From NCBI GenBank assembly GCA_030678995.1, contig JAUXTQ010000042.1, forward strand, positions 1-64,000: DNA of 64,000 bases, in the 5' to 3' direction. This document shows, in pieces, positions 1 through 64,000 of the stretch (the stretch's first letter is position 1; each line of letters begins with the position of its first letter). A program made the position numbers and the translations under genes. The DNA comes from Caulobacter sp. (lineage in GTDB: Bacteria > Pseudomonadota > Alphaproteobacteria > Caulobacterales > Caulobacteraceae). Below the pieces are notes generated by a model, which was given only the letters and a program-made list of their open reading frames with translations, made no database searches and was not told where the DNA came from.

Positions 1-25
1 GGCGGATTCAACCGGTCATCGCAAC
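1..25 (+). repeat. Left terminal inverted repeat of the IS30 element
   Basis: It is a perfect 25-base inverted match to bases 1198-1222. It may continue beyond the left edge of the window. Confidence 0.88.
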
Positions 26-57
26 AGGTTTAGGTTTGCGATGCGGGAGGATCTTCG

Positions 58-1215
58 ATGGGGCGGTCGGTTCGGCTGAGCGAGGCTCAGAAGCGAGAGT
101 TGTGGGATCGCTGGCGTGGGGGCGAGACGCTGGTGGAGATCGGGCGGGCGCTGGGCCGTTCGACGCCGAACGTGTTCACGATGCTGAAGGCGCGTGGCGG
201 CATCGCGCCGGCGGTTCGTCGACGTCGCCAGAGCGGGCTGCGGCTGGAGGAGCGAGAGGAGATATCCCTGGGTCTGGCCGGGGGCCTGTCGCTTCACCGG
301 ATCGCCGCGAGGCTCGGTCGGGCGCCATCCACGATCAGCCGGGAGGTAGCGCACAACGGGGGGCGGGAGGGCTACCGAGCCGTCTCGGCCGAGGTTCGAG
401 CCTGGGAGACGGCCTTGCGGCCCAAGCCCTGTCTGCTGGCGCGGGAACCGAGACTGCGCGACGTTGTGGCCGAGAAGCTTGAGCAGCGCTGGTCACCGCA
501 GCAGATTGCTGGCTGGCTCAGGCTGAAGTTCGGCGACGACGGGGCGATGCGGGTGTCGCACGAGACCATCTACAGGAGCCTGTTCATCCAGGCCCGCGGC
601 GTGCTCAGGCGCGAGCTGCTGGCGTCCCTGCGATCGCGGCGGGTGATGCGCCGCGCCCACGGCGCCCGCTCGCAAGGCATGAAGCGCAGCCTGATCCCCG
701 ACGCGGTCTCGATCCGCGAGCGTCCCGCCGAGGCCCTGGACCGCGCCGTGCCCGGCCACTGGGAGGGCGACCTGCTGGCCGGCGGCGGCGGCTCCCAGAT
801 CGCCACCCTGGTGGAGCGGCGCTCGCGCTTCCTCCTGCTGGCCCGCATCGGCGCCACCAAGAAGACCGACGAGGTGGTCGCCGCCCTGGTCCGCCGGGTC
901 CAGACCCTGCCCGAGCAGGTGAAGGCCTCCCTGACCTGGGACCGGGGCTCGGAGATGACGGCCCATGCCAGGTTTACCCTGGCCACCGACATCAAGGTCT
1001 ACTTCTGCGATCCCCACAGCCCCTGGCAGCGCGGCTCGAACGAGAACACCAACGGCCTCCTGCGCCAGTACCTCCCCAAGGGCTGCGACTTGACCGCCTT
1101 CTCCCAGCAAGACCTCGACGACGTCGCCTTGGAACTCAACACCCGACCCAGAAAAACCCTCGACTACAAAACCCCCGCCGATATCTTCAACCAAGGCGTT
1201 GCGATGACCGGTTGA
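58..1215 (+). CDS. IS30-family transposase
   Basis: This 385-residue protein carries out transposition of the surrounding element. An N-terminal helix-turn-helix region (about residues 8-45) is followed by a second HTH (about 65-98, with the typical STISRE pattern). The C-terminal half is an integrase-type DDE core: D238 in GHWEGDLL, D295 in TWDRGSEM and E329 in GSNENTNGLLR, the usual IS30 spacing. Length is normal for the family and the frame is intact, so the element is probably active. ATG at 58 is the first good start inside the left repeat boundary. The stop codon lies within the right inverted repeat. Confidence 0.95.
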   Translation: MGRSVRLSEAQKRELWDRWRGGETLVEIGRALGRSTPNVFTMLKARGGIAPAVRRRRQSGLRLEEREEISLGLAGGLSLHRIAARLGRAPSTISREVAHNGGREGYRAVSAEVRAWETALRPKPCLLAREPRLRDVVAEKLEQRWSPQQIAGWLRLKFGDDGAMRVSHETIYRSLFIQARGVLRRELLASLRSRRVMRRAHGARSQGMKRSLIPDAVSIRERPAEALDRAVPGHWEGDLLAGGGGSQIATLVERRSRFLLLARIGATKKTDEVVAALVRRVQTLPEQVKASLTWDRGSEMTAHARFTLATDIKVYFCDPHSPWQRGSNENTNGLLRQYLPKGCDLTAFSQQDLDDVALELNTRPRKTLDYKTPADIFNQGVAMTG

Positions 1216-1222
1216 ATCCGCC
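1198..1222 (-). repeat. Right terminal inverted repeat of the IS30 element
   Basis: It is the perfect reverse complement of bases 1-25 and overlaps the transposase stop codon at 1213-1215. Confidence 0.88.
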
Positions 1223-1252
1223 GCTGTCCCCCTATTTCGAAGCAGTCCCTGT

Positions 1253-1657
1253 TCAGACCTGAACGGTTCTGACCGGGTTGGGGCCGTAGCGGTTGGCGCC
1301 CTGTTCGCCGCCCATCACGCCCAGCTCCACGGCGGCCCAGATGATGACCACGGTGAACACCGCGTCGATGAAGTTGAACGGCTGCGACCAGACGGCGATC
1401 AGGGCGAGGATGACGATGGCCGCCAGCCATCCCGACCGGCCCCGGTCGTGCAGGCGCTTGGACAGCACGCAGGCGGCGGAAAACAGCAGGCCCGGATAGA
1501 CCACCCAGCCGGTCAGCCAGTGCAGGGTGGGGCCCATGGAGGCCTCGTAGATCACCGCGATGGTCGTCAGCACCGCGACGGCGATCAGGAACGGCGTCCG
1601 CGCCACGCGGCCCGTGGAGGAAAAGAACAGCTCCACCCAGTCGATCTGGCCGCTCAT
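1253..1657 (-). CDS. DUF805 family inner-membrane protein
   Basis: This 134-residue protein of unknown function has about four hydrophobic segments. The DUF805 signatures are visible: an aromatic N-terminus leading into a first membrane span, the central KRLHDRGRSGW motif around residues 67-77, and a C-terminal GANRYGPNP motif. It lies next to a second DUF805 gene on the same strand (1715-2140), so the two are tandem paralogues and may be co-transcribed. The 3' end is about 30 bp from the right end of the IS30 element, but the conserved C-terminus is complete. The family call is firm; the cellular role is unknown. Confidence 0.85.
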   Translation of the reverse strand: MSGQIDWVELFFSSTGRVARTPFLIAVAVLTTIAVIYEASMGPTLHWLTGWVVYPGLLFSAACVLSKRLHDRGRSGWLAAIVILALIAVWSQPFNFIDAVFTVVIIWAAVELGVMGGEQGANRYGPNPVRTVQV

Positions 1658-1714
1658 CCGGTTTCGCTTGCTCCGACGTGTCGCCCGACTCTTAGAGGGA
1701 CAGGCCGTCCCTAT

Positions 1715-2140
1715 CTAGGCGAGAGCGTCGCGCTGCGAAAGGCCGCCGGTCAAGGCGGCGAAGGTCGGGGCGCGATCGCCGTGGCGGTTGGGCCCGCGGG
1801 CGCCCTCGCCGGTGATCAGGCTGAGCACCAGCCAAAGCTGGCCCAGCACCGGCGGCATGACGAACAGCAGCATCCAGCCGGTCAGGCCGCGGTCGTGGCA
1901 GCGCCGCACGGCGACCGCCAGGGTAATCCACAGGCCGTTGGCGATGAGCAGGGCGGTCACGGTCGCCACCGCGCCCTGGCTGAGCCCGGTGACCCCGGAC
2001 CCGGCCTCGTCGCCGGCGCCGCTGAAGATGATCAGCAGGAAGGTGGCGAAATAGCTGAAGGTGAAGACCCCGATCAGCGTCAGGGCCAGTGACAGCCGCC
2101 CGGAGCGGCCCTTGAAGCTGTAGAGGTGCAAGGCGTTCAC
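1715..2140 (-). CDS. DUF805 family inner-membrane protein (second copy)
   Basis: This 141-residue membrane protein has the DUF805 layout: an N-terminal YSFKGRSGRLS segment, a central RRCHDRGLTGW motif, and GPNRHGD near the C-terminus. It is diverged from the neighbour at 1253-1657. The chosen start is GTG at 2140, with a G-rich stretch (GGGGG) about 10 bases upstream as a plausible ribosome-binding site. A symmetrical TTTAACC/GGTTAAA dyad lies immediately upstream (2144-2170) and may regulate it. The function is not known. Confidence 0.83.
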   Translation of the reverse strand: MNALHLYSFKGRSGRLSLALTLIGVFTFSYFATFLLIIFSGAGDEAGSGVTGLSQGAVATVTALLIANGLWITLAVAVRRCHDRGLTGWMLLFVMPPVLGQLWLVLSLITGEGARGPNRHGDRAPTFAALTGGLSQRDALA

Positions 2141-2143
2141 GGC

Positions 2144-2170
2144 TTTAACCCCCAGGAGTCGAAGGTTAAA
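2144..2170 (-). promoter_or_regulatory. Inverted repeat upstream of the DUF805 pair
   Basis: TTTAACC (2144-2150) and GGTTAAA (2164-2170) form a perfect 7-bp dyad separated by 13 bases, starting 4 bases before the GTG start. This is the right place for an operator. The TTAA half-sites recall CtrA-type sites, but the inverted arrangement and the spacing differ from the direct TTAA-N7-TTAA consensus. Confidence 0.3.
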
Positions 2171-2262
2171 CGCGGCTCGCGCCGTTTCGGTTCATCGGCG
2201 TCGAAAAATCCCGTGAATCAGGGGCTTAGGCGGCCCTCGACCCAGAGCAGACCTGACCCGCC

Positions 2263-4239
<1,977 letters not shown>

Positions 4240-4323
4240 CGGCCTGGCCACGCCCCTCACGCACGATTTTGCCCGGTCCGGTTAGACCGCGAGGCGCACC
4301 TTTGCAACGGCGACGGTGGGGAA

Positions 4324-4351
4324 GGGACAGACACCTGGCGGTGTCTGTCCC
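4324..4351. repeat. GGGACA-type intergenic palindrome
   Basis: A 12-base stem GGGACAGACACC (4324-4335) is perfectly inverted at 4340-4351 around a 4-base loop. It lies just after the UPF0145 stop codon and upstream of pccA. It belongs to the family of short palindromes with GGGACA arms found at several gene ends in this window. Confidence 0.8.
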
Positions 4352-4353
4352 GG

Positions 4354-4673
4354 TCAACCCAGCTTCACCGCCGTCCCCGTCGCCGTGACCATCAGCATGC
4401 CGTTGTTGGCGCCCAGGGTTTCGTAGTCGAGGTCGATGCCGACCACGGCGTCGGCGCCGAGCCTGGCGGCCTCCTCGGTCATTTCCCGCAGGGCGCCCTG
4501 ACGGGCCTCGCGCAAAACCTCCTCGTAGCTGCCCGAGCGGCCGCCGACGATGTCGCGGATGCCGGCGAACAGGTCGCGAAAGATGTTGGCCCCCAGGATC
4601 ACCTCTCCGGAGACGACGCCGAGGGTCTCGCGGGTGGCCGTTCGGCGATGGTGGGCGTTGTGGCGGTCAGCAT
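4354..4673 (-). pseudogene. UPF0145/YbjQ family gene with an N-terminal frameshift
   Basis: The downstream frame encodes the conserved body of the YbjQ/UPF0145 family ([19 protein letters not shown] at the start, [25 protein letters not shown] at the end). That frame has no proper start. The ATG at 4673, in the other frame, has a strong Shine-Dalgarno sequence (AAGGGAAAGGAC) and encodes the expected N-terminus [13 protein letters not shown], but then runs out of frame and stops after 24 residues. Losing one base near 4636-4640 would explain both halves. The gene is therefore either recently broken or affected by a sequencing error. A shortened product could only start at the GTG at 4602, which removes the first beta-strand. 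The family is a pentameric putative metal-binding protein of unclear role. Confidence 0.8.
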
Positions 4674-4729
4674 GTCAGGTTGTGTCCTTTCCCTTCCGGC
4701 GGGGCCGGCCGCGTCTTACATTGGTCGCC

Positions 4730-5203
4730 ATGACCAGCTCCGCAACATCCGCCGCCGGCTTCGACCTGGCCCCGCCCACCGACGCCGAGCGCGAGCGGCT
4801 GGAGGCCGACCTCACCCGCAAGGAAGCCGAGGTGCTGCTGCACCACGGCACCGAGGCGCCGTTCTGTGGTGGCCTGCTGGGCGAGAAACGCCCGGGGGCC
4901 TACTGCTGCCGCCTCTGCGGCCTGCCGCTGTTCCGGTTCGAGACCAAGTTCGAGAGCGGCACCGGTTGGCCCAGCTTCTACGCCCCGATCGACCCGGCCC
5001 ACGTCGGCGAGGTGCGCGACACGAGCCACGGCATGCTGCGCATCGAGACCCTCTGCGCCCGCTGCGGCAGCCACCAGGGTCACGTCTTCCCCGACGGCCC
5101 GCCCCCGACCCGGCTGCGTTACTGCATCAATTCGGTGAGCCTGACCTTCGTCGCCGACGGCGAGCCGCTGCCCGATCCCCTGGGACGAGGCGAGCGGCTC
5201 TGA
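4730..5203 (+). CDS. msrB: Peptide-methionine (R)-S-oxide reductase
   Basis: This 157-residue enzyme reduces the R-epimer of methionine sulfoxide in proteins. The MsrB fold is clear: zinc cysteines C60/C63 (CCRLCG) and C109/C112 ([12 protein letters not shown]), the GTGWPSF motif near residue 77, and the catalytic cysteine C132 in [12 protein letters not shown] at 4730 gives the normal family length; an earlier in-frame start would run into the divergent gene upstream. It is divergently arranged with the UPF0145 remnant. No signal peptide is visible, so it should be cytosolic. Confidence 0.93.
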
Positions 5204-5216
5204 TCGTCTCGCGGAT

Positions 5217-5900
5217 CTAGAGCTTGAGCGCCTCTGTCCTGAACTTCGCGGCGCAGGTTTCACCGGCCGCGGCCAGCAGCGCCTTCAGTCGCACCGCTCC
5301 ATCGGCCACCAGTTCGTCGTAGGTTGGCGCGCTGGCCGCCTCTCCCTTGGCCGGCCTCTGGAGGCAGAAAGCTTCGGCGACGACCGTATTGTTGGTGGTG
5401 TCGATAACCTGCATTCGCGCCTGATACACGACGCCGTAGCGCGTGAGGTCAGCCAGATAGTACATTGTGCCCCAGCCGATTGTGCGCACGTCGACGACAT
5501 AGCGAGCGGGCTGAGCGGAGGCGGCGATGTCCTGAGGTTTGCCGCCTGCGGGGGTGATCGGCCCGCCGACCGTGGCCGAGGTCGAGGTCGCCAGAGCGTT
5601 GGTAAGCGACAGGGCCATCGAATCGGCCGGGTCGGCGATCTGATTCACTTTCACCAGCTCGTTGCCCATGTTGATGGCCCTGATGGCCATGGCCGCTCCG
5701 CCCACGGCCCCGAACAGGGCGCCGACGGCTACGCCGCCGGATGTCGTCGCGGTAAAGGGCGGCGTGGGCCAGTCCGTATAGCTGATCGTCTGATTGCTCA
5801 TGGTCGACGTGGTGGTCGATTCAATCGGCACGGTCTTGGTCGAGGCGCAACCGCACAGGAGCAGGCTGACAGCAATGGCTGTCGAAGATCTATGTCGCAT
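5217..5900 (-). CDS. Predicted lipoprotein of unknown function
   Basis: This 227-residue protein starts at ATG 5900, preceded by a G-rich Shine-Dalgarno (GGGGGG) 6 bases upstream. Residues 1-17 form a lipoprotein signal with lipobox LLCGC, so it should be a membrane-anchored periplasmic lipoprotein. A short glycine/alanine-rich hydrophobic stretch (about residues 54-73) resembles the glycine-zipper segments of other outer-membrane lipoproteins. The C-terminal half (VVDVRTIGWG... YQARMQVIDT) looks like a beta-rich domain. No family is recognised with confidence. It converges with msrB, 13 bp away. Confidence 0.65.
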   Translation of the reverse strand: MRHRSSTAIAVSLLLCGCASTKTVPIESTTTSTMSNQTISYTDWPTPPFTATTSGGVAVGALFGAVGGAAMAIRAINMGNELVKVNQIADPADSMALSLTNALATSTSATVGGPITPAGGKPQDIAASAQPARYVVDVRTIGWGTMYYLADLTRYGVVYQARMQVIDTTNNTVVAEAFCLQRPAKGEAASAPTYDELVADGAVRLKALLAAAGETCAAKFRTEALKL

Positions 5901-6068
5901 GAATTCCCCCCCGGGCCGTTTTCGACCCGCCGCCAGCTTCGGGGCCAGCAGAAGTTGAGTCAATGTGGCGTGCGAGAGCCCGGCGCTGATGGGCAGCCAG
6001 AATTGCGACGCGCGAGACGCCCCTTCCCATGACGCGCGGCTTTTGCTACCTGCCGCGCCTCACCATGA

Positions 6069-6155
6069 GCGGTCGTGGCGGAATTGGTAGACGCGCAGCG
6101 TTGAGGTCGCTGTTCCCTAACCGGAGTGGAAGTTCGAGTCTTCTCGACCGCACCA
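6069..6155 (+). tRNA. tRNA-Leu (anticodon GAG)
   Basis: The acceptor stem GCGGTCG (6069-6075) pairs perfectly with CGACCGC (6145-6151), followed by discriminator A and an encoded CCA. The D-arm contains GGTAGAC, the anticodon arm AGCG-TTGAGGT-CGCT gives anticodon GAG, and the T-loop is TTCGAGT. A long variable arm, as expected of a class II tRNA, lies between. It reads leucine CTC/CTT codons. Confidence 0.95.
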
Positions 6156-6316
6156 TCCTCCTTCACTCCCTTGGAGCTTCGGAGGACAAGTCCTTGGTGG
6201 GAGCCCTGACCGGGCCGGGATGATCGTGGGCTTGCCCTGCGAAGCCTTGGCGAAGCAGGGTGAATCAGAGGCTTAAAGCGCTGTAGGATCGACTTTCTCG
6301 TTCAGGAGGCCCCGAC

Positions 6317-7765
6317 ATGACCCGGGATAAAGCCGACCTGACCGAGGACGAAACCCTCTCGATCCTCGCAGCCCCTCAAAACGTCGCGCCGCCCGAGGAT
6401 CTCGAAGACCTCGCGCTGGGCGACGACTACGCCCTCAACCCCGCCTATGTGGACATGGTCATCGACGCCGCCGACCGCGGCGACGCCGAGCGTCTGCGCG
6501 AGCTGGTCGGGGCCCTGCGCTCGGAAGACGTGGCCGACCTGATGGGCTTTCTCACCGCGGACTACCGCGAGGAGATCATCCCCTGTCTCGATTCAGAGAC
6601 CCTCGCCGAGGTGCTGTCCGAACTGGACGACAACCTGCGCGAGGAGGTGCTCGACAGCGTCCATCCCACCGCCCTGGCCAAGGCCCTGGAGGAGCTGGAC
6701 TCCGACGACGCCGCCGACGTGGTCGATGACCTGGAGGGCGAGAAGCGCGCCCAGGTGCTGGCGGCCATGGACGCCGACGACCGCGCCGCCGTTGAGGCCT
6801 CGCTGTCATACGAGGACGAGACCGCCGGCCGCCTGATGCAGCGCGAGGTGCTGGCCGCGCCGCAGTTCTGGACCGTCGGCCAGACCATCGACCATGTCCG
6901 CCAGGCGGGCGACGAGCTGCCCGAGCTGTTCTTCGACATCTACATCGTCGATCCGGCCTATCGCCCGATCGGCGCGGCGCCGATCAGCCAGCTGCTGCGG
7001 GCCAAACGCGAGACCACCCTGGCCGAGATCATGGAGCCGGTGACCGACATCACCGTCGACATGGACCAGGAGGAGGTCGCCTACATCTTCGACAAATACC
7101 ACCTGATCAGCGCCCCGGTGATCGACGCCGGCGGGCGGCTGGTGGGCCAGATCACCGTCGACGACATCGTCGGGGTCATCCAGGAGGAGTCCGAGGAGGA
7201 CATCCTGGCCCTGGCCGGGGTGAGCGATGCCGGCCGCGACGCCGGCGTCTGGGACGTGGCCCGCTCGCGCCTGCCGTGGCTGGTGGTCAACACCCTGACC
7301 GCCGCCGCCGCCGCCAGCGTCATCGGCGCCTTCCAGGCCGAGATCGCCAAGCTGGTCACCCTGGCCATCCTGATGCCGGTGGTCGCCTCGCTCGGCGGCA
7401 ATGCCGGCACCCAGACCCTGGCCGTGGCGGTGCGCGCCCTGGCCAGCCGCGAGCTGAACGCCTCCAACGCCGTGCGCATCATCCTGCGGGAGATGGCCGT
7501 GGGCCTGGTCAATGGCGGGGTGCTGGCGACCATCATGGCCGCCGCCACCTGGGTCTTCTTCCGCGACCCCATGCTGTGCCTGACCATCGGCCTGGCCCTG
7601 ATCATCAATCTGTTCATGGCGGCCCTGGCCGGGATCCTCGTTCCGCTGGCCCTGGACAAGCTGGAACGCGATCCAGCGGTGTCTTCTTCGGTCTTCGTCA
7701 CGTTTGTGACCGATTTCATGGGTTTCCTGTCCTTCCTCGGACTGGCCGGGCTCATTCTCCTCTAA
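6317..7765 (+). CDS. mgtE: Magnesium transporter MgtE
   Basis: This 482-residue protein is a homodimeric Mg2+ channel of the inner membrane. In order: an N-terminal MgtE_N superhelical domain (about residues 45-155) rich in acidic repeats (SELDDN, EELDSDDAADVVDDL), two CBS domains (about 160-285), and a five-helix membrane domain. The pore signature PVVASLGGNAGTQT occurs near residue 355. The cytosolic domains sense Mg2+ and gate the pore. A strong AGGAGG lies 8 bases before the ATG. The upstream leader (6156-6316) contains a CCCTGC/GCAGGG stem but no recognisable M-box, so no riboswitch is claimed. Confidence 0.94.
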   Translation: MTRDKADLTEDETLSILAAPQNVAPPEDLEDLALGDDYALNPAYVDMVIDAADRGDAERLRELVGALRSEDVADLMGFLTADYREEIIPCLDSETLAEVLSELDDNLREEVLDSVHPTALAKALEELDSDDAADVVDDLEGEKRAQVLAAMDADDRAAVEASLSYEDETAGRLMQREVLAAPQFWTVGQTIDHVRQAGDELPELFFDIYIVDPAYRPIGAAPISQLLRAKRETTLAEIMEPVTDITVDMDQEEVAYIFDKYHLISAPVIDAGGRLVGQITVDDIVGVIQEESEEDILALAGVSDAGRDAGVWDVARSRLPWLVVNTLTAAAAASVIGAFQAEIAKLVTLAILMPVVASLGGNAGTQTLAVAVRALASRELNASNAVRIILREMAVGLVNGGVLATIMAAATWVFFRDPMLCLTIGLALIINLFMAALAGILVPLALDKLERDPAVSSSVFVTFVTDFMGFLSFLGLAGLILL

Positions 7766-7893
7766 ACGGCCGTTCCAGGCTCCGAACACCCCGCCATTCC
7801 CGTTCAGGGGGAGTTCAGGCGGCGTTCGGCATCCCTCTTGCGGGAGTGGGGTGGAACGCAGCCACGCCTGTCTCATTTCGGATCAACAAGCCC

Positions 7894-9345
7894 GTGAAAC
7901 CCCGCCACCAGGTCTCCCGCGCCGCCATCGAACTGATCAAGAAGTTCGAGGGCTACCGCCAGAAGGCAGCCCAGCTCCCCGACGGGCGCTGGACGATCGG
8001 CTTTGGCCACACCCTGACCGCCCGCGAGGGCGCCGAGGTCAGCGAGTCCGACGCCGAGGCCCTGCTGCTCTACGATCTGATCGCGGTGGCCCATGCGGTC
8101 AACGAGCACAGCTACACGCCGCTGACGCAGAACCAGTTCGACGCCCTGTGCTGCTTCGCCTTCAATGTCGGGGTCGACAACTTCCGCCGCTCCTCGGTGC
8201 TGCGCCGGGTCAACGAGGGCCAGCTGCTGCAGGCCGCCTGCGCCATGGAGATGTGGCGCAAGGCCGACTTCGAGGGCGAGCGCATCGTCATCGACGCCCT
8301 GGTCCGCCGCCGCGCCGCCGAGAAGACCCTGTTCCTGACCCCGGCCAACGGCTGGATCCCGGCGCCCTCGCCGGTGTTGCGGCCCAGGGTCGACTATGAC
8401 GCGGTCAATTCCGTGCCGCGCCAGGCCCCGACGGCCGTCAAGGCGTCCCTGACCGGCGATCGCACCAGCGTGGTCCGCGACGAGACCCCCGCGCCCCGGC
8501 CTGTCCCGCCGCGGGACGAGCCCCTGGCCAGCGAGATCGCCGCCGCCGGCGTCAGCGCCCGGCTGGAGCAGCTGCTGCCCGAAGCGGTGGAGGCGGTCGA
8601 TCCGGTCGCCGCCCCGGTGCTGGAAGAGATCGCCGCGCCGGTCGTCGAAGAGGCGCCGACGCCGGTCGTCGAGCCTCAGCCGGAACCCTATCCCGAGTAT
8701 CCTTCCGAGGCGGTGGAGACCGCCGCGGAGGTCCTGCCCGAGCCGGAACCCTACATCGAGCCGGAGCCGGTCTATCCGCAGCCCGCGCCGATCGTGGTCG
8801 GCTCCAGCCTGGCTTTCGCCAGCACTGACGCGGACTTCACCCTGACGCCCGCGCCGGAAGTCACGGTCGAGAACACGCCGCAGGACGCCCTGCGCGCCGA
8901 CCTGCCCGAGCCGGCCAACGAGTCGGGTCCCGGTCTGTTCGACGTCACCCTGTCGGAGATGGCCTTCGAGGGCGCCTCGGTCCGGCCGCTGATGAGCGAG
9001 GACCACGTCCGCCGGCTTGTCCAGCAGGACGAGATGGCGGCCATGGGCGAGTTCGACCCGGCCTTCGACGAAACGCCGGTCGAGCCCATGCGTATCGCTG
9101 GTTTGCCGCTGATTATCACGGGTCTGACCGGCATCATCCTGTTCGCTGGCGGCATCGCGCTCGGCTTCAGCGCGGCTGACGGCGGCGACATCCTGAGCGT
9201 TCGTAACCTGGGCTGGCTGCTGGCAGTTGCCGGCATCGGCATGGGCGGCTGGGCCGTCTGGGCCGGCCTGAACAAATTCCTCGGCGCCGCTTTCGACGAC
9301 GAGGACGAGGAAGTGACCGAGGCGGAGTCGGAGCCTCAAGCGTAG
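7894..9345 (+). CDS. GH24 lysozyme-like protein with proline-rich linker and C-terminal membrane anchor
   Basis: This 483-residue protein has an N-terminal phage-type (GH24) lysozyme domain, about residues 8-150, with E19 in KKFEGYR and D30/T34 in LPDGRWTIGFGHT as likely catalytic residues. A long acidic, proline-rich linker (about 170-340) and a C-terminal segment with two hydrophobic helices (about 400-465) and an acidic tail follow. There are no phage genes nearby and the domain is fused to a membrane anchor, so it is probably a chromosomal peptidoglycan enzyme rather than an endolysin. GTG at 7894 is chosen because the conserved domain begins there; the frame stays open upstream, so the start is uncertain. 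Confidence 0.78.
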   Translation: MKPRHQVSRAAIELIKKFEGYRQKAAQLPDGRWTIGFGHTLTAREGAEVSESDAEALLLYDLIAVAHAVNEHSYTPLTQNQFDALCCFAFNVGVDNFRRSSVLRRVNEGQLLQAACAMEMWRKADFEGERIVIDALVRRRAAEKTLFLTPANGWIPAPSPVLRPRVDYDAVNSVPRQAPTAVKASLTGDRTSVVRDETPAPRPVPPRDEPLASEIAAAGVSARLEQLLPEAVEAVDPVAAPVLEEIAAPVVEEAPTPVVEPQPEPYPEYPSEAVETAAEVLPEPEPYIEPEPVYPQPAPIVVGSSLAFASTDADFTLTPAPEVTVENTPQDALRADLPEPANESGPGLFDVTLSEMAFEGASVRPLMSEDHVRRLVQQDEMAAMGEFDPAFDETPVEPMRIAGLPLIITGLTGIILFAGGIALGFSAADGGDILSVRNLGWLLAVAGIGMGGWAVWAGLNKFLGAAFDDEDEEVTEAESEPQA

Positions 9346-9393
9346 CCCGCGTACCAGTCTGGGTTCCCGCGTACAGTAAGGGCACAGCGTTGG

Positions 9394-9421
9394 CGCCCCG
9401 CGAGCTTCGGTTCGCGGGGCG
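9394..9421 (+). terminator. GC-rich hairpin after the lysozyme gene
   Basis: CGCCCCGCGA (9394-9403) pairs with TCGCGGGGCG (9412-9421) around a GCTTCGGT loop. It lies 49 bases after the stop codon. There is no clear T-run, so it is a weak intrinsic terminator candidate. Confidence 0.45.
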
Positions 9422-9431
9422 TCGTGCGTTA

Positions 9432-9460
9432 GGGGACACGTACCTTCGGTACATGTCCCC
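9432..9460. repeat. GGGGACA-type palindrome, copy 1 of a tandem pair
   Basis: The arms GGGGACACGTACC and GGTACATGTCCCC flank a 3-base loop, with a single C/A mismatch (a G-U wobble on the other strand). It matches the copies at 22338 and 22386 almost base for base. Confidence 0.85.
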
Positions 9461-9471
9461 TCTGGCCGACA

Positions 9472-9498
9472 GGGACACGCACTGAAGTGCATGTCCCC
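9472..9498. repeat. GGGACA-type palindrome, copy 2 of a tandem pair
   Basis: The arms GGGACACGCACT and AGTGCATGTCCC flank a 2-base loop. It is identical to the element at 27024-27049 and has the same orientation as the neighbouring copy at 9432. It reaches to within about 25 bases of the ivd start. Confidence 0.85.
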
Positions 9499-9520
9499 GA
9501 CAATGTGCTATTTCCACGCC

Positions 9521-10684
9521 ATGAGCATCACTGGCCCCGCCATGGATTTCGGCCTCGGTGAAACCGCCGACGCCATCCGCGACACGACCGCCCGCTTCGC
9601 CGCCGACCGCATCGCCCCGATCGCGGCCGACATCGACCGCGACAACGAATTCCCTCGCGCGCTCTGGCCGCAGATGGGCGAGCTGGGCCTGCACGGCATC
9701 ACCGTCGAGGAGGAATTCGGCGGCCTGGGCCTGGGCTACCTCGAGCATGTGGTGGCCATGGAGGAGATCAGCCGCGCCTCCGCCTCGGTGGGCCTCAGCT
9801 ACGGCGCCCATTCGAACCTCTGCGTGAACCAGATCCGCCGCTGGGCCAGCCCCGAGCAGAAGCAGCGCCACCTGCCCAAACTGATCAGTGGCGAGCACGT
9901 CGGCGCCCTGGCCATGAGCGAGGCCGGTTCGGGCTCGGATGTGGTCTCGATGAAGCTGCGCGCCGACCGCCAGGGCGACCGGTTCGTGCTCAACGGGACC
10001 AAGTTCTGGATCACCAACGCCCCGCACGCCGACACCCTGGTGGTCTACGCCAAGTCGGCGCCGGAGGAGGGCAGCCGCGGCATCACCGCCTTCCTGATCG
10101 AGAAGGGCATGAAGGGGTTCAGCGTCAGCAAGAAGCTGGACAAGATGGGCATGCGCGGCTCGGACACCGCCGAGCTGGTGTTCGAGGACTGCGAGGTTCC
10201 CGAAGAGAACATCATGGGCCCGTTCAACGGCGGGGTTGGGGTGCTGATGAGCGGCCTCGATTACGAGCGCGCCGTGCTGGCCGCCGGACCGCTGGGCATC
10301 ATGCAGGCCTGTCTCGACGTGGTCCTGCCCTACGTCCGCGACCGCAAGCAGTTCGGCAAGGCGATCGGGTCGTTTCAGCTGATGCAGGGCAAGGTGGCGG
10401 ACATGTACGTCGCGTTGAACTCGGCCCGGGCCTACGTCTATGCGGTGGCGAGGGCCTGCGACGCCGGCAAGACCACCCGGTTCGACGCGGCCGGGGCGAT
10501 CCTGATGGCCAGTGAGAACGCCGTGAAGGTGGCCAACGAGGCTGTCCAGGCGTTGGGCGGGGCGGGGTATACCCGCGAATGGCCGGTCGAACGCTACGTC
10601 CGCGACGCCAAGCTCTACGACATCGGCGCCGGAACCAACGAGATCCGCCGGTTCCTGATCGGGCGAGAGCTGGTGGGGGGGTGA
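9521..10684 (+). CDS. ivd: Isovaleryl-CoA dehydrogenase (acyl-CoA dehydrogenase)
   Basis: This FAD flavoenzyme of about 387 residues oxidises isovaleryl-CoA to 3-methylcrotonyl-CoA in leucine degradation, passing electrons to ETF. Acyl-CoA dehydrogenase motifs are complete: [15 protein letters not shown], the flavin-contact segment [21 protein letters not shown] and the C-terminal [12 protein letters not shown]. The helix-G motif [13 protein letters not shown] holds the glutamate that is the catalytic base in isovaleryl-CoA dehydrogenases, which separates this enzyme from short-chain relatives. The start is set at ATG 9521; the earlier ATG at 9491 lies inside a repeat and ATG 9542 is also possible. 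The other leucine genes resume at 14960. Confidence 0.88.
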
Positions 10685-10695
10685 ACCCCCAAAGC

Positions 10696-10800
10696 CCGCT
10701 CATCCCGGCGAATGCCGGGACCCAGATCAAAGAGCGGTGCGGCTAACCATCAGAATTCGAGTTCTGCCATCTGGGTCCCGGCATTCGCCGGGATGAGCGG
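10696..10800. repeat. Long inverted-repeat element (CCGCTCATCC family)
   Basis: An arm of about 31 bases beginning CCGCTCATCCCGGCG (10696-10726) is inverted at 10770-10800, and each arm contains its own small palindrome (CCGGCGAATGCCGG). The two arms flank a central sequence of about 43 bases. It fills the gap between ivd and the DUF3574 gene and resembles the elements at 19427 and 62715. Confidence 0.85.
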
Positions 10801-10852
10801 AATTGAGAGGGCCACGCATTGACGTCGCCCGGCGCGTCGCGGAGGTTGCCGC

Positions 10853-11272
10853 ATGCGTTTCACTGCCGTCCCCGCCCTGAATCTGGCCCTGCTGCTCGGC
10901 GGCTGCATGAGCCTGGACGTGGACGTCGCCCAGCTCTGCACCGGCGGCCTCAAGCCGGTGACCACCGCCGAACTGTTCTTCGGCCGCAACATCGGCGACG
11001 CGCCCGGCGTCAGCGACGCCGACTGGCGGGCCTTCATCGACCAGGAGGTGACGCCGCGCTTTCCCGACGGCCTGACGGTGATCGACGCCGCCGGCCAGTG
11101 GCGCGGGCCCGGCGGGGCGGTGGTACGCGAGCCGTCAAAGGTGCTGCTGGTGGTGCTCAGCGGCGCGCCCGGCGAGCGGGACAGGCTCGACGCTATCCGC
11201 GCGGCCTACAAGGCCAGGTTCCGCCAGGACTCGGTGATGCTGCTCGAACGGCAAGGGTGCGCGGGGTTCTAG
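10853..11272 (+). CDS. DUF3574 family lipoprotein
   Basis: This 139-residue protein has a short N-terminal signal ending in lipobox LLLGGC (cysteine at about residue 18), so a lipid-anchored periplasmic location is expected. The DUF3574 pattern is easy to read: TTAELFFGRNIG, WRAFIDQEVTPRFPDGLTVIDAAGQWR, and REPSKVLLVVL. The biochemical role of the family is unknown. It is convergent with the mini-gene and DUF3617 gene on the other strand, and the hairpin at 11286-11315 probably ends transcription from both sides. Confidence 0.82.
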   Translation: MRFTAVPALNLALLLGGCMSLDVDVAQLCTGGLKPVTTAELFFGRNIGDAPGVSDADWRAFIDQEVTPRFPDGLTVIDAAGQWRGPGGAVVREPSKVLLVVLSGAPGERDRLDAIRAAYKARFRQDSVMLLERQGCAGF

Positions 11273-11285
11273 CCCCCGAAATGCA

Positions 11286-11315
11286 AAGGGCCGCCGGGTT
11301 GCCCCGACGGCCCTT
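11286..11315. terminator. Bidirectional terminator hairpin
   Basis: AAGGGCCG (11286-11293) pairs with CGGCCCTT (11308-11315), with further G-C pairing inside. It lies 14 bases after the DUF3574 stop and about 40 bases after the mini-gene stop on the other strand, so it can serve both. Confidence 0.65.
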
Positions 11316-11355
11316 CCATCGTCTGCCGCGATCGCGGCTCAACGCCAGGCGCTGA

Positions 11356-11427
11356 TCAGGCGCTGACCTCCGCCGAAACGGATTTCAGGGTCACGCACTG
11401 CGACCGCGGGTTCATACGATGAGACAC
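11356..11427 (-). CDS. Mini-gene encoding a 23-residue peptide
   Basis: A 23-codon frame starts at GTG 11427 and stops with TGA at 11356-11358. Its ribosome-binding site is exceptional: GAAAGGAGGTGATCC (11429-11443) is complementary to the full 3' tail of 16S rRNA as generally known, and the GGAGG core lies 7 bases from the GTG, which is the ideal spacing. The peptide begins MSHRMNPRSQC, contains one cysteine, no hydrophobic segment, and ends in SAEVSA; an internal ATG is codon 5. A hairpin terminator follows at 11286-11315. A weak promoter (TTGGCG, 17 bases, ACATAG) may lie upstream. No family is recognised. It could be a leader peptide, a small protein, or part of a regulatory RNA. Confidence 0.6.
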   Translation of the reverse strand: MSHRMNPRSQCVTLKSVSAEVSA

Positions 11428-11428
11428 C

Positions 11429-11443
11429 GGATCACCTCCTTTC
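11429..11443 (-). promoter_or_regulatory. Extended Shine-Dalgarno of the mini-gene
   Basis: The reverse strand reads GAAAGGAGGTGATCC, a 15-base perfect complement to the standard 16S rRNA 3' end. Most genes here show only 4-6 matching bases, so this is an outlier. Read on the + strand the same bases mimic the anti-Shine-Dalgarno sequence. Confidence 0.75.
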
Positions 11444-11523
11444 AGCTGTTGAAACAGGACTCACACTATGTGGGGCGGATTAACGAGTCGCCAACCCTGC
11501 TCGCGCGGGGCGCGACAAAATGC

Positions 11524-11976
11524 TCAGCCCTTGATCTTCACCGGTTTACCCAGGCAGGTGTCGCCAAGGCGGCGGGCGTTGGTGCTGACCGTCGCCGCCA
11601 GCGGGATGCCGCCGTACTTGCCCGACAGGTCCGCGGTCAGCTGGAAGGCCGTCGGCGAATAGGTGCCGGTGGCCGTGACGTTGACCTTGCGCCCGCGTTT
11701 GTCGACGCACGTGCCCTGGAAATACATCTTGCCGCCGCCGACCCGCTTGACCGGATAGGTGCAGGTGTAGTGGCGGTTGATCCGGCCCGAGAGGACCTTG
11801 TCCACGTCGGCGGGGGTGATGCAGCGGCGCTCGACCTCGGTCTTGCTGATGACCATGGTCGCCTTGTTGGTGCTTTCCCACCAGCCGGGCCGGATGTTGT
11901 CCGACTCATCGGCGATGGCCGGCGCGGAGGCCAGGGCCAGGAGGCCGATCACGGCCAGGATGCGGAAGGTCTTCAT
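11524..11976 (-). CDS. DUF3617 family periplasmic protein
   Basis: This 150-residue protein has a cleavable signal peptide (residues 1-22, ending APAIA before DESDN). The mature part fits DUF3617: an N-terminal RPGWWES segment, paired cysteines in RRCITPADVDK, YTCTYP and GTCVDKRG, and a beta-strand rich C-terminus. Family members are small secreted proteins of unknown function. The frame stays open far upstream, but ATG 11976 is chosen because the signal peptide begins there. The mini-gene lies about 80 bases downstream on the same strand and could be co-transcribed. Confidence 0.82.
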   Translation of the reverse strand: MKTFRILAVIGLLALASAPAIADESDNIRPGWWESTNKATMVISKTEVERRCITPADVDKVLSGRINRHYTCTYPVKRVGGGKMYFQGTCVDKRGRKVNVTATGTYSPTAFQLTADLSGKYGGIPLAATVSTNARRLGDTCLGKPVKIKG

Positions 11977-12063
11977 GGGTCCAGTCTCGAAACGAAGCGT
12001 GGCGTCTTTTTGAACTATCGCAAATGAATGGTCGATGACCACGCCGTGCAACCGGTGTAGGGC

Positions 12064-12843
12064 ATGGACATGCCGAGCTGGGATCCCGCCGTCTACGAGC
12101 GCTACAAGGCCTACCGCGACCGGCCGGCCCTCGACCTGATGGTGCAGATCCCTGACCGCCGTTTCCGCGAGATCTGGGACCTGGGCTGCGGAACGGGCGA
12201 ACACGCCGCCCTGCTGGCCCTGCGCCACCCGGGCGCCCGGGTGCACGGCCTCGATTCCAGCCCCGACATGCTGCGCCAGGCCAAAAGCCGCCAGAGTGAC
12301 GTCGACTGGGTGCTGGCGGGCGTCGAGGACTTCGCGCCGCAGACGCCGCCGGACCTGATCTTCACCAATGCCGCCCTGCAGTGGCTGCCGGACCACGCGG
12401 CCCTGTTTCCGCGTCTCGCCGGGCTGCTGGCGCCAGGCGGGGTGTTCGCCTGCCAGATGCCGATGGCCTATGAGACCGGGCACCATCGCATTCTGCGCGA
12501 GACGGCCCAGGAGGGCGCCTGGGCGTCCCTGACCCGCGACGCGCGGCGGATCAATCCGACTCCGCCGCTGGCCGACTACCACGGCTGGCTGTCGGCGGTC
12601 TGCGGCGAGGTGGACATCTGGACCACCACCTACCTGCACGCCCTGGACGGCGAGGACCCGGTGGTCGAATGGATGCGCGGCACGGCGCTACGGCCCTATC
12701 TCGACGTGCTGGAGGGCGATCCGGAGCTGCTGGAGGCCTTCCTGGCCGAGTTCCGCGCCCGCATCGCCACGGCCTTCCCGCCGGGCGCGGACGGGGTGAC
12801 CCTGTTTCCCTTCCCGCGCCTGTTCATGGTGGCCGTGCGCTGA
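12064..12843 (+). CDS. tam: Trans-aconitate 2-methyltransferase family protein
   Basis: This 259-residue SAM-dependent methyltransferase probably methylates trans-aconitate or a similar tricarboxylate. The SAM-binding motif DLGCGTGEH occurs at about residues 39-47 and is followed by HGLDSSPDML. Tam-specific features include the N-terminal WDPAVYERYKAYRDRPALDL, FTNAALQWLPDH in the middle, and the C-terminal VVEWMRGTALRPYLD and FPFPRLFMVA segments. Length matches the family. It stands alone, followed by a palindromic repeat. The exact substrate is inferred from the family. Confidence 0.85.
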   Translation: MDMPSWDPAVYERYKAYRDRPALDLMVQIPDRRFREIWDLGCGTGEHAALLALRHPGARVHGLDSSPDMLRQAKSRQSDVDWVLAGVEDFAPQTPPDLIFTNAALQWLPDHAALFPRLAGLLAPGGVFACQMPMAYETGHHRILRETAQEGAWASLTRDARRINPTPPLADYHGWLSAVCGEVDIWTTTYLHALDGEDPVVEWMRGTALRPYLDVLEGDPELLEAFLAEFRARIATAFPPGADGVTLFPFPRLFMVAVR

Positions 12844-12966
12844 TCCTCCCCATCGGGGGAGGTGGCGCTGCGAAGCAGCGACGGAGGGGGTCGCCCAGGA
12901 CGGCGCCGAAATCTGAGCGGACCCCCTCAGTCGGCTTCGCCGACAGCTCCCCCGATGGGGAGCATC
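12844..12966. repeat. CTCCCC/GGGGAG palindromic cluster
   Basis: This intergenic element between convergent genes carries CTCCCCATCGGGGGAG at its left end and the matching CTCCCCCGATGGGGAG at its right end, with smaller stems (CTGCGAAGCAG, GGCTTCGCC) between. The same architecture recurs at 49389-49502 and, more diverged, at 36472-36646. Confidence 0.85.
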
Positions 12967-14787
12967 CTACACTGCCCGCCGCCGCCGCAACTCCGTCACC
13001 GGCCGGTCCAGCTTGTCGAGCGCGGCGATCGCCCCCCGGTAGCCGGCCGCCACGCCCGGCTCGTAGGCTTTCCAGTCGCGGATATCGACGCCGTCGACGT
13101 TGGGCATGATCAACAGGTCGGTGGCCTCGCGGGCGGCGAGCAGGTCCCGTCCGGTGGACACCGTGGCCGCCCGCATCAGCAGGGCGACGATCGGCGGGCC
13201 CTTGCGCCAGTCGCCGGACAGGATCCAGCGCCAGACCGACGACGGCCGGGCTACGTCATCGGCGGTGATGCTGCGGCCGCGGGTGACGTCGACCCCGACG
13301 ATCGGCCCTAGTTGCATCGAGCGCATCACGTCCGAGGGGAAGTTCTTCATCACCGCCCCGTCGACCAGCACATTGTTGTTGTCGATGGCCGGCGGCATGA
13401 TTCCGGGCAGGGCGATCGAGGCCCGCAGGGCGTGGCGCAGCCGTCCCCGCCGGTGCAGGTGATAGGCGCCGGTGGTCAGGTTCGAGGACACGCAGAAGAA
13501 CGGCAGCCACAGGTCGGCGATCTGCACGTCGCCGAAGTGCTCGCGCAGCCGACCGCGCACCTTGTCGCCATGGGTCATGGCGATCAGGGGAAAGGCGATG
13601 TCGTCCAGCGGCGAGGAGTCGACGAAGGCGTCGCGGATGCGGCGGTCCATCTCATCCCCGTCCCAGCCCATGCCGACCCCGGCGCCGACGATGGCGCCCA
13701 TGGAGGCGCCGCCGACGAAGTCGATGGGCACGCCGCGTTCCCGCAGGGCCTTGATGGCGCCGATATGGGCATAGGCCCGCGCGCCGCCGCCCGACAGCAC
13801 CAGCCCGACCGACCGGCCGGTCAGCACCCGGGCCAGGCGTCCGGCGTCCTCGGTGCTGCCCTCGCGCACATGGAACAGGCGGGCGGCGTGGGTCGCGTCG
13901 ATCCAGGCCTCGGACCCCGACGGATGGCGGCAGTCGGCCCGCTGGATCAGGATCAGGTCGACCAGTTGCTGCTGCTGCAGGGTCTCCGAGGCGTAGCTGG
14001 CGGCCGCTTCGGGCGGGGCCTTGTCGCCGCGGCCAACGCGGAACAGCCGGTCCACCTGGCGGCCGACGATCGGCTTCCAGGCGGTCTCGCCGTGTTCGGC
14101 GGCATAGAGGACATAGTCGTGATCGCCCTCGACGTTGGAGAACCACTCGGTGGGCGCGTGGGTCGCCTCGGCCCCGGCCACGGTGATCGAATGGCCCATG
14201 CGGGCGATCTCGAGAGCGATCTTGTCCACCAGCGGCCGAATCTTGCGGCCGGCGTCAGCGGCGATGAAGCCGAACACCGTGGGCTCGCCGATCGAGGCGT
14301 GGGTGGCCGCCTGGCGGGTGCGCAGGATCATCAGCCTGGCCAGCTCGGTCATCACCGCCGGGTCGTGGTCGGCGGCGGCGAAGAAGTCCTGCCGCGACAG
14401 GGCCAGCACCTCGGAATCCCGCAGGGCGACGACCTGGGCCGAATGAGGCGTGCCGGCGATCAGGGCCATTTCGCCGGCCGGCTCGCCGGGGCGGATCACG
14501 CCGAGGAACTGGCGCTCCTGGCCTTCCTCCCGGCGGAAGGCGCCCAGCCGCCCGGCGCGCAGGAAATAGAGCTCATGGGCCGACTCGCCGGGCCCGTAGA
14601 GGGTCTCGCCGCCCGGCAGCGAGAACCAGCGCGCGTCGCCGCTCTGCCGCGCCTCGTCGAAGAGGCGTTCCAGGGCGGTCTCGTGTTGAAGATCGATGAG
14701 GCTCCCCACGGAGGGGAGGGTAGCAAGGGATGTGAGTCGTGGCGTTGACAAAACACCGTCATCCCCTGGCCCGTCGCGATGCTCCAT
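12967..14787 (-). CDS. Patatin-like phospholipase with cyclic-nucleotide-binding domain (NTE family)
   Basis: This protein of about 606 residues joins an N-terminal cNMP-binding domain (about residues 40-160, GETLYGPGESAHELYFLRAGRLGAF, GEMALI) to a middle region and a C-terminal patatin hydrolase (about 325-500). Catalytic elements of the patatin dyad are complete: oxyanion loop GGGARA, nucleophile serine in GGASMGA and the aspartate in DGA. It resembles the neuropathy-target-esterase group of lysophospholipases, probably acting on membrane lipids. The start is uncertain: ATG 14787 is next to a repeat, and an in-frame GTG about 26 codons later would also keep the whole cNMP domain. Confidence 0.88.
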   Translation of the reverse strand: MEHRDGPGDDGVLSTPRLTSLATLPSVGSLIDLQHETALERLFDEARQSGDARWFSLPGGETLYGPGESAHELYFLRAGRLGAFRREEGQERQFLGVIRPGEPAGEMALIAGTPHSAQVVALRDSEVLALSRQDFFAAADHDPAVMTELARLMILRTRQAATHASIGEPTVFGFIAADAGRKIRPLVDKIALEIARMGHSITVAGAEATHAPTEWFSNVEGDHDYVLYAAEHGETAWKPIVGRQVDRLFRVGRGDKAPPEAAASYASETLQQQQLVDLILIQRADCRHPSGSEAWIDATHAARLFHVREGSTEDAGRLARVLTGRSVGLVLSGGGARAYAHIGAIKALRERGVPIDFVGGASMGAIVGAGVGMGWDGDEMDRRIRDAFVDSSPLDDIAFPLIAMTHGDKVRGRLREHFGDVQIADLWLPFFCVSSNLTTGAYHLHRRGRLRHALRASIALPGIMPPAIDNNNVLVDGAVMKNFPSDVMRSMQLGPIVGVDVTRGRSITADDVARPSSVWRWILSGDWRKGPPIVALLMRAATVSTGRDLLAAREATDLLIMPNVDGVDIRDWKAYEPGVAAGYRGAIAALDKLDRPVTELRRRRAV

Positions 14788-14791
14788 GAAC

Positions 14792-14913
14792 CGTGCGTCC
14801 TTCGAGACGCGATCCTGAGGGATCGCTCCTCAGGATGACGGGCAGGGTGGGACCGCCCCTCTGTTCGTCATGGTGAGGAGCGAGGCATCAGCCGAGCATC
14901 TCGAACCACGCAC
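14792..14913. repeat. Imperfect inverted-repeat element
   Basis: Bases beginning CGTGCGTCCTTCGAG (14792) are roughly inverted at TCTCGAACCACGC (14901-14913). Inside, CTCCTCAGGATGACG opposes CGTCATGGTGAGGAG. It fills the divergent gap between the patatin gene and mccB and probably carries or displaces promoter sequences there. Confidence 0.65.
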
Positions 14914-14959
14914 CCCCGCCGATGGTGACGCCGGGGACGCTTCCGGCTATGCCTCGCCC

Positions 14960-16567
14960 ATGCCCAGGTTGACCTCGGATCTCGATCCCAATTCCGAAGC
15001 CTTCCGCAACAATGTTGCGGTCAACGCGGCCCTGGCCGCCGAGCTTCGCGAGCGCACCGCCAAGGCGGCGCTCGGCGGCAGCGCCCAGTCGCGCGAGCGT
15101 CATGCCGGCCGCGGCAAGCTGCTGCCCCGCGAGCGGGTCGAGCGGCTGCTGGATCCGGGTTCGCCCTTCCTCGAGATCGGCCAGCTGGCCGCCTTCGACC
15201 TGTATGACGGCGAGATCCCGGCGGCGGGCATCATCACCGGCATCGGCCGCGTCTCCGGCCGCGAGGTGATGATCGTGGCCAACGACGCCACGGTGAAGGG
15301 CGGCACCTACTACCCGATGACGGTCAAGAAGCACCTGCGGGCCCAGGAGATCGCCCTGCAGAACCAGCTGCCCTGCGTCTATCTGGTGGACAGCGGCGGG
15401 GCCAACCTGCCGCACCAGGCCGAGGTCTTCCCCGACCGCGACCACTTCGGCCGCATCTTCTACAACCAGGCCCGGATGAGCGCCGAGGGCATCGCCCAGA
15501 TCGCCTGCGTCATGGGCAGCTGCACCGCCGGTGGGGCCTATGTCCCGGCCATGAGCGACGAGACGGTGATCGTCCGCGGCGCCGGCGAGGAGAGCCAGGG
15601 CACCATCTTCCTGGCCGGCCCGCCGCTGGTGAAGGCCGCCACGGGCGAGGTTATCAGCGCCACGGACCTGGGCGGCGCCGACGTGCACGGCCGCCGCAGC
15701 GGCGTGGTCGACCATGTCGCGGCCAACGACGAACACGCCCTGGAGATCGTCCGCTCGATCATCGGCAACCTGAACACGGTCAAGACCGTGGCGATGGACG
15801 TCCGCGAGCCCCGGCCGCCGGCGTTCGATCCCGCCGAGCTCTACGGCGTTGTGCCGTCGGACGTGCGCGCGCCCTACGACGTGCACGAGGTCATTGCCCG
15901 GATCGTCGACGGCAGCGAGTTCGACGAGTTCAAGCCGCTCTACGGGACCACCCTGGTGACCGGCTTTGCCCGCATCTGGGGCTATCCGGTGGCCATCCTG
16001 GCCAACAACGGGGTGCTGTTCAGCGAAAGCGCGCTGAAGGCGGCCCATTTCATCGAGCTGGCCTGCAAGCGGAAGATTCCCTTGGTGTTCCTGCAGAACA
16101 TCTCCGGCTTCATGGTCGGCGGCAAATACGAGGCCGGCGGCATCGCCAAGGACGGGGCCAAGATGGTCACCGCCGTCGCGTCGGCCAATGTGCCCAAGTT
16201 CACCGTCCTGATCGGCGGCAGCTTCGGCGCCGGCAACTACGGCATGTGCGGCCGCGCCTATTCGCCCCGCTTCCTGTTCAGCTGGCCCAACAGCCGGATC
16301 TCGGTGATGGGCGGCGAGCAGGCCGCCAGCGTGCTGGCCACGGTCCACCGCGACGCCGACAAGTGGACGAAGGAAGAGGAAGAGGCCTTCAAGGCCCCCG
16401 TCCGTCAGAAATACGAAGACGAGGGCAACCCCTATCACGCCACCGCGCGGCTGTGGGACGACGGGGTGATTGATCCAGTGCAAACCCGGGACGTTCTGGG
16501 TCTGGCAATCTCGGCCAGCCTAAACGCACCCATTCCGGACACGACGTTCGGCGTGTTCAGAATGTAA
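14960..16567 (+). CDS. mccB: Methylcrotonyl-CoA carboxylase, carboxyltransferase (beta) subunit
   Basis: This 535-residue subunit transfers CO2 from biotin to 3-methylcrotonyl-CoA, the second committed step of leucine breakdown. Both crotonase-like halves of the carboxyltransferase are present: the N-terminal half with [13 protein letters not shown] and [17 protein letters not shown], and the C-terminal half with [27 protein letters not shown] and [16 protein letters not shown]. The GGKYEAGGI segment is characteristic of MccB rather than PccB or AccB. ATG 14960 gives the canonical [11 protein letters not shown]-terminus; the frame continues upstream into repeat sequence. It begins a three-gene operon with 18 bases to the next gene. 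Confidence 0.93.
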
Positions 16568-16585
16568 CCGGTACAGGACCCAGCC

Positions 16586-17425
16586 ATGACCAACCCCATC
16601 GCCGACCCCCTCGTTGAAGGCCCCGACACCGACGTCCTCAGCGGCCTTGTGGACCTGGACGCCAGCCCGTCGGGCGTGGCGGTCGTCACGATCAACCGGC
16701 CGGACCGGAAGAACGCCTTCAACGCCGAGGTGATCGCCGCCCTGTCCCAGCATTTCGAGACCCTGCGCGACGCCGACGGCGTGCGGATCGTCTTCCTGCG
16801 CGGGGCGGGCGGGGCATTCAGCGCCGGCGCGGACCTGGACTGGATGCGCGCCGCGGCCGGCTTCACCCGCGACGAGAACCGCGCCGACGCCATGGCCCTG
16901 GCCGAGATGCTGCTGGCCCTGCGCGAGCTGCCGCAGCTGACCGTGGCCCTGGTCGAGGGCCCGGCCTTCGGCGGCGGCGCCGGCCTGGTGGCGGCCTGTG
17001 ACTACGCGGTGGCGACGAAGGGCGCGAAGTTCGCCTTCTCCGAGGTCAAGCTGGGCCTGGTCGCCGCGACCATCAGCCCGCATGTGGTCGCCGCCATCGG
17101 TCCGCGCCGGGCCAAGAGCCTGTTCGCCACGGGCCGGATGTTCGACGCCGCCTTCGCCGAGAAAATCGGCCTGGTTGATGAGGTCGTGCCGTCCGCCGCC
17201 GACCTGGACGACGCCATGGAGCGGCTGGCGACCGAGATCATGGCCTGCGCGCCCGGCGCGGTCGCCAGGTCCAAGGCCCTGGTCGACGACGTCACCGGCG
17301 TGCCGATGGACGAGGAACTGCTGGAGATGACGGCCAAGGTGATCGCCGACCAGCGGACCAGCGAGGAAGGCCAGGAGGGCGTCGCCGCCTTCCTCGAGAA
17401 GCGCAAGCCCGGCTGGGCGCTCTGA
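16586..17425 (+). CDS. liuC: Methylglutaconyl-CoA hydratase (enoyl-CoA hydratase family)
   Basis: This 279-residue crotonase-fold enzyme is expected to hydrate 3-methylglutaconyl-CoA to HMG-CoA. Family signatures are NRPDRKNAFNAEV, the oxyanion-hole segment GAGGAFSAGADLDWM, and VEGPAFGGGAGLVAACDYAVAT followed by FAFSEVKLGL, which holds the catalytic glutamate position. It lies between mccB (18 bases) and mccA (4 bases), which gives the specific substrate assignment. The N-terminus has about 20 extra residues compared with many relatives. On sequence alone it could be any short-chain enoyl-CoA hydratase; the operon makes the assignment. Confidence 0.9.
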   Translation: MTNPIADPLVEGPDTDVLSGLVDLDASPSGVAVVTINRPDRKNAFNAEVIAALSQHFETLRDADGVRIVFLRGAGGAFSAGADLDWMRAAAGFTRDENRADAMALAEMLLALRELPQLTVALVEGPAFGGGAGLVAACDYAVATKGAKFAFSEVKLGLVAATISPHVVAAIGPRRAKSLFATGRMFDAAFAEKIGLVDEVVPSAADLDDAMERLATEIMACAPGAVARSKALVDDVTGVPMDEELLEMTAKVIADQRTSEEGQEGVAAFLEKRKPGWAL

Positions 17426-17429
17426 GCGC

Positions 17430-19424
17430 ATGATCGAAAGCCTGCTCATCGCCAACCGGGGCGAGATCGCCCGCCGCATCATCCGCACCGCCCGGCGGTT
17501 GGGGGTGCGCACCGTGGCCGTCTATTCCGAGGCCGACGCCGGCGCGCCGCATGTGCTGGAGGCCGACGAGGCGGTGCTGATCGGCCCGGCCCCGGCCCGT
17601 GAGAGCTATCTGGTCGCCGACAAGATCCTCGCCGCCGCCAGGGCCACTGGCGCCGAAGCGATCCACCCCGGCTACGGCTTCCTGTCCGAAAACGCCGGCT
17701 TCGCCCGGGCGGTGCAGGCCGCCGGGCTGATCTGGGTCGGCCCGCCGCCCGCGGCGATCGACGCCATGGGCCTGAAGGACGCGGCCAAGAGCCTGATGAT
17801 CGCCGCCGGCGTGCCCTGCACCCCCGGCTACCTGGGCGATGACCAGACCGAGGTGCGGCTGGAGGAAGAGGCCAAGGCCATCGGCTATCCGGTGCTGATC
17901 AAGGCCGTAGCCGGCGGCGGCGGCAAGGGCATGCGCAAGGTCGAGGCCGCCCGCGACTTCCAGGACGCCCTGGCCAGCTGCCGCCGCGAGGCCGCCGCCA
18001 GCTTCGGCGACGACAAGGTGCTGATCGAGAAGTACGTCACCCGCCCGCGCCACATCGAGGTGCAGGTGTTCGGCGACAGCCACGGCAATGTGGTCCACCT
18101 GTTCGAGCGCGACTGCTCCCTGCAGCGCCGCCATCAGAAGGTCATCGAGGAGGCCCCGGCCCCGGGCATGGACGCCGCCACCCGCGCCGCCGTCTGTGAT
18201 GCCGCGGTCAAGGCGGCAATGGCCGTGAGCTATGAGGGCGCCGGCACGGTGGAGTTCATCGCCGACGCCAGCGAGGGCCTGCGCGCCGACCGCATCTGGT
18301 TCATGGAGATGAACACCCGGCTGCAGGTCGAGCACCCGGTCACCGAGATGGTCACCGGCCAGGACCTGGTCGAATGGCAGCTGCGGGTGGCGAGCGGGGA
18401 AGTGCTGCCGCTGAAGCAGGATGAGATCACCCTGAACGGCTGGGCGATGGAGGCCCGACTCTATGCCGAGAACCCGGCGACGGGGTTTTTGCCGAGCACG
18501 GGGAGGCTGACGCATTTCCGCCTGCCCGAGGACAACATCCGGATCGACAGCGCGGTGGAAGAGGGCGGCGAGGTCACCCCCTTCTACGACCCGATGATCG
18601 CCAAGCTAATCGTCCACGGTGAGACGCGGGAGGCCGCCGCCGAGGCGCTGGCCGAGGCCTGCGCAAGCGTCGAGGTCTGGCCCGTCAAGACCAACGCCGC
18701 CTTCCTGGCCCGCTGCGCCGGCCATCCGGACTTCGTGGCGGGCGACGTGGACACGGGCTTCATCGAGCGACGGCTGGATCAGCTGGCCATTAAGGACGCC
18801 TCGTCCGCCGCACGGACGGCCGCCGTCGCCCTGGTCGCTGAAGACCGAGGTCTTGGACCTTTCTATCCCGCCGGCGACTACCAAACGCCGTGGGTCAATG
18901 ATCCCGACCGGCTGTACGGCTTCCGGTTAAATGCGCCGCGCCGGGCCGCGCACAGCCTTCGGTTGGAGGGCGCGGCTGTGGTCGGCGACGCCGTCACGAC
19001 CCTTTCCGGCGACCATGGCTGGCAGGTGACGTTCGACGGCGAAGCCGCGACGGCCATCGTCGGCCACCGGACGATCGACCTTAGTTCCGGCGAGCAGTTC
19101 GGCTACAGCGCCGGCCGCGCGGGCCTGTTGCTGTTCGATCGCGGCGCCACCCTGCTCGTCGAGCCTGGCCTGGGCGATTTCTCGGGGGCCGAAACCCTCT
19201 CCGACGGCGCCGTCATCTCCCCGATGCCGGGCAAGGTCGTCTCCGTCTCGGTCAAGGCCGGCGACGCGGTCAAGAAAGGCCAGACCCTGCTGGTGCTGGA
19301 AGCGATGAAAATGGAGCACGCCCTGGCCGCGCCGTTCGACGGGGTGGTGGCCGAGCTTTCGGCCGTCGCCGGTGGGCAGGTGAGTGAAGGGGTGGTGCTG
19401 GTCCGCCTCGAAGCCCCCCAATAG
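17430..19424 (+). CDS. mccA: Methylcrotonyl-CoA carboxylase, biotin-containing alpha subunit
   Basis: This 664-residue subunit has an N-terminal biotin carboxylase (IESLLIANRGEIARRII, ATP-grasp loop KAVAGGGGKGMRKV, EMNTRLQVEHPVTEMVTGQDLVEW), a less conserved middle region and a C-terminal biotinyl domain with EAMKMEH (biotin lysine about K627). It charges biotin for MccB. The start lies 4 bases after the liuC stop, so translation is probably coupled. It is a paralogue of the PccA at 2263, but the tail (ISPMPGKVVSVSVKAGDAVKKG, EAMKMEHALAAPFDG) and the operon point to the leucine enzyme. A large inverted repeat follows directly. Confidence 0.93.
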   Translation: MIESLLIANRGEIARRIIRTARRLGVRTVAVYSEADAGAPHVLEADEAVLIGPAPARESYLVADKILAAARATGAEAIHPGYGFLSENAGFARAVQAAGLIWVGPPPAAIDAMGLKDAAKSLMIAAGVPCTPGYLGDDQTEVRLEEEAKAIGYPVLIKAVAGGGGKGMRKVEAARDFQDALASCRREAAASFGDDKVLIEKYVTRPRHIEVQVFGDSHGNVVHLFERDCSLQRRHQKVIEEAPAPGMDAATRAAVCDAAVKAAMAVSYEGAGTVEFIADASEGLRADRIWFMEMNTRLQVEHPVTEMVTGQDLVEWQLRVASGEVLPLKQDEITLNGWAMEARLYAENPATGFLPSTGRLTHFRLPEDNIRIDSAVEEGGEVTPFYDPMIAKLIVHGETREAAAEALAEACASVEVWPVKTNAAFLARCAGHPDFVAGDVDTGFIERRLDQLAIKDASSAARTAAVALVAEDRGLGPFYPAGDYQTPWVNDPDRLYGFRLNAPRRAAHSLRLEGAAVVGDAVTTLSGDHGWQVTFDGEAATAIVGHRTIDLSSGEQFGYSAGRAGLLLFDRGATLLVEPGLGDFSGAETLSDGAVISPMPGKVVSVSVKAGDAVKKGQTLLVLEAMKMEHALAAPFDGVVAELSAVAGGQVSEGVVLVRLEAPQ

Positions 19425-19426
19425 CT

Positions 19427-19563
19427 CCGCTCATCCTCGCGAAAGCGAGGACCCAGGCGTTTTTGAAACAGCGGCTCACCTTTCGGGTTTAGCGCTGGCT
19501 TGCCTGAACCGTGAGCCGAAGCTCTGAAAAAGCCTGGGTCCTCGCTTACGCGAGGATGAGCGG
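19427..19563. repeat. Long inverted-repeat element (CCGCTCATCC family)
   Basis: An outer arm starting CCGCTCATCCTCGCG (19427) is inverted at the other end, finishing CGCGAGGATGAGCGG at 19563. Inside, GCGGCTCAC opposes GTGAGCC, giving a nested fold. It begins directly after the mccA stop and probably also ends the operon transcript. Confidence 0.85.
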
Positions 19564-19580
19564 AGGGGTAGGGAGGTCGC

Positions 19581-19988
19581 ATGCCCCTTCATCTGATCAA
19601 ACTCTGTGTCGGCATCGACAGCGTCGAGGCATTGCGCGTCTGGCGGGCCAGGCGCGCGGCCCAGGGTCACCGGTCGGTCTGTCCCACGCGCCAGACGCCC
19701 AGGCGGGCGGCGGAGCTGCTGGACGGCGGCTCGCTCTACTGGGTGATCAAGGGCCAGGTGCTGGTGCGCCAGGCGATCGACGAGATCGTCACCCTGGACA
19801 GCGGAACCCAGCCCTGCCGCATCTACCTCAAGCCCGAACTCATCGAGACCGCCCCGCAGCCGAGGCGGGCTTTCCAGGGGTGGCGTTATCTCGAGGCGGG
19901 GGACGTTCCGCCGGACCTTCCGACAGGGGCGGGAGAGGCGATCGAGCCGGAACTGGCGAAGCAGTTGCGGGAGCTGGGGGCGTGGTGA
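19581..19988 (+). CDS. DUF1489 family protein
   Basis: This 135-residue protein has the DUF1489 pattern typical of alphaproteobacteria: N-terminal HLIKLCVGIDSVEAL, the basic HRSVCPTRQTPRRAAELLDGGSLYWVIKG segment, and a C-terminal QGWRYLEAGDVPPDL. It is small, soluble and lacks a signal peptide. The biochemical function is unknown. It converges on panC, and the two stop codons are only about 55 bases apart, separated by a perfect palindrome. Confidence 0.88.
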   Translation: MPLHLIKLCVGIDSVEALRVWRARRAAQGHRSVCPTRQTPRRAAELLDGGSLYWVIKGQVLVRQAIDEIVTLDSGTQPCRIYLKPELIETAPQPRRAFQGWRYLEAGDVPPDLPTGAGEAIEPELAKQLRELGAW

Positions 19989-19990
19989 GA

Positions 19991-20046
19991 TAATCGGGGA
20001 CACACACCAATTCGGGCGCGCCCGAATTGGTGTGTGTCCCCGATTA
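19991..20046. repeat. Perfect 56-bp palindrome between convergent genes
   Basis: The sequence from 19991 to 20046 is its own reverse complement without a single mismatch; the axis is between 20018 and 20019. Each half starts TAATCGGGGACACACACC. It starts 2 bases after the DUF1489 stop and includes the TAA stop of panC (20044-20046). As RNA it would form a 28-bp hairpin without a loop, so it likely acts as a two-way terminator. The outer part has the GGGGACA arm of the palindrome family seen elsewhere. Confidence 0.93.
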
Positions 20047-20904
20047 CACCGCCCAGTTGTCGATCAGCCGCGTCTTGCCCATCCAGGCCGCCACGAACAC
20101 CCGCGCGCCGGGCGAAACCGGCCCGGGGCCGAGCCGCTCCAGGGTCTCGCCGTCGCGGATCTCGACATAGTCGATCCTGCCAAAGCCCGCCCCGGTGAGG
20201 CTGGCCATGACAGCGCCCTCCACATCCACCGCTTCGCCGCCGTCGCGCAGGGCGGCCACGGCATAGCGCATGGCGGCGGGTAAGGCTCTGGCGGCCGCGC
20301 GCTCCTCCGGCGTCAGGTAGGCGTTGCGCGAGGACATGGCCAGGCCGTCGGCCTCGCGGGTGGTCGGGGCGCCGATGATCTCCACCGGCAGGTCCAGGTC
20401 CCGCGCCATGCGCCTGATAACCAGCAACTGCTGGTAGTCCTTCTCGCCGAAGATCGCCACGTCCGGCCCCGCCTGGATCAGCAGCTTGGCCACAACCGTG
20501 GCCACCCCGCCGAAGAAGTGCGGCCGCGAGACGCCCTCCAGCGGCTCGGAGACGCCCGTGGCGACGCTGACCGCCGTGGCGAAGCCGGCCGGGTACATCT
20601 CCCGGGCACTGGGCGCGAACAGCAGGTCGCAGCCGGCGTCCGCCAGCAGGGCGGCGTCCCGATCCTCGCCACGGGGATAGGCGTCGAAGTCTTCGTGCGG
20701 GGCGAACTGGGCCGGGTTGACGAAGATCGAGGCCACCGTCCGGTCGGCCAGCCGGCCCGCCAGGTCCACCAGCGACAGGTGGCCGGCGTGCAGGGCCCCC
20801 ATGGTCGGGACCAGGGCCACCCGCTCGCCGGCCGCTCGCCAGCCGGCGACGATGGCGCGCAGCTCGGCGACGGTCCGGACGACGGGGAGGGGCCTGATGC
20901 TCAT
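20044..20904 (-). CDS. panC: Pantothenate synthetase
   Basis: This enzyme of about 286 residues condenses pantoate and beta-alanine with ATP to form pantothenate for coenzyme A. The motifs are complete: VPTMGALHAGHLSLV (ATP-binding HxGH), FVNPAQFAPHEDFDAYPR, the GEKDYQQL segment and TREADGLAMSSRNAYL. ATG 20904 is chosen because it gives the usual N-terminus (about 20 residues before VALVPTMG); ATG 20916 and 20931 are in frame upstream. The stop codon TAA falls in the last three bases of the 56-bp palindrome. Confidence 0.94.
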   Translation of the reverse strand: MSIRPLPVVRTVAELRAIVAGWRAAGERVALVPTMGALHAGHLSLVDLAGRLADRTVASIFVNPAQFAPHEDFDAYPRGEDRDAALLADAGCDLLFAPSAREMYPAGFATAVSVATGVSEPLEGVSRPHFFGGVATVVAKLLIQAGPDVAIFGEKDYQQLLVIRRMARDLDLPVEIIGAPTTREADGLAMSSRNAYLTPEERAAARALPAAMRYAVAALRDGGEAVDVEGAVMASLTGAGFGRIDYVEIRDGETLERLGPGPVSPGARVFVAAWMGKTRLIDNWAV

Positions 20905-21056
20905 GGCGCGCGGCATATCGCGCTGCAGCACGGGGGTCCAGCCGCGACCGCCCGTCTGTGGACAAGTCAGTCGATCGCATTGCCCCGACTCAGCGACCGT
21001 GTGTCTCGTATGGCGGACTCCGGCCTTCGCCGGGCGAGAGGGAACTGGGGCGACCT

Positions 21057-21896
21057 ATGGCGACGCAGCCGCATGTCATCGTGGTGGGCAACGAGAAGGG
21101 CGGGGCGGGCAAGTCGACCATCGCCGTGCATCTGACGGCGGCCCTGCTGCATGGCGGCGCCCGGGTGGCCGTCATGGACCTGGACCTGCGCCAGTCGTCG
21201 ATGGCGCGCTTCTTCGCCAACCGCCGGACCTGGCTGGCCTCGCAGGACCAGATCCTGCCCGAGCCCCTGGCGCGGCATCCGGCCGAGGACGGCGTCGCCC
21301 TGGCCCGGGCCGGCGACATTGAGCAGATGGCCCGTTTCAGCGACGCCTTCGGCCATGCCAGCGAAGACGCCGAGTTCGTCATCATCGACACCCCCGGCGG
21401 CGACTCGGCCATGTCCCGCGCCGCCCACGCCCGGGCCGACCTGATCGTCACCCCGATGAACGACAGCTTCGTCGACTTCGACGTGCTGGGCCACGTGGAT
21501 CCGGTGACCCTCGAGTTGCAGAAGCCAAGCATCTATTCCGAGACCGTCTGGGAGGCGCGCAAGGCCCGCGCCCTGACCGGACAGCGGCAGGCGCTGGACT
21601 GGATCGTGCTGCGTAACCGCCTGGCCAGCGTCGAGGCCCGCAACCGCAAGCGGGTCGACGAGCGGCTGACGGCGCTGGCCAAGCGGGTCGGCTTCCGCAT
21701 CGGCTCGGGCCTGCGTGACCGGGTGATCTATCGCGAGCTGTTCCCGTTCGGCCTGACCGTCGTCGATCTTTCGACGAAGGTGCGGCCGGTGCCGATGTCG
21801 CTGGTGCATGTCTCCGCCCGACAGGAAGTGCGCGCCCTGCTGCATTCGGTTGGACTTTCGGCCTTCTCGGGCGAAGAGTTACTCGCCGCCGAGTAG
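21057..21896 (+). CDS. mipZ: Division-site ATPase MipZ (ParA/MinD superfamily)
   Basis: This 279-residue ATPase forms a bipolar gradient by interacting with ParB and inhibits FtsZ assembly away from midcell. The deviant Walker A motif GNEKGGAGKST appears at about residues 9-19, with switch I MDLDLRQSSM and Walker B EFVIIDTPGGD. The length agrees with the roughly 277-residue Caulobacter protein, and the C-terminal half (LASVEARNRKRVDERL, VYRELFPFGLT-type segment) is MipZ-specific rather than ParA-like. ATG 21057 gives the canonical MATQPHVIVVGNEKGG start; the frame is open for 33 codons upstream. A J-domain gene follows 19 bases later. Confidence 0.93.
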   Translation: MATQPHVIVVGNEKGGAGKSTIAVHLTAALLHGGARVAVMDLDLRQSSMARFFANRRTWLASQDQILPEPLARHPAEDGVALARAGDIEQMARFSDAFGHASEDAEFVIIDTPGGDSAMSRAAHARADLIVTPMNDSFVDFDVLGHVDPVTLELQKPSIYSETVWEARKARALTGQRQALDWIVLRNRLASVEARNRKRVDERLTALAKRVGFRIGSGLRDRVIYRELFPFGLTVVDLSTKVRPVPMSLVHVSARQEVRALLHSVGLSAFSGEELLAAE

Positions 21897-21915
21897 GCGG
21901 GGAGCCGACGCGTCC

Positions 21916-22335
21916 ATGATCTACATCCTGCTTGGCCTTGGCGCCTTTGGCCTGCTCGTCTGGGTGGGCCGGCGGGCCCGGCCCTATCTGGCCAGGCCGG
22001 AGTGGCGCATCGCGTCGGGGACCATGTCGGCCCTGGCCCTCGTCGGCGGCGGCTTCCTGGCCCTGCGCGGCCAATACCTGGTCGGGCTGGGCCTGGCGGG
22101 CGCCGGGCTGGTGATGGCGGTGACCGCCCGTCGCGGCGACGCGCCGACCCCCAAGCTGGACAACGCCGACCTGGCCGAGGCCCGCGAAATCCTTGGCGTG
22201 GCGGCCAGCGCCACCCGCGAGGAGATCCAGGCCGCCTACGGCCGGCTGATCCGCGCCGTGCACCCCGACGCCGGCGGGACCAGCGGCCTGGCCGCAAGGC
22301 TCAACGCGGCGCGAGACCGGCTGCTGAAGAAGTAG
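21916..22335 (+). CDS. Membrane-anchored J-domain protein
   Basis: This 139-residue protein has one or two hydrophobic N-terminal segments (about residues 2-15 and 37-70) and a C-terminal J-like domain (about 85-139) with EAREILGVAASATREEIQAAYGRLIRAVHPDAGG, which includes the HPD motif that stimulates Hsp70. The order of membrane segment then J-domain resembles Pam18/Tim14 of mitochondria. It probably recruits DnaK to the inner membrane. It follows mipZ by 19 bases, suggesting one transcript, though no functional link with division is known to me. ATG 21916 is the first start after mipZ. Confidence 0.83.
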   Translation: MIYILLGLGAFGLLVWVGRRARPYLARPEWRIASGTMSALALVGGGFLALRGQYLVGLGLAGAGLVMAVTARRGDAPTPKLDNADLAEAREILGVAASATREEIQAAYGRLIRAVHPDAGGTSGLAARLNAARDRLLKK

Positions 22336-22337
22336 AA

Positions 22338-22366
22338 GGGGACATGTACCGCAGGTACGTGTCCCC
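22338..22366. repeat. GGGGACA-type palindrome, left member of an inverted pair
   Basis: The arms GGGGACATGTACC and GGTACGTGTCCCC flank a GCA loop, starting 2 bases after the J-domain gene stop. Its asymmetric T/C position is in the opposite orientation to the copy at 22386. Confidence 0.87.
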
Positions 22367-22385
22367 CAATCGAGCGGCGGGATTA

Positions 22386-22414
22386 GGGGACACGTACCTG
22401 CGGTACATGTCCCC
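22386..22414. repeat. GGGGACA-type palindrome, right member of an inverted pair
   Basis: The arms GGGGACACGTACC and GGTACATGTCCCC flank a TGC loop, ending 6 bases before the dacA stop region. Together with the copy at 22338 it forms an inverted pair between convergent genes, as in BIME-type REP arrangements. Confidence 0.87.
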
Positions 22415-22420
22415 GCGCGG

Positions 22421-23755
22421 TCAGGGCGCGACGACCATGCAGGCCTGCTTCTTGGCCTTGAGGGCCTTGCAGGCCGCTTTCGCCGCGTCGGCGGTCATGC
22501 CTTCGAAGCGGACGCGGAAGTAGCCGCCGACCGCGCCGCCGATCTGCGCTTCGCCGTCGTCCAGCACCTGGCGGAACCGGCGCTGGAGCTGGGTCAGCTG
22601 CGCGCGGGCCTGGCTCTTGGACTTGAAGGCGCCGGCCTGGATCGCCCACCGGCCGCGGGGCTTTTTCGGGGGGGCGGCCTTCTTCGGCGGAGTCGCGGCG
22701 CGCTGGGGCGGGGCCACCGGATCGGGGATCGGACTCATGCTGGCCTGAACGGCGATCGGGCCGGAGGCGGGGCCGTCGGTCAGGACCACGCGCAGGCCCT
22801 CCTGATCGGCGTCGCCCTGCTCGGTGGAGGGCCGTTCGATCGGCCCCTCGATCACGGGCTCGAACATCGACTGGGCCACGGTGATGGTCTCGCCGAGCGA
22901 ACGGCGCTTGAGCACGTCGAAGCCGGTCAGCAGCAGGTCTTCCACATGGTCGTCGCGGGTGACCGTCGAGCGGCCGCCCAGCACCACCGCGATCAGCCGG
23001 CGGCCGTCGCGCACCGCCGAGGCGGCCAGGTTGAAGCCCGAGGCGTTGGTGTAGCCGGTCTTCAGCCCGTCCACGCCCCACATCTGTCCCAGCAGGCGGT
23101 TGTGGTTGTTCATGGTCACGCCCCGGAAGGTGAAGGAGCGCAGGCTGAAGAAGCTGTAGTACTGCGGATAGTCGCGCATCACGGCGCGGGACATGATGGC
23201 GATGTCCCGGGCGGTGGAGATCTGGCGGCTGTCGGGCAGACCCGAGGCGTTGACGAAGCGGGTGTTGCTCATGCCCAGTTCCTGGGCGCGCAGGGTCATC
23301 AGGGCGGCGAAGCGCTGCTCGGTCCCGCCCAGGTGCTCGGCCAGGGCCACGGCCATGTCGTTGGCTGACTTGACCGCGATCGCCCGCATGGCGTCGTCGA
23401 CGGTGATCTGCTGGCCGGCGGCGAGGCCCAGCTTGGTCGGGGGCTGCGAGGCCGCTTTGGCGGACACCGTAATCAGGTCGGTTGGCTTCAGGCGGCCCTC
23501 GGAGAGCGCCTCGAAGGCCAGATAGAGGGTCATCACCTTGGTGATCGAGGCCGGGTAGCGCGGGCTGTCGGCGCGCTTGGCGTAGAGCACCTCGCCGGTG
23601 TTGGCGTCCACCACGATAGCCGCGTACTTCGGCTCGGTCGCCGGCAGCGTGAGGTACGGCACCTGAGCCTGCGCCAAGGTGGGCGCGGCGAGACCAATCG
23701 CCAGAGAGGCGACTAGCGCAAGTGCGAAAGACAGGCGGCGGGCGAGCTCGAACAT
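22421..23755 (-). CDS. D-alanyl-D-alanine carboxypeptidase with C-terminal SPOR domain
   Basis: This 444-residue penicillin-binding protein trims the terminal D-alanine from peptidoglycan stem peptides in the periplasm. A signal peptide (residues 1-30) precedes the S11 peptidase domain: nucleophile motif S70-I-T-K73, SAN in VKSANDMAV and KTG in GLKTGYTNASGFN. After a proline/lysine-rich linker (about 335-365), the last 80 residues (RWAIQAGAFKSKSQARAQL... YFRVRFEGM) form a SPOR domain, which binds denuded glycan strands at the division septum. The combination suggests a septum-targeted enzyme. No membrane anchor follows the catalytic domain, unlike classical DacA. Confidence 0.92.
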   Translation of the reverse strand: MFELARRLSFALALVASLAIGLAAPTLAQAQVPYLTLPATEPKYAAIVVDANTGEVLYAKRADSPRYPASITKVMTLYLAFEALSEGRLKPTDLITVSAKAASQPPTKLGLAAGQQITVDDAMRAIAVKSANDMAVALAEHLGGTEQRFAALMTLRAQELGMSNTRFVNASGLPDSRQISTARDIAIMSRAVMRDYPQYYSFFSLRSFTFRGVTMNNHNRLLGQMWGVDGLKTGYTNASGFNLAASAVRDGRRLIAVVLGGRSTVTRDDHVEDLLLTGFDVLKRRSLGETITVAQSMFEPVIEGPIERPSTEQGDADQEGLRVVLTDGPASGPIAVQASMSPIPDPVAPPQRAATPPKKAAPPKKPRGRWAIQAGAFKSKSQARAQLTQLQRRFRQVLDDGEAQIGGAVGGYFRVRFEGMTADAAKAACKALKAKKQACMVVAP

Positions 23756-23926
23756 GCGGCGTCCGTCGAAAAAATCACAATAAAACAGGGCGGCTTCGAA
23801 GCAGCTCTGCGGCGACTAACTAGCATGCATTGTTCCGCCTTTCGCCAAAGTAAACACCCCTTGAGCGAATCCGCCGCAGCCAGACGCCCGTTCGGCGGGC
23901 GCCGTTGTGCGTCGCGAAGTCGTTAT

Positions 23927-23965
23927 GTTGCACTGCACAAAAATGTTTGACTGCTGCACTGCAAC
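23927..23965 (+). promoter_or_regulatory. Probable PhaR operator upstream of the phasin gene
   Basis: GTTGCACTGCA (23927-23937) and TGCACTGCAAC (23955-23965) form a near-perfect inverted pair, centre to centre 28 bases apart, about 90-125 bases before the phasin start. Each half-site is itself nearly palindromic (TTGCANTGCA). PhaR repressors of PHA metabolism are known to bind TGC-rich sites before phasin genes, which makes this a likely binding site. No phaR gene is in the window. Confidence 0.6.
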
Positions 23966-24051
23966 ATGAGACATGGAGTTTGTCAGCGGTGACTCGCGTC
24001 GCCGCCGAACCCGAATTTCAGGTCCTCCCCGACCACACAGGAGATTTCACC

Positions 24052-24489
24052 ATGGCCACCGGCGCCGAAACCCTCAAGACCACGGTCGAACAGTTCGCGA
24101 CCGCTGGTAACCAGGCCTTCAAGGACAACGTCGAAAAGTCCCTGGCGACCCTCAACGAAGCCAACGCCTACTCCAAGAAGAACCTCGAAGCCGTCGTGGC
24201 TTCGGTCACCGCCGCCACCAAGGGCGCGGAAGTCCTGGGCGCCCAGGCGATGGCCTTCTCCAAGAAGAACATCGAAGACCAGGTCTCGGCCGCCAAGGCC
24301 CTGGCCGGCGCCAAGAGCGTTCAGGAAGCCGTTGAGCTTCAGACCGCCTGGATGAAGTCTTCGCTGGAAGGCTACATGGCCGAGTTCGCCAAGTGGGGCG
24401 AAACCGTCGCCGCGTCCGTCAAGGACTCGGTGAAGCCGCTGAACGAGCGCGTCACCGCGACCGTCGAGAAGCTGCAAGCCGCGAAGTAA
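24052..24489 (+). CDS. phaP: Phasin family protein
   Basis: This 145-residue protein is almost entirely amphipathic helix, rich in Ala, Lys and Glu, with the Phasin_2 pattern (TLKTTVEQFATAGNQAFKDNVEKSLATLNEANAYSKKNLEAVVASVTAATKGAEVLGAQAMAFSK region). It should coat polyhydroxyalkanoate granules and control their size. ATG 24052 follows an AGGAG ribosome-binding site by 8 bases; codon choice is strongly biased to C-ending codons, suggesting high expression. Upstream is a PhaR-like operator and downstream a strong terminator, so it is a single-gene unit. Confidence 0.85.
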   Translation: MATGAETLKTTVEQFATAGNQAFKDNVEKSLATLNEANAYSKKNLEAVVASVTAATKGAEVLGAQAMAFSKKNIEDQVSAAKALAGAKSVQEAVELQTAWMKSSLEGYMAEFAKWGETVAASVKDSVKPLNERVTATVEKLQAAK

Positions 24490-24550
24490 GAGCCTGGACC
24501 CGGCTGAGCGACCTCCCCCCCGAAAGCTCGCCCGGTTCAAGTTCGCGTGA

Positions 24551-24582
24551 AGGCCCGGGTCGGAAACGACCCGGGCCTTTTT
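24551..24582 (+). terminator. Intrinsic terminator of the phasin gene
   Basis: AGGCCCGGGTCG (24551-24562) pairs perfectly with CGACCCGGGCCT (24567-24578) around a GAAA tetraloop and is followed by a T-run. This is the clearest rho-independent terminator in the window. Confidence 0.92.
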
Positions 24583-24623
24583 CGTTGGGTTCCGCCGCCC
24601 GCCCGGGCGCGCTAGCCTTGGGC

Positions 24624-25085
24624 ATGTCGATCGTTCAACAGCGTCTCGCCGCCGCGGGCATCACCCTGCCTGACCCGGTGGCCCCCATCGCCAACTACGT
24701 GCCGTTCGTGCGCGTCGGCGCCATCGTCCATATTTCCGGCCAGGTGTCGCTCGACGCCGGCGGCGGGATCACCGGCATCGTCGGCGTCGATGTTGACCGG
24801 GACACGGCCGTGCAGGCCGCCCGCCTGTGCGGGATCAACCTGCTGGCCCAGATGCGCGCCGCCTGCGACGGCGACCTCGACCGGGTCGTCCGGGTGGTCA
24901 AGCTGGGCGGGTTCGTCCAGGCCGGGCCGGACTTCTACGACATACCCGCGGTGATCAACGGCTGTTCGGACGTCATGGTCGAGGCCTTCGGCGATGCCGG
25001 GCGCCATGCCCGGTCAGCCGTGGGCGTCTACCGTCTGCCGCGCAACTTCGCCGTCGAGGTCGATGCCGTGGTGGAGGTCGTCTGA
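24624..25085 (+). CDS. RidA/YjgF family protein
   Basis: This 153-residue protein belongs to the YjgF/YER057c/UK114 family, whose best-known members hydrolyse reactive enamine/imine intermediates. Visible features are the N-terminal RLAAAGITLPDPVAPIANYVPFVRVGAIVHISGQVS and the MRAACDGDLDRVVRVVKLGGFVQ segment. It belongs to the longer subgroup with a C-terminal GRHARSAVGVYRLPRNFAVEVDAVVEV. GCTAGCCT lies 6 bases before the ATG and no Shine-Dalgarno is present, which suggests a leaderless transcript. Its stop codon overlaps the next start (TGATG), so it heads a three-gene operon. Confidence 0.87.
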   Translation: MSIVQQRLAAAGITLPDPVAPIANYVPFVRVGAIVHISGQVSLDAGGGITGIVGVDVDRDTAVQAARLCGINLLAQMRAACDGDLDRVVRVVKLGGFVQAGPDFYDIPAVINGCSDVMVEAFGDAGRHARSAVGVYRLPRNFAVEVDAVVEVV

Positions 25086-25858
25086 TGAAAGCCAAGGCCA
25101 GACCCGACGTCAGCGCCTTCGGCGAAGCCTGGGAGATGCTGTTCGACCCGCCGGTCGCCCATCGTGGCCTGTGGTCACCCGGCGGCGCGCCTGAAAACTC
25201 GCTGGCCGCCTTCCAGGCCGCCTGCGCCGCCGGCTACGGCATTGAGCTGGACGTCCAGATCACCGCCGACGGCGAGGCGGTGGTTTTCCACGACTACAAG
25301 CTGAACCGGCTCACCGGGGCGGACGGCAAGCTGTCCGACCGGACGCTGCACGATCTCAACGACCTGCGCCTGGCCGGCACGGACGAACAGATCCCGACCC
25401 TGGCCGAGGTGTTGGTCGAGGTTGGCCACCGGGCGATGGTCCATATCGAATTGAAGACCCCCTTCGGCGAGGTCGGACCGCTGGAGAAGCGGGTCAGCGA
25501 GATCCTGCTGGATCACAACGGCCCGACCTGCGTGATCGGCTTTAACCCCTACAGCCACGCCTGGTTCGCCGACCACCATCCGCAGATCCTGCGCGGCCTG
25601 GACAGCTACGACTGGAAGGACGGGGCGGCCTCCAAGCTGACTCCGGAGATCCGCAGGTCGTTCGCCAACCTGGAGCATGTGGACATCGCCCGGCCCGACT
25701 TCCTGGCCCTGGACGCCAAGATGCTGCCGTCGCCGCGGGCCGAAGTGTTCCGCAGCCGGGGGATGCCGATCGTCGCCTGGACGGTGCGGTCGGCCGAGGA
25801 ATGGGACCGGCTGCGCGACCATTGCGACAACCTGATTTTCGAGGGCTTCGCGGCGTGA
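25085..25858 (+). CDS. Glycerophosphodiester phosphodiesterase family protein
   Basis: This 257-residue TIM-barrel enzyme is expected to cleave glycerophosphodiesters into glycerol-3-phosphate and an alcohol. The GDPD signature is complete: AHRGLWSPGGAPENSLAAFQAACAAGYGIELDVQITADGEAVVFHDYKLNRLTG, with the catalytic HR, E-x-D and HD residues, and PTLAEVL. No signal peptide is visible, so it is probably cytosolic. The ATG overlaps the ridA stop by one base and the next gene overlaps this stop by four, giving strong translational coupling. Confidence 0.9.
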   Translation: MKAKARPDVSAFGEAWEMLFDPPVAHRGLWSPGGAPENSLAAFQAACAAGYGIELDVQITADGEAVVFHDYKLNRLTGADGKLSDRTLHDLNDLRLAGTDEQIPTLAEVLVEVGHRAMVHIELKTPFGEVGPLEKRVSEILLDHNGPTCVIGFNPYSHAWFADHHPQILRGLDSYDWKDGAASKLTPEIRRSFANLEHVDIARPDFLALDAKMLPSPRAEVFRSRGMPIVAWTVRSAEEWDRLRDHCDNLIFEGFAA

Positions 25859-27009
25859 GTCTGAAGCCGGCGGTCGCCATTCACCGCCGTATCAGCGAGA
25901 TCGGCCGCGAGGCCTGGGACGCCTGCGCCGGGCCGGACAACCCCTTCGTGGCCTTCGACTTCCTCGATGCGCTGGAGGAGTCCGGCTCGGTCGGCGACCA
26001 CACCGGCTGGGCGCCGCACCACATCACCGTCGAGGACGAGGAGGGCAGGGTGGCCGCCGCCATGCCGCTCTATCTGAAGAGTCACAGCCAGGGGGAGTAT
26101 GTCTTCGACTGGTCCTGGGCGGACGCCTACGAAAAGGCCGGCGGCCGCTACTATCCCAAGCTCCAGTGCGCCTCGCCCTTCTCGCCGGTGACCGGTCCCC
26201 GGATGCTGGTGCGGCCGGACGTGGATCCGGACGAGGGCCGGCGGATGCTGCTGGGCGGAGCATTGACCCTCTGCGAGCGACTGGGCGCGTCGAGCCTGCA
26301 CGTGACCTTTCCAAACGAGGAGGACTGGGCCTTCCTCGGCGCCGCGGGCCTGCTGCAGCGGCAGGACCAGCAGTACCACTGGTTCAACCGGGACTATGCC
26401 GACTTCGACGCCTTCCTGGCCGCCCTGTCGTCGGGCCGGCGCAAGACGGTGAAGCGCGAGCGGCGGCTGGCGCAGGCGGCGGTGGACGAGATCGTCGCCC
26501 TGACCGGCGCGGACCTGACCGAGGACCACTGGGACGCCTTCTATGGCTTCTACATGGACACCGGCGGCCGCAAATGGGGCCGGCCCTATCTGAACCGGGC
26601 CTTCTTCTCCCTGCTGGGCGAGCGGATGGCCGACCGGGTGATGCTGATCATGGCCCGGCGGGACGGGCGCTGGATCGCCGGGGCGCTGAACCTGATCGGC
26701 GGCGACTGCCTGATCGGCCGCAACTGGGGTTGCGTCGAAGACGTGCCCTTCCTGCATTTCGAGCTCTGCTACTATCAGGCCATCGAGCACGCCATCCGGC
26801 TGGGCCTGGGGCGGGTGGAGGCGGGCGCCCAGGGCCAGCACAAGATCGCCCGCGGCTATCTGCCGGCGCCTGTGTACTCCGCCCACTGGATCGCCGACCC
26901 GGCCCTGCGCGAACCCGTGCGCCGCTATCTCGACCAGGAACGGGCCGCCGTGCGCCAGGAAATGGACTGGCTGGCGGAGGAGTATTCGCCGTTCAAGGCG
27001 GAAGGGTAG
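25855..27009 (+). CDS. DUF482/FemAB-like N-acyltransferase
   Basis: This 384-residue protein fits the DUF482 group of the GNAT/FemAB superfamily. Readable blocks are PFVAFDFLDALEESGSVGDHTGWAPHHI, FDWSWADAYEKAGGRYYPKLQCASPFSPVTGPR, SSGRRKTVKRERRLAQ and VEAGAQGQHKIARGYLPAPVYSAHWI. The family is predicted to transfer amino-acyl or acyl groups in cell-envelope synthesis, but the substrate is unknown. The start is GTG 25855, in the overlap GTGA with the GDPD stop. It ends the ridA operon, and a GGGACA palindrome follows at 27024. Confidence 0.87.
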   Translation: MSLKPAVAIHRRISEIGREAWDACAGPDNPFVAFDFLDALEESGSVGDHTGWAPHHITVEDEEGRVAAAMPLYLKSHSQGEYVFDWSWADAYEKAGGRYYPKLQCASPFSPVTGPRMLVRPDVDPDEGRRMLLGGALTLCERLGASSLHVTFPNEEDWAFLGAAGLLQRQDQQYHWFNRDYADFDAFLAALSSGRRKTVKRERRLAQAAVDEIVALTGADLTEDHWDAFYGFYMDTGGRKWGRPYLNRAFFSLLGERMADRVMLIMARRDGRWIAGALNLIGGDCLIGRNWGCVEDVPFLHFELCYYQAIEHAIRLGLGRVEAGAQGQHKIARGYLPAPVYSAHWIADPALREPVRRYLDQERAAVRQEMDWLAEEYSPFKAEG

Positions 27010-27023
27010 GGGATTGCGGGCAA

Positions 27024-27049
27024 GGGACACGCACTGAAGTGCATGTCCC
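27024..27049. repeat. GGGACA-type palindrome
   Basis: The arms GGGACACGCACT and AGTGCATGTCCC flank a 2-base loop, identical to the copy at 9472. It separates the convergent DUF482 and VOC genes and ends 4 bases before the latter's stop codon. Confidence 0.87.
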
Positions 27050-27052
27050 TGT

Positions 27053-27382
27053 TCACCCACCGACGCTGCACTCCGCGCCTTCGCTGTCGAGGAAGCGGGC
27101 GATTTTCGCGCCGTGCTGGTCGCGGGGCGGGTCGGTGAAGGTCACGCCGGTGTCTTCGCGCCTGGCGTAGAACGCGTCGAGGTCCCCGGTATGGTAGCCG
27201 ATCTGGGCCGAGCCGGCCGGCTTGTCCGGTGAGGCCAGATGCAGGGCCAGGGTCACGCCGCCGGCATCCAGCTCGCTCCAGTGGGGCGATGAGAACCGCA
27301 GGGGCAAGCCAAGCCGGTCCCGGTGAAATTCGATCGCAACGTCCATGTCGGCCACATATTTGATGACGTACTGGATCTTCAT
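27053..27382 (-). CDS. VOC superfamily (glyoxalase-like) protein
   Basis: This 109-residue single-domain protein has the vicinal-oxygen-chelate fold pattern: KIQYVIKYVADMDVAIEFHRDRLGLPLRFSSPHWSELDAGGVTLALHL at the N-terminus and GAKIARFLDSEGAECSV at the C-terminus. Such proteins bind a divalent metal between two beta-alpha-beta units and serve as lyases, dioxygenases or resistance proteins. The substrate cannot be told from the sequence. It lies 21 bases after the DUF4287 gene on the same strand, so it is probably co-transcribed with it. Confidence 0.8.
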   Translation of the reverse strand: MKIQYVIKYVADMDVAIEFHRDRLGLPLRFSSPHWSELDAGGVTLALHLASPDKPAGSAQIGYHTGDLDAFYARREDTGVTFTDPPRDQHGAKIARFLDSEGAECSVGG

Positions 27383-27403
27383 GTCGCCCTCCGTGGGCCG
27401 GAG

Positions 27404-27991
27404 TCAGGAGTTTTCAAACGCTGTCTTGAGCAGGGTCTTGAGCCTGGCATCGACCTGCTCGGGTGACTCGAGCGTGACGGCGGCCTTCAGCCGTTCCGAC
27501 CAGCCCTCGTTCTTCGGCGCCTCAAGGCGCGGATCGGCGTCCGGTGACACGCACAGCCCCAGCCTCGCGCGGCCGCCCTTGATCGGCCGGACGGCGGCGA
27601 ACTGGAAGTTCCGCGACCAGGCGGAAAAGCCTTTGCGCTGGCCGGTGACCAGCCCGTCGAAACCGGCGACGGTCGCCTCGACCGCCTCGAGGATCGCCGT
27701 CGACGCCGGATCGCTCCACAGCGCCGCGCGCAGACCGGCCGCGTCGTCCCAGCCCATCTCCGGCGGGAAGGCTTCGGACAGGATGTGGGCGATGCGGTTG
27801 ACCCCCAGGCCGTAGTGTTCGCGCAGCCATTCCACCCGCTTGCGCGGCGTGGTCTCCGGGCAGGTCCTGGCGATGGCAACCCACTCGGGCAGCGCCTTGC
27901 CGGTGTCCCGCTCGAGGCTGGCCTCGACCGAGGCGAACCACTTCTTCTGGCGTTCGGTCAGGTGGTCCCCGCCGGCCCCGCTCGCGCCCAT
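27404..27991 (-). CDS. DUF4287/DUF5655 domain protein
   Basis: This 195-residue protein has an N-terminal DUF4287 segment (LTERQKKWFASVEASLERDTGKALPEWVAIARTCPETTPRKRVEWLREHYGLGVNRIAHILSEA region) and a C-terminal DUF5655-like segment (FSAWSRNFQFAAVRPIKGGRARLGL, LKAAVTLESPEQVDARLKTLLKTAFENS). Both are uncharacterised and often occur together. It is soluble with no signal peptide. ATG 27991 is chosen because GGGGAG lies about 9 bases upstream; the frame stays open much further as a GC-rich artefact. It is divergent from the HIT gene, with only 57 bases between the starts. Confidence 0.85.
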   Translation of the reverse strand: MGASGAGGDHLTERQKKWFASVEASLERDTGKALPEWVAIARTCPETTPRKRVEWLREHYGLGVNRIAHILSEAFPPEMGWDDAAGLRAALWSDPASTAILEAVEATVAGFDGLVTGQRKGFSAWSRNFQFAAVRPIKGGRARLGLCVSPDADPRLEAPKNEGWSERLKAAVTLESPEQVDARLKTLLKTAFENS

Positions 27992-27995
27992 CGGT

Positions 27996-28023
27996 TTGCG
28001 CTCCCCGATACCTTTGCTAGGAC
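27996..28023 (+). promoter_or_regulatory. Caulobacter-type housekeeping promoter of the HIT gene
   Basis: TTGCGC (27996-28001), a 14-base spacer and GCTAGGAC (28016-28023) fit the Caulobacter sigma-73 pattern TTGaCgS-N10-14-GCtANAWC. It lies 26 bases before the HIT start codon. Confidence 0.6.
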
Positions 28024-28048
28024 AATACCCCTTCAAGGGAGTGCAGCA

Positions 28049-28486
28049 ATGAGCCTCGACGGCGGCTACGACGACGGCAACATTTTCGCGAAGATCGTCC
28101 GCGGCGAGATTCCCTGCGTGAGGGTCTGGGAGGACGAGCAGGTGCTGGTCTTCATGGACGTGTTTCCCCAGTCGAAGGGTCACACGCTGGTCATCTCCAA
28201 GACCTCGAAGGCCCGCAACCTGCTGGACGCCGAGGCCAAGACCCTGGGGCGGATGATCGGAGCGGTGCAGAAGACCGCCCGGGCGGTCAAGGCGGCGCTC
28301 AACCCCGACGGCCTGATGGTGAGCCAGTTCAACGGCGCGCCCGCGGGCCAGACCGTGTTCCACCTGCACTTCCACATCATTCCGCGTTGGGACAATGTGC
28401 CCCTCGGCCGTCACGGCGAGGGCATGGCGGACATGGAAGACCTGAAGGCGCTGGCAGCCCAGATCGCCGCCCGGCTGGAGGCCTGA
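28049..28486 (+). CDS. HIT family protein (Hint-type nucleotide hydrolase)
   Basis: This 145-residue histidine-triad protein is expected to hydrolyse AMP-lysine-type or other adenylated nucleotides. The triad HLHFHIIP appears near residue 110, preceded by MVSQFNGAPAGQTVFHLHFH; the N-terminal IFAKIVRGEIPCVRVWEDEQVLVFMDVFPQSKGHTLVI is typical of the Hint/PKCI branch. ATG 28049 follows AAGGGAG by 9 bases. The upstream promoter matches the Caulobacter housekeeping consensus. It may be followed by the secreted protein gene at 28655, though a 168-base gap separates them. Confidence 0.92.
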   Translation: MSLDGGYDDGNIFAKIVRGEIPCVRVWEDEQVLVFMDVFPQSKGHTLVISKTSKARNLLDAEAKTLGRMIGAVQKTARAVKAALNPDGLMVSQFNGAPAGQTVFHLHFHIIPRWDNVPLGRHGEGMADMEDLKALAAQIAARLEA

Positions 28487-28654
28487 CATGACGCGGCTCA
28501 TGATGGTCGTCGCGGGGGCGGGCCTTGTTTGCCGGGCCAGCCGCTGGACCGGCCCGAAAATCAGGACTTGCGCGTTATCATCGGCAACGATCCGAGCCGG
28601 ATGTCCGGCGAGCAGGCGACCTGGTCGCGGCGTGACGCCGCAAGGAGTAGCGGA

Positions 28655-29137
28655 ATGACCCTGAAAACCGTCCTGGCCCTGGCCGCGGCCTTCGTCCTTG
28701 CCCCGCTGGCCGCTCACGCCGCCGACTATGTGATCATGGGCGACGACGACCGGGCGATCGGTCTTGTCGAGGCGGCGGTCAAGACGGACTCCGAGGGCCA
28801 CAAGGAGACGGTGTTCTTCATCGCCTTCGCCAAGCCGATTGAAGGCGCCGGCGGCGGACAGGTGGTCAGTTCGACCATCCTCTTCGACTGCGCCGGCAAG
28901 CGCTACAAGGTGGGCGCGGCCACAACCTTCACAGCGGACATGACCGCGCTGGCCAGCGGCGACGGACATTTCGGCTGGCGCGATCTGGTCGATGGCTCGC
29001 CCTTCAGCCGCGCGGCGGGCTACGCCTGCCGCGGCGAGGTGCTGCCCAAGGCCAGCGGGCTGGAGTTGAAGGCGATCATCGCTGACTACCTGGCCCGGCA
29101 GCCGCCGCCCTCGGCTAGCGCGCCGGCCGCGGAATAG
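28655..29137 (+). CDS. Secreted protein of unknown function
   Basis: This 160-residue protein has a clear signal peptide (residues 1-22, APLAAHAADY). The mature part contains two cysteines (LFDCAGKRYKV and GYACRGEV) and a repeating beta-strand pattern with TVFFIAFAKPIEG, resembling the surface-adhesin E type fold, though the match is weak. ATG 28655 is supported by CAAGGAG 8 bases upstream. The frame continues upstream through a peptide without start codon (PENQDLRVIIGNDPSR), which is taken as non-coding. The last 23 bases overlap the convergent aldo/keto reductase gene. Confidence 0.68.
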   Translation: MTLKTVLALAAAFVLAPLAAHAADYVIMGDDDRAIGLVEAAVKTDSEGHKETVFFIAFAKPIEGAGGGQVVSSTILFDCAGKRYKVGAATTFTADMTALASGDGHFGWRDLVDGSPFSRAAGYACRGEVLPKASGLELKAIIADYLARQPPPSASAPAAE

Positions 29138-30068
29138 CCGCCGCGATCGCCTCGGCCCTGGCGAACAGGGCCGGGTCGATGATCAGGTCCACCGCCGCGG
29201 CGTTGTCGTCCAGCTGACCCGGGCGGCTGGCGCCGACGATTGCCGAAGCCACGTTGGGCTCGCGCAGCACCCAGGCCAGGGCGAACTGGGCCAGGCTGCA
29301 GCCGGCCTCGGCGGCGATGGGCTTCATCTGCTGGACCGCTTCGAGCACCTCGGGCCGCATCCAGCCGCCGATGGCGTTGTTCATGCTGTCGCTGGCGGCG
29401 CGGGAATCCGCCGGCGGCGGGCTGCCGGGCGGGTACTTGCCGGTCAGGACCCCCTGGGCCAGCGGCGACCAGACGATCTGCGAGACCCCATTGTCCCTGC
29501 AGATCGGGATGACCCGCTGCTCGGGCCGCCGCCACAGCAGGGAATACTGCGGCTGGCTGGAGACGAACCTCTCGACGCCGGGGATGGCAAAGGCGGCCTC
29601 GATCTGTTCCGGCGACCATTCGGAGAAGCCGATCCAGCGGACCTTGCCCGCCCGCACGACCTCGCTCAGGGCCTCCATGGTCTCTTCCAGCGGCGTTTCC
29701 GGGTCGTAGCGGTGGCACTGGTAGAGGTCGACATAGTCGGTGCGCAGCCGTTGCAGCGAAGCGTCGATCTGCTTGTGCACCTGGGCGCGGGAGAGGCCCT
29801 TGTCGCTGTCGCTCATGGCCCCATGGAGCTTGGTCGCCAGGATGTAGCTGTCGCGTGGCCGGCCGGCGAGGGCCTCGCCCAGGAAGCTCTCCGCCGCGCC
29901 GCGGCCATAGACGTTGGCCGTGTCGATGAAGGTGATGCCCAGATCGAAGGCCCGGTTCACGCAGGCCAGGGCGTTGTCGCGCTCCACCCCGACCCCGAAA
30001 GTGAGCCAGGAGCCCAGAGAAATCTCGGAGACCATCAGGTCGCTGGCGCCGAGTTGACGGTATTTCAT
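29115..30068 (-). CDS. Aldo/keto reductase (voltage-gated-channel beta-subunit type)
   Basis: This 317-residue NADPH-dependent TIM-barrel oxidoreductase begins MKYRQLGASDLMVSEISLGSWLTFG. The catalytic tetrad can be placed: Asp in FIDTANVYGRG, Tyr in the same motif, Lys in ATKLHG and His in YQCHRYD. The C-terminal IVGASRPGQLDDNAAAVD binds the cofactor's phosphate. It belongs to the AKR subgroup related to Kv-beta subunits and E. coli YghZ. ATG 30068 has CGGAG 6 bases upstream. It lies 16 bases after the EamA gene and probably forms an operon with it; the substrate is unknown. Confidence 0.9.
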   Translation of the reverse strand: MKYRQLGASDLMVSEISLGSWLTFGVGVERDNALACVNRAFDLGITFIDTANVYGRGAAESFLGEALAGRPRDSYILATKLHGAMSDSDKGLSRAQVHKQIDASLQRLRTDYVDLYQCHRYDPETPLEETMEALSEVVRAGKVRWIGFSEWSPEQIEAAFAIPGVERFVSSQPQYSLLWRRPEQRVIPICRDNGVSQIVWSPLAQGVLTGKYPPGSPPPADSRAASDSMNNAIGGWMRPEVLEAVQQMKPIAAEAGCSLAQFALAWVLREPNVASAIVGASRPGQLDDNAAAVDLIIDPALFARAEAIAAAIPRPAR

Positions 30069-30084
30069 GGGGTTCTCCGGAGGG

Positions 30085-30522
30085 TCAGCGTCTGGTCGCA
30101 ACCAGGATGGCGCCGACCGCCACCAGGGCAACGCCCAGCCAGTTCTTCAGGGTCAGCCGCTCGCCCAGGAACAGGACGGCGAATACGGCCACGAGCACGA
30201 TGCTCAGCTTGTCGATCGGCGCCACCTGGGCGGCCGGGCCCAGCTTGAGAGCGCGGTAGTAGCAGAGCCAGGACGCGCCGGTGGCAAGGCCCGAGAGCGT
30301 CAGGAATATCCAGGCCTTGCTGGAGACCCTGGCCAGGGGCTGCCACGCGCCGGTCGTCGCCACGATCGCCGCCACCACCGCCAGGATCACCGCCGTGCGG
30401 ATGAGGGTCGCGAAGTCCGGATTGAGGCTCTCGACCCCGACCTTGCCGAAGATCGCCGTCAGCGCCGCGAAAGCCGCCGCCAGAAGCGCCCAGACCTGCC
30501 AGGGAAGGATCGCGGTGTTCAT
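30085..30522 (-). CDS. Half-size EamA/DMT family transporter
   Basis: This 145-residue protein has five predicted membrane helices and is a single EamA repeat (WALLAAAFAALTAIFGKVGVESLNPDFATLIRTAVIL, and C-terminal PIDKLSIVLVAVFAVLFLGERLTLKNWLGVALVAVGAILV). Full-size DMT transporters have two such repeats, so this one should work as a dimer, like SMR proteins. The substrate is unknown. It is followed on the same strand by the aldo/keto reductase (16 bases), suggesting that a small metabolite is both reduced and exported. Confidence 0.87.
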   Translation of the reverse strand: MNTAILPWQVWALLAAAFAALTAIFGKVGVESLNPDFATLIRTAVILAVVAAIVATTGAWQPLARVSSKAWIFLTLSGLATGASWLCYYRALKLGPAAQVAPIDKLSIVLVAVFAVLFLGERLTLKNWLGVALVAVGAILVATRR

Positions 30523-30567
30523 GCCGCCAGCATCGGCTGGAACGGCGCATCAGCGCAAGGAACGACG

Positions 30568-30963
30568 CTAGCGGAACATTGTGGAGATAGCCGTTACCAC
30601 GGTGATGACACCGGTAAGCAGGCCGATGATGCCCCACGTATGAAGGTTGGACCGCCGTTGAAGTCTTAACTCAAGTTCGCGGATTTCGAGCCTCACTTGA
30701 GCCATCACGCTGTCGAGGTCGGCCCGTGTGGAGTGCATCAGGCTTTCGAAGCCTGATTTCGTCGCGCTGCTGTACTGGTCAAGGTCGGCCTTGGTCCCGG
30801 CCCGATGAAGCTCTAGATCAGCCTTCGTCGCCAGCTGACCGAAATCCACGGATGCCGTCGCGTGCTGGAACACGGCCACCACCGCCTCCGCCACGCCTTC
30901 AGCCATCCCCGCTTCGCGGAGGCGTTTGGAGGCGCTGAGCGTGTCGAAGGCGAATGGTGTCAT
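30568..30963 (-). CDS. DUF1640-like coiled-coil protein with C-terminal membrane helix
   Basis: This protein of about 131 residues starts TPFAFDTLSASKRLREAGMAEGVAEAVVAVF, as in the DUF1640/CCDC90 family. A predicted coiled coil with repeating ATKADL / STRADL units follows (about residues 45-100), then one membrane helix near the C-terminus (WGIIGLLTGVITVVTAISTMF). Mitochondrial relatives regulate the calcium uniporter, but bacterial members are uncharacterised. The ATG at 30963 is preferred; GTG 30969 is two codons upstream. It is isolated, between EamA and clpA. Confidence 0.8.
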   Translation of the reverse strand: MTPFAFDTLSASKRLREAGMAEGVAEAVVAVFQHATASVDFGQLATKADLELHRAGTKADLDQYSSATKSGFESLMHSTRADLDSVMAQVRLEIRELELRLQRRSNLHTWGIIGLLTGVITVVTAISTMFR

Positions 30964-30998
30964 TCGCACAACCTAACCGGGCGTTTCTGGTTTGTCCA

Positions 30999-33317
30999 CT
31001 ACTCCGCGAGCGCGGGTTCCTCGATCTCCGGCTCGCCCGGTTGCCGGGGCTTCTCGTCGACCGCGAACTCGAAGGCGATCTTGCCGTCCTTGAGCACTAC
31101 CTTGACGTGACCACCCTTGGCGAGCTTGCCGAACAGGATGTCGTCGGCCAGCGGCTTCTTGATGTGCTCCTGGATGACCCGGGCCAGCGGCCGCGCGCCG
31201 TAGAGCTCGTCGAAGCCGTTCTTGGCCAGCCAGTCGGCCGCTTCGTCGCTGGTTTCGATGGTCACGTTGCGGTCGGCCAGCTGGGCTTCCAGCTGCAGGA
31301 CAAACTTCTGCACCACCTGGCGGATGATGTCCTGGGTCAGCGGCTTGAAGGCCACCACCGCGTCCAGGCGGTTGCGGAACTCCGGCGTGAAGATGCGCTT
31401 GATCGCCTCCTCAGACTCGCCGTCCGCCTTGCCGCGGCCGAAGCCGATGGTCTGGCGCTGGGAGTCGGCCGCGCCAGCGTTGGTGGTCATGATCAGGACC
31501 ACGTTGCGGAAGTCGACCTTCTTGCCATTGGAGTCGGTCAGCTGGCCGTGGTCCATGACCTGCAGCAGGATGTTGTAGACGTCGGCGTGGGCCTTCTCGA
31601 TCTCGTCCAGCAGCACCACGGCATGCGGGTGCTGATCGACGGCGTCGGTCAGCTGGCCGCCCTGGTCATAGCCGACATAGCCCGGAGGGGCGCCGATCAG
31701 GCGGCTGACCGTGTGGCGCTCCATGTACTCGCTCATGTCGAAGCGCAGTAGTTCGATGCCCAGGGTCGAGGCCAGCTGGCGGGCGGCTTCGGTCTTGCCC
31801 ACGCCGGTCGGGCCGCTGAACAGGTAGCAGCCTATCGGCTTCTGCGGGTCGCGCAGGCCGGCCCGGGCCATCTTCATGGCGCTGGACAGCTGCACGATCG
31901 CCTCGGGCTGGCCGAAGACCGTGCGCTGCAGGTCGTTCTCCAGTTCCTTGAGGGCCTCGGTGTCGGACTTGCTGACCGATTTTGGCGGGATGCGGGCGAT
32001 CTTGGCGACCACGGCCTCGATCTCCTTGACGCCGATGACCTTCTTGCGCTTGCCCTCGGGCAGCAGCATCTGGCCGGCGCCCGCCTCGTCGATCACGTCG
32101 ATCGCCTTGTCCGGCAGCTTGCGGTCGGTGATGTACTTGGCCGACAGGTCCACCGCCGCCTTGAGGGCGTCGTTGGTGTATTTCAGTTTGTGAAATTCCT
32201 CGTAGTAGATCTTGAGTCCCTTGAGGATTTTCAGGGTGTCCTCGATCGTCGGCTCGTTGACGTCGATCTTCTGGAACCGGCGCACCAGGGCGCGGTCCTT
32301 CTCGAAATGCTGGCGGAATTCCTTGTAGGTGGTCGAGCCCATGCACCGCAGGGTGCCGCTGGCCAGGGCCGGCTTGAGCAGGTTGGAGGCGTCCATCGCC
32401 CCGCCTGACGTAGCGCCGGCGCCGATCACGGTGTGGATCTCGTCGATGAACAGGATGGCGTTTGGGTGGTTCTCCAGCTCCTTGACGACCTGCTTGACCC
32501 GCTCCTCGAAGTCGCCGCGATAGCGGGTTCCGGCCAGCAGGGCGCCCATGTCGAGGGCGAAGATGGTCGCGCCCTCCAGCACTTCGGGCACCTGATGGCG
32601 GACGATCTTCAGCGCCAGGCCCTCGGCGATGGCCGTCTTGCCCACGCCCGGGTCGCCGACCAGCAGCGGGTTGTTCTTGGTCCGCCGGCAGAGGATCTGG
32701 ATGCAGCGTTCGACCTCGGCGGTCCGGCCGATCAGCGGATCGATCTTGCCCTGTCTCGACTTCTCGTTGAGGTCGACACAGTAGGCCTCGAGGGCCTCGC
32801 CGCCGGTCTTCACCGTGGCCTTTTCCTCGTCGCCGTCGGTGCTGGCGCCCTTGGCCACCTTGGGCTCGGAGGCCCCGGCCTTCTTGGCGATGCCGTGGGC
32901 GATGAAGTTCACCGCGTCGTACCGCGTCATGTCCTGCTCCTGCAGGAAGTAGGCGGCGTGGCTTTCGCGCTCGGAGAAGACCGCGACCAGCACATTGGCC
33001 CCGGTCACCTCGTCTCGGCCCGAGGACTGCACATGGATCACGGCGCGCTGGATCACCCGCTGGAAGCCGGCGGTCGGCTTGGCGTCCTCGCCGTCCTCGA
33101 CGATCAGGCTACGCAGCTCAGTGTCGAGGTAGTTTATCAGGGTCTTCTTGAGCGCGGCGAGATCGACGTCGCAGGCGCCCATCACACCTGCGGCGTCCTC
33201 GTCGTCGGTGAGGGACAGGAGCAGATGCTCCAGGGTCGCATACTCGTGCTTTCGCTGGTTCGCGTAAGCGACGGCGCGGTGGAGGGTCTCTTCAAGATTG
33301 CGCGAAAACGAGGGCAA
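30999..33317 (-). CDS. clpA: ATP-dependent Clp protease ATP-binding subunit ClpA
   Basis: This 772-residue AAA+ unfoldase feeds substrates to the ClpP peptidase. The N-domain (residues 1-140, [31 protein letters not shown]) binds ClpS. D1 has Walker [14 protein letters not shown] and Walker [17 protein letters not shown]2 has Walker [14 protein letters not shown] and [12 protein letters not shown] ClpP-binding loop with IGF is present (QTIGFGRG). There is no ClpB-type middle domain, which fixes the identity. It follows clpS by 10 bases in one operon, so adaptor and unfoldase are co-expressed. Confidence 0.96.
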
Positions 33318-33327
33318 GCTGGGCTCC

Positions 33328-33657
33328 TCAATCCTTTTCCATGGTGCACTGCAACGGGTGCTGATGTCGGCGGGCGGAGTCGATCACCTGGGCTACCTTG
33401 GTTTCAGCCACTTCGTAGGTATAGACGCCACAGACGCCGACGCCGTTCTGGTGCACGTGAAGCATGATGCGGGTCGCATCTTCGCGCGATTTGTTGAAAA
33501 ATCGCTCAAGCACGTAAACGACGAACTCCATGGGCGTGTAGTCGTCATTCAGGATCAGGACGCGATAGAGCGACGGCTTCGCGGTTTTCGGCTTCGTCTG
33601 GGTGACGACCGCCGATCCGGTTCCGTTCGATCCAGTCCCTGATTTCTTCTCCGCCAT
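33328..33657 (-). CDS. clpS: ClpAP adaptor protein ClpS
   Basis: This 109-residue adaptor delivers N-degron substrates to ClpA. The core motifs are readable: [61 protein letters not shown], containing the residues that bind the N-terminal hydrophobic side chain (NDD, HxxG). The N-terminal 25 residues are a Ser/Thr/Lys-rich flexible tail. ATG 33657 gives the usual length; the longer frame upstream is a GC artefact. It is the first gene of the clpS-clpA operon. In Caulobacter, ClpAP turns over cell-cycle and division proteins. Confidence 0.95.
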
Positions 33658-33930
33658 AAGCCGTCCATCAACGGCGAACCGGGGCCGGTCCGCCTCATCT
33701 CCAATTAGATATGGAAACAACCGCGCTTTGGAAGGGCCGACAGGGTCCCGCGCGTCGGTTTGGCGCGGACGTGATCGCAATTCCCGTCGCGAGCGAGGCT
33801 TTGTGGCCGTTTCTGGCGGGACGCGGGCCAACCAAGCGAAGCCAACATCAGGGTTTGGCCCTCCGGCCAGCCGGTGAGTCGCCGCGTGATCGGCCGGCCG
33901 CTGAGTCGGGGCGGACTCGAACCGCGCCGG

Positions 33931-35196
33931 TCAGTCCGGCTCCCGGCGCCCCAGCGCCCGGCCTGTCACCACAGCGCCCTTGCCGAACCTGGCCCGCAGC
34001 GCATCGACGGCCTTTTCGCTCTTCAGGCTCCGCTTTTCGGCGTCGGCGAAGAAGTCGCCCTCGGCGGCCTCGGCCGGGATGAAGTCGGAGAGGCCCGCGC
34101 CGATCAGGCGGTAGGACCGGCCGGGCGGCTCGGCGGCCAGCAGCTCGCGGGCAACGGCGAACAGGGTGCGGGCGGTCTGGGTCGGGACGGGCAGGGTGCG
34201 GCGGCGGGTGATGATCCGAAAGTCGGGCGTGCGCAGCTTGAGGCTGGCCACCCGCCCGGCGATGCCCTCGGCCCGCAGCTGGCGGGCGACCTTCTCGCAC
34301 AGCGGCCAGAGGCGGTTCTCCAGGTCCTCGGTGACATGCAGGTCGTCGAAGAAGGTGGTCTCGGCGCTGATCGTCTTGCGGTGTTGGTCCGGATTGACCG
34401 CGCGGCTGTCGCGGCCATGGGCCAGTTTGTGCAGGTGCAGGCCGTGGGCGCCGAACCGGTCGGCCAGCTCGCGCAGGTCGGCGGCGGCGATGTCGCCGAC
34501 GGTCCGGTAACCGGCCTTCTCCAGCGAGGCGGCCAGCACCGGTCCCACGCCCGGCAGGATGCGCACCGACCGGGGCGCCAGGAAGCTTTGCGACTCCGCC
34601 CCACCGATCACCGAGAAGCCGCGCGGCTTGTCGATCTCCGAGGCGATCTTGGCCATGAACTTGTTGGCCGCCAGGCCGATGGAGACGGTCAGGCCGATCT
34701 CCGCCTCGATCTCCGCCTGCAGCCGGGCCAGCATCACCGCGGGCGGGGCGCCGTGCAGCCGTTCGGTGCCCGACAGGTCGATCCAGGCCTCGTCCAGCGA
34801 CAGGGGCTGCACCAGCGGCGTCAGGTCGCGCACCTTGCCGAAGATGCGCTTGCTCTCGGCGCGGTATTTGGCGAACTCCGGCGGCAGGACGGTCGCCTGG
34901 GGGCACAGCTGGCGGGCCTTGAACATCGGCATGGCCGAGCGCACCCCGCTCATGCGGGCGATGTAACAGCAGGTGGTCACTACCCCGCGTTTGCCGCCGC
35001 CGACGATCAGCGGCACGTCGCGCAGTTCTGGCCGGTCGCGTTTTTCCACCGAGGCGTAGAAGGCGTCGCAGTCCATGTGCGCCATGGAGAGGGTCGCCAG
35101 ATCTTCGTGAAACAGGGTGCGCGGCGAGCCGCAGGCCGGGCAGCGGCGCTGGGCGTCGGTCCCGGTCCAGAAGCAGTCGCGGCAGAGGGCCTTCAT
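33931..35196 (-). CDS. dinB: DNA polymerase IV with N-terminal zinc ribbon
   Basis: This Y-family translesion polymerase of about 421 residues begins with a short zinc ribbon (CRDCFWTGTDAQRRCPACG, residues 4-22) before the catalytic domain. The active-site acidic residues are in MDCDAFYASVE and SLDEAWIDLSG; the HhH region reads LPGVGPVLAASLEKAGY, and the little-finger domain runs to about residue 380. The C-terminus lacks an obvious beta-clamp motif at the extreme end. ATG 35196 is taken as start because the zinc ribbon begins at residue 4. The ribbon is seen in some alphaproteobacterial DinB proteins. The 273 bases between its end and clpS show no convincing gene. Confidence 0.92.
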   Translation of the reverse strand: MKALCRDCFWTGTDAQRRCPACGSPRTLFHEDLATLSMAHMDCDAFYASVEKRDRPELRDVPLIVGGGKRGVVTTCCYIARMSGVRSAMPMFKARQLCPQATVLPPEFAKYRAESKRIFGKVRDLTPLVQPLSLDEAWIDLSGTERLHGAPPAVMLARLQAEIEAEIGLTVSIGLAANKFMAKIASEIDKPRGFSVIGGAESQSFLAPRSVRILPGVGPVLAASLEKAGYRTVGDIAAADLRELADRFGAHGLHLHKLAHGRDSRAVNPDQHRKTISAETTFFDDLHVTEDLENRLWPLCEKVARQLRAEGIAGRVASLKLRTPDFRIITRRRTLPVPTQTARTLFAVARELLAAEPPGRSYRLIGAGLSDFIPAEAAEGDFFADAEKRSLKSEKAVDALRARFGKGAVVTGRALGRREPD

Positions 35197-35295
35197 GGGG
35201 GTGAGCATACACATCCCGCCGCCGCGCGGCGTCAGGATGTCTTGACCTCGAAGGTCCTGCGGAGTGACTAGGACGGGTCGGGGAAGAGGTTTGTC

Positions 35296-36468
35296 ATGAG
35301 TGCGATCCGGTCAGCGGACATCCGTCCGGAGATGGCGGAAGACAGCGTCGGCCTTCCCGGCTGGATCTATCACGACCCGGATTTCTTCGAGGCCGAGAAG
35401 CGGGCGGTGTTCCGCCAGGCCTGGCAGATCGTCTGCCACCTGTCCGACATCCCCGAGCCCGGCGACTTCCACACCCTGGACTTCCTGGGGGAAAGCATCG
35501 TTGTGGTCCGCGGCGACGACCAGAAGGTGCGGGCCTTCCACAATGTCTGCCGCCATCGGGCCTCGCGGGTAGTCGACGGGCCGGCGGGAAACTGCGGCGT
35601 CCGGATGACCTGCCCCTATCACGCCTGGAGTTACGACCTGCGCGGCCGGCTGGCGGGGGTGCCGCACCGCAAGGCCTTCGAGGGCTTCGACCAGGCGGCG
35701 CACAATCTGGTCCCGGTGGAGCACGAGGTCTGCCTGGGCTTCGTGTTCATCCGGCTGGAAGGCGGTCTGCCGGGCGTGAAGGCAATGCTGGGGTCCTATT
35801 ACGACGAGCTGGTCCACTACCGCATGGAGGAACTCCAGCCGCTCGGCCGGGTGGTCCTGCGCGAGCGGGAGGTGAACTGGAAGAACGTCTCGGATAACTA
35901 CTCCGACAGTCTGCACATCACCGTCGCCCATCCCGGCCTGACCCGTCTGTTCGGCGTCGGCTATGGGCTCGAGGCGTCCGAATGGTGCGACAAGATGTGG
36001 GGGGCGCTGCGCGAGACGCCGTCGGACAACTGGTCGGAGCAGCGCTACCAGGCCCTGCTGCCGGTGGTCGAGCACCTGCCGCCGGAGCGCCAGCGGTTGT
36101 GGACTTATTTCAAGCTCTGGCCCAACTGCGCGTTTGACGTCTATCCCGACCAGATCGACTTCATGCAGTTCCTGCCGGTTTCGCCGACCAAGACCCTGCT
36201 GCGCGAGATCGCCTACGTCTTGCCCGACGACCGACGGGAGATGCGGGTCACGCGCTATCTCAACTGGCGCATCAATCGCCAGGTCAACATCGAGGACAAG
36301 GCGCTGATCGAGCGGGTCCAGGCCGGCATGGCCTCGTCCAGCTACGGCATGGGCCCGCTGAGCGTCAACGAGGTGGCCCTGAAGAGCTTCGCCCGGCGTA
36401 TGCGGGGGCTGATCCCGGAAAGTCGCGAGGCGGTGGCGCCGGCGCCGGGGTGGGGGCGCTCATCCTAG
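35296..36468 (+). CDS. Rieske-type aromatic ring-hydroxylating oxygenase, alpha subunit
   Basis: This 390-residue protein has an N-terminal Rieske [2Fe-2S] domain (about residues 45-150) with CRHRA and CPYHAW ligands, and a C-terminal catalytic domain with the mononuclear iron motif SDSLHITVAH (two His after Asp, about residues 203-212). This is the alpha subunit architecture of ring-hydroxylating and related demethylating oxygenases. No beta subunit, ferredoxin or reductase gene lies nearby, so electron partners must be elsewhere and the substrate is unknown. The relatives without beta subunit include carnitine and choline type monooxygenases. Confidence 0.88.
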   Translation: MSAIRSADIRPEMAEDSVGLPGWIYHDPDFFEAEKRAVFRQAWQIVCHLSDIPEPGDFHTLDFLGESIVVVRGDDQKVRAFHNVCRHRASRVVDGPAGNCGVRMTCPYHAWSYDLRGRLAGVPHRKAFEGFDQAAHNLVPVEHEVCLGFVFIRLEGGLPGVKAMLGSYYDELVHYRMEELQPLGRVVLREREVNWKNVSDNYSDSLHITVAHPGLTRLFGVGYGLEASEWCDKMWGALRETPSDNWSEQRYQALLPVVEHLPPERQRLWTYFKLWPNCAFDVYPDQIDFMQFLPVSPTKTLLREIAYVLPDDRREMRVTRYLNWRINRQVNIEDKALIERVQAGMASSSYGMGPLSVNEVALKSFARRMRGLIPESREAVAPAPGWGRSS

Positions 36469-36471
36469 ATC

Positions 36472-36646
36472 CTCCCCGCGCCGCGGGGAGGGGGACCGCC
36501 AACGGCGGTGGAGGGGCAGCGCCGTCATTTCCCGGTAGTCCTGAAGACAACCGTTGGCCAGCGCCCGCATTCCCGTTCTGACCGCCGACGCCGGCGCTGC
36601 CCCTCAGTCACGCTCCGCGTGACAGCTCCCCGCGAGCGGGGAGCGT
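36472..36646. repeat. CTCCCC/GGGGAG palindromic cluster
   Basis: The element opens with CTCCCCGCGCCGCGGGGAG and closes with the matching CTCCCCGCGAGCGGGGAG. Inside, GGGGCAGCGCCG and CGGCGCTGCCCC are inverted, with CACGCTCCGCGTG nearby. It separates the convergent oxygenase and ROK kinase genes. Confidence 0.85.
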
Positions 36647-37552
36647 CTAGCTTTCCAGCGGCCACAACCACGCCGCCCCGCGCACGCCGGACGAATCCCC
36701 GTGCACCGCCTTGCGGATCGGAGTCTCGAACACGTCCGAGAAGATGAAGTGGGCGACCACCGGGGGCAGGCGGTCATAGAGCTCGTCGACGTTGGACATG
36801 CCCCCGCCCAGGACGATGACGTCCGGGTCCAGCAGGTTGCACATCGACGCCAGGGCGCGGCCCAGTCGGCTGACATAGCGGTCCAGCGCCCCCTCGGCCG
36901 CCGCCTCGCCGGCGCGGGCGGCGGCGATGATGGCCGCCCCGTCGCGCATCAGGCCGGTGGCGCGGAAATAGTCCTCGACGAAGGCCGATCCGGAGGCCCA
37001 GGTCTCAAGGCAGTCGACCCGGCCGCACCAGCACTGGTGGGCCTGGTGCTCCTCCGTCGACGACCAGGGCAGGGGCGCGTGGCCCCATTCCCCGGCCACG
37101 CCGTTGCGCCCCTCGATCGTCCGGCCGTCCACCACCACCCCGCCGCCGCAGCCGGTGCCCAGGATCGCGCCGAACACCACCCGCGCGCCCGCCGCCGCCC
37201 CGTCGGTGGCTTCGGACAGGGCGAAGCAGTTGGCGTCGTTCTCCATCCGGACCGGTCGGCCAAGCGCCCGCGTCAGGTCCTCGCGCATCGGCCGGTCGTT
37301 CATCCACACCGAATTGGCGTTGCGCATCAGCCCGGTGCGGGGCGAAAGCGACCCGGGCATGCCGATGCCGACGCTGGCGCCGCTGACGCCGGCCTGGGTC
37401 TCGGCCTCCGCCACCAGCTCGGCGACGAGGGCGATGAAGGCGTCATAGTCGCCGGGATTGGGCCGGCGCACCCGGGCCACGAAGGCGCCCGCGGCGTCCA
37501 GGGCGGCCGCCTCGACCTTGGTCCCGCCGATATCGACGCCGATGCGGATCAT
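36647..37552 (-). CDS. ROK family sugar kinase (fructokinase or N-acetylglucosamine kinase type)
   Basis: This 301-residue kinase begins with the phosphate-binding motif RIGVDIGGTKVEAA. The ROK signature is present: GRNGVAGEWGHAPL with the catalytic histidine region, and the zinc-binding CWCGRVDCLETWASG. The nucleotide is bound near VIVLGGGMSN. The overall sequence is closest to manno(fructo)kinase-type ROK proteins, but GlcNAc kinase activity is also possible. No DNA-binding domain precedes it, so it is an enzyme rather than a repressor. It lies 54 bases before the HAD gene region on the same strand. Confidence 0.88.
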   Translation of the reverse strand: MIRIGVDIGGTKVEAAALDAAGAFVARVRRPNPGDYDAFIALVAELVAEAETQAGVSGASVGIGMPGSLSPRTGLMRNANSVWMNDRPMREDLTRALGRPVRMENDANCFALSEATDGAAAGARVVFGAILGTGCGGGVVVDGRTIEGRNGVAGEWGHAPLPWSSTEEHQAHQCWCGRVDCLETWASGSAFVEDYFRATGLMRDGAAIIAAARAGEAAAEGALDRYVSRLGRALASMCNLLDPDVIVLGGGMSNVDELYDRLPPVVAHFIFSDVFETPIRKAVHGDSSGVRGAAWLWPLES

Positions 37553-37606
37553 GACGCGGGTCCGGCAGGCGTCAGGGCGTCGGGGCCCGGCCGGCGCGGA
37601 CCACCG

Positions 37607-38257
37607 TCAGACATTGCCCAGCCCGATCGCGTTTCGCAGCGCCGGTCCCAAAGTCGCCCACTCCTCGTGCAGCGGGTGCTTGTCCGGCACGGTCGGGGCG
37701 AAGGGCCTCAGCCGCTGGTCGGCGATGATCTGGAAGCGCGCGACCGCCGGGGCGTCCGCGGCCGCGGAGTCCAGATTGTGCAGCAGATCGTCGATGAACG
37801 CGGCCTTGCCGGTCGTTCTCGCCGCCATCGCCGCGATGGCCGGGCCCTTGAGGCCCGAATGCAGGATCATCGGATAGTCGAAGCCGTGCTTGCCGAGCCA
37901 GCCGGTGCGGGATTCGAGGGCGTGGGCCGGGGCGTTGGTGAGAATCACCACCCCGGCTCTCTGCGAAAGACTGGCCAGGGCGTCGGCGGCGCCCTCCACC
38001 GGATCGAGGTCGTCGGCGCCGTCCCGGAAGAATGCGTCGAACAGGACCTTGCCGGTCTCGAAGTCCAGATGCTCGCCCTCGCCAGGCCGGTAGATGTTCT
38101 GGAACAGGGCGAAGCGGTCGATTCGCATTTCGAAGCCCTGCCGGCCGATGAAGCGTTCGAAGCCGGCCATGAAATGGGCAAGCACCTCGTCCACATCCAC
38201 GATGAGCAGGGGCGCTGAGGGCCTGATGGCCAGATCTTCGAGGGCGGTGGGCTGCAA
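37607..38257 (-). CDS. HAD-superfamily hydrolase
   Basis: This 216-residue protein has HAD motif I as LLIVDVDEVLAHF (nucleophile Asp near residue 20), motif II in VVILTNAPAH, and motif III/IV in KGPAIAAMAARTTGKAAFIDDLLHNL. The cap region is short and helical. The substrate is unknown, but small-molecule phosphates are usual. It lies upstream of and divergent from divK, so the 132-base gap between holds promoters for both genes, including the CtrA-like box at 38284. Confidence 0.82.
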   Translation of the reverse strand: MQPTALEDLAIRPSAPLLIVDVDEVLAHFMAGFERFIGRQGFEMRIDRFALFQNIYRPGEGEHLDFETGKVLFDAFFRDGADDLDPVEGAADALASLSQRAGVVILTNAPAHALESRTGWLGKHGFDYPMILHSGLKGPAIAAMAARTTGKAAFIDDLLHNLDSAAADAPAVARFQIIADQRLRPFAPTVPDKHPLHEEWATLGPALRNAIGLGNV

Positions 38258-38283
38258 GTCGGTCTCTTGGTTAGTTCGGGGGG

Positions 38284-38298
38284 TTAGCTCGGGTTTAA
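38284..38298 (+). promoter_or_regulatory. Candidate CtrA box upstream of divK
   Basis: TTAG-N7-TTAA (38284-38298) has the spacing of the CtrA consensus TTAA-N7-TTAAC with one mismatch in the first half. It is 92 bases before divK. In Caulobacter crescentus divK transcription is known to be CtrA-dependent, which supports the call. Confidence 0.6.
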
Positions 38299-38389
38299 GG
38301 ATATTCCGGGATTAGTGGATGTAACACGGCGTCGGCGAGTCTCTTCAGGTTCGCGCGACGCCCCGATACGGCGGGGTTGTGGGTCCGGA

Positions 38390-38755
38390 ATGGCCAAGAA
38401 GGTCCTCATCGTCGAGGATAACGAGCTTAACATGAAGCTCTTCCACGACCTGCTCGATGCTCAGGGCTACGAGACGTTGCAGACCCGTGAGGGCCTGCAG
38501 GCCCTCGCCCTGGCCCGCGAACACCGTCCCGACCTGATTCTGATGGACATCCAGCTGCCCGAGATCTCGGGCCTGGAAGTCACCAAATGGCTGAAGGAGG
38601 ACGACGACCTGAACCACATCCCCGTGGTGGCCGTTACCGCCTTCGCCATGAAGGGCGATGAGGAGCGCATCCGCGAAGGCGGGTGCGAGGCCTACATCTC
38701 CAAGCCGATCTCGGTGTCGCACTTCCTCGACACGATCCGAAAGTTCCTGGGCTAG
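38390..38755 (+). CDS. divK: Single-domain response regulator DivK
   Basis: This 121-residue receiver-only protein regulates the cell cycle: phosphorylated DivK binds the kinases DivJ, PleC and DivL and indirectly blocks CtrA activation. The phosphoacceptor is D53 in [10 protein letters not shown]; the acidic pair E9/D10 (VEDN), T/S switch residue in AVTAFAM and the lysine in SKPIS are all present. There is no output domain. The ATG at 38390 gives [22 protein letters not shown], the canonical N-terminus. The pleD start is only 11 bases after the stop, matching the divK-pleD operon of Caulobacter. Confidence 0.97.
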
Positions 38756-38766
38756 GGGACGAAATC

Positions 38767-40131
38767 ATGAGCGCGCGCATCCTGGTCGTCGATGACATCG
38801 AAGCCAATGTGAAGCTGCTCGAGGCCAAGCTGGCCGCCGAGTACTACGAGGTGCTGACCGCCTATGACGGCCCCACCGCCCTGGCCATCGCCGCCTCCGA
38901 AAGCCCCGACATCATCCTGCTGGACGTGATGATGCCGGGCATGGACGGTTTCGCCGTCTGCCGGCGGCTGAAGGACGACCCGATCACCCGCCACATCCCG
39001 GTGGTGCTGGTCACGGCCCTCGACGGCCGGTCGGACCGCATCGCCGGCCTCGACGCCGGGGCCGACGAATTCCTGACCAAGCCGATCGACGACGTCATGC
39101 TGTTCGCCCGGGTGCGCAGCCTGACCCGGCTCAAGCAGGTGATGGACGAGCTGCGCGCCCGCGAGGCCTCCGGCCGGCGCATCGGCATCATCGCCGGCGC
39201 CGCGACCCGTCTCGGCGGGACCGGCGGCCGGGTGCTGGTGGTCGATGACAACGAGCGCCAGGCCCAGCGACTGATGACCGAACTGGCCATCGAGCACCGG
39301 CCGGTCATGGAGACCGATCCGGAAAAGGCCCACCTGACCGCCCGCGGGCCGGTGGACCTGATCATCGTCAACGCCACGGCCCGGGCCTTCGACGGCTTGC
39401 GCTTCGCCGCCACCATCCGGTCCGACGAGGCTACCCGGCACCTGCCGATCCTGGCCATCGTCGATCCCGACGAGCGGCACCGGCTGGTCAAGGCGCTGGA
39501 GATCGGCGTCAACGACCTGCTGACCAAGCCCATCGACCCGCAGGAAATGGCCGCCCGCGCCCGGACCCAGATCCGCCGCAAGCGCTACACCGACTTCCTG
39601 CGCGACAACCTCGACCATTCGCTGGAGCTGGCGGTCACCGATCAGCTAACCGGCCTGCACAACCGCCGCTACATGGAGGGCCAGCTGGGCGCTCTTGCGA
39701 AGCGCGCCTCGCACGGCGGGGATCCGGTCTCGGCCCTGATGATCGACATCGATCACTTCAAGAAGATCAACGACGCCTTCGGCCACGACATCGGCGACGA
39801 GGTGCTGCGCGAGTTCGCCGTGCGGCTGGCGTCCAATGTCCGGGCCATCGATCTGCCCTGCCGCTACGGCGGGGAGGAATTCACCGTGATCATGCCCGGA
39901 GCCCGTCTGGAGGACGCCCAGCGGGTCGCCGAACGCATCCGCCTGCATGTGGCCGGCTCGCCTTTCCGGGTCGCCGGCGGCAAGGAGCTGCTGACGGTGA
40001 CCATCTCGGTCGGGGTGGCCACCACCCTGGGCGAAAGCGACACGCCTGACCTCCTGCTTAAGCGGGCTGACGAGGCGGTCTACGAGGCCAAGGCCGCTGG
40101 CCGGAACCGGGTCATCGCCCGCGCGGCCTGA
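38767..40131 (+). CDS. pleD: Diguanylate cyclase response regulator PleD
   Basis: This 454-residue protein makes c-di-GMP during the swarmer-to-stalked transition and localises to the stalked pole. It has an N-terminal receiver with D53 (IILLDVMMPGMDG), a second degenerate receiver acting as dimerisation adaptor (about 155-280), and a GGDEF domain with the active-site loop YGGEEF. The product-inhibition I-site RAID lies just before it (RxxD, five residues upstream). The length equals that of the C. crescentus protein. It is co-transcribed with divK, 11 bases apart, and the activating kinases PleC and DivJ are not in the window. Confidence 0.97.
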   Translation: MSARILVVDDIEANVKLLEAKLAAEYYEVLTAYDGPTALAIAASESPDIILLDVMMPGMDGFAVCRRLKDDPITRHIPVVLVTALDGRSDRIAGLDAGADEFLTKPIDDVMLFARVRSLTRLKQVMDELRAREASGRRIGIIAGAATRLGGTGGRVLVVDDNERQAQRLMTELAIEHRPVMETDPEKAHLTARGPVDLIIVNATARAFDGLRFAATIRSDEATRHLPILAIVDPDERHRLVKALEIGVNDLLTKPIDPQEMAARARTQIRRKRYTDFLRDNLDHSLELAVTDQLTGLHNRRYMEGQLGALAKRASHGGDPVSALMIDIDHFKKINDAFGHDIGDEVLREFAVRLASNVRAIDLPCRYGGEEFTVIMPGARLEDAQRVAERIRLHVAGSPFRVAGGKELLTVTISVGVATTLGESDTPDLLLKRADEAVYEAKAAGRNRVIARAA

Positions 40132-40233
40132 TCTTCGCAGAAAATCCGGTTGCGAAGCTTTCCGCACGCCTTTGCCCGATGGCTTTACCACCGCCACCTG
40201 ATATTTGTTGTTATGTCGGGGGGAGAATTGGAT

Positions 40234-40746
40234 ATGACTTGGCACCGCTATTCGGTTCCGATTTCGCTTGCGCTTGCGCCGTTGATCATAGCGGCCATGA
40301 TTATGCGCAACTGGCACGGCTGGACCATTCCGCCCTACTGGCTGGACGATCTCCTGGCGGCCGTGTTGTTGGCGGTGGCCGGGGTCTATGCCTACAAGGA
40401 GCTGGATGTCCTGCGCGCGCGGCTGATCAGCGCCGCGCTGGCCTTCGCGGTAGCGGTCGCCTGGGGGTCTATGTTCGAGGACATGGCCGGCCTGCAGGCC
40501 AGGCCTGAGGTCTGGAGCGCGGTTCCCGGCTTCGCCCTGATGCTGAGCGTGGTTGCCTTCGCCCTGGCGGGCATTGGCTTGGCCGTGAGCCTGCCCAGCC
40601 AGCGCAAGCCCATGCTCGGCACCCGCTATCCCGAGCCGCCCAAGCCGGCCGCGGAGGAGCCCCCGAAACCGAGGTCGCGTTCGGGCAGGGGTTCTCCACG
40701 GTCAGGATCGCAGTCCGGATCCGGAAAAGCAAAAGCCCAGCGGTAA
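40234..40746 (+). CDS. Predicted membrane protein, function unknown
   Basis: This protein of about 170 residues has four hydrophobic segments (about residues 8-24, 37-53, 62-80 and 95-118) and a basic, proline/serine-rich cytoplasmic tail (KPAAEEPPKPRSRSGRGSPRSGS). ATG 40234 follows GGGGGAGA by about 8 bases; an earlier in-frame ATG at 40213 lacks that signal. No known family is recognised. The last bases overlap the shared terminator between this gene and rpmG. Confidence 0.65.
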   Translation: MTWHRYSVPISLALAPLIIAAMIMRNWHGWTIPPYWLDDLLAAVLLAVAGVYAYKELDVLRARLISAALAFAVAVAWGSMFEDMAGLQARPEVWSAVPGFALMLSVVAFALAGIGLAVSLPSQRKPMLGTRYPEPPKPAAEEPPKPRSRSGRGSPRSGSQSGSGKAKAQR

Positions 40747-40758
40747 GGCCGGGCTTTT
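40731..40758. terminator. Bidirectional intrinsic terminator
   Basis: AAAAGCCC (40731-40738) pairs with GGGCTTTT (40751-40758), with GC-rich pairing inside. The A-rich and T-rich flanks give a U-run on either strand, so it serves the membrane-protein gene and rpmG. Confidence 0.85.
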
Positions 40759-40785
40759 CACAAAAACAGCACGGGTTCGTGGCCC

Positions 40786-40953
40786 TTACTTGATCTTGCC
40801 TTCCTTGAATTCGACGTGCTTGCGCACGACCGGATCGTACTTCTTCAGTACGAGCTTCTCGGTCATGGTGCGGGCGTTCTTCTTGGCGACGTAGAAGAAG
40901 CCGGTGTCCGCCGACGAGTTCAGGCGGATCTTGATGGAAGCCGGTTTGGCCAT
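40786..40953 (-). CDS. rpmG: 50S ribosomal protein L33
   Basis: This 55-residue protein begins [19 protein letters not shown] and continues with [26 protein letters not shown], the canonical L33 sequence of proteobacteria. It is highly basic and belongs to the cysteine-free, zinc-independent type. It has its own promoter (41001-41028) and terminator. L33 near divK-pleD is a recurring arrangement in Caulobacterales as far as I recall. Confidence 0.96.
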
Positions 40954-41000
40954 CGTGGGAATCCTTCGGTGGCCGCGAGGGCCGAAACTGAGAGGCGCGG

Positions 41001-41028
41001 AACATACTCAGGCGCGGCTGGAAGTCAA
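41001..41028 (-). promoter_or_regulatory. Promoter of rpmG
   Basis: On the reverse strand TTGACT (41028-41023), a 16-base spacer and TATGTT (41006-41001) form a good sigma-70-type promoter about 48 bases before the rpmG start. Confidence 0.6.
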
Positions 41029-41053
41029 CGCCCGCACCGGCTAGCCTTGCGCC

Positions 41054-41605
41054 ATGACCCTCCGATCCCTCGCCCTTGTGGCCGCCCTGCTGCTCTCCGC
41101 CTGCGCCTCGGTTCCGCGAACCCAGCCGGCCGACCAGTTCTTCGCTCGCCTCCAGGCCCTCTGCGGCCAGCGTTTCGCCGGACGGGTCGTCACCACCGAT
41201 CCGGCTGACAGCGCGTTCGCCGGCAAACCGCTGGTGATGCAGGTGCGCGACTGCTCGGCCACGGAGGTGCGTATCCCGTTCAGCGTCGGCGAGGACCGTT
41301 CGCGCACCTGGGTCATTACGCGCACGCCGACCGGACTAAGGCTCAAGCACGACCATCGCCACACCGACGGAACCGAGGACGAGCTGTCGCAGTACGGCGG
41401 CGACACCGAGGTTGGCGGGACCGCCCGTCGCCAGGACTTCCCCGCGGACGCCTTCTCCCGGACCCTGTTCCTGGCCAAGGGCAACCCGGCCTCGATCGAC
41501 AACATCTGGGCCATGGAGGTCGAGCCGGGCGTGCTGTTCGCCTACGAACTGCGCCGGCCCAACCGCCACTTCCGGGTGGAGTTCGACCTGGCTAGACCGC
41601 TCTAA
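41054..41605 (+). CDS. Predicted lipoprotein of unknown function
   Basis: This 183-residue protein has a lipoprotein signal (MTLRSLALVAALLLSAC, lipobox LSAC with the cysteine at residue 17). The mature domain contains QLALC-type and RDCSATEVRIPFSVGEDRSRTWVITRTPTGLRLKHDHRHTDGTEDE blocks and a C-terminal RVEFDL, which suggests a beta-barrel-like small domain. No family is recognised with confidence. GCTAGCCT lies 6 bases before the ATG and no Shine-Dalgarno is seen, pointing to a leaderless transcript like that of the ridA gene at 24624. Confidence 0.7.
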   Translation: MTLRSLALVAALLLSACASVPRTQPADQFFARLQALCGQRFAGRVVTTDPADSAFAGKPLVMQVRDCSATEVRIPFSVGEDRSRTWVITRTPTGLRLKHDHRHTDGTEDELSQYGGDTEVGGTARRQDFPADAFSRTLFLAKGNPASIDNIWAMEVEPGVLFAYELRRPNRHFRVEFDLARPL

Positions 41606-41612
41606 CCAATCA

Positions 41613-41742
41613 CCGTCATGGCCCGACTTGTTCGGGCCACCCAAGCGCGGCAGCTGATCATGCAAAGGCTCGGCGTATGGAGCCTCGCCTACCAGGGAAC
41701 CACCGTGTTCCTGGGTGGCCCGAACAAGTCGGGCCATGACGG
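41613..41742. repeat. Long inverted repeat with perfect 31-base arms
   Basis: The arm starting CCGTCATGGCCCGACTTG (41613-41643) is perfectly inverted at 41712-41742, around a 68-base centre that itself contains shorter complementary pieces. Each arm has a GGCCCGAACAAG-type sub-palindrome. It fills the gap between the convergent lipoprotein and Nudix genes and ends directly at the Nudix stop codon. Confidence 0.9.
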
Positions 41743-42309
41743 CTATGGAAGGGCTCTCACCAGTGTCGATCCCGCCCGATAGGTCATCAGGAACGGCGAC
41801 CCCTCTGCCTGCAGGGTGCGCAGGATCGCTTCGGTGATGTCGTACAGGGCCAGGGCCAGTGAGTCGTCGAAGCTGCGCCAGGCGAGGTTTTCCAGCTCGC
41901 TGCTGTCGGCGGCCTCGCCGCTGGCGTGGTCGGCGTCGATTGCGAAGAAGCGGGCGTGGAACCGCACCGGGCTGTTGGTCGGGGTGATCGCCCGAGCGGC
42001 CAGGGTGAGGGGACCGTGGTCGGGCGGCAGGACCAGGCCCGTCTCCTCGGCTGTCTCGCGCAGGGCGGCGGTGGCCAGGGCGGCGGCCAGGCGCGGGTCG
42101 GCCCCGGTGCGCCGCACACAGGCCTCGGCCAGCGCGCTGGCCACCGGCTGGTCATAGTCGGCCGCATCGACACGGCCGCCAGGAAACACGAACACGTCCG
42201 GAGCGAAGCGCGACTTCGTCGGCCGCCGACCCATCAGCACCTGCGGACCCGCCGCGCTCCGGCGCAGCAGGATCAGACTGGCGGCGTGCCGGGGACGGAC
42301 AGGCTTCAC
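41743..42309 (-). CDS. Nudix hydrolase (NUDT19-like), second of a tandem pair
   Basis: This 188-residue Nudix protein starts with RPRHAASLILLRRSAAGPQVLMGRRP and has a split Nudix box: GGRVDAADYDQP... then, after an insertion of about 25 residues, ALRETAEETGLVL with the metal-binding RExxEE. The expanded box is typical of the NUDT7/NUDT19 type acting on CoA esters or large nucleotides. GTG 42309 overlaps the stop of the upstream paralogue (GTGA), so the two are translationally coupled. The substrate is not known. Confidence 0.85.
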   Translation of the reverse strand: MKPVRPRHAASLILLRRSAAGPQVLMGRRPTKSRFAPDVFVFPGGRVDAADYDQPVASALAEACVRRTGADPRLAAALATAALRETAEETGLVLPPDHGPLTLAARAITPTNSPVRFHARFFAIDADHASGEAADSSELENLAWRSFDDSLALALYDITEAILRTLQAEGSPFLMTYRAGSTLVRALP

Positions 42310-43034
42310 AGGTGCTCCAGCCGGCGCGCGCCGCGCAGGAAGCGCATGAACGGGATCGGCCGGGAGCCGCCCTGCAGCCGCTCGGCCACCTCGGCGACCA
42401 CGAAGCGGGTGATGTTGGGCAGGTCCAGCGCCAGGGCCTCGTCCAGGTCGACCCATTCGATCTCGTCCAGCTCGCCGCAGTCGGGCCGCCGCTCCAGGCT
42501 GAGCAGCGACTCGGCCTCGGCCATGAAGAAGCGGGCGTCGAACCGGCGCGGACGATAGGGCGGGGTGATAGCCCGGGCGACGAAGTCCAGCGCCGCCAGA
42601 TCGGGCAGGGCGCCGGCCTCGAGGAACTCGCGCCAGCCGCCGACGCCGGGCCGCGGCGGCGCGGCCTTGGCCAGCAACAGCCCGGCCTCCTCGAAGGTCT
42701 CGCGGATCGCCGCCAACGCCAGGGCGCGGGGCAGCTGCGGGCTGGCGTGGCGGGCGGTCAGCGCCAGGCGGGCCTCCACGTCGGGATTGAGGTCGTTGGC
42801 CGAGGGGGCGGTGAAGTCGCCCCGGTCGATCCGCCCGCCGGGAAACACCCACTTGTCCGGCATGAAGGCGTGGCCGCGGTTGCGCCGGCCCATCAGCAGC
42901 CGGGGCTCTTTCGCGTCGCGCCGCACGATGATCAGGGTCGCGGCATGGCGCGGCTTGACCAGCTTGTGGCCGCCCTCGCGCAGGGCGCCGTCGCTGCGCG
43001 GATCATAGCTGGGGTCGAGAACGGGTCCGGTCAT
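42306..43034 (-). CDS. Nudix hydrolase (NUDT19-like), first of a tandem pair
   Basis: This 242-residue protein has the same plan as its neighbour: KPRHAATLIIVRRDAKEPRLLMGRRNRGHAFMPDKWVFPGGRIDRGDFTAP, an insertion of about 35 residues, and AAIRETFEEAGLLLAK with the catalytic RExxEE. It also contains a central WREFLEAGALPDLAALDFVARAITPP segment missing from the shorter copy, and ends in FMRFLRGARRL. It probably hydrolyses a nucleoside diphosphate-linked compound such as CoA or acyl-CoA. The two genes look like a tandem duplication followed by divergence. Confidence 0.86.
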   Translation of the reverse strand: MTGPVLDPSYDPRSDGALREGGHKLVKPRHAATLIIVRRDAKEPRLLMGRRNRGHAFMPDKWVFPGGRIDRGDFTAPSANDLNPDVEARLALTARHASPQLPRALALAAIRETFEEAGLLLAKAAPPRPGVGGWREFLEAGALPDLAALDFVARAITPPYRPRRFDARFFMAEAESLLSLERRPDCGELDEIEWVDLDEALALDLPNITRFVVAEVAERLQGGSRPIPFMRFLRGARRLEHL

Positions 43035-43082
43035 GGCCTCAAGGATAGGCCGCTGCGGCGCGCGCGAAAGTATGACGTTGCG

Positions 43083-44099
43083 TCACTGCAGGGCCTCGGG
43101 CGGCAGCGGCTTGAGGATCAGGATCCACAGGTCGTTCTCCGGCCGCCAGTTGGTCTTGCGCACCTCGAAGCGGGTGGGGCCGATCTTTTTCACGCCGCTG
43201 GCGCAGAAGCTGACCAGATTGGACGCCGAACCCTTGTCGACCACCAGCCGGAAATCGCCGATTGGCTTGGCCCAGTTGCCGCCGGTGCGCAGGATGTAGG
43301 CGATGCGCGTCTCGGTGAAGGGCGCGTAGTCCCGGCCCTTCTTCGCTCGCTCGACAGCGGTGAGGAAGCCGGTGTCCATGCAATAGCGAGCAAGCTCAGA
43401 CGTCAACTCCCCGTAGGTCCGGAGGTCGGGCGAGCCGACCATCGTGCCCACGCTGCCCCCGACGGCCGGCCGGTAGCGATGCTCGACCACCACCTCCGTC
43501 CCCGGGGCGAAGGTCTGTTCCCAGTGGAAGGTGGTCTTGAGCACCCAGGCTGGGCTCAGATGCCGCTCCCAGCCCTTGCCGGCGTCGTATTCGTCCGGCG
43601 TGACCAGCCCCAGCGCCAGGGCCTCGTCCTGGACGGCCTTGGGCAGGGCGTCCAGCCTGGCGACCATCCCGTCGAGGTGCAGGGCAAGGGGAATGCCGTG
43701 TTTGCGCAGCCAGTCGGTGCGGTCGACGCCCCGGGCCACGGCCCGCTGCTCGACGGCCATGGTCACCGGCCTGCCGTCCACCGTGGTGCGAAAGTCGAGC
43801 AGGTTGGCCGGGTCGTCCCGATTGGGGATCGCGGTGTCGGAATAGAAGAACTCCTCCCCGCCGATGTCCGGCATCGGGAAGGCCACCCGCGTGGTCACGG
43901 GCTTGCCGGAGGTGTTGACGAACACATAGCGGACCTGGACGGCCTCCTGCGAGATAAACAGGTCTTCCGACCGCATCTCGATGGCGTCGGTCCTGGTCAG
44001 CACCAGCCCGCCGGCGGCCAGCTCGGCCGTCGAGTCATTGGCCAGCGCCGGCAGGGCCAGGGCGGCGGCCAGCAGGACGGCGAGGGCGGTAGTTTTCAT
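43083..44099 (-). CDS. DUF4424 family secreted protein
   Basis: This 338-residue protein has a signal peptide (residues 1-20, LPALANDS). The mature part matches DUF4424: NDSTAELAAGGLVLTRTDAIEMRSEDLFISQEAVQVRYVFVNTS, the middle YRPAVGGSVGT block, and C-terminal ILRTGGNWAKPIGDFRLVVDKG. The family is widespread in proteobacteria and of unknown function; a cell-envelope role is assumed from the signal peptide. A long upstream region (44100-44458) with phased repeats precedes it. Confidence 0.87.
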   Translation of the reverse strand: MKTTALAVLLAAALALPALANDSTAELAAGGLVLTRTDAIEMRSEDLFISQEAVQVRYVFVNTSGKPVTTRVAFPMPDIGGEEFFYSDTAIPNRDDPANLLDFRTTVDGRPVTMAVEQRAVARGVDRTDWLRKHGIPLALHLDGMVARLDALPKAVQDEALALGLVTPDEYDAGKGWERHLSPAWVLKTTFHWEQTFAPGTEVVVEHRYRPAVGGSVGTMVGSPDLRTYGELTSELARYCMDTGFLTAVERAKKGRDYAPFTETRIAYILRTGGNWAKPIGDFRLVVDKGSASNLVSFCASGVKKIGPTRFEVRKTNWRPENDLWILILKPLPPEALQ

Positions 44100-44458
44100 G
44101 GCGCGGGCTCCGGACGGGCGAGGCTAGCACGCTGGCAGGAGAAGGGCGGCGCCTTCACCACGGGGGCGACTGTCTCGTGTGGGCGCCGAAATGATGGCCC
44201 GGGTGGCACGGCGGGCCGGCCCGGAGAGCGGGTCGGGAGCGTCCGGGCGCCTCTCGCGCACGATGGAGGGGCCGCAAGCCCCTGTGGCGTCTTCATGAGG
44301 GTAGTATAGGGCCGTTCGGTCGAGCGGGGACGGGGATGGCCGCATTTCCCGCCGGCCGGGGCCGTCCGGCGGGGTCGGATGTCTCGAAATGTCTCGCTTT
44401 GTCTCGAGATTATAGGTCTCGCGAGTCTCGCTTTTCCCGTCGCTCTTTCCCCGGGAAT
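44100..44458. other. Long intergenic region between DUF4424 and VOC genes
   Basis: No convincing protein gene is visible in these 359 bases. They hold an AGGGGC-CGCAA-GCCCCT hairpin (about 44267-44283) and a TATACT-like element on the reverse strand near 44306. A cluster of GTCTCG repeats around a TATAAT is annotated separately. The region could be a long regulated 5' leader for DUF4424 or contain a small RNA. Confidence 0.5.
44381..44430. repeat. Phased GTCTCG direct repeats around a TATAAT element
   Basis: GTCTCG begins at 44381, 44391, 44401, 44416 and 44425; the first three are spaced exactly one DNA helical turn (10 bases). A further GTCTCG occurs near 44170. On the reverse strand the repeats read CGAGAC and surround CTATAATCT, a perfect -10 element pointing at the DUF4424 gene. 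This looks like the operator array of a transcription factor. Confidence 0.6.
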
Positions 44459-44857
44459 CTAGAGCGCTTCCGACCGCGCTTTCGACGTCTCCGCGCCCAG
44501 GTAGTTCAGCTCGATGGTGATGCCGTTGGGATCCTGCAGGAACAGCTGCTGGATAGGGGCGTTCGGCACGCCGATCTCGCGGAAGTCCGCGCCCAGCCCG
44601 GTCAGCCGGGCCTTGGCGGCCTCGAGGTCGGGGATGGCGAAGGCCACATGGTTCAGTGTCGCCTGGTCTGATCCGACCCCCTGGGCAGGGCGGCTCATCA
44701 GATGCACCACCGGCTTGTCCCCGGCATAGAGCCAGTGCCCGTCAAACGGAAAATCCGGCCGCCACCGCTCGGTCAGCCCCATCACATCGCGCCAGAAGTC
44801 GCGCGTCTGGGTGAGCAGCGGCGTGGCGATGTTGATGTGGTCGAGATCGCGGATCAT
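44459..44857 (-). CDS. VOC family protein (glyoxalase/dioxygenase-like)
   Basis: This 132-residue protein starts MIRDLDHINIATPLLTQTRDFWRDVMGL and contains WLYAGDKPVVHLM, TLNHVAFAIPDLEAAKARL and the C-terminal LFLQDPNGITIELNY. The His in DHINI, His in VVHLM/NHVAF and Glu in IELNY are the likely metal ligands. The fold is close to fosfomycin-resistance and glyoxalase I-like proteins, but the substrate is not known. ATG 44857 is preferred because the motif DHINIA begins there. It follows the OLD-like gene on the same strand, only 13 bases away. Confidence 0.83.
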   Translation of the reverse strand: MIRDLDHINIATPLLTQTRDFWRDVMGLTERWRPDFPFDGHWLYAGDKPVVHLMSRPAQGVGSDQATLNHVAFAIPDLEAAKARLTGLGADFREIGVPNAPIQQLFLQDPNGITIELNYLGAETSKARSEAL

Positions 44858-44870
44858 GTGGGGGAATAGC

Positions 44871-46955
44871 CTAACTAGTGATGATCTGATCAACAACGAT
44901 CTTCATTCCTGCGGGCTTGAACCCCGCATCACTCATTCGGGCGATAGTCAGATTTCTGAGAACTTCATATGACGCCTTGCAATTGGTCTTTGCGAACGCC
45001 TTCAGGACATCGCGTCCGCGAAAGGTGCGCCGCCACGCATCGGTAGCCAGGTCAGCTTCGAGTTTTGATCGAAGAGAACTTTCCCTTCCGACTAATATTG
45101 CGTCGGTCAACTTGTCATTTGAAGCGGCTTCCAGTTGAGAAAATGATCTCGCCATCGCCTCGCCAATGGCCTTTGCAACGTCGTTCCGCTTAGGGTCGAA
45201 GCTCAAATTGAGCGATGAAATAATTTCATTGTTTACGTATTCGGTAAGCTCGTGTCGAATCAATCCTTTAAGAGTCGACGATGCGGCTTTCCGCAACTTG
45301 TCATATATTTTCTCGGTAGTCATAGTCGTCGAAATATCCCCCAGTTCTAGCAAAACGATCTTGATAAATTCCGCTTCCAAGAGATAGTTTTCTACGTGAT
45401 ATACATCCCACTTGAATCGTGGTGACGTGACATACTCGTTCTTCTCGCTATCCTGATCTGTAATTGAATAAGTACGGAAGGGTATGGATCCGAGTTTTTG
45501 CGCGGCGTCTAACACGTCATGCAGTTCTCGGACCCTTAGTTTATTTCCGCCGGAAATTACGTTTACCTGCTCGGAGAGTTCTGGAAATAGTCGGGTCGTA
45601 AACTGAACATCAAATTCAGAATCCCCACCACCCTCGAATATAACAACCTTCTTTCCGGGGCGATATGCGGCGATGTCACCAACGAGGCTGATAAGTGCAC
45701 GCTGGGCAGCTTCGCCCATTGTAATAGGTACTATTTGCGGCGTCGATTTATCGAGAGATGCGCCGACCATATGGTAGACCGAATATTCGGGGCGGCCGAC
45801 AACTTCTCGGAGCAAAGTATCGGAGTGAGTCACCAGCCAGATTTGGTTATCGAGGGCAACGCCCAAGTGTTGGTGATAAAATTGAGGAAGCCCTCGAACT
45901 AGCCGTGGATTTAGATGTAGTTCCGGTTCGTCAATCAAAATTATAGAGTAGCAGGGTGCGGAATTTCTTATACGAAGATATCCATACAAGACCTCCTTTT
46001 CTCCGGCACTAAGTTCATTCAAGTCGTGTATGGCACCGGAAGACGTGCGAACTGGAAAGGACAGGCCGCCATCTATCGTGGGTTTTAGTCCAAGAAATTC
46101 CTTATCGGGAAAGAACGTTGAAAAGAGTTCCTTAAGCGTCTTCGTTATAGTGTTCTGACTATCAAAATCCACGCCTGCCTCTTTGGCGAGGAGTTCTTTT
46201 ATAAACGAACTCGCCATTTCGGTCTTCACGCTGCCGTACTTATTGCTATAGTTATACAGCGCGTGGTTCTTGTTTTGCTGAGTTTGAGCGGTTAGATCAA
46301 GATTTACATTTGAGACTTGTTCTCGCGTGTACATGCGTTGCGCGCCATGATAGTCGATCAGGCCAAGTCGTCCTGGAAAAAAGCTACTGAATATTATTTC
46401 GAGGGCCTTTGAAGGGGAAAAATGAATAGCCGATCCTGAGTTCCCCCATAGATGACCCGTTACCGTGTCTTGGCTTAACTCGCTGAGCATTGCAGCAAGC
46501 TGCGTCCTCGTAAGCGCGGCGACTTCAGGTTCACGGTCTCTGTACTGTGCCGCCATTGGTGCCGCACGATCAGATGACCAGCCGTACATTTCCGGAGCTA
46601 TGAGCCGCCATATCGAGTTTCTGACAAGTTCTTCGCCGTTCTGTTCGAGGTATTCGCGCTCCTTCGGGTGAAGTCGAAATATGCACTTGATCGACAGCGG
46701 CTTCGATTGATCTTGAAAGAATGTCCGGAAGGCCTCGGCATTGTTCGCAAAGTTTATTTGAAACTCTGCCATCCAATGGTGCCACTCGTTTTGCTGATAG
46801 CCGCCATATGCAGATTTCAAAAGGCGAATAGCGTCAAAAATACATGACTTCCCTGAGCCGTTTGCGCCGGCGATGACGATGGTGCTCTGAAGGTCTCTGA
46901 GAGAAAGCTCTCTGATCCCTCTGAAGTTCTTGACTTCGATTTCGTCTATGCGCAC
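44871..46955 (-). CDS. OLD-like ATPase with C-terminal TOPRIM-type domain
   Basis: This 694-residue protein has an SMC/RecF-like ATPase head: RIDEIEVKNFRGIRELSLRDLQSTIVIAGANGSGKS with Walker A GANGSGKS (about residues 33-40), an ABC-type signature LSAGEKEVL, and Walker B SIILIDEPELHLNP. The D-loop-His switch is WLVTHSD. After it comes a TOPRIM-like domain: VVIFEGGGDSEFD and, about 70 residues later, ITDQDSE, giving the E...DxD metal pattern of OLD-family nucleases. Its bases and codons are markedly AT-rich compared with all neighbours, a sign of recent transfer. No UvrD helicase partner (as in Gabija) is adjacent. GTG 46955 has AGGAGG 7 bases upstream. Confidence 0.85.
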   Translation of the reverse strand: MRIDEIEVKNFRGIRELSLRDLQSTIVIAGANGSGKSCIFDAIRLLKSAYGGYQQNEWHHWMAEFQINFANNAEAFRTFFQDQSKPLSIKCIFRLHPKEREYLEQNGEELVRNSIWRLIAPEMYGWSSDRAAPMAAQYRDREPEVAALTRTQLAAMLSELSQDTVTGHLWGNSGSAIHFSPSKALEIIFSSFFPGRLGLIDYHGAQRMYTREQVSNVNLDLTAQTQQNKNHALYNYSNKYGSVKTEMASSFIKELLAKEAGVDFDSQNTITKTLKELFSTFFPDKEFLGLKPTIDGGLSFPVRTSSGAIHDLNELSAGEKEVLYGYLRIRNSAPCYSIILIDEPELHLNPRLVRGLPQFYHQHLGVALDNQIWLVTHSDTLLREVVGRPEYSVYHMVGASLDKSTPQIVPITMGEAAQRALISLVGDIAAYRPGKKVVIFEGGGDSEFDVQFTTRLFPELSEQVNVISGGNKLRVRELHDVLDAAQKLGSIPFRTYSITDQDSEKNEYVTSPRFKWDVYHVENYLLEAEFIKIVLLELGDISTTMTTEKIYDKLRKAASSTLKGLIRHELTEYVNNEIISSLNLSFDPKRNDVAKAIGEAMARSFSQLEAASNDKLTDAILVGRESSLRSKLEADLATDAWRRTFRGRDVLKAFAKTNCKASYEVLRNLTIARMSDAGFKPAGMKIVVDQIITS

Positions 46956-46975
46956 CCGCAGCCTCCTGGGAACTC

Positions 46976-47000
46976 AGTCGCGGGAAAGGAATCCGCGACT
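46976..47000 (-). terminator. Hairpin between rnr and the OLD-like gene
   Basis: AGTCGCGG (46976-46983) pairs with CCGCGACT (46993-47000). It lies 46 bases after the rnr stop and upstream of the AT-rich gene, so it may end rnr transcription. There is no T-run. Confidence 0.4.
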
Positions 47001-47046
47001 CAGGGAGGAGTGTCGAGGAAAAACACTGCTACCGGAAGCTGATCCT

Positions 47047-49344
47047 CTACCGCCGCTTCCCTTTCCGCACACCCTTGGGCGGCCCGCCGCGCCTGGGTCC
47101 GCCGCGGCCGGGGTCGCGCCCCCGCATCCCGAGCCTCGGCCTCGGCGCGTTCGGATCGGCGGGCATCGGTTCGCTGAGCATCTCGAACAGCAGGCCGCCG
47201 GTCACCGGCGTGGCTTCCCGCAAGCGCACCTCCACCGGCATGCCCAGCGGCCAGCGCGCGCCTGAGCGTTCGCCGACCAGGGCGTGGGTGCGGTCGTCGT
47301 GGACGAAATACTCGTCCCCCAGCGACGACACCGGGATCAGCCCGTCGGCGCCCGTGTCCGTCAGGCGGATGAACAGGCCGAACCGCGTCACCCCCGTGAT
47401 CCGGCCGTGGAAGTCGCTGCCGACCTGGTCGGACAGGAAGGCGGCCACATAGCGGTCGGTGGCGTCGCGCTCGGCGGCCATGGCGCGGCGCTCGGCGAAG
47501 GTGATCCGCTCGGCGGTGTCCTTCATCTGTTTGACGTCCTGGTCGGTCAGGCCGTCGGTCCCCAGGCCCAGGGCGCGGATCAGGCCCCGGTGCACCACCA
47601 GGTCGGCATAGCGGCGGATCGGGCTGGTGAAGTGGGCATAGCGCTGCAGGTTCAGGCCGAAGTGGCCGATGTTGTCGGGGTTGTACTGGGCCTGCATCTG
47701 GGTGCGCAGGACCACCTCGTTGACGATGTCGGCGTGCGGCCCCTCGCGGGTCTCGGCCAGCAGTTTGTTGAACCGGTCGGTGCGCGGCGCCTCGCCCTTG
47801 GACCAGGGTATCTCGAGCGTCGCCAGGAAGTCGGTCAGCGCCATCAACTTCTCCGGCGATGGCGTGTCGTGGATGCGGTAGATCAGCGGCGTCTTCTTCT
47901 GCTCCAGGGTCTCGGCGGCGCAGACGTTGGCCTGGACCATCATCTCCTCGATCAGGCGGTGCGCTTCGAGCGACGCCCGCTTTGTGATCGAGGCCACATG
48001 GCCTTCCGGCGCGATGATGATCCGCCGCTCATCGCTCTCGATGCCCAGCGGCGAACGGGCCAGGCGCCCCCTCAGCATGCAGTGATAGGCCGACCAGAGC
48101 GGCCGCAGGATGCCCTCGGCGATCGGCCCGGTCTTGTCGTCGGGATTGCCGTCGATGGCCATCTGGGCCTGCTCGTAGCTGAGCTTGGCCGCCGAGCGCA
48201 TCAGGCCGCGCACGAACCGGTGGCTCTGCTTGCGGCCGTCCTTGTTGAACACCATCCGCACGGCCATGGTCGCGCGGTTCTCCCCCTCGCGCAGGGAGCA
48301 GAGGCCGTTGCTCAGCACCTCCGGCAGCATCGCCTCGACCCGGTCGGGGAAGTAGACGCTGTTGGACTTGTCGCGGGCGACGACATCCAGCGCGGTGCCC
48401 GGGCGGACGTAGGCGGCGACATCGGCGATGGCCACCCAGACGATCCAGCCGCCGGCGTTGCGCGCTTCCGGATCGGGATGGGCGAAGACGGCGTCGTCGT
48501 GGTCGCGGGCGTCGGCCGGGTCGATGGTGATGAACGGCAGGTCGCGCAGGTCTTCGCGGCCGGCCAGCGTCGGCGGCTGGGCGGCCTCGGCCTCCGCCTC
48601 GGCTTCAGGCGAGAAGCCGGTGGGAATGCCGTGGCTGTGGATGGCTATGAGAGATGCCGCGCGGGGCTCGTCCTCGCGGCCGACCACCTCGACCAGCTTG
48701 CCGTGCTTGGGGCCGTAGCGCTGGTGCTGGGCGCCGACCGTGGCCAGCACCAGATCGCCGTCCTTGACCTTCTCGCCGTCGGCGTAGGCCAGGACCAGGA
48801 TTTCCTTGGACTTGCGGTCCACCGGCTCGACCCGGATCTCGCGGTTGGACTTGCGGATGACGCCCAGGATGCGGTGAGCGCTCTGGCCCAGCCGCTTGAT
48901 CAGCCGCGCCTCGAACTCGCCGGTCTCCAGGCGATCGAAGTGCACCAGCACCCGGTCGCCCATGCCCGGGGCGCCGGCCACGGCCTCGCCGCGGGCGGGG
49001 GCCAGCCGGGCCATCGGCGCATCCTCGCCGGCCTTGACCAGCCGCACATAGAGCTCGCCGTCGGCATCGCGCTCGACCACGTCGGCCACGCCCACCGGGG
49101 GCAGGGCGCCGGCCTCGGCGAAGCCCTTGCGACCCCGCTTGCCCAGCGCGCCCTCGTCTTCCAACTTGCGCAGCATGTCGCGCAGGGCCCGCCGGCCCTC
49201 GCCCTTGAGCCCGAAGGCCCGGGCGATGTCGCCCTTGTCCTGCTCCCCGGCGGTGCGCAGGTATTTGATCAGCGTGTCACGGTCGGGCAGCCCCGGCGGC
49301 GGTCGCTGGGTCTTCGGCGGTCTGGACGGGGGAGGCTTGGCCAT
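47047..49344 (-). CDS. rnr: Ribonuclease R
   Basis: This 765-residue 3'-5' exoribonuclease degrades structured RNA. An N-terminal winged-helix-like region (IKYLRTAGEQDKGDIARAFGLKGEGRRALRDML) precedes cold-shock domains. The RNB catalytic domain has DLPFITIDPADARDHDDAVFAHPD, with the metal-binding aspartates, and HFTSPIRRYADLVVHR. An S1 domain (FHGRITGVTRFGLFIRLTDTGADGLIPVSSL) and an Arg/Gly-rich tail follow. ATG 49344 is taken because the conserved region starts shortly after it; the frame runs on far upstream across the topA gene as a GC artefact. It lies downstream of topA on the same strand. Confidence 0.95.
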   Translation of the reverse strand: MAKPPPSRPPKTQRPPPGLPDRDTLIKYLRTAGEQDKGDIARAFGLKGEGRRALRDMLRKLEDEGALGKRGRKGFAEAGALPPVGVADVVERDADGELYVRLVKAGEDAPMARLAPARGEAVAGAPGMGDRVLVHFDRLETGEFEARLIKRLGQSAHRILGVIRKSNREIRVEPVDRKSKEILVLAYADGEKVKDGDLVLATVGAQHQRYGPKHGKLVEVVGREDEPRAASLIAIHSHGIPTGFSPEAEAEAEAAQPPTLAGREDLRDLPFITIDPADARDHDDAVFAHPDPEARNAGGWIVWVAIADVAAYVRPGTALDVVARDKSNSVYFPDRVEAMLPEVLSNGLCSLREGENRATMAVRMVFNKDGRKQSHRFVRGLMRSAAKLSYEQAQMAIDGNPDDKTGPIAEGILRPLWSAYHCMLRGRLARSPLGIESDERRIIIAPEGHVASITKRASLEAHRLIEEMMVQANVCAAETLEQKKTPLIYRIHDTPSPEKLMALTDFLATLEIPWSKGEAPRTDRFNKLLAETREGPHADIVNEVVLRTQMQAQYNPDNIGHFGLNLQRYAHFTSPIRRYADLVVHRGLIRALGLGTDGLTDQDVKQMKDTAERITFAERRAMAAERDATDRYVAAFLSDQVGSDFHGRITGVTRFGLFIRLTDTGADGLIPVSSLGDEYFVHDDRTHALVGERSGARWPLGMPVEVRLREATPVTGGLLFEMLSEPMPADPNAPRPRLGMRGRDPGRGGPRRGGPPKGVRKGKRR

Positions 49345-49388
49345 GGGACTGGGATAACGCGCGGGAAGGAGGAGCGTAAGCCCAAGAT

Positions 49389-49502
49389 CCTCCCCATCGG
49401 GGGAGGTGGACCGGCGAAGCCGGGAGGGTGGGGGTCCGCTCAGGTCTAGGGTGACCCCCTCAGTCCGCTTCGCGGACAGCTCCCCCGAAGGGGAGCATCC
49501 AG
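49389..49502. repeat. CTCCCC/GGGGAG palindromic cluster
   Basis: The cluster opens with CTCCCCATCGGGGGAGGTGG (identical in its first half to the element at 12844) and ends with CTCCCCCGAAGGGGAG. Between are GGGTCCGCTCAGG-type blocks and CCGCTTCGCGG. It separates topA from rnr on the same strand and may partly uncouple them. Confidence 0.85.
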
Positions 49503-49508
49503 ATCGCG

Positions 49509-52154
49509 CTAAGCCTTCGCCGCCGGCTTCTTCTTCGCGGCGGGCTTCTTCTTCGCCTTCACCGTCTTCGCCGTCAGCGCGTCGGGCTTCTTCGCGGCGG
49601 CCTTCTTGACCGGCTTCTTGCCGCCGCCCTTGGCGACGCGCTCGGCCAGCAGGGCCACGGCCTCTTCCAGGGTTATCTCGGTCGGCTCCTTGCCGCGCGG
49701 GACGTTGGCGTTGGTCGAGCCGTGCTTGATGTAGGGGCCGAAGCGGCCGTTGAGGATCTTGATCGCCTGGCCGTCCTCGGGGTGGGCGCCCAGCTCCTTC
49801 AGCGCGGCGGCGGCGGTGCGGCCGCCCTTGCCGCCGGCGCGCTTCTCGGCCAGCACGGCGACGGCGCGGTTGAGGCCCACGTCGAACACCTCGTCGGCGC
49901 TCTCCAGGTTGGCGTAGGTGCCGTCGTGCAGCACGAACGGACCGTAACGGCCGATGCCGGCGACGATCACCTTGCCGTCCTCCGGATGCATCCCGACCTC
50001 GCGGGGCAGCTCGAGCAGTCGCAGGGCCTTGTCGATATCCATGGCCGCCGGGAGCCAGCCTTTGGGCAGGCTGGAGCGTTTGGGCTTGTCGCCCTCGGCC
50101 GGGGTTTCCTCGACGTAGTGGCCGAAGCGGCCGTTCTTGAGCCAGACCGCCATGCTGGTCCGGGGATTGATCCCCAGTTCGCGGTCGCCCTCCGGCGCCT
50201 CGCCCTCGCCGTCGGGCTGGGCGATCGGCCGGGTGAAGCGGCATTCGGGATAGTTGGAGCAGCCGATGAAGGCGCCGAACTTGCCGGTCTTCAGGCTCAG
50301 CTGGCCGACGTTGCAGGTCGGGCATAGGCGCGGGTCGGAGCCGTCTTCCTTGGCCGGGAAGATGTGCGGGCCGAGCGCCACGTTCAGCGCATCCAGCACA
50401 TTGGTCACGCGCAGCTCGGCGATCTCGCCGACGGCGGCGTGGAAGTCCTTCCAGAAGTCCCGCAGGAATTCCTTCCAGTCCAGCTTGCCGTCGGAGACCA
50501 GGTCGAGCTTCTCCTCCAGGGCGGCGGTGAAGTCGTACTCCACGTAGCGCTTGAAGAACTCTTCCAGGAAGGCCGTGACCAGCCGGCCCTTGTCCTCGGG
50601 AATGAAGCGGTTCTTGTCCATCCGCACATAGGCGCGGTCGCGCAGCACGGTCAGGATCGAGGCGTAGGTAGAGGGCCGGCCGATGCCCAGCTCCTCCATC
50701 TTCTTGACCAGGCTGGCCTCGGAGTAACGGGGCGGGGGCTCGGTGAAGTGCTGGTCGGCGCGGGCGGCGATCACCCGTGCGTCGGCGCCTTCGTTGATCA
50801 CCGGCAGCTTGCCGGCGAAGTCGGCGTCCTCGCTCGCGGCGTCAGCGGCCTTGGCGGTCGGGTCCGGCTCGTCGCGGCCTTCCTCATAGACGGCGAGGTA
50901 GCCGGGGAACTGCACCACCTGGCCGGTGGCGCGCATCGCGGTCTTGCCGTCGCTGCCTTCCAGCTCGACGGCGGTGCGCTCGATACGGGCGGCCTCCATC
51001 TGCGAGGCGATCATCCGCTTCCAGATCAGCTCGTAGAGCCGGCCCATGTCGCTTTCGAGCTTCAGCTTGCCGGGGTTGCGCTCCAGCGAGGTCGGGCGGA
51101 TCGCCTCGTGGGCCTCCTGGGCGTTCTTGGCCTTGGTCTTGTAGAAGCGCGGCGTCTCGGGGACGTAGTCCTTGCCGTACAGGCCGCCGATGACCCGGCG
51201 GGCCTCGTCCAGCGCCTCGGGCGCCGCCTGCACGCCGTCGGTCCGCATGTAGGTGATCAGGCCGGTGGTCTCGCCGCCGATATCGACGCCTTCATAGAGC
51301 TTCTGCGCCGCCTGCATGGTGCGCTGGGCGGAGAAGCCGAGCTTGCGCGAGGCCTCCTGCTGCAGGGTCGAGGTGGTGAAGGGCGGCGGCGGAGTGCGTT
51401 TGGCCGGCTTCTTTTCGACCGAGGCGACCTTGAAGCTGCAGGCCCGGACCGCGGCGCGGGCGGCGTTCGCCGAGCCCTCGTTGGCCAGGTCGAACTTGGA
51501 AAGCCGCTTGCCCTCGTGCTTGACCAGCCGGGCGAGGAACGGCTCGGCGCCGGCCGAGACGTCGGCCTCGACGGTCCAGTATTCCTGGGTGCGGAAGCGC
51601 TCGATCTCGATCTCGCGGTCGACGATCAGCCGCAGGGACACCGACTGCACCCGGCCGGCCGAGCGCGAGCCCGGCAGCTTGCGCCACAGCACCGGCGAGA
51701 GGGTGAAGCCGACCAGATAGTCCAGCGCGCGCCGGGCCAGGTAGGCCTCGACCAGCTCCATGTCGATCTCGCGCGGATGGGCGATGGCCTCCAGCACGGC
51801 GGACTTGGTGATGGCGTTGAAGGTGGCCCGGCGGACGGTGACGTCCTTGAGCGCCTTCTTCTTCTGCAGCACCTCCAGCAGGTGCCAGCTGATCGCCTCT
51901 CCCTCGCGGTCGGGGTCGGTGGCCAGGAACAGGGTGTCGGCGCCCTTCAGGGCGTCGGCGATGTCGTTGAGGCGCTTGGCGGACTTGGCGTCGACCTCCC
52001 AGCTCATGGAGAAGTCGTCGTCCGGCTTCACCGAGCCGTCCTTGGAGGGCAGGTCACGGACGTGGCCGTAGGAGGCCAGCACCTTGTAGTCCGAGCCCAG
52101 GTATTTGTTGATGGTCTTGGCCTTGGCCGGGCTCTCGACGACGACGACGTGCAT
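49509..52154 (-). CDS. topA: DNA topoisomerase I
   Basis: This 881-residue type IA topoisomerase relaxes negative supercoils. The TOPRIM domain opens MHVVVVESPAKAKTINKYLG and holds FLATDPDREGEAISWHL; the active-site tyrosine is in GLITYMRTDGV. A zinc ribbon (CPTCNVGQLSLKTGKFGAFIGCSNYPECRF) lies at about residues 600-630, followed by repeated topoisomerase C-terminal domains without cysteines (FGHYVEE, YGPFVLHDG, FGPYIKHG). The last 45 residues are a Lys/Ala-rich tail that binds DNA. It precedes rnr on the same strand. Confidence 0.96.
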   Translation of the reverse strand: MHVVVVESPAKAKTINKYLGSDYKVLASYGHVRDLPSKDGSVKPDDDFSMSWEVDAKSAKRLNDIADALKGADTLFLATDPDREGEAISWHLLEVLQKKKALKDVTVRRATFNAITKSAVLEAIAHPREIDMELVEAYLARRALDYLVGFTLSPVLWRKLPGSRSAGRVQSVSLRLIVDREIEIERFRTQEYWTVEADVSAGAEPFLARLVKHEGKRLSKFDLANEGSANAARAAVRACSFKVASVEKKPAKRTPPPPFTTSTLQQEASRKLGFSAQRTMQAAQKLYEGVDIGGETTGLITYMRTDGVQAAPEALDEARRVIGGLYGKDYVPETPRFYKTKAKNAQEAHEAIRPTSLERNPGKLKLESDMGRLYELIWKRMIASQMEAARIERTAVELEGSDGKTAMRATGQVVQFPGYLAVYEEGRDEPDPTAKAADAASEDADFAGKLPVINEGADARVIAARADQHFTEPPPRYSEASLVKKMEELGIGRPSTYASILTVLRDRAYVRMDKNRFIPEDKGRLVTAFLEEFFKRYVEYDFTAALEEKLDLVSDGKLDWKEFLRDFWKDFHAAVGEIAELRVTNVLDALNVALGPHIFPAKEDGSDPRLCPTCNVGQLSLKTGKFGAFIGCSNYPECRFTRPIAQPDGEGEAPEGDRELGINPRTSMAVWLKNGRFGHYVEETPAEGDKPKRSSLPKGWLPAAMDIDKALRLLELPREVGMHPEDGKVIVAGIGRYGPFVLHDGTYANLESADEVFDVGLNRAVAVLAEKRAGGKGGRTAAAALKELGAHPEDGQAIKILNGRFGPYIKHGSTNANVPRGKEPTEITLEEAVALLAERVAKGGGKKPVKKAAAKKPDALTAKTVKAKKKPAAKKKPAAKA

Positions 52155-52437
52155 GCAATCTCAATGACGGAGGAGGGGAAATCGCCCTTTGAGCGAGGGC
52201 GGAAAGTGGGGGCGGGGATAGGGCAATGTCAACGCGGGCTGATCGCCGAGGGCTGAATTGCCGCTTTTTGACAGGCTGGCCGGCCGGGATTCAGGCCCCC
52301 GACCGGGCTGCGGGCGCCCCGGGGCGGGGGCTGGTGATGGTCGAGATCGTGATCCGGGGCCGCCACGCAAACGGCCAGGTCTTGATCGACAAGTCGGTTT
52401 CATCCGATACGTTTCGCCTCGTTTCCGAAAGCCCCTC

Positions 52438-53379
52438 ATGTCGTCGCCCCCCGATAAGCCCGGCCCGTCCAATCCCTACGCCCGCCGCACGGTGTGGGGA
52501 CGGACGTCGCAGGCGCCGTTCCGTATCGGCGGCGCGCCCAGGGTTTCGGGGCTAAAGACCGAGCCGGTGAATCGGGCGCCGGGCGCCCCGGCCGCCGCCG
52601 CGCCTGTCGTCCCGAAGCCCGTGCCGCCGCCCGGGGCCGGCGAGGGAATACTCGGCAGCTCGCCGCTGCTTCCGCGTCGGCCGGCCGGGCTGCCGCCGGC
52701 GCCCAGGGCCGCCCCCCCTCCGGCCGGCAAGCCCAAGGCCGTCCAGACGCGGCCGGCGGCCAGGTCGGAACCCAAGCCGCGGCGCGCGCCCGAAGCGGCC
52801 CCGGTCGCGGCGCCGCCAGAGGCCATCATCGAACCATCGGCGCCCAGTATTCCGCCACCGGCCCAGCACGCCGAGACGCTGTCGAAGCCCTACAGGCCCC
52901 CCGGCGCCCTGATCGTTCGCCGGCTGGCGATCGCCGGCATCGTGGCAGGGAGCATTGCCCTGATCATCGTCGCGTCCCTGTTGCTTACGCGGCGCGATGT
53001 CGAAATCCTTGATGCCCCGTCGCCCGCTGCGGCGCCGGCCCAGGTCGTGCCGGGCGAGGTTCTGTCCGCGCCGGCGACCGCCGATCTGCCGGCCCCGCTA
53101 ACCGCCCGCGCGACCCTGCCGCCGGTTGCCGGACAGCCGGCAGCGGCCACCCCGCCCCCCGCCGTCACCGCGCCGTCCCGGGCCCCGCCGACGGCCGCCG
53201 CGCCGGCTGCCGCGCCGGTGACGACCCCTCCGATTGTCGCGCCGCCCGTACTTGTTGTCCCGCCGCCGCCGGTCCTGGAGGTTCCGCCGCCGGCCGCGCC
53301 CAAACCCGCCCCGCCGCCAGCCGCCCGCCCGACGGACGATCCGGACGCGCCGATCGTGCTGCGAAAGGAGGAGGAGTAG
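52438..53379 (+). CDS. Proline/alanine-rich single-pass membrane protein
   Basis: This 313-residue protein has a proline/alanine-rich cytoplasmic part (about residues 1-155), one membrane helix (LAIAGIVAGSIALIIVASLLL, about 163-183) and another proline-rich extracytoplasmic part ending DPDAPIVLRKEEE. The composition resembles TonB-type or FtsN-type anchored proteins, but no functional domain is visible at either end. The ATG at 52438 has a weak ribosome-binding signal. It is divergent from topA, with 283 bases between that contain no other gene. Confidence 0.65.
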   Translation: MSSPPDKPGPSNPYARRTVWGRTSQAPFRIGGAPRVSGLKTEPVNRAPGAPAAAAPVVPKPVPPPGAGEGILGSSPLLPRRPAGLPPAPRAAPPPAGKPKAVQTRPAARSEPKPRRAPEAAPVAAPPEAIIEPSAPSIPPPAQHAETLSKPYRPPGALIVRRLAIAGIVAGSIALIIVASLLLTRRDVEILDAPSPAAAPAQVVPGEVLSAPATADLPAPLTARATLPPVAGQPAAATPPPAVTAPSRAPPTAAAPAAAPVTTPPIVAPPVLVVPPPPVLEVPPPAAPKPAPPPAARPTDDPDAPIVLRKEEE

Positions 53380-53397
53380 GGGCGGGCCGCCTGCTCC

Positions 53398-54477
53398 CTA
53401 CGCCCTGACCACGGTCCCTCCGGGCCCGAACACCGCCGCGCCGGCCAGCGACAGCTCGACCAGGGCCGCGAACACCGCCGGGGCCGGAGCGCCGCTGGCG
53501 CGGACCAGGTCGTCGATGGTCACCGCCGTCGGCGACAGCAGCGCCTCCAGCTGGTCGCGCAGGCCATCGGGCGGTGGATCGGCCGGCCCGGTCCAGGGAC
53601 GCCGCTTCCGTTCGCGCAGGCCGGGAAGGCCCTCCAGCGCCCGCAGCACGTCCTCGGCGCTCTCGCAGACGGCCGCGCCCTGGCGCAGCAGGTCGTTGGT
53701 CCCCCGCGCCCGGGGATCGAGCGGCGAGCCGGGCACGGCCAGCACCTCGCGGCCCTGCTCGGCGGCCAGGCGGGCGGTGATCAGGGAGCCTGATTTTAGT
53801 TCCGCTTCAACGACCACGACCGCCAGCGACAGGCCCGAGATCAGCCGATTGCGGCGCGGGAAGTCCCGGGCCTGGGCGCGATGGTCGGGCGGGCTCTCCG
53901 AGACGACGCAGCCCTGATCGGCGATCCGCGCGTGAAGATCGGCGTGCTCCGGCGGATAGATGTCGCCGACCCCGCCGCCCAGCACTGCGACCGTGCCGGT
54001 GGCCAGCGAGCCTTCATGGGCCGCCCCGTCGATGCCGCGCGCCAGGCCCGAGACGATCAGCCTGCCGGCCTGCCCAAGTTCGGCGGCGAGGCCCCGCGCG
54101 AACCGCTGGCCGCCGGCCGAGGCCACCCGGGCGCCGACAATGGCCACCGCCGGTCGGGGGAGGAGCTCGGCCCGGCCGAGGGTCCAGATCAGTGGCGGCG
54201 GCGGGTCGATGGCCGCCAACAGGGGCGGGAAGCCAGGCTCGGCGGCGCAGATCAGCTGCGCGCCCAGTCGCTCGCCGGCCTCCAGCTCACGCTCGGCGTC
54301 GGCTTTCGTGGAAATGTCCACATGTCGCCGGGCCAGGTCGGGCAGGGCGGCCACGGCGGCGGCGGCCGAGCCGCAGCGCTGCAGCAGATGTTCGAAGGCC
54401 ACCGGTCCGACATTGGGCGTCCGCGCCAGCCGCAGCCAGGCGATCCGCTCGGTGTCGGAGAGCGGCCCCGCCGTCAC
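53398..54477 (-). CDS. dprA: DNA-processing protein DprA
   Basis: This 359-residue protein loads RecA onto incoming single-stranded DNA during transformation. The Rossmann-like core is evident: PRPAVAIVGARVASAGGQRFARGLAAELGQAGRLIVSGLARGIDGAAHEGSL, VAVLGGGVGDIYPPEHADLHARI and SGSLITARLAAEQGREVLAVPGSP. An N-terminal SAM-like segment and a C-terminal winged helix (about residues 290-359) flank it. GTG 54477 overlaps the plsY stop (GTGA), so it is coupled to plsY. No other competence gene is nearby, so its role in uptake is inferred. Confidence 0.94.
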   Translation of the reverse strand: MTAGPLSDTERIAWLRLARTPNVGPVAFEHLLQRCGSAAAAVAALPDLARRHVDISTKADAERELEAGERLGAQLICAAEPGFPPLLAAIDPPPPLIWTLGRAELLPRPAVAIVGARVASAGGQRFARGLAAELGQAGRLIVSGLARGIDGAAHEGSLATGTVAVLGGGVGDIYPPEHADLHARIADQGCVVSESPPDHRAQARDFPRRNRLISGLSLAVVVVEAELKSGSLITARLAAEQGREVLAVPGSPLDPRARGTNDLLRQGAAVCESAEDVLRALEGLPGLRERKRRPWTGPADPPPDGLRDQLEALLSPTAVTIDDLVRASGAPAPAVFAALVELSLAGAAVFGPGGTVVRA

Positions 54478-55157
54478 GCGTCAGGGGCTGGAGGGGCCGC
54501 TCCCTCCAGGTCCTTGGGCGCCTTCTTGTCGCCGATCCTGGGCTCTTCGCCTTTGAGCAGGCGGCGGATATTCTCGTGGTGGCGGATGAAGATCAGCACG
54601 GCCATGAAGGCGGCCAGCAGGATCATCGGCCGGGGCGTCCCGTCGATGGCGAAGGCGAACAGGGGCGCCAGCGCCGCCGCCGTCAGGGCCGCGAGGGAGG
54701 ACATGCGGAACAGGAAGGCCATGGCGATCCAGGTCAAGCCTGCCAGGGCTCCGACCGGGAATGCCGCCGACAGCAGCACGCCCAAGAAGGTCGCCACGCC
54801 CTTGCCGCCGTTGAACTTCAGCCAGACCGGGAACAGGTGGCCGACAAAGGCGCTGCCGCCGGCGAGGGCCGTTAGCCGGGCCTGCATATCGTCGCCCATG
54901 TCACGCGTGAGAAACGATGTCAGCAGCACCGCGACCACGCCCTTGCCGGCGTCGCCGATCAGGGTGATGGCCGCCAGGTCCTTGCGGCCGGAGCGCAGGA
55001 CATTGGTCGCCCCGATGTTGCCCGAGCCGATGTTGCGGATGTCGCCGGCGCCGCCCAGGCGCGTGGCGATCAGCCCGAACGGGATCGAGCCGAGGAGGTA
55101 GCCTCCCACGACGACAAGCCCGAGGGTCATCCAGACGGCGCCAACAAGTGAGTCCAT
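54474..55157 (-). CDS. plsY: Glycerol-3-phosphate acyltransferase PlsY
   Basis: This 227-residue membrane enzyme acylates glycerol-3-phosphate using acyl phosphate, the first step of phospholipid synthesis. The three conserved loops are visible: GSIPFGL, IGSGNIGATNVLR, and GHLFPVWLKFNGGKGVAT, plus the late HHENIRRLLKGEE. About six to seven membrane helices are predicted. ATG 55157 is chosen over the upstream start at 55229 because the conserved part begins just after it. The gene overlaps dprA in GTGA. Confidence 0.93.
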   Translation of the reverse strand: MDSLVGAVWMTLGLVVVGGYLLGSIPFGLIATRLGGAGDIRNIGSGNIGATNVLRSGRKDLAAITLIGDAGKGVVAVLLTSFLTRDMGDDMQARLTALAGGSAFVGHLFPVWLKFNGGKGVATFLGVLLSAAFPVGALAGLTWIAMAFLFRMSSLAALTAAALAPLFAFAIDGTPRPMILLAAFMAVLIFIRHHENIRRLLKGEEPRIGDKKAPKDLEGAAPPAPDA

Positions 55158-55203
55158 AATAGCCCAATACCCGTTATGGTTGTTCTTGTCTCGTTCTTTG
55201 ACG

Positions 55204-55665
55204 CTAGACCGCGTCGCCGCCGGAGTCATGGTCCGAAGAAAGGTCGCCGATCAGGCGCGGCAGGAAGGCCAGCGGCCAGAGCAGCAGGGCCAGATTGGGC
55301 AGGAACCAGGCTGGATCGAACTCGCCCAGCAACGACCAGTAGGCCACCGCCATGCTGCCGGCGACCATCGTCAGGATCAGTGAGATCAAGGCCAGCGGCC
55401 GCCAGATGGCCTTGCCGCGCCGGCTTGCTGCGACGGCGGCCAGACCGATCACCGAAAAAGCGATGTCCAGCGGGAAGAAAGACCAGTTCCAGGCGACGAC
55501 CTGCGGATCGTGAGCGTTGGCGTACAGCAGGTCGGCGGGGATGCGGACCAGTCCCAGCTTGTCCAGGCCGGACGCCGTCCAATAGACGATGAACAGCCAA
55601 TCGGTGACGACCAGGGCGAGGGTCAGAGACCTGGGCACGGCGTCAAACCCCTTTAGCGCGGGCAC
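55204..55665 (-). CDS. DUF5360-like membrane protein
   Basis: This 153-residue protein has four predicted membrane helices (about residues 14-32, 62-80, 88-106 and 115-135). The sequence, with LALVVTDWLFIVYWTASGL, NWSFFPLDIAFSVIGL and WSLLGEFDPAWFLPNLALLLWPL, resembles the DUF5360/YvaD family of small membrane proteins of unknown function. Its 5' end overlaps the preceding gene's 3' end by 23 bases, so the two are probably expressed together. Confidence 0.72.
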   Translation of the reverse strand: MPALKGFDAVPRSLTLALVVTDWLFIVYWTASGLDKLGLVRIPADLLYANAHDPQVVAWNWSFFPLDIAFSVIGLAAVAASRRGKAIWRPLALISLILTMVAGSMAVAYWSLLGEFDPAWFLPNLALLLWPLAFLPRLIGDLSSDHDSGGDAV

Positions 55666-56074
55666 TCAGCCGCCAGGTGAGAAGCGCGCAAATCAACGCT
55701 GAAACGCCCCCGAAGATGGCGATCAACGGCTGTCCGCCACTATTTCTATCGAGCAGAAGGTAGAGGGCCGACCAGGCCCCGGCGCCGACGACAAGGCAGG
55801 CGAGCGCATAGGCCAGTAGAGTTTTTAGCCGCGGTCGAATGATCAGGGCCACTACGCCGACCGCAAGCGCCGGCCCGAAGCCAAGGATCACCGTAAACAA
55901 GAACAACAGGGCTGGAAGCGCTACGAGGGCCAGGCCATCGACTATGGAGGACAGCGCCAGGCTCGCTACCGCGGTCAGCATCACTGCCGCAGTCGTCGAG
56001 CCAACCAGCACAAAGGCAAAAAGCGTCAGCCAAGGTCCCGGCTGTCCGATCAGGCGGGACCTTTCATCGCTCAT
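55643..56074 (-). CDS. Predicted four-helix membrane protein
   Basis: This 143-residue protein has about four hydrophobic helices and a short basic C-terminus (RLSARAKGV). No known family is recognised. It lies 3 bases downstream of the pyrC-like gene's stop on the same strand and overlaps the DUF5360-like gene by 23 bases. It is therefore probably a distal part of the pyrB operon, but a role in pyrimidine metabolism is not implied. Confidence 0.65.
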   Translation of the reverse strand: MSDERSRLIGQPGPWLTLFAFVLVGSTTAAVMLTAVASLALSSIVDGLALVALPALLFLFTVILGFGPALAVGVVALIIRPRLKTLLAYALACLVVGAGAWSALYLLLDRNSGGQPLIAIFGGVSALICALLTWRLSARAKGV

Positions 56075-56077
56075 CGC

Positions 56078-57379
56078 CTACTCCGTCGCCCGGAAAACCG
56101 TCTTGCCGCCGACGACCGTCCGCAGCACCTGGCCTTGCAGCCGTCTCCCGTCGAAGGGGGAGTTCTTGGACTTCGACACCAGCCGATCGGCGTCGATGAT
56201 CACCGGGGCGCCGAGATCGCAGAGCACCAGGTCGGCCGGGGCGCCGGGGGCCAGGCGGCCGCCGCCGAGGCCCAGGAACCGGGCCGGGGCCAGGGTCACG
56301 GCGCGGATCAGGTCGACCAGCGGCACGCGGCCGTCGTGGTGGAAGGCCAGCAGGGCCGGCAGCAGGGTCTCAAGCCCCACCCCGCCGGGCGTCGCCTCGT
56401 CATAGGGCAGGCGCTTGTCCTCGGCCGGCGCCGGGGCGTGGGCGGAGACGATGATGTCCACCAGGCCGGACGCGAGCGCCTCGATCAGGGCCTGCCGGTC
56501 GTCCTCGGCGCGCAGGGGCGGGTCGAGCTTGGCGAAGGTGCGGTAGTCGCCGATGTCCAACTCGTTGAAGCTGAGGTGGTTGATCGAGGCGGTGGCGACG
56601 GTGCGCACGCCGCGGGCCTTGGCGCGGGCGAGGGCCTCCAGCGCCGCCTCGCAGGTGATCTGGTCGACCAGCAGCCGGCCGCCGGTCAGTTCGGCCAGGG
56701 CCAGGTCGCGCTCCAGCCCGATGCGCTCGGCGGCGGCGGGCGCCGACGGCAGGCCCAGCCGCCCGGCGAACTCGCCCTCGGTCGCCGCCGCGCCCTTGCT
56801 CAGCCAGGGATCGGCCGGCCGGTGGGCCACGGCCATGTCGAAGGTGGCGGCATAGGCCATGACGCGGCGCATGACGCGGGAGTCGACGATCGGCCGGTCC
56901 ACGTCGGTGACGTAAACACAGCCGGCCTCGGCCATCAGGCCGATCTCGGCGATCTGCTCCCCGCGCAGGCCCTTGGTCGCCGCCCCGGCGCAGAGGATGT
57001 TGGCCGCCTCGATGTCCCGGGCCCGGCGCAGGATGAAGTCCACGACGGAGGGGTCGTCCACCGCCGGATCGGTGTCCGGCTGGACGACGAAACTGGTCAC
57101 GCCGCCCGCGGCGGCCGCGAGGGCGGCCGAGCGCAGGGTCTCCTTGGTTTCCGAACCCGGCTCGCCGGTCTTGACCCGCAGGTCGATCAGCCCGGGCGCC
57201 AGCATGCCGCCGCCGCAGTCGACGACCTGGATATCGGCGGACAGGGCGTTGAAATCCTTACCCTTCGACACGTCCGCGATGGCGCCGTCCTTGATCACCA
57301 GGGCGCCGGGGCCGTCGTAGCGGCTCTCCGGGTCCACCAGCCGGGCGTTCTGGAAGGCGATCGGGCGGGCGCGGGCCAT
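56078..57379 (-). CDS. Dihydroorotase-like protein lacking the metal site
   Basis: This 433-residue amidohydrolase-fold protein is clearly a PyrC homologue (PGLIDLRVKTGEPGSETKETLRSAALAAAAGGVTSFVVQPDTDP, DIIVSAHAPAPAEDKRLPYDEATPGGVGLETLLPALLAFHHDGRVPL). The metal-binding HxH of active enzymes is replaced by R68 and K70 (DLRVK instead of DxHVH), and the later histidine motif has also changed. It is the non-catalytic partner known from bacteria with a PyrB-DHO-like complex, such as Pseudomonas, where it supports the dodecameric ATCase. Its start overlaps the pyrB stop by one base. An active dihydroorotase must be encoded elsewhere. Confidence 0.88.
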   Translation of the reverse strand: MARARPIAFQNARLVDPESRYDGPGALVIKDGAIADVSKGKDFNALSADIQVVDCGGGMLAPGLIDLRVKTGEPGSETKETLRSAALAAAAGGVTSFVVQPDTDPAVDDPSVVDFILRRARDIEAANILCAGAATKGLRGEQIAEIGLMAEAGCVYVTDVDRPIVDSRVMRRVMAYAATFDMAVAHRPADPWLSKGAAATEGEFAGRLGLPSAPAAAERIGLERDLALAELTGGRLLVDQITCEAALEALARAKARGVRTVATASINHLSFNELDIGDYRTFAKLDPPLRAEDDRQALIEALASGLVDIIVSAHAPAPAEDKRLPYDEATPGGVGLETLLPALLAFHHDGRVPLVDLIRAVTLAPARFLGLGGGRLAPGAPADLVLCDLGAPVIIDADRLVSKSKNSPFDGRRLQGQVLRTVVGGKTVFRATE

Positions 57380-58356
57380 CAGGCGTTGTCCAGCCGGGCC
57401 GACAGGGAGGCCAGCACCGCCATGCGCGCGGCGACGCCCATCTCCACCTGGTCCTGGATAAGGCTGACCGCCGGGTCGTCGGCCACGTCGGAATCGATCT
57501 CCACGCCACGGTTCATCGGCCCGGGGTGCATGACCTTGACCCCGGGCGAGGCGGCCTTGAGCTTTTCGCGATCCAGGCCCCAGAAGCGGAAATACTCGCG
57601 GGTCGAGGGGACCAGCGCCCCCTGCATCCGCTCCAGCTGCAGCCGCAGCATCATCACCACATCGGCCCCGGCGATGCCCTTTTCCAGGTCGTGATAGACG
57701 GTGGCGCCCCAGTGTTCGGCGCCGGCGGGCATCAGGGTCGGCGGTCCAATCAGGCGAACTTCCGCGCCCAGAATGTTGAGAAGGTTGACGTTTGAGCGCG
57801 CCACCCGGCTGTGCATCACGTCGCCGCAGATGGCCACGGTCAGGCCGGCGACATGGCCGAAGGCCCGGCGCATGGACAGGGCGTCCAGCAGGGCCTGGGT
57901 CGGATGCTCGTGCTGGCCGTCGCCGGCGTTGATCACGCTGCAGCCGACCTTCTGCGACAGCAGGGCCGCGGCGCCCGACGAGGCGTGGCGGATGACCAAG
58001 AGGTCCGGCTTCATCGCGTTCAGCGTCACCGCCGTGTCGATCAGGGTCTCGCCCTTGGACACCGAGGAGGTCTTGACGCTCATGTTCATGACGTCGGCGC
58101 CAAGCCGCTTGCCGGCCAGCTCGAAACTGGCCTGGGTGCGGGTGGAGTTCTCGAAGAACAGGTTCATCAAGGTGCGACCCTTGAGCAGGTCGAGCTTCTT
58201 GGTGGTCTGCCGGTTCAGCGCCACGAACCCGTCGGCCAGATCGAGCAGCTGGCCCGCCTCGACGACGTTGAGATCCATGGCGGACAGGAAATGACGGCGG
58301 GGAAAGGGGAAGGTCCGTGCGCGGACCTCATCGATACCCGGGGCGAAAGCCGTCAT
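57379..58356 (-). CDS. pyrB: Aspartate carbamoyltransferase catalytic subunit
   Basis: This 325-residue enzyme forms carbamoyl-aspartate, the first step of pyrimidine ring building. Carbamoyl-phosphate motif: [25 protein letters not shown]; further conserved segments are [29 protein letters not shown] and [12 protein letters not shown]. It has a longer N-terminus than the E. coli subunit, as expected of class A ATCases, which need the DHO-like partner encoded next to it. No regulatory pyrI subunit is present. The ATG at 58356 heads the operon. Confidence 0.95.
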
Positions 58357-58399
58357 AAGCCGTGGTCATAGGGGAAGGCGGGGATTCAGCCAATAGCTT

Positions 58400-58454
58400 C
58401 CCTCTCCCGCGAGGGAGAGGGACGGCCGCCGCGAAGCGTCGGCCGGGGTGAGGG
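58400..58454 (+). repeat. Left palindromic element of the DUF559 cassette
   Basis: CCCTCTCCC-GCGA-GGGAGAGGG (58400-58421) is a perfect hairpin. It is followed by GGCCGCCGCGAAGCGTCGGCC and by GGGGTGAGGG (58445-58454), whose inverse CCCTCACCC opens the right element at 58848. Confidence 0.85.
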
Positions 58455-58470
58455 TTTACGTCGTTGACCG

Positions 58471-58499
58471 TTGACACTCGGGCGAGCATCGCCACAATA
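58471..58499 (+). promoter_or_regulatory. Strong promoter of the DUF559 gene
   Basis: TTGACA (58471-58476), a 17-base spacer and ACAATA (58494-58499) form a near-consensus sigma-70 promoter. Only 5 bases separate the -10 element from the ATG, so the transcript should start at or within a few bases of the start codon (leaderless). Confidence 0.7.
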
Positions 58500-58504
58500 C
58501 AAGT

Positions 58505-58846
58505 ATGACGAGCATTCATTTTGCCCGCGACTTGCGGCAGCGAGCAACGCTGGCCGAGCAGAAGCTCTGGCCAATCCTGCGAGGACGTCGACTCGGCGGC
58601 TTCAAGTTTCGCCGGCAGGTCGCCATCGACCGGTTCATCGCGGACTTCGCCTGTTTCGACGCCAGGCTGGTGATCGAACTCGATGGTGCTGCCCACGAGG
58701 ATCAGGCGCTGCGGGATCTGGAGCGGACGGGCGTACTCGAGGAGCTGGGCTGGCAGGTGCTGCGGTTCGGCAACGAGTCGGTGATCAATGACATCGACGG
58801 CGTGGCGGAGGCCATCCTCGCCGAGCTTCGTCTGGCGCGGCCGTAA
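58505..58846 (+). CDS. DUF559 (Vsr-like) endonuclease-domain protein
   Basis: This 113-residue protein has the DUF559 pattern: N-terminal RDLRQRATLAEQKLWPILRGRRLGGFKFRRQVAIDRFIADFACFDARLVIELDGAAHEDQ with the catalytic-type D and ELDG-type acid residues, then RDLERTGVLEELGWQVLRF. The fold is that of the very-short-patch-repair/restriction endonuclease superfamily. It lies exactly between two palindromic elements and has a leaderless promoter. Its codon use is similar to that of the surrounding genes. Confidence 0.88.
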   Translation: MTSIHFARDLRQRATLAEQKLWPILRGRRLGGFKFRRQVAIDRFIADFACFDARLVIELDGAAHEDQALRDLERTGVLEELGWQVLRFGNESVINDIDGVAEAILAELRLARP

Positions 58847-58847
58847 G

Positions 58848-58880
58848 CCCTCACCCAACCCTCTCCCTCCGGGAGAGGGC
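58848..58880 (-). repeat. Right palindromic element of the DUF559 cassette
   Basis: CCCTCACCC (58848-58856) is the inverse of the inner end of the left element, and CTCTCCC-TCC-GGGAGAG (58861-58877) is a hairpin. It starts 1 base after the DUF559 stop codon. Confidence 0.83.
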
Positions 58881-58890
58881 TCAAGACTGG

Positions 58891-59811
58891 CTACGAAATA
58901 TGAAACACCACCAGCAGCAGGGGTATCGTCAGCAGGCTGGCCGCCGTGGTGAAGGCGACGATGCCGGCCATCAGGGGCGCGTCGCCGCCCATCTGGCGGG
59001 CCAGCACGTAGGAGGCCGCGGCGCCGGGAGCCGAGCCGACCAGCAGGGCCACGCCCTGGGCCGTCTCGTCGCCACCGGCCAGCCGGCAGAGGCCCCACAT
59101 CAGCACCGGCAGGACCAGCAGCTTGACCCCGCTGACCGCCGCGATCAGCCAGCGGCGGCTGTGGACGTAGCCGAAGTTCAGGCCCGCCCCGGCGACCACC
59201 AGCCCCATGGTCAGGGCGGCGGTGGAGAGGAGATCGATGGTGCTCATCACCACCGGCCACTGCGGGATGTGCAGCATGTTGAACAGCGCCCCGACGGCGC
59301 AGCCCCACAGCACCGGGTTCTGGGCGAGGCCGCGCAGGGCCGTGCGCCAGCCGCCGCCCTGGCCCTCGCCCCATCTGCTCATCACCAGCACGCAGATGAC
59401 GTTGATGGCCGGGATCAGGGCGCCCATGATCATCGCCCCCAACCCCGCGCCCTCCGGCCCGAAGACCAGCGCCGCCAGCGGCAGGAAGACGAAAGTGTTC
59501 CAGCGCAGGCAGCCCTGGAAGACGCTGGTGTAGGCCGGGTCGCTGCCGCGGATCAGCGGCCTGGCCAGCAGCACGACCAGCGCCACCGTGGCCATGCCGC
59601 CGACTGTGCCGATGGCCAGCGGGCCGGCCGACAGGCTGCCGAAGTCGGCCTTCCACACAGCGGGCATCAGGAAGCCGGGATAGAAGACGAAATAGGTCAG
59701 CCGCTCGATCGGCGGCCAGCTGGCCTCCGGGATGAACTTCGAGGCCTTCAGCCCCCAGCCCAGGGCGATCATGGCGAAGACGGGGAGAACCCCCAGCAGG
59801 ATGGCGCTCAT
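58891..59811 (-). CDS. AEC family transporter (auxin efflux carrier-type)
   Basis: This 306-residue membrane protein has about ten predicted helices in the two-repeat arrangement of the AEC/bile-acid transporter superfamily. Typical pieces are LGVLPVFAMIALGWGLKASKFI, IERLTYFVFYPGFLMPAVW, NPVLWGCAVGALFNML, and the second-repeat GAGLNFGYVHSRRWL and GSAPGAAASYVLARQMGGD. It probably exports a small organic acid, but the substrate is unknown. ATG 59811 follows AAGGGAG by about 9 bases. Confidence 0.88.
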   Translation of the reverse strand: MSAILLGVLPVFAMIALGWGLKASKFIPEASWPPIERLTYFVFYPGFLMPAVWKADFGSLSAGPLAIGTVGGMATVALVVLLARPLIRGSDPAYTSVFQGCLRWNTFVFLPLAALVFGPEGAGLGAMIMGALIPAINVICVLVMSRWGEGQGGGWRTALRGLAQNPVLWGCAVGALFNMLHIPQWPVVMSTIDLLSTAALTMGLVVAGAGLNFGYVHSRRWLIAAVSGVKLLVLPVLMWGLCRLAGGDETAQGVALLVGSAPGAAASYVLARQMGGDAPLMAGIVAFTTAASLLTIPLLLVVFHIS

Positions 59812-59821
59812 CTGAAGGACT

Positions 59822-59973
59822 CCCTTCCTCCTCGATGGAGGAAGGGCCGGGGATGGTGGTGAGGGCTCGCCGGGGCGGGAAGGGCGCTTTTGGCGCGGCG
59901 CCATGCAGAGCCCTTCGCCCGGGCGCCGTAGCCACACCTCCATCCCTGCCCTTCCTCCATCGAGGAGGAAGGG
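59822..59973. repeat. Inverted repeat upstream of the AEC transporter
   Basis: CCCTTCCTCCTCGATGGAGG (59822-59841) with its own small stem is inverted at CCTCCATCGAGGAGGAAGGG, ending at 59973. The arms extend with CCGGGGATGG and CCATCCCTG. It occupies the start region of the AEC transporter gene and contributes its Shine-Dalgarno. Confidence 0.82.
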
Positions 59974-60080
59974 TTCGGACTTTCTGGAGAGGGCGAGACT
60001 CGGGTCATCGACCGTTGACTAGCATGACAACCTCGGCCCCCTCATACTCACGGCCCTAGCCGCCCACGGGAACCGCCGCC

Positions 60081-61085
60081 ATGACCGCCAATCGCCAGAT
60101 CGTGCTCGCGCAACTGCCGGGCGGCGATCACCTGGGCCCCCAGCATTTCACCCTCAACACCGCCGAGGCCGGGACGCCGGGCGAGGGCGAGGTGCTGCTG
60201 AAGATTCTCTACGTCAGCCTCGACGCCGCCAACCGCGCCTGGATGCAGGGCGCCACCTATCGCTCGGCCATCGAGGCGGGGGACGTCATGGCCGGCGGGG
60301 CGCTGGCCGAGGTGGTGACCTCGAAGGCCGCCCACCTGGCGCCCGGCGACCTGGTGTTCGCCGACACCGGCTGGCAGGAGTACGCCGTTCTGCCGGCCAG
60401 GCGGCTGGCGAAGATCCCGCGTATGGAGCCGCTGACCCATCTGCTCAGCGTCTATGGCGTGGCCGGGCTGACCGCCTATCACGGCCTGCTGGAATGCGGC
60501 GCGCCCAGGGCCGGAGAGACGGTGGTGGTCTCGGCGGCGGCGGGGTCGGTGGGCTCGATCGTCGGGCAGATCGCGAAGATCAAGGGCTGCCGGGTGATCG
60601 GCATCGCCGGCGGCAAGGCCAAGGGCCAGCTGCTGGTCGACGAGCTCGGGTTCGACGCGGTGATCGACTACAAGGCCGAGAACGTCCGCAAGGCCCTGCG
60701 CGAGGCGGCGCCGAACGGCGTGGACGTCTATTTCGACAATACCGGTGGCGACATCCTGGAGGCGGCGCTGTTCAACATGAACACCCACGGCCGCATCGCC
60801 TGCTGCGGCGCGGTCTCGCAGTACGACGGCGCCGCCCCGCCGCACGGCCCGCGCGGCGTCCCCGGCCTGATCGTCACCAAACGCCTGACCATGCGCGGCT
60901 TCATCGTCAGCGACTTCGCGGAGGGTGATGCGAAGGCGCTGAAGGATTTGCAGGGGTGGGTGGCGGACGGATCGCTGAAGGTGAGGGAGGACGTGCTGGA
61001 GGGGCTGGAGAGCCTGCCCGGCGCGCTGGTGGGGCTGCTGGCGGGGGAGAATGTGGGCAAGCGGATGGTGCGGGTGGCGGGGTAG
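60081..61085 (+). CDS. NADP-dependent alkenal/enone reductase (MDR superfamily)
   Basis: This 334-residue zinc-free medium-chain reductase begins TANRQIVLAQLPGGDHLGPQHFTLNTAEAG. The Rossmann motif is VVSAAAGSVGSIVGQIAKIKGCRVIGIAGG; FDNTGGDILEAALFNMNTHGRIACCGAVSQYDG and RLTMRGFIVSDFAEGDAKALKDLQGWVADGSLKVREDVLEGLE complete the leukotriene B4 12-hydroxydehydrogenase/CurA-type pattern. It probably reduces alpha,beta-unsaturated carbonyls with NADPH. It is a single-gene unit. Confidence 0.92.
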   Translation: MTANRQIVLAQLPGGDHLGPQHFTLNTAEAGTPGEGEVLLKILYVSLDAANRAWMQGATYRSAIEAGDVMAGGALAEVVTSKAAHLAPGDLVFADTGWQEYAVLPARRLAKIPRMEPLTHLLSVYGVAGLTAYHGLLECGAPRAGETVVVSAAAGSVGSIVGQIAKIKGCRVIGIAGGKAKGQLLVDELGFDAVIDYKAENVRKALREAAPNGVDVYFDNTGGDILEAALFNMNTHGRIACCGAVSQYDGAAPPHGPRGVPGLIVTKRLTMRGFIVSDFAEGDAKALKDLQGWVADGSLKVREDVLEGLESLPGALVGLLAGENVGKRMVRVAG

Positions 61086-61120
61086 GGGTGCTCGGCGAAA
61101 GCCAACGTCAATCGACGCGG

Positions 61121-61846
61121 TTACGATGTCGGCGGTGTCCAGGTTCCATTGGCCAAGTCAGTCAAGTCATTGAGCCGGCTCCAGCTCGGACCGGCCTCTT
61201 TCATCCCGAGCTGCGCGAACGCTTTTGATTCGTCCAACTGGCCCGCCAGGAAACGCATCATTGCCAACATTCTGGTCATCCGCGGACCCGAAGACGCAAA
61301 GCCGGAGAAGTTGAACTCTTCGCGTTCGTATTGCGCGGCGGTCACCGTGAAGAGGGGAGAATCCGGGGAGGACTGGTTGATGAACTTGTCCTCGCCAAAT
61401 TGTGCATAGACCCGGGCTGCTTCGGCGACTGCAGCATCCATGCTTTCCTTCGTGTCGTCATGAGGCCACCACTGATCCGACCCGCTCTCGGCAAGGCGCT
61501 GACGAAACTCGCATTCATATTCCTTGATCCTGCGAGGATCGGGGAATCGGCCCGTGACATCGAAAATGCCAAGGGGGTGCAGGCCGAGATTGACGGCGAA
61601 TTGTCCTCCGAAGCGTGACCCTTGCAGTTGGACGACATGGACAAGGTCGCCGGACACTCGTCTGAAGCTCCGTCCCGACCCTGTGAAGCCCAGTTTTCTT
61701 AGCGACGGAGCAAAGTGCGCGCTGACCGATTTCTCTAGGGTCCAAGGTCCCGATGAGCTTGTCACAACCGGAACCGGACCACTGGATTCGATCTCGGAGG
61801 CGATGGCCGACTTTTGGCCGAACAGACGCTGAAATAGGTTTCCCAC
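61121..61846 (-). CDS. DUF4304 family protein
   Basis: This 241-residue protein has the DUF4304 pattern: LEKSVSAHFAPSLRKLGFTGSGRSFRRVSGDLVHVVQLQGSRFGGQFAVNLGLHP, and later IKEYECEFRQRL and WWPHDDT. Such proteins are uncharacterised, and some occur in toxin-immunity loci, but no toxin is visible here. GTG 61846 lies immediately after the yqgF stop (TAA-GTG) and a run of G's in the end of yqgF may serve as ribosome-binding site, so it is coupled to yqgF. Its base composition is less GC-rich than that of its neighbours. Confidence 0.8.
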   Translation of the reverse strand: MGNLFQRLFGQKSAIASEIESSGPVPVVTSSSGPWTLEKSVSAHFAPSLRKLGFTGSGRSFRRVSGDLVHVVQLQGSRFGGQFAVNLGLHPLGIFDVTGRFPDPRRIKEYECEFRQRLAESGSDQWWPHDDTKESMDAAVAEAARVYAQFGEDKFINQSSPDSPLFTVTAAQYEREEFNFSGFASSGPRMTRMLAMMRFLAGQLDESKAFAQLGMKEAGPSWSRLNDLTDLANGTWTPPTS

Positions 61847-62323
61847 TTAATCCCCCCCTGCATTCCTCAACCGCTCCAGCGCCCCCTGCAGAATCCACGC
61901 CGCCGCCATCTTGTCGACGACCTCGGCTCTCCGCTTGCGGTTGACGTCGTGCTCGTCGATCAGCACCCGGGTCACCGCCGCCGTGGACAGCCGCTCGTCC
62001 CAGAAGGCGATCGGCAGGTCCTTGAGCCGCAGCAGGTTGCGCGCCAGGGCCCGGTTTGACTGGCAGCGGACGCCCTCGGTGCCGTCCATGTTGACCGGCA
62101 GGCCGATGACGATGCCCATCGCGCCGCGGCTCTCCATCAGCTTGAACAGCCTGGCCGCGTCGTCGGTGAATTTGGTGCGGTGGATCAGGTCCAGCGGGCT
62201 GGCCACCGTGCGGGTCACGTCCGAGACCGCCACCCCGATGGTCTTCTCGCCGGGATCGAGCCCGACGATCGGCGCATGGGCGGGCAGGGCGGCGGGCAGG
62301 TCGAGGATGTCGAGGACGGGCAT
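61847..62323 (-). CDS. yqgF: Putative pre-16S rRNA nuclease / Holliday junction resolvase-like YqgF
   Basis: This 158-residue RNase H-fold protein starts with PIVGLDPGEKTIGVAVSDVTRTVASPL, the first catalytic acid being in GLDPGEK. MGIVIGLPVNMDGTEG and AFWDERLSTAAVTRVL, with the second and third acidic positions, follow, then VDKMAAAWILQGAL. It is also called RuvX; its main role is maturation of the 16S rRNA 5' end. The ATG at 62323 is divergent from gatC, with 82 bases between. Confidence 0.93.
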   Translation of the reverse strand: MPVLDILDLPAALPAHAPIVGLDPGEKTIGVAVSDVTRTVASPLDLIHRTKFTDDAARLFKLMESRGAMGIVIGLPVNMDGTEGVRCQSNRALARNLLRLKDLPIAFWDERLSTAAVTRVLIDEHDVNRKRRAEVVDKMAAAWILQGALERLRNAGGD

Positions 62324-62405
62324 GGTCGTCTCTTAATGCGCCGAACGGCTTGCAAACAGGGCCTTCCGGCGGCTAACCCCCACTCTCGAAACAAAGGAGG
62401 CCACG

Positions 62406-62693
62406 ATGGCCATCGACGCCGCGACCGTGCGCAAGGTCGCCCGGCTCGCCCGCATCGCCGAGCCCGAGGAGAGGCTGGAGCCGCTCGCCCGGGAATTGAA
62501 CGGGATCATCGCCTGGATCGAGCAGCTGCAGGAGGTCGACACCGACGGCGTCGAGCCGATGACCTCCGCCGTGGCCGCGACCCTGCCGCTGCGCGAGGAC
62601 GTGGTCACCGACGGTGGCGACTCCGCCCGGGTGCTGGCCAATGCGCCCAAGACGGTGGACGGCTTCTTCGTGGTGCCGAAGGTGGTGGAGTGA
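62406..62693 (+). CDS. gatC: Aspartyl/glutamyl-tRNA amidotransferase subunit C
   Basis: This 95-residue subunit of the GatCAB complex stabilises GatA during conversion of Glu-tRNA(Gln) and Asp-tRNA(Asn) to the amidated forms. The sequence is typical: VRKVARLARIAEPEERLEPLARELNGIIAWIEQLQEVDTDGVEPM and LREDVVTDG, ending NAPKTVDGFFVVPKVVE. AAGGAGG lies 7 bases before the ATG. It precedes gatA but with a 147-base gap that contains a repeat. Confidence 0.96.
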   Translation: MAIDAATVRKVARLARIAEPEERLEPLARELNGIIAWIEQLQEVDTDGVEPMTSAVAATLPLREDVVTDGGDSARVLANAPKTVDGFFVVPKVVE

Positions 62694-62714
62694 TGGCGAC
62701 CGCTATTTCCCCCA

Positions 62715-62810
62715 CCGTCATCCTCGCGCTTGTCGCGAGGACCCATGAACACAGTGCAAACCGGCTGGCCGCTCACGCTTGGGTCGTCGGAACAAGTCCG
62801 ACGATGACGG
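62715..62810. repeat. Inverted repeat inside the gatC-gatA gap
   Basis: CCGTCATCCTCGCGCTTGTCG (first 20 bases from 62715) and the opposing CCGACGATGACGG ending at 62810 form an imperfect inverted pair. The outer CCGTCATC and GATGACGG match perfectly. It belongs to the same group as the elements at 10696, 19427 and 41613, but is unusual in separating two genes that encode subunits of one complex. Confidence 0.75.
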
Positions 62811-62840
62811 AAATTGGTGCGATGAGTGGGGGTATTTTCA

Positions 62841-64000
62841 ATGTCTGAACTTACCTCCCTCACGCTCAAGACGGCGCTTGAAGGCCTGAAGGCCAAACGG
62901 TTCTCCGCCACCGAAATCACCCGCGCCCACATCGCCGCGGTGGAAGCCGCGCGGCCGCTGAACGCCTTCCTGCTGGAGACCCCGGACAAGGCGCTGGACA
63001 TGGCCGCCGCCTCCGACGCGCGCATCCAGCGGGGCGAGGCCGGCGCCCTGGAAGGCGCGCCGCTGGGCATCAAGGACCTGTTCTGCACGCAGGGGGTCCG
63101 CTCGACGGCCGCGTCGAAGATTCTCGGTAACTTCATCCCGCGGTACGAATCCACGGTCACCGCCAACCTGTTCGGCGCCGGCGCGATCATGTTGGGCAAG
63201 CTGAACATGGACGAGTTCGCCATGGGCTCGTCCAACGAAACCTCGGCGTTCGGCAACGTCATCAACCCGTGGAAGTCGGCCAGCGGCGGCAACCGCGCCC
63301 TGACCCCCGGCGGCTCGTCGGGCGGCTCGGCGGCGGCGGTGGCGGCGGACATCTGCCTGGGCGCCACGGCGACCGACACCGGCGGCTCGATCCGCCAGCC
63401 GGCGGCCTTCACCGGCACGGTCGGGATCAAGCCGACCTACGGCCGCTGCTCGCGCTGGGGCGTGGTCGCGTTCGCCAGCTCGCTGGACCAGGCCGGCCCG
63501 ATCGCCAAGACGGTCGAGGACGCGGCGATCATGCTGAGCGTGATGGCCAGCCATGACCCCAAGGACTCCACCAGCCTGCCGGTGGAGACCCCCGACTTCG
63601 CGCCGTTCGTCGAAAAATCGGTCAAGGGCCTGCGCATCGGGGTGCCGAAGGAATACCGCGTCGACGGCATGCCGGCCGAGATCGAAAAGCTGTGGGCCGA
63701 CGGCGTGGCCTGGTTGAAGGAGGCCGGCTGCGAGATCGTCGAGGTCTCCCTGCCGCACACCAAATACGCCCTGCCGGCCTACTACATCGTCGCCCCGGCC
63801 GAGGCGTCCTCGAACCTCGCCCGCTACGACGGCATGCGCTTCGGCCATCGCAGCGAAGGCAAGACCCTGACCGAGGTCTATGAGAACAGCCGCGCCGAGG
63901 GTTTCGGCGACGAGGTCAAGCGGCGCATCCTGATCGGCACCTATGTGCTCAGCGCCGGCTACTACGACGCCTACTATCTCAAGGCCCAGAAGGTCCGCCG
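62841..64000 (+). CDS. gatA: Aspartyl/glutamyl-tRNA amidotransferase subunit A (5' part)
   Basis: The first 386 codons are inside the window and the frame runs off the right edge. The amidase signature is complete: catalytic K78 in [25 protein letters not shown] with the serine pair, and [25 protein letters not shown]. GatA releases ammonia from glutamine or asparagine for the amidation carried out by GatB. ATG 62841 gives [19 protein letters not shown], the usual start. gatB should follow outside the window. Confidence 0.95.

Follow-up and report, generated by a model that had tools for sequence, protein, structure and literature searches.

A CC2171-family RNA in a Caulobacter sp. contig combines a long complement of the 16S rRNA tail with a short open reading frame of conserved length

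The locus described here lies on the minus strand of contig JAUXTQ010000042.1 of a Caulobacter sp. (assembly GCA_030678995.1), of which positions 1 to 64,000 were analyzed (the window). A DUF3617 gene stands upstream on the same strand. Rfam model RF01867 (CC2171) matches positions 11451-11287 (90.3 bits; E value, 2.9e-19; full model, 1-159), above the family's gathering score of 75 bits, and on this match the element belongs to a known RNA family filed as an sRNA, which the sequence-only reading of this DNA had overlooked. The family's naming reportedly goes back to Landt in 2008. The features of the locus are as follows.

11287 to 11462, minus strand: CC2171-family RNA (RF01867 match, 11451-11287; 5' end placed near 11462 from the promoter-like sequence).
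11466 to 11494, minus strand: putative promoter-like sequence, TTGGCG (11494-11489), 17 nt, ACATAG (11471-11466), as read from the sequence.
11446 to 11451, minus strand: CAACAG directly 5' of the Shine-Dalgarno sequence (SD); by eye, a CAAC-like stretch recurs in many relatives.
11429 to 11443, minus strand: GAAAGGAGGTGATCC, an exact match to the complement of the 16S rRNA 3' end.
11356 to 11427, minus strand: GTG-started 23-codon frame with TGA stop, MSHRMNPRSQCVTLKSVSAEVSA, from the open reading frame and comparison.
11416 to 11421, minus strand: CATCGT (codons 3-4), 5' arm of a long-range helix predicted from the Rfam structure line and alignment.
11317 to 11322, minus strand: ACGATG, directly before the terminator hairpin, 3' arm of the same helix, predicted likewise.
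11285 to 11315, minus strand: terminator-like hairpin and short T-run, from the fold, with pairs changed on both sides in the alignment.

A sigma-70 promoter scan of the locus reported no promoter. Two GANTC sites lie on the minus strand near the promoter-like sequence, GACTC (11489-11485) overlapping the -35-like hexamer at its end and, past the -10-like one, GAGTC (11462-11458); such sites are not retained in all relatives, and GAGTC there recurs in some only. The RNA folds with a predicted minimum free energy of -88.3 kcal/mol (z, -3.70). The hairpin terminator claimed in the sequence-only reading held up in part: a strong hairpin followed by CCCTTTGCATT lies 3' of the frame, but a stricter T-run scan lists no terminator there. 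That reading was right that no downstream gene uses the frame as a leader, the next gene in the window, DUF3574 (10853-11272, plus), being convergent; a leader of a downstream gene, or a leader-peptide attenuator, was rejected for the window on this layout. Two inverted repeats were seen elsewhere in the window. The first (10681-10815; 47 nt, arms 85% complementary, 41 nt between them, containing ATCTGGGTCCCGGCATTCGCCGGGATGA) lies directly behind an acyl-CoA dehydrogenase gene and looks like a palindromic repeat element; the second (12842-12966; 26 nt, 88% complementary, with CCCCATCGGGGGAG) lies behind a methyltransferase gene.

The perfect 15-base SD and the 23-codon frame described beforehand were both found as claimed, with 7 nt between GGAGG and GTG. 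GAAAGGAGGTGATCC is complementary over 15 nt to the 16S 3' end of relatives (the own assembly was searched for a 16S end and none was found), and AAAGGAGGTGATCC occurs once in the own assembly, at this RNA. The window holds two further matches to GAAAGGAGGTGATCC, both with 3 mismatches, and shuffled sequences average 1.5 matches at ≤3 mismatches. Other likely starts in the window match 8 to 9 nt of the tail, which agrees with the earlier statement that this match is the longest: at 45999 (minus) the match is 9 nt and is followed by the TTG of a 372-codon frame, or alternatively by an ATG whose frame has 5 codons, and at 62393 (plus) it is 8 nt, before a 95-codon frame starting with ATG. Among 524 candidate starts the best other match was 11 nt at 33057 (minus), within a 680-codon frame and lacking GGAGG.

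The exact 14-mer GAAAGGAGGTGATC occurred 25 times, in 16 of 21 related genomes. Sorted by script, all 25 were explained, 13 as 16S gene ends (where the tail reads GGCTGGATCACCTCCTTTC) and 12 as this RNA, with frames of 20 to 26 codons. The identity of the 15-mer to the 16S-end complement is what a chance match, or a fragment of a 16S gene, would have in its favor; the window match does not extend into 16S sequence, however, and many diverged loci keep the block before [AG]TGTC and a short frame. Such an origin is vanishingly improbable and was rejected on the conservation of frame and block in relatives.

The tail match was followed through 71 family loci (70 from the best Rfam matches, plus the window), all of which fit the block pattern used. 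The exact 15-mer is kept in 39/71; GATCCA precedes the G of GTG in 36/71, giving 17 matching bases, and GATCCG in 3/71, the window included. Changes that would leave G-U pairs account for 9/71, and in 23/71 pairing beyond GGTGA is broken (GACCA, 18; GACCC, 5). One rhizobial branch has AAGGAAGG in place of AAAGGAGG. A long match is therefore the rule, and a complete match is not obligatory. These counts bear on the proposal that the over-tight SD parks small subunits and so lowers initiation elsewhere. The long tail complement would suit such a 30S titrator, as would the inhibition by extended SDs that Komarova 2002 (cited in PMC10931766) announces in its title, but an RNA that did nothing except titrate would not require its frame length to be maintained, and the match is shortened or altered in 32/71 loci; we rate this explanation as very unlikely.

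RF01867 matched 247/299 genomes of the own family (putatively Caulobacteraceae), with 178 above the cut-off, and among the matches listed most of these genomes carry one. The pattern GAAAGGAGGTGATCCNRTGTC with ≤2 mismatches was found in 101/385 genomes of the class (reversed control, 1), and a related pattern with ≤3 mismatches in 87/121 genomes of the family of G906 (putatively Rhizobiaceae), both counts being of pattern matches. From the former scan, 30 loci were fetched, of which 22 have frames of 14 to 30 codons and 7 exceed that range; L116, at 84 codons, is a poor candidate, and L117 is without the GGAGGT core. From the latter, 29/30 fetched loci have frames of 14 to 30 codons, the exception being L328. 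A looser pattern was found in 70/385 class genomes (reversed control, 2). A scan of named genomes gave at least 119 stretches, and 80 titles among the matches listed are Alphaproteobacteria or, in 3 cases, "Proteobacteria bacterium"; the RF01867 model scored above its cut-off in 4/16 named loci tried. The labels Caulobacteraceae, Rhizobiaceae, and Alphaproteobacteria were derived from named loci with like peptides and from the Rfam control.

Outside the class, a scan of 299 genomes gave 18 genomes with a match, all with two mismatches (reversed-control matches in 5/299). Seven of the 18 were fetched: L296 and L297 share the layout, L301 to L304, from elsewhere in the phylum, have strong 12-nt SDs before an ordinary gene, which we take to be oxidoreductase-like from a motif, and L305 has neither. 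In the class of G691, presumably Gammaproteobacteria, 3/274 genomes carry TAAGGAGGTGATC, a version that begins with TAA instead of GAAA; ATGTC and a short frame come next (18, 22, and 11 codons), and hairpins with T-runs were seen by eye behind these frames. On this sequence evidence, the RNA is class-wide and mostly single copy, with a full or near-full 16S-tail complement and an open frame of 14 to 30 codons. A gene that we take to be YaiI/YqxD-like, from its VDADxCPV motif, neighbors the RNA in 10/247 loci, two of them in opposite orientation.

L099, L154, L156, L167, L202, L073, L103, L190, L206, L259: loci with the YaiI/YqxD-like neighbor, L073 and L103 being the same place.

Frame length is 20 to 23 codons in 70/71 family loci; L029 has an early stop at 13 codons, and L053, counted among the 70, has a compensated +1/-1 shift. 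The loss of the frame in relatives that had been named beforehand as counterevidence did not appear in this comparison. Grouping of 239 loci gave 92 clusters (<75% identity between clusters), and the frame-0 stop falls at 14 to 30 codons in 87/92 and later in 5, compared with 20/92 each in that range for frames +1 and +2 and 26% for shuffles. This difference is strong evidence, from sequence comparison, that the micro-ORF is read. A random frame would not stay at 14 to 30 codons in 87/92 clusters, which argues against a classical trans-acting sRNA whose frame is incidental or merely protects the RNA. That explanation, which we consider decidedly unlikely, has on its side the stable fold, the stand-alone layout, and the filing of the family as an sRNA by both Rfam and a study of Mesorhizobium (PMC5596092).

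The selection acting on the frame was compared with that on the neighboring acyl-CoA dehydrogenase gene in 15 genome pairs (two other neighboring genes served as calibrators with only 2 and 1 pairs). The micro-ORF had a pS of 0.118 and a pN of 0.084, versus 0.334 and 0.037 in the neighbor, i.e., about three times less synonymous and about twice as much nonsynonymous change. Third codon positions were no freer than first and second ones, and codons 1 to 3 (GTG TCT CAT) were invariant in 59 distinct frames. The constraint, as seen in these comparisons, is mostly on the RNA level. Because synonymous sites are constrained and the body of the peptide differs between orders, selection probably acts mainly on something other than the peptide. 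A plain peptide gene was rejected as the sole explanation, on the third positions and on the synonymous sites, which are more constrained than those of the neighbor. A Pfam search with one family peptide gave no match.

These data leave a micro-mRNA, in which the long SD simply drives high output of the actual product, the 14- to 30-residue peptide, as an unlikely explanation with a chance well above negligible. It would account for the class-wide maintenance of frame length, for peptides that can be recognized inside an order (MSHGSA.. in Sphingomonas and its kin, for instance, or MSxxKRCHLAGIAR in Bradyrhizobium), and for a TW motif recurring in several orders. Sinorhizobium meliloti SEP1 (23 amino acids; pI, 4.18), described as having the top translation efficiency of 54 new small ORFs (PMC10117765), may be a homologue: the rhizobial peptide of L287 resembles it in size and pI (23 amino acids; pI, 4.41), and of the 29 short frames fetched for the family of G906, 20 encode peptides with a pI of <6. 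Set against the micro-mRNA are third positions that are not freer and a pN/pS of 0.71 in the 15 pairs (0.55 in 22 pairs, L029 and L053 left out) versus 0.11 for the neighbor, a ratio that is also raised by the low pS resulting from RNA constraint. The recurring "QP" or "QS" residues also weigh against it, since they coincide with the codons of a CAGY RNA hairpin loop. This in-frame hairpin near the stop (≥5 bp) was found in 44/66 distinct MS(S/N/D) frames, many of them rhizobial, with 32 different stems; because the scan selected hairpins of ≥5 bp first, the native value is fixed by construction, and 22/66 frames are without such a hairpin. The "stand-alone highly translated peptide" of the sequence-only reading thus survives as a stand-alone translated frame, kept open and short across the class, but only in part as a highly translated peptide, since its synonymous sites are more constrained than the neighbor's and its body varies.

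Some frames deserve description in their own right. In Bradyrhizobium-type loci (L183, L187, L209, L229, and L291), in which the frame encodes MSxxKRCHLAGIAR, the codons TGT CAC CTC form UCACCUC, an anti-Shine-Dalgarno inside the frame with which the SD of the same RNA could pair. L204 (Azospirillum sp. B21), L075, and L078 have a 56- to 59-codon frame with a signal-peptide-like start, as if the micro-ORF grew into a secreted protein. L035 is a family copy in which additional sequence resembling an inverted repeat lies downstream of the stop codon and ahead of the 3' element.

A long-range helix is predicted between CATNGTC (codons 3-5) and GACNATG just before the terminator (CAUNGUC and GACNAUG in RF01867), and 6/7 of its pairs are able to form in the window. 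Position N covaries clearly (U-G, 12; U-A, 11; A-U, 6; C-G, 3; no break in 32), 97.3% of alignment cells are paired, and the covariation score is 0.194, versus 0.085 in shuffles. The other pairs are nearly invariant, and two of five helix measures were no better than shuffles: pairs changed on both sides (1) were matched by 393/500 shuffles, and further pair types (4) by 328/500. The helix is a prediction in which a single pair covaries clearly. The start region of other orders is likewise predicted to pair with the pre-terminator element, through different sequence, as in Sphingomonas and kin, where CAUGGuUCAGC pairs with GCUGACCAUG (by eye). Duplexes of the start region with the 3' element averaged -15.8 kcal/mol for native partners versus -13.4 kcal/mol for swapped ones (0/2000 permutations; 202 of 247 loci kept, with 158 distinct peptides), although related sequences were included, which inflate such tests; the native partner's median rank was 0.29. 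Ensemble folding of 154 loci gave a mean probability of being unpaired at +1 to +15 of 0.43 whether or not the 3' element was included, and 15% of these loci were clearly more closed with it. The predicted folds lend no support to a start that is closed by this element.

Taken from the sequence and its comparison, the tail match, short frame, RNA-level constraint, stand-alone layout, and spread lead us to favor, at a probability just short of even, an ORF-bearing regulatory RNA that is driven by translation and loaded by long pairing with the 16S tail, and in which translation matters more than the peptide. A very long SD, a frame that is kept short and has predicted structure at both ends, and the absence of a following gene in the window together suggest that translation is the working act. 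Small subunits would be recruited through the long tail match, and ribosomes would bind and translate the short frame in this organism, their passage over it counting for more than the peptide made. Translation may then open the helix between codons 3 to 5 and the pre-terminator element, and the output would lie either in the RNA as such, by way of how stable it is or what it pairs with, or in the 30S subunits that it occupies.

A bolder variant, which we regard as a long shot, makes the RNA a gauge of the 16S tail, i.e., a ribosome-sensing riboregulator conserved across the class and also carried by a few members of a second one. Because the RNA matches far more free tail than any other start, it would be loaded well only by 30S subunits whose tail is complete and unoccupied; its translation would report the state of the ribosome pool and switch its structure, and the copies in the second class would be adapted to that lineage's own 16S tail.

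Whichever reading applies, an RNA filed as a Caulobacter sRNA has class-wide relatives that share a long 16S-tail complement and a tiny frame whose length is kept while its sequence drifts, and it may be a sensor of, or a load on, the ribosome pool. In Caulobacter crescentus, 24.6% of genes are given as having an SD (PMC4117421); with so few in the group, a gene with an over-long SD offers a clean handle on what such an SD is for. A caution follows as well: what is taken for a "conserved small protein" may in some cases be a shadow cast by RNA structure.

Published accounts of the family place the RNA as follows. Rfam 15 names CC2171 and adds one covarying pair (PMC11701678), and in Mesorhizobium huakuii CC2171 is reported as MH_s33, a 215-nt transcript sequenced by RNA-seq (PMC5596092). 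Schrader et al. 2014 (PMC4117421) describe the intergenic noncoding RNA regions of C. crescentus as not translated, with two exceptions, which weighs against the translation-driven reading favored here. Among the matches listed in the open-access literature, no paper on the CC2171 frame or tail match was found, and papers containing the DNA string of the block probably have it as a 16S primer. The window element agrees with RF01867 in exceeding the family cut-off over the full model. It differs from the Rfam label, that of a Caulobacter sRNA, in its short conserved frame behind a 16S-tail complement and in having relatives across the class, presence in Mesorhizobium being already in print (PMC5596092).

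Among known systems, rpsU of Flavobacterium has an extended SD that, according to PMC10931766, is usable by only some ribosomes; its match to the 16S tail is likewise much longer than usual and is an exception in its genome. The rpsU frame, however, encodes bS21 and is read by ribosomes lacking bS21, whereas frames here have 14 to 30 codons and a peptide unrelated to bS21; a bS21-gated extended-SD mRNA was rejected because the window frame encodes a 23-residue peptide, not bS21. The dual-function sRNA rnTrpL/peTrpL of S. meliloti is also a short RNA with a tiny frame but is described as leaderless and a tryptophan attenuator (PMC10117765), unlike the present RNA, with its very long SD and no same-strand gene behind it in the window. 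In Staphylococcus aureus, extended start-proximal SD helices (PMC13009471) share the pairing that runs from the core SD toward the start codon; they are estimated to occur there at about 30% of initiation sites, whereas in the 21 genomes related to the present one the 14-mer was seen at a single gene other than 16S.
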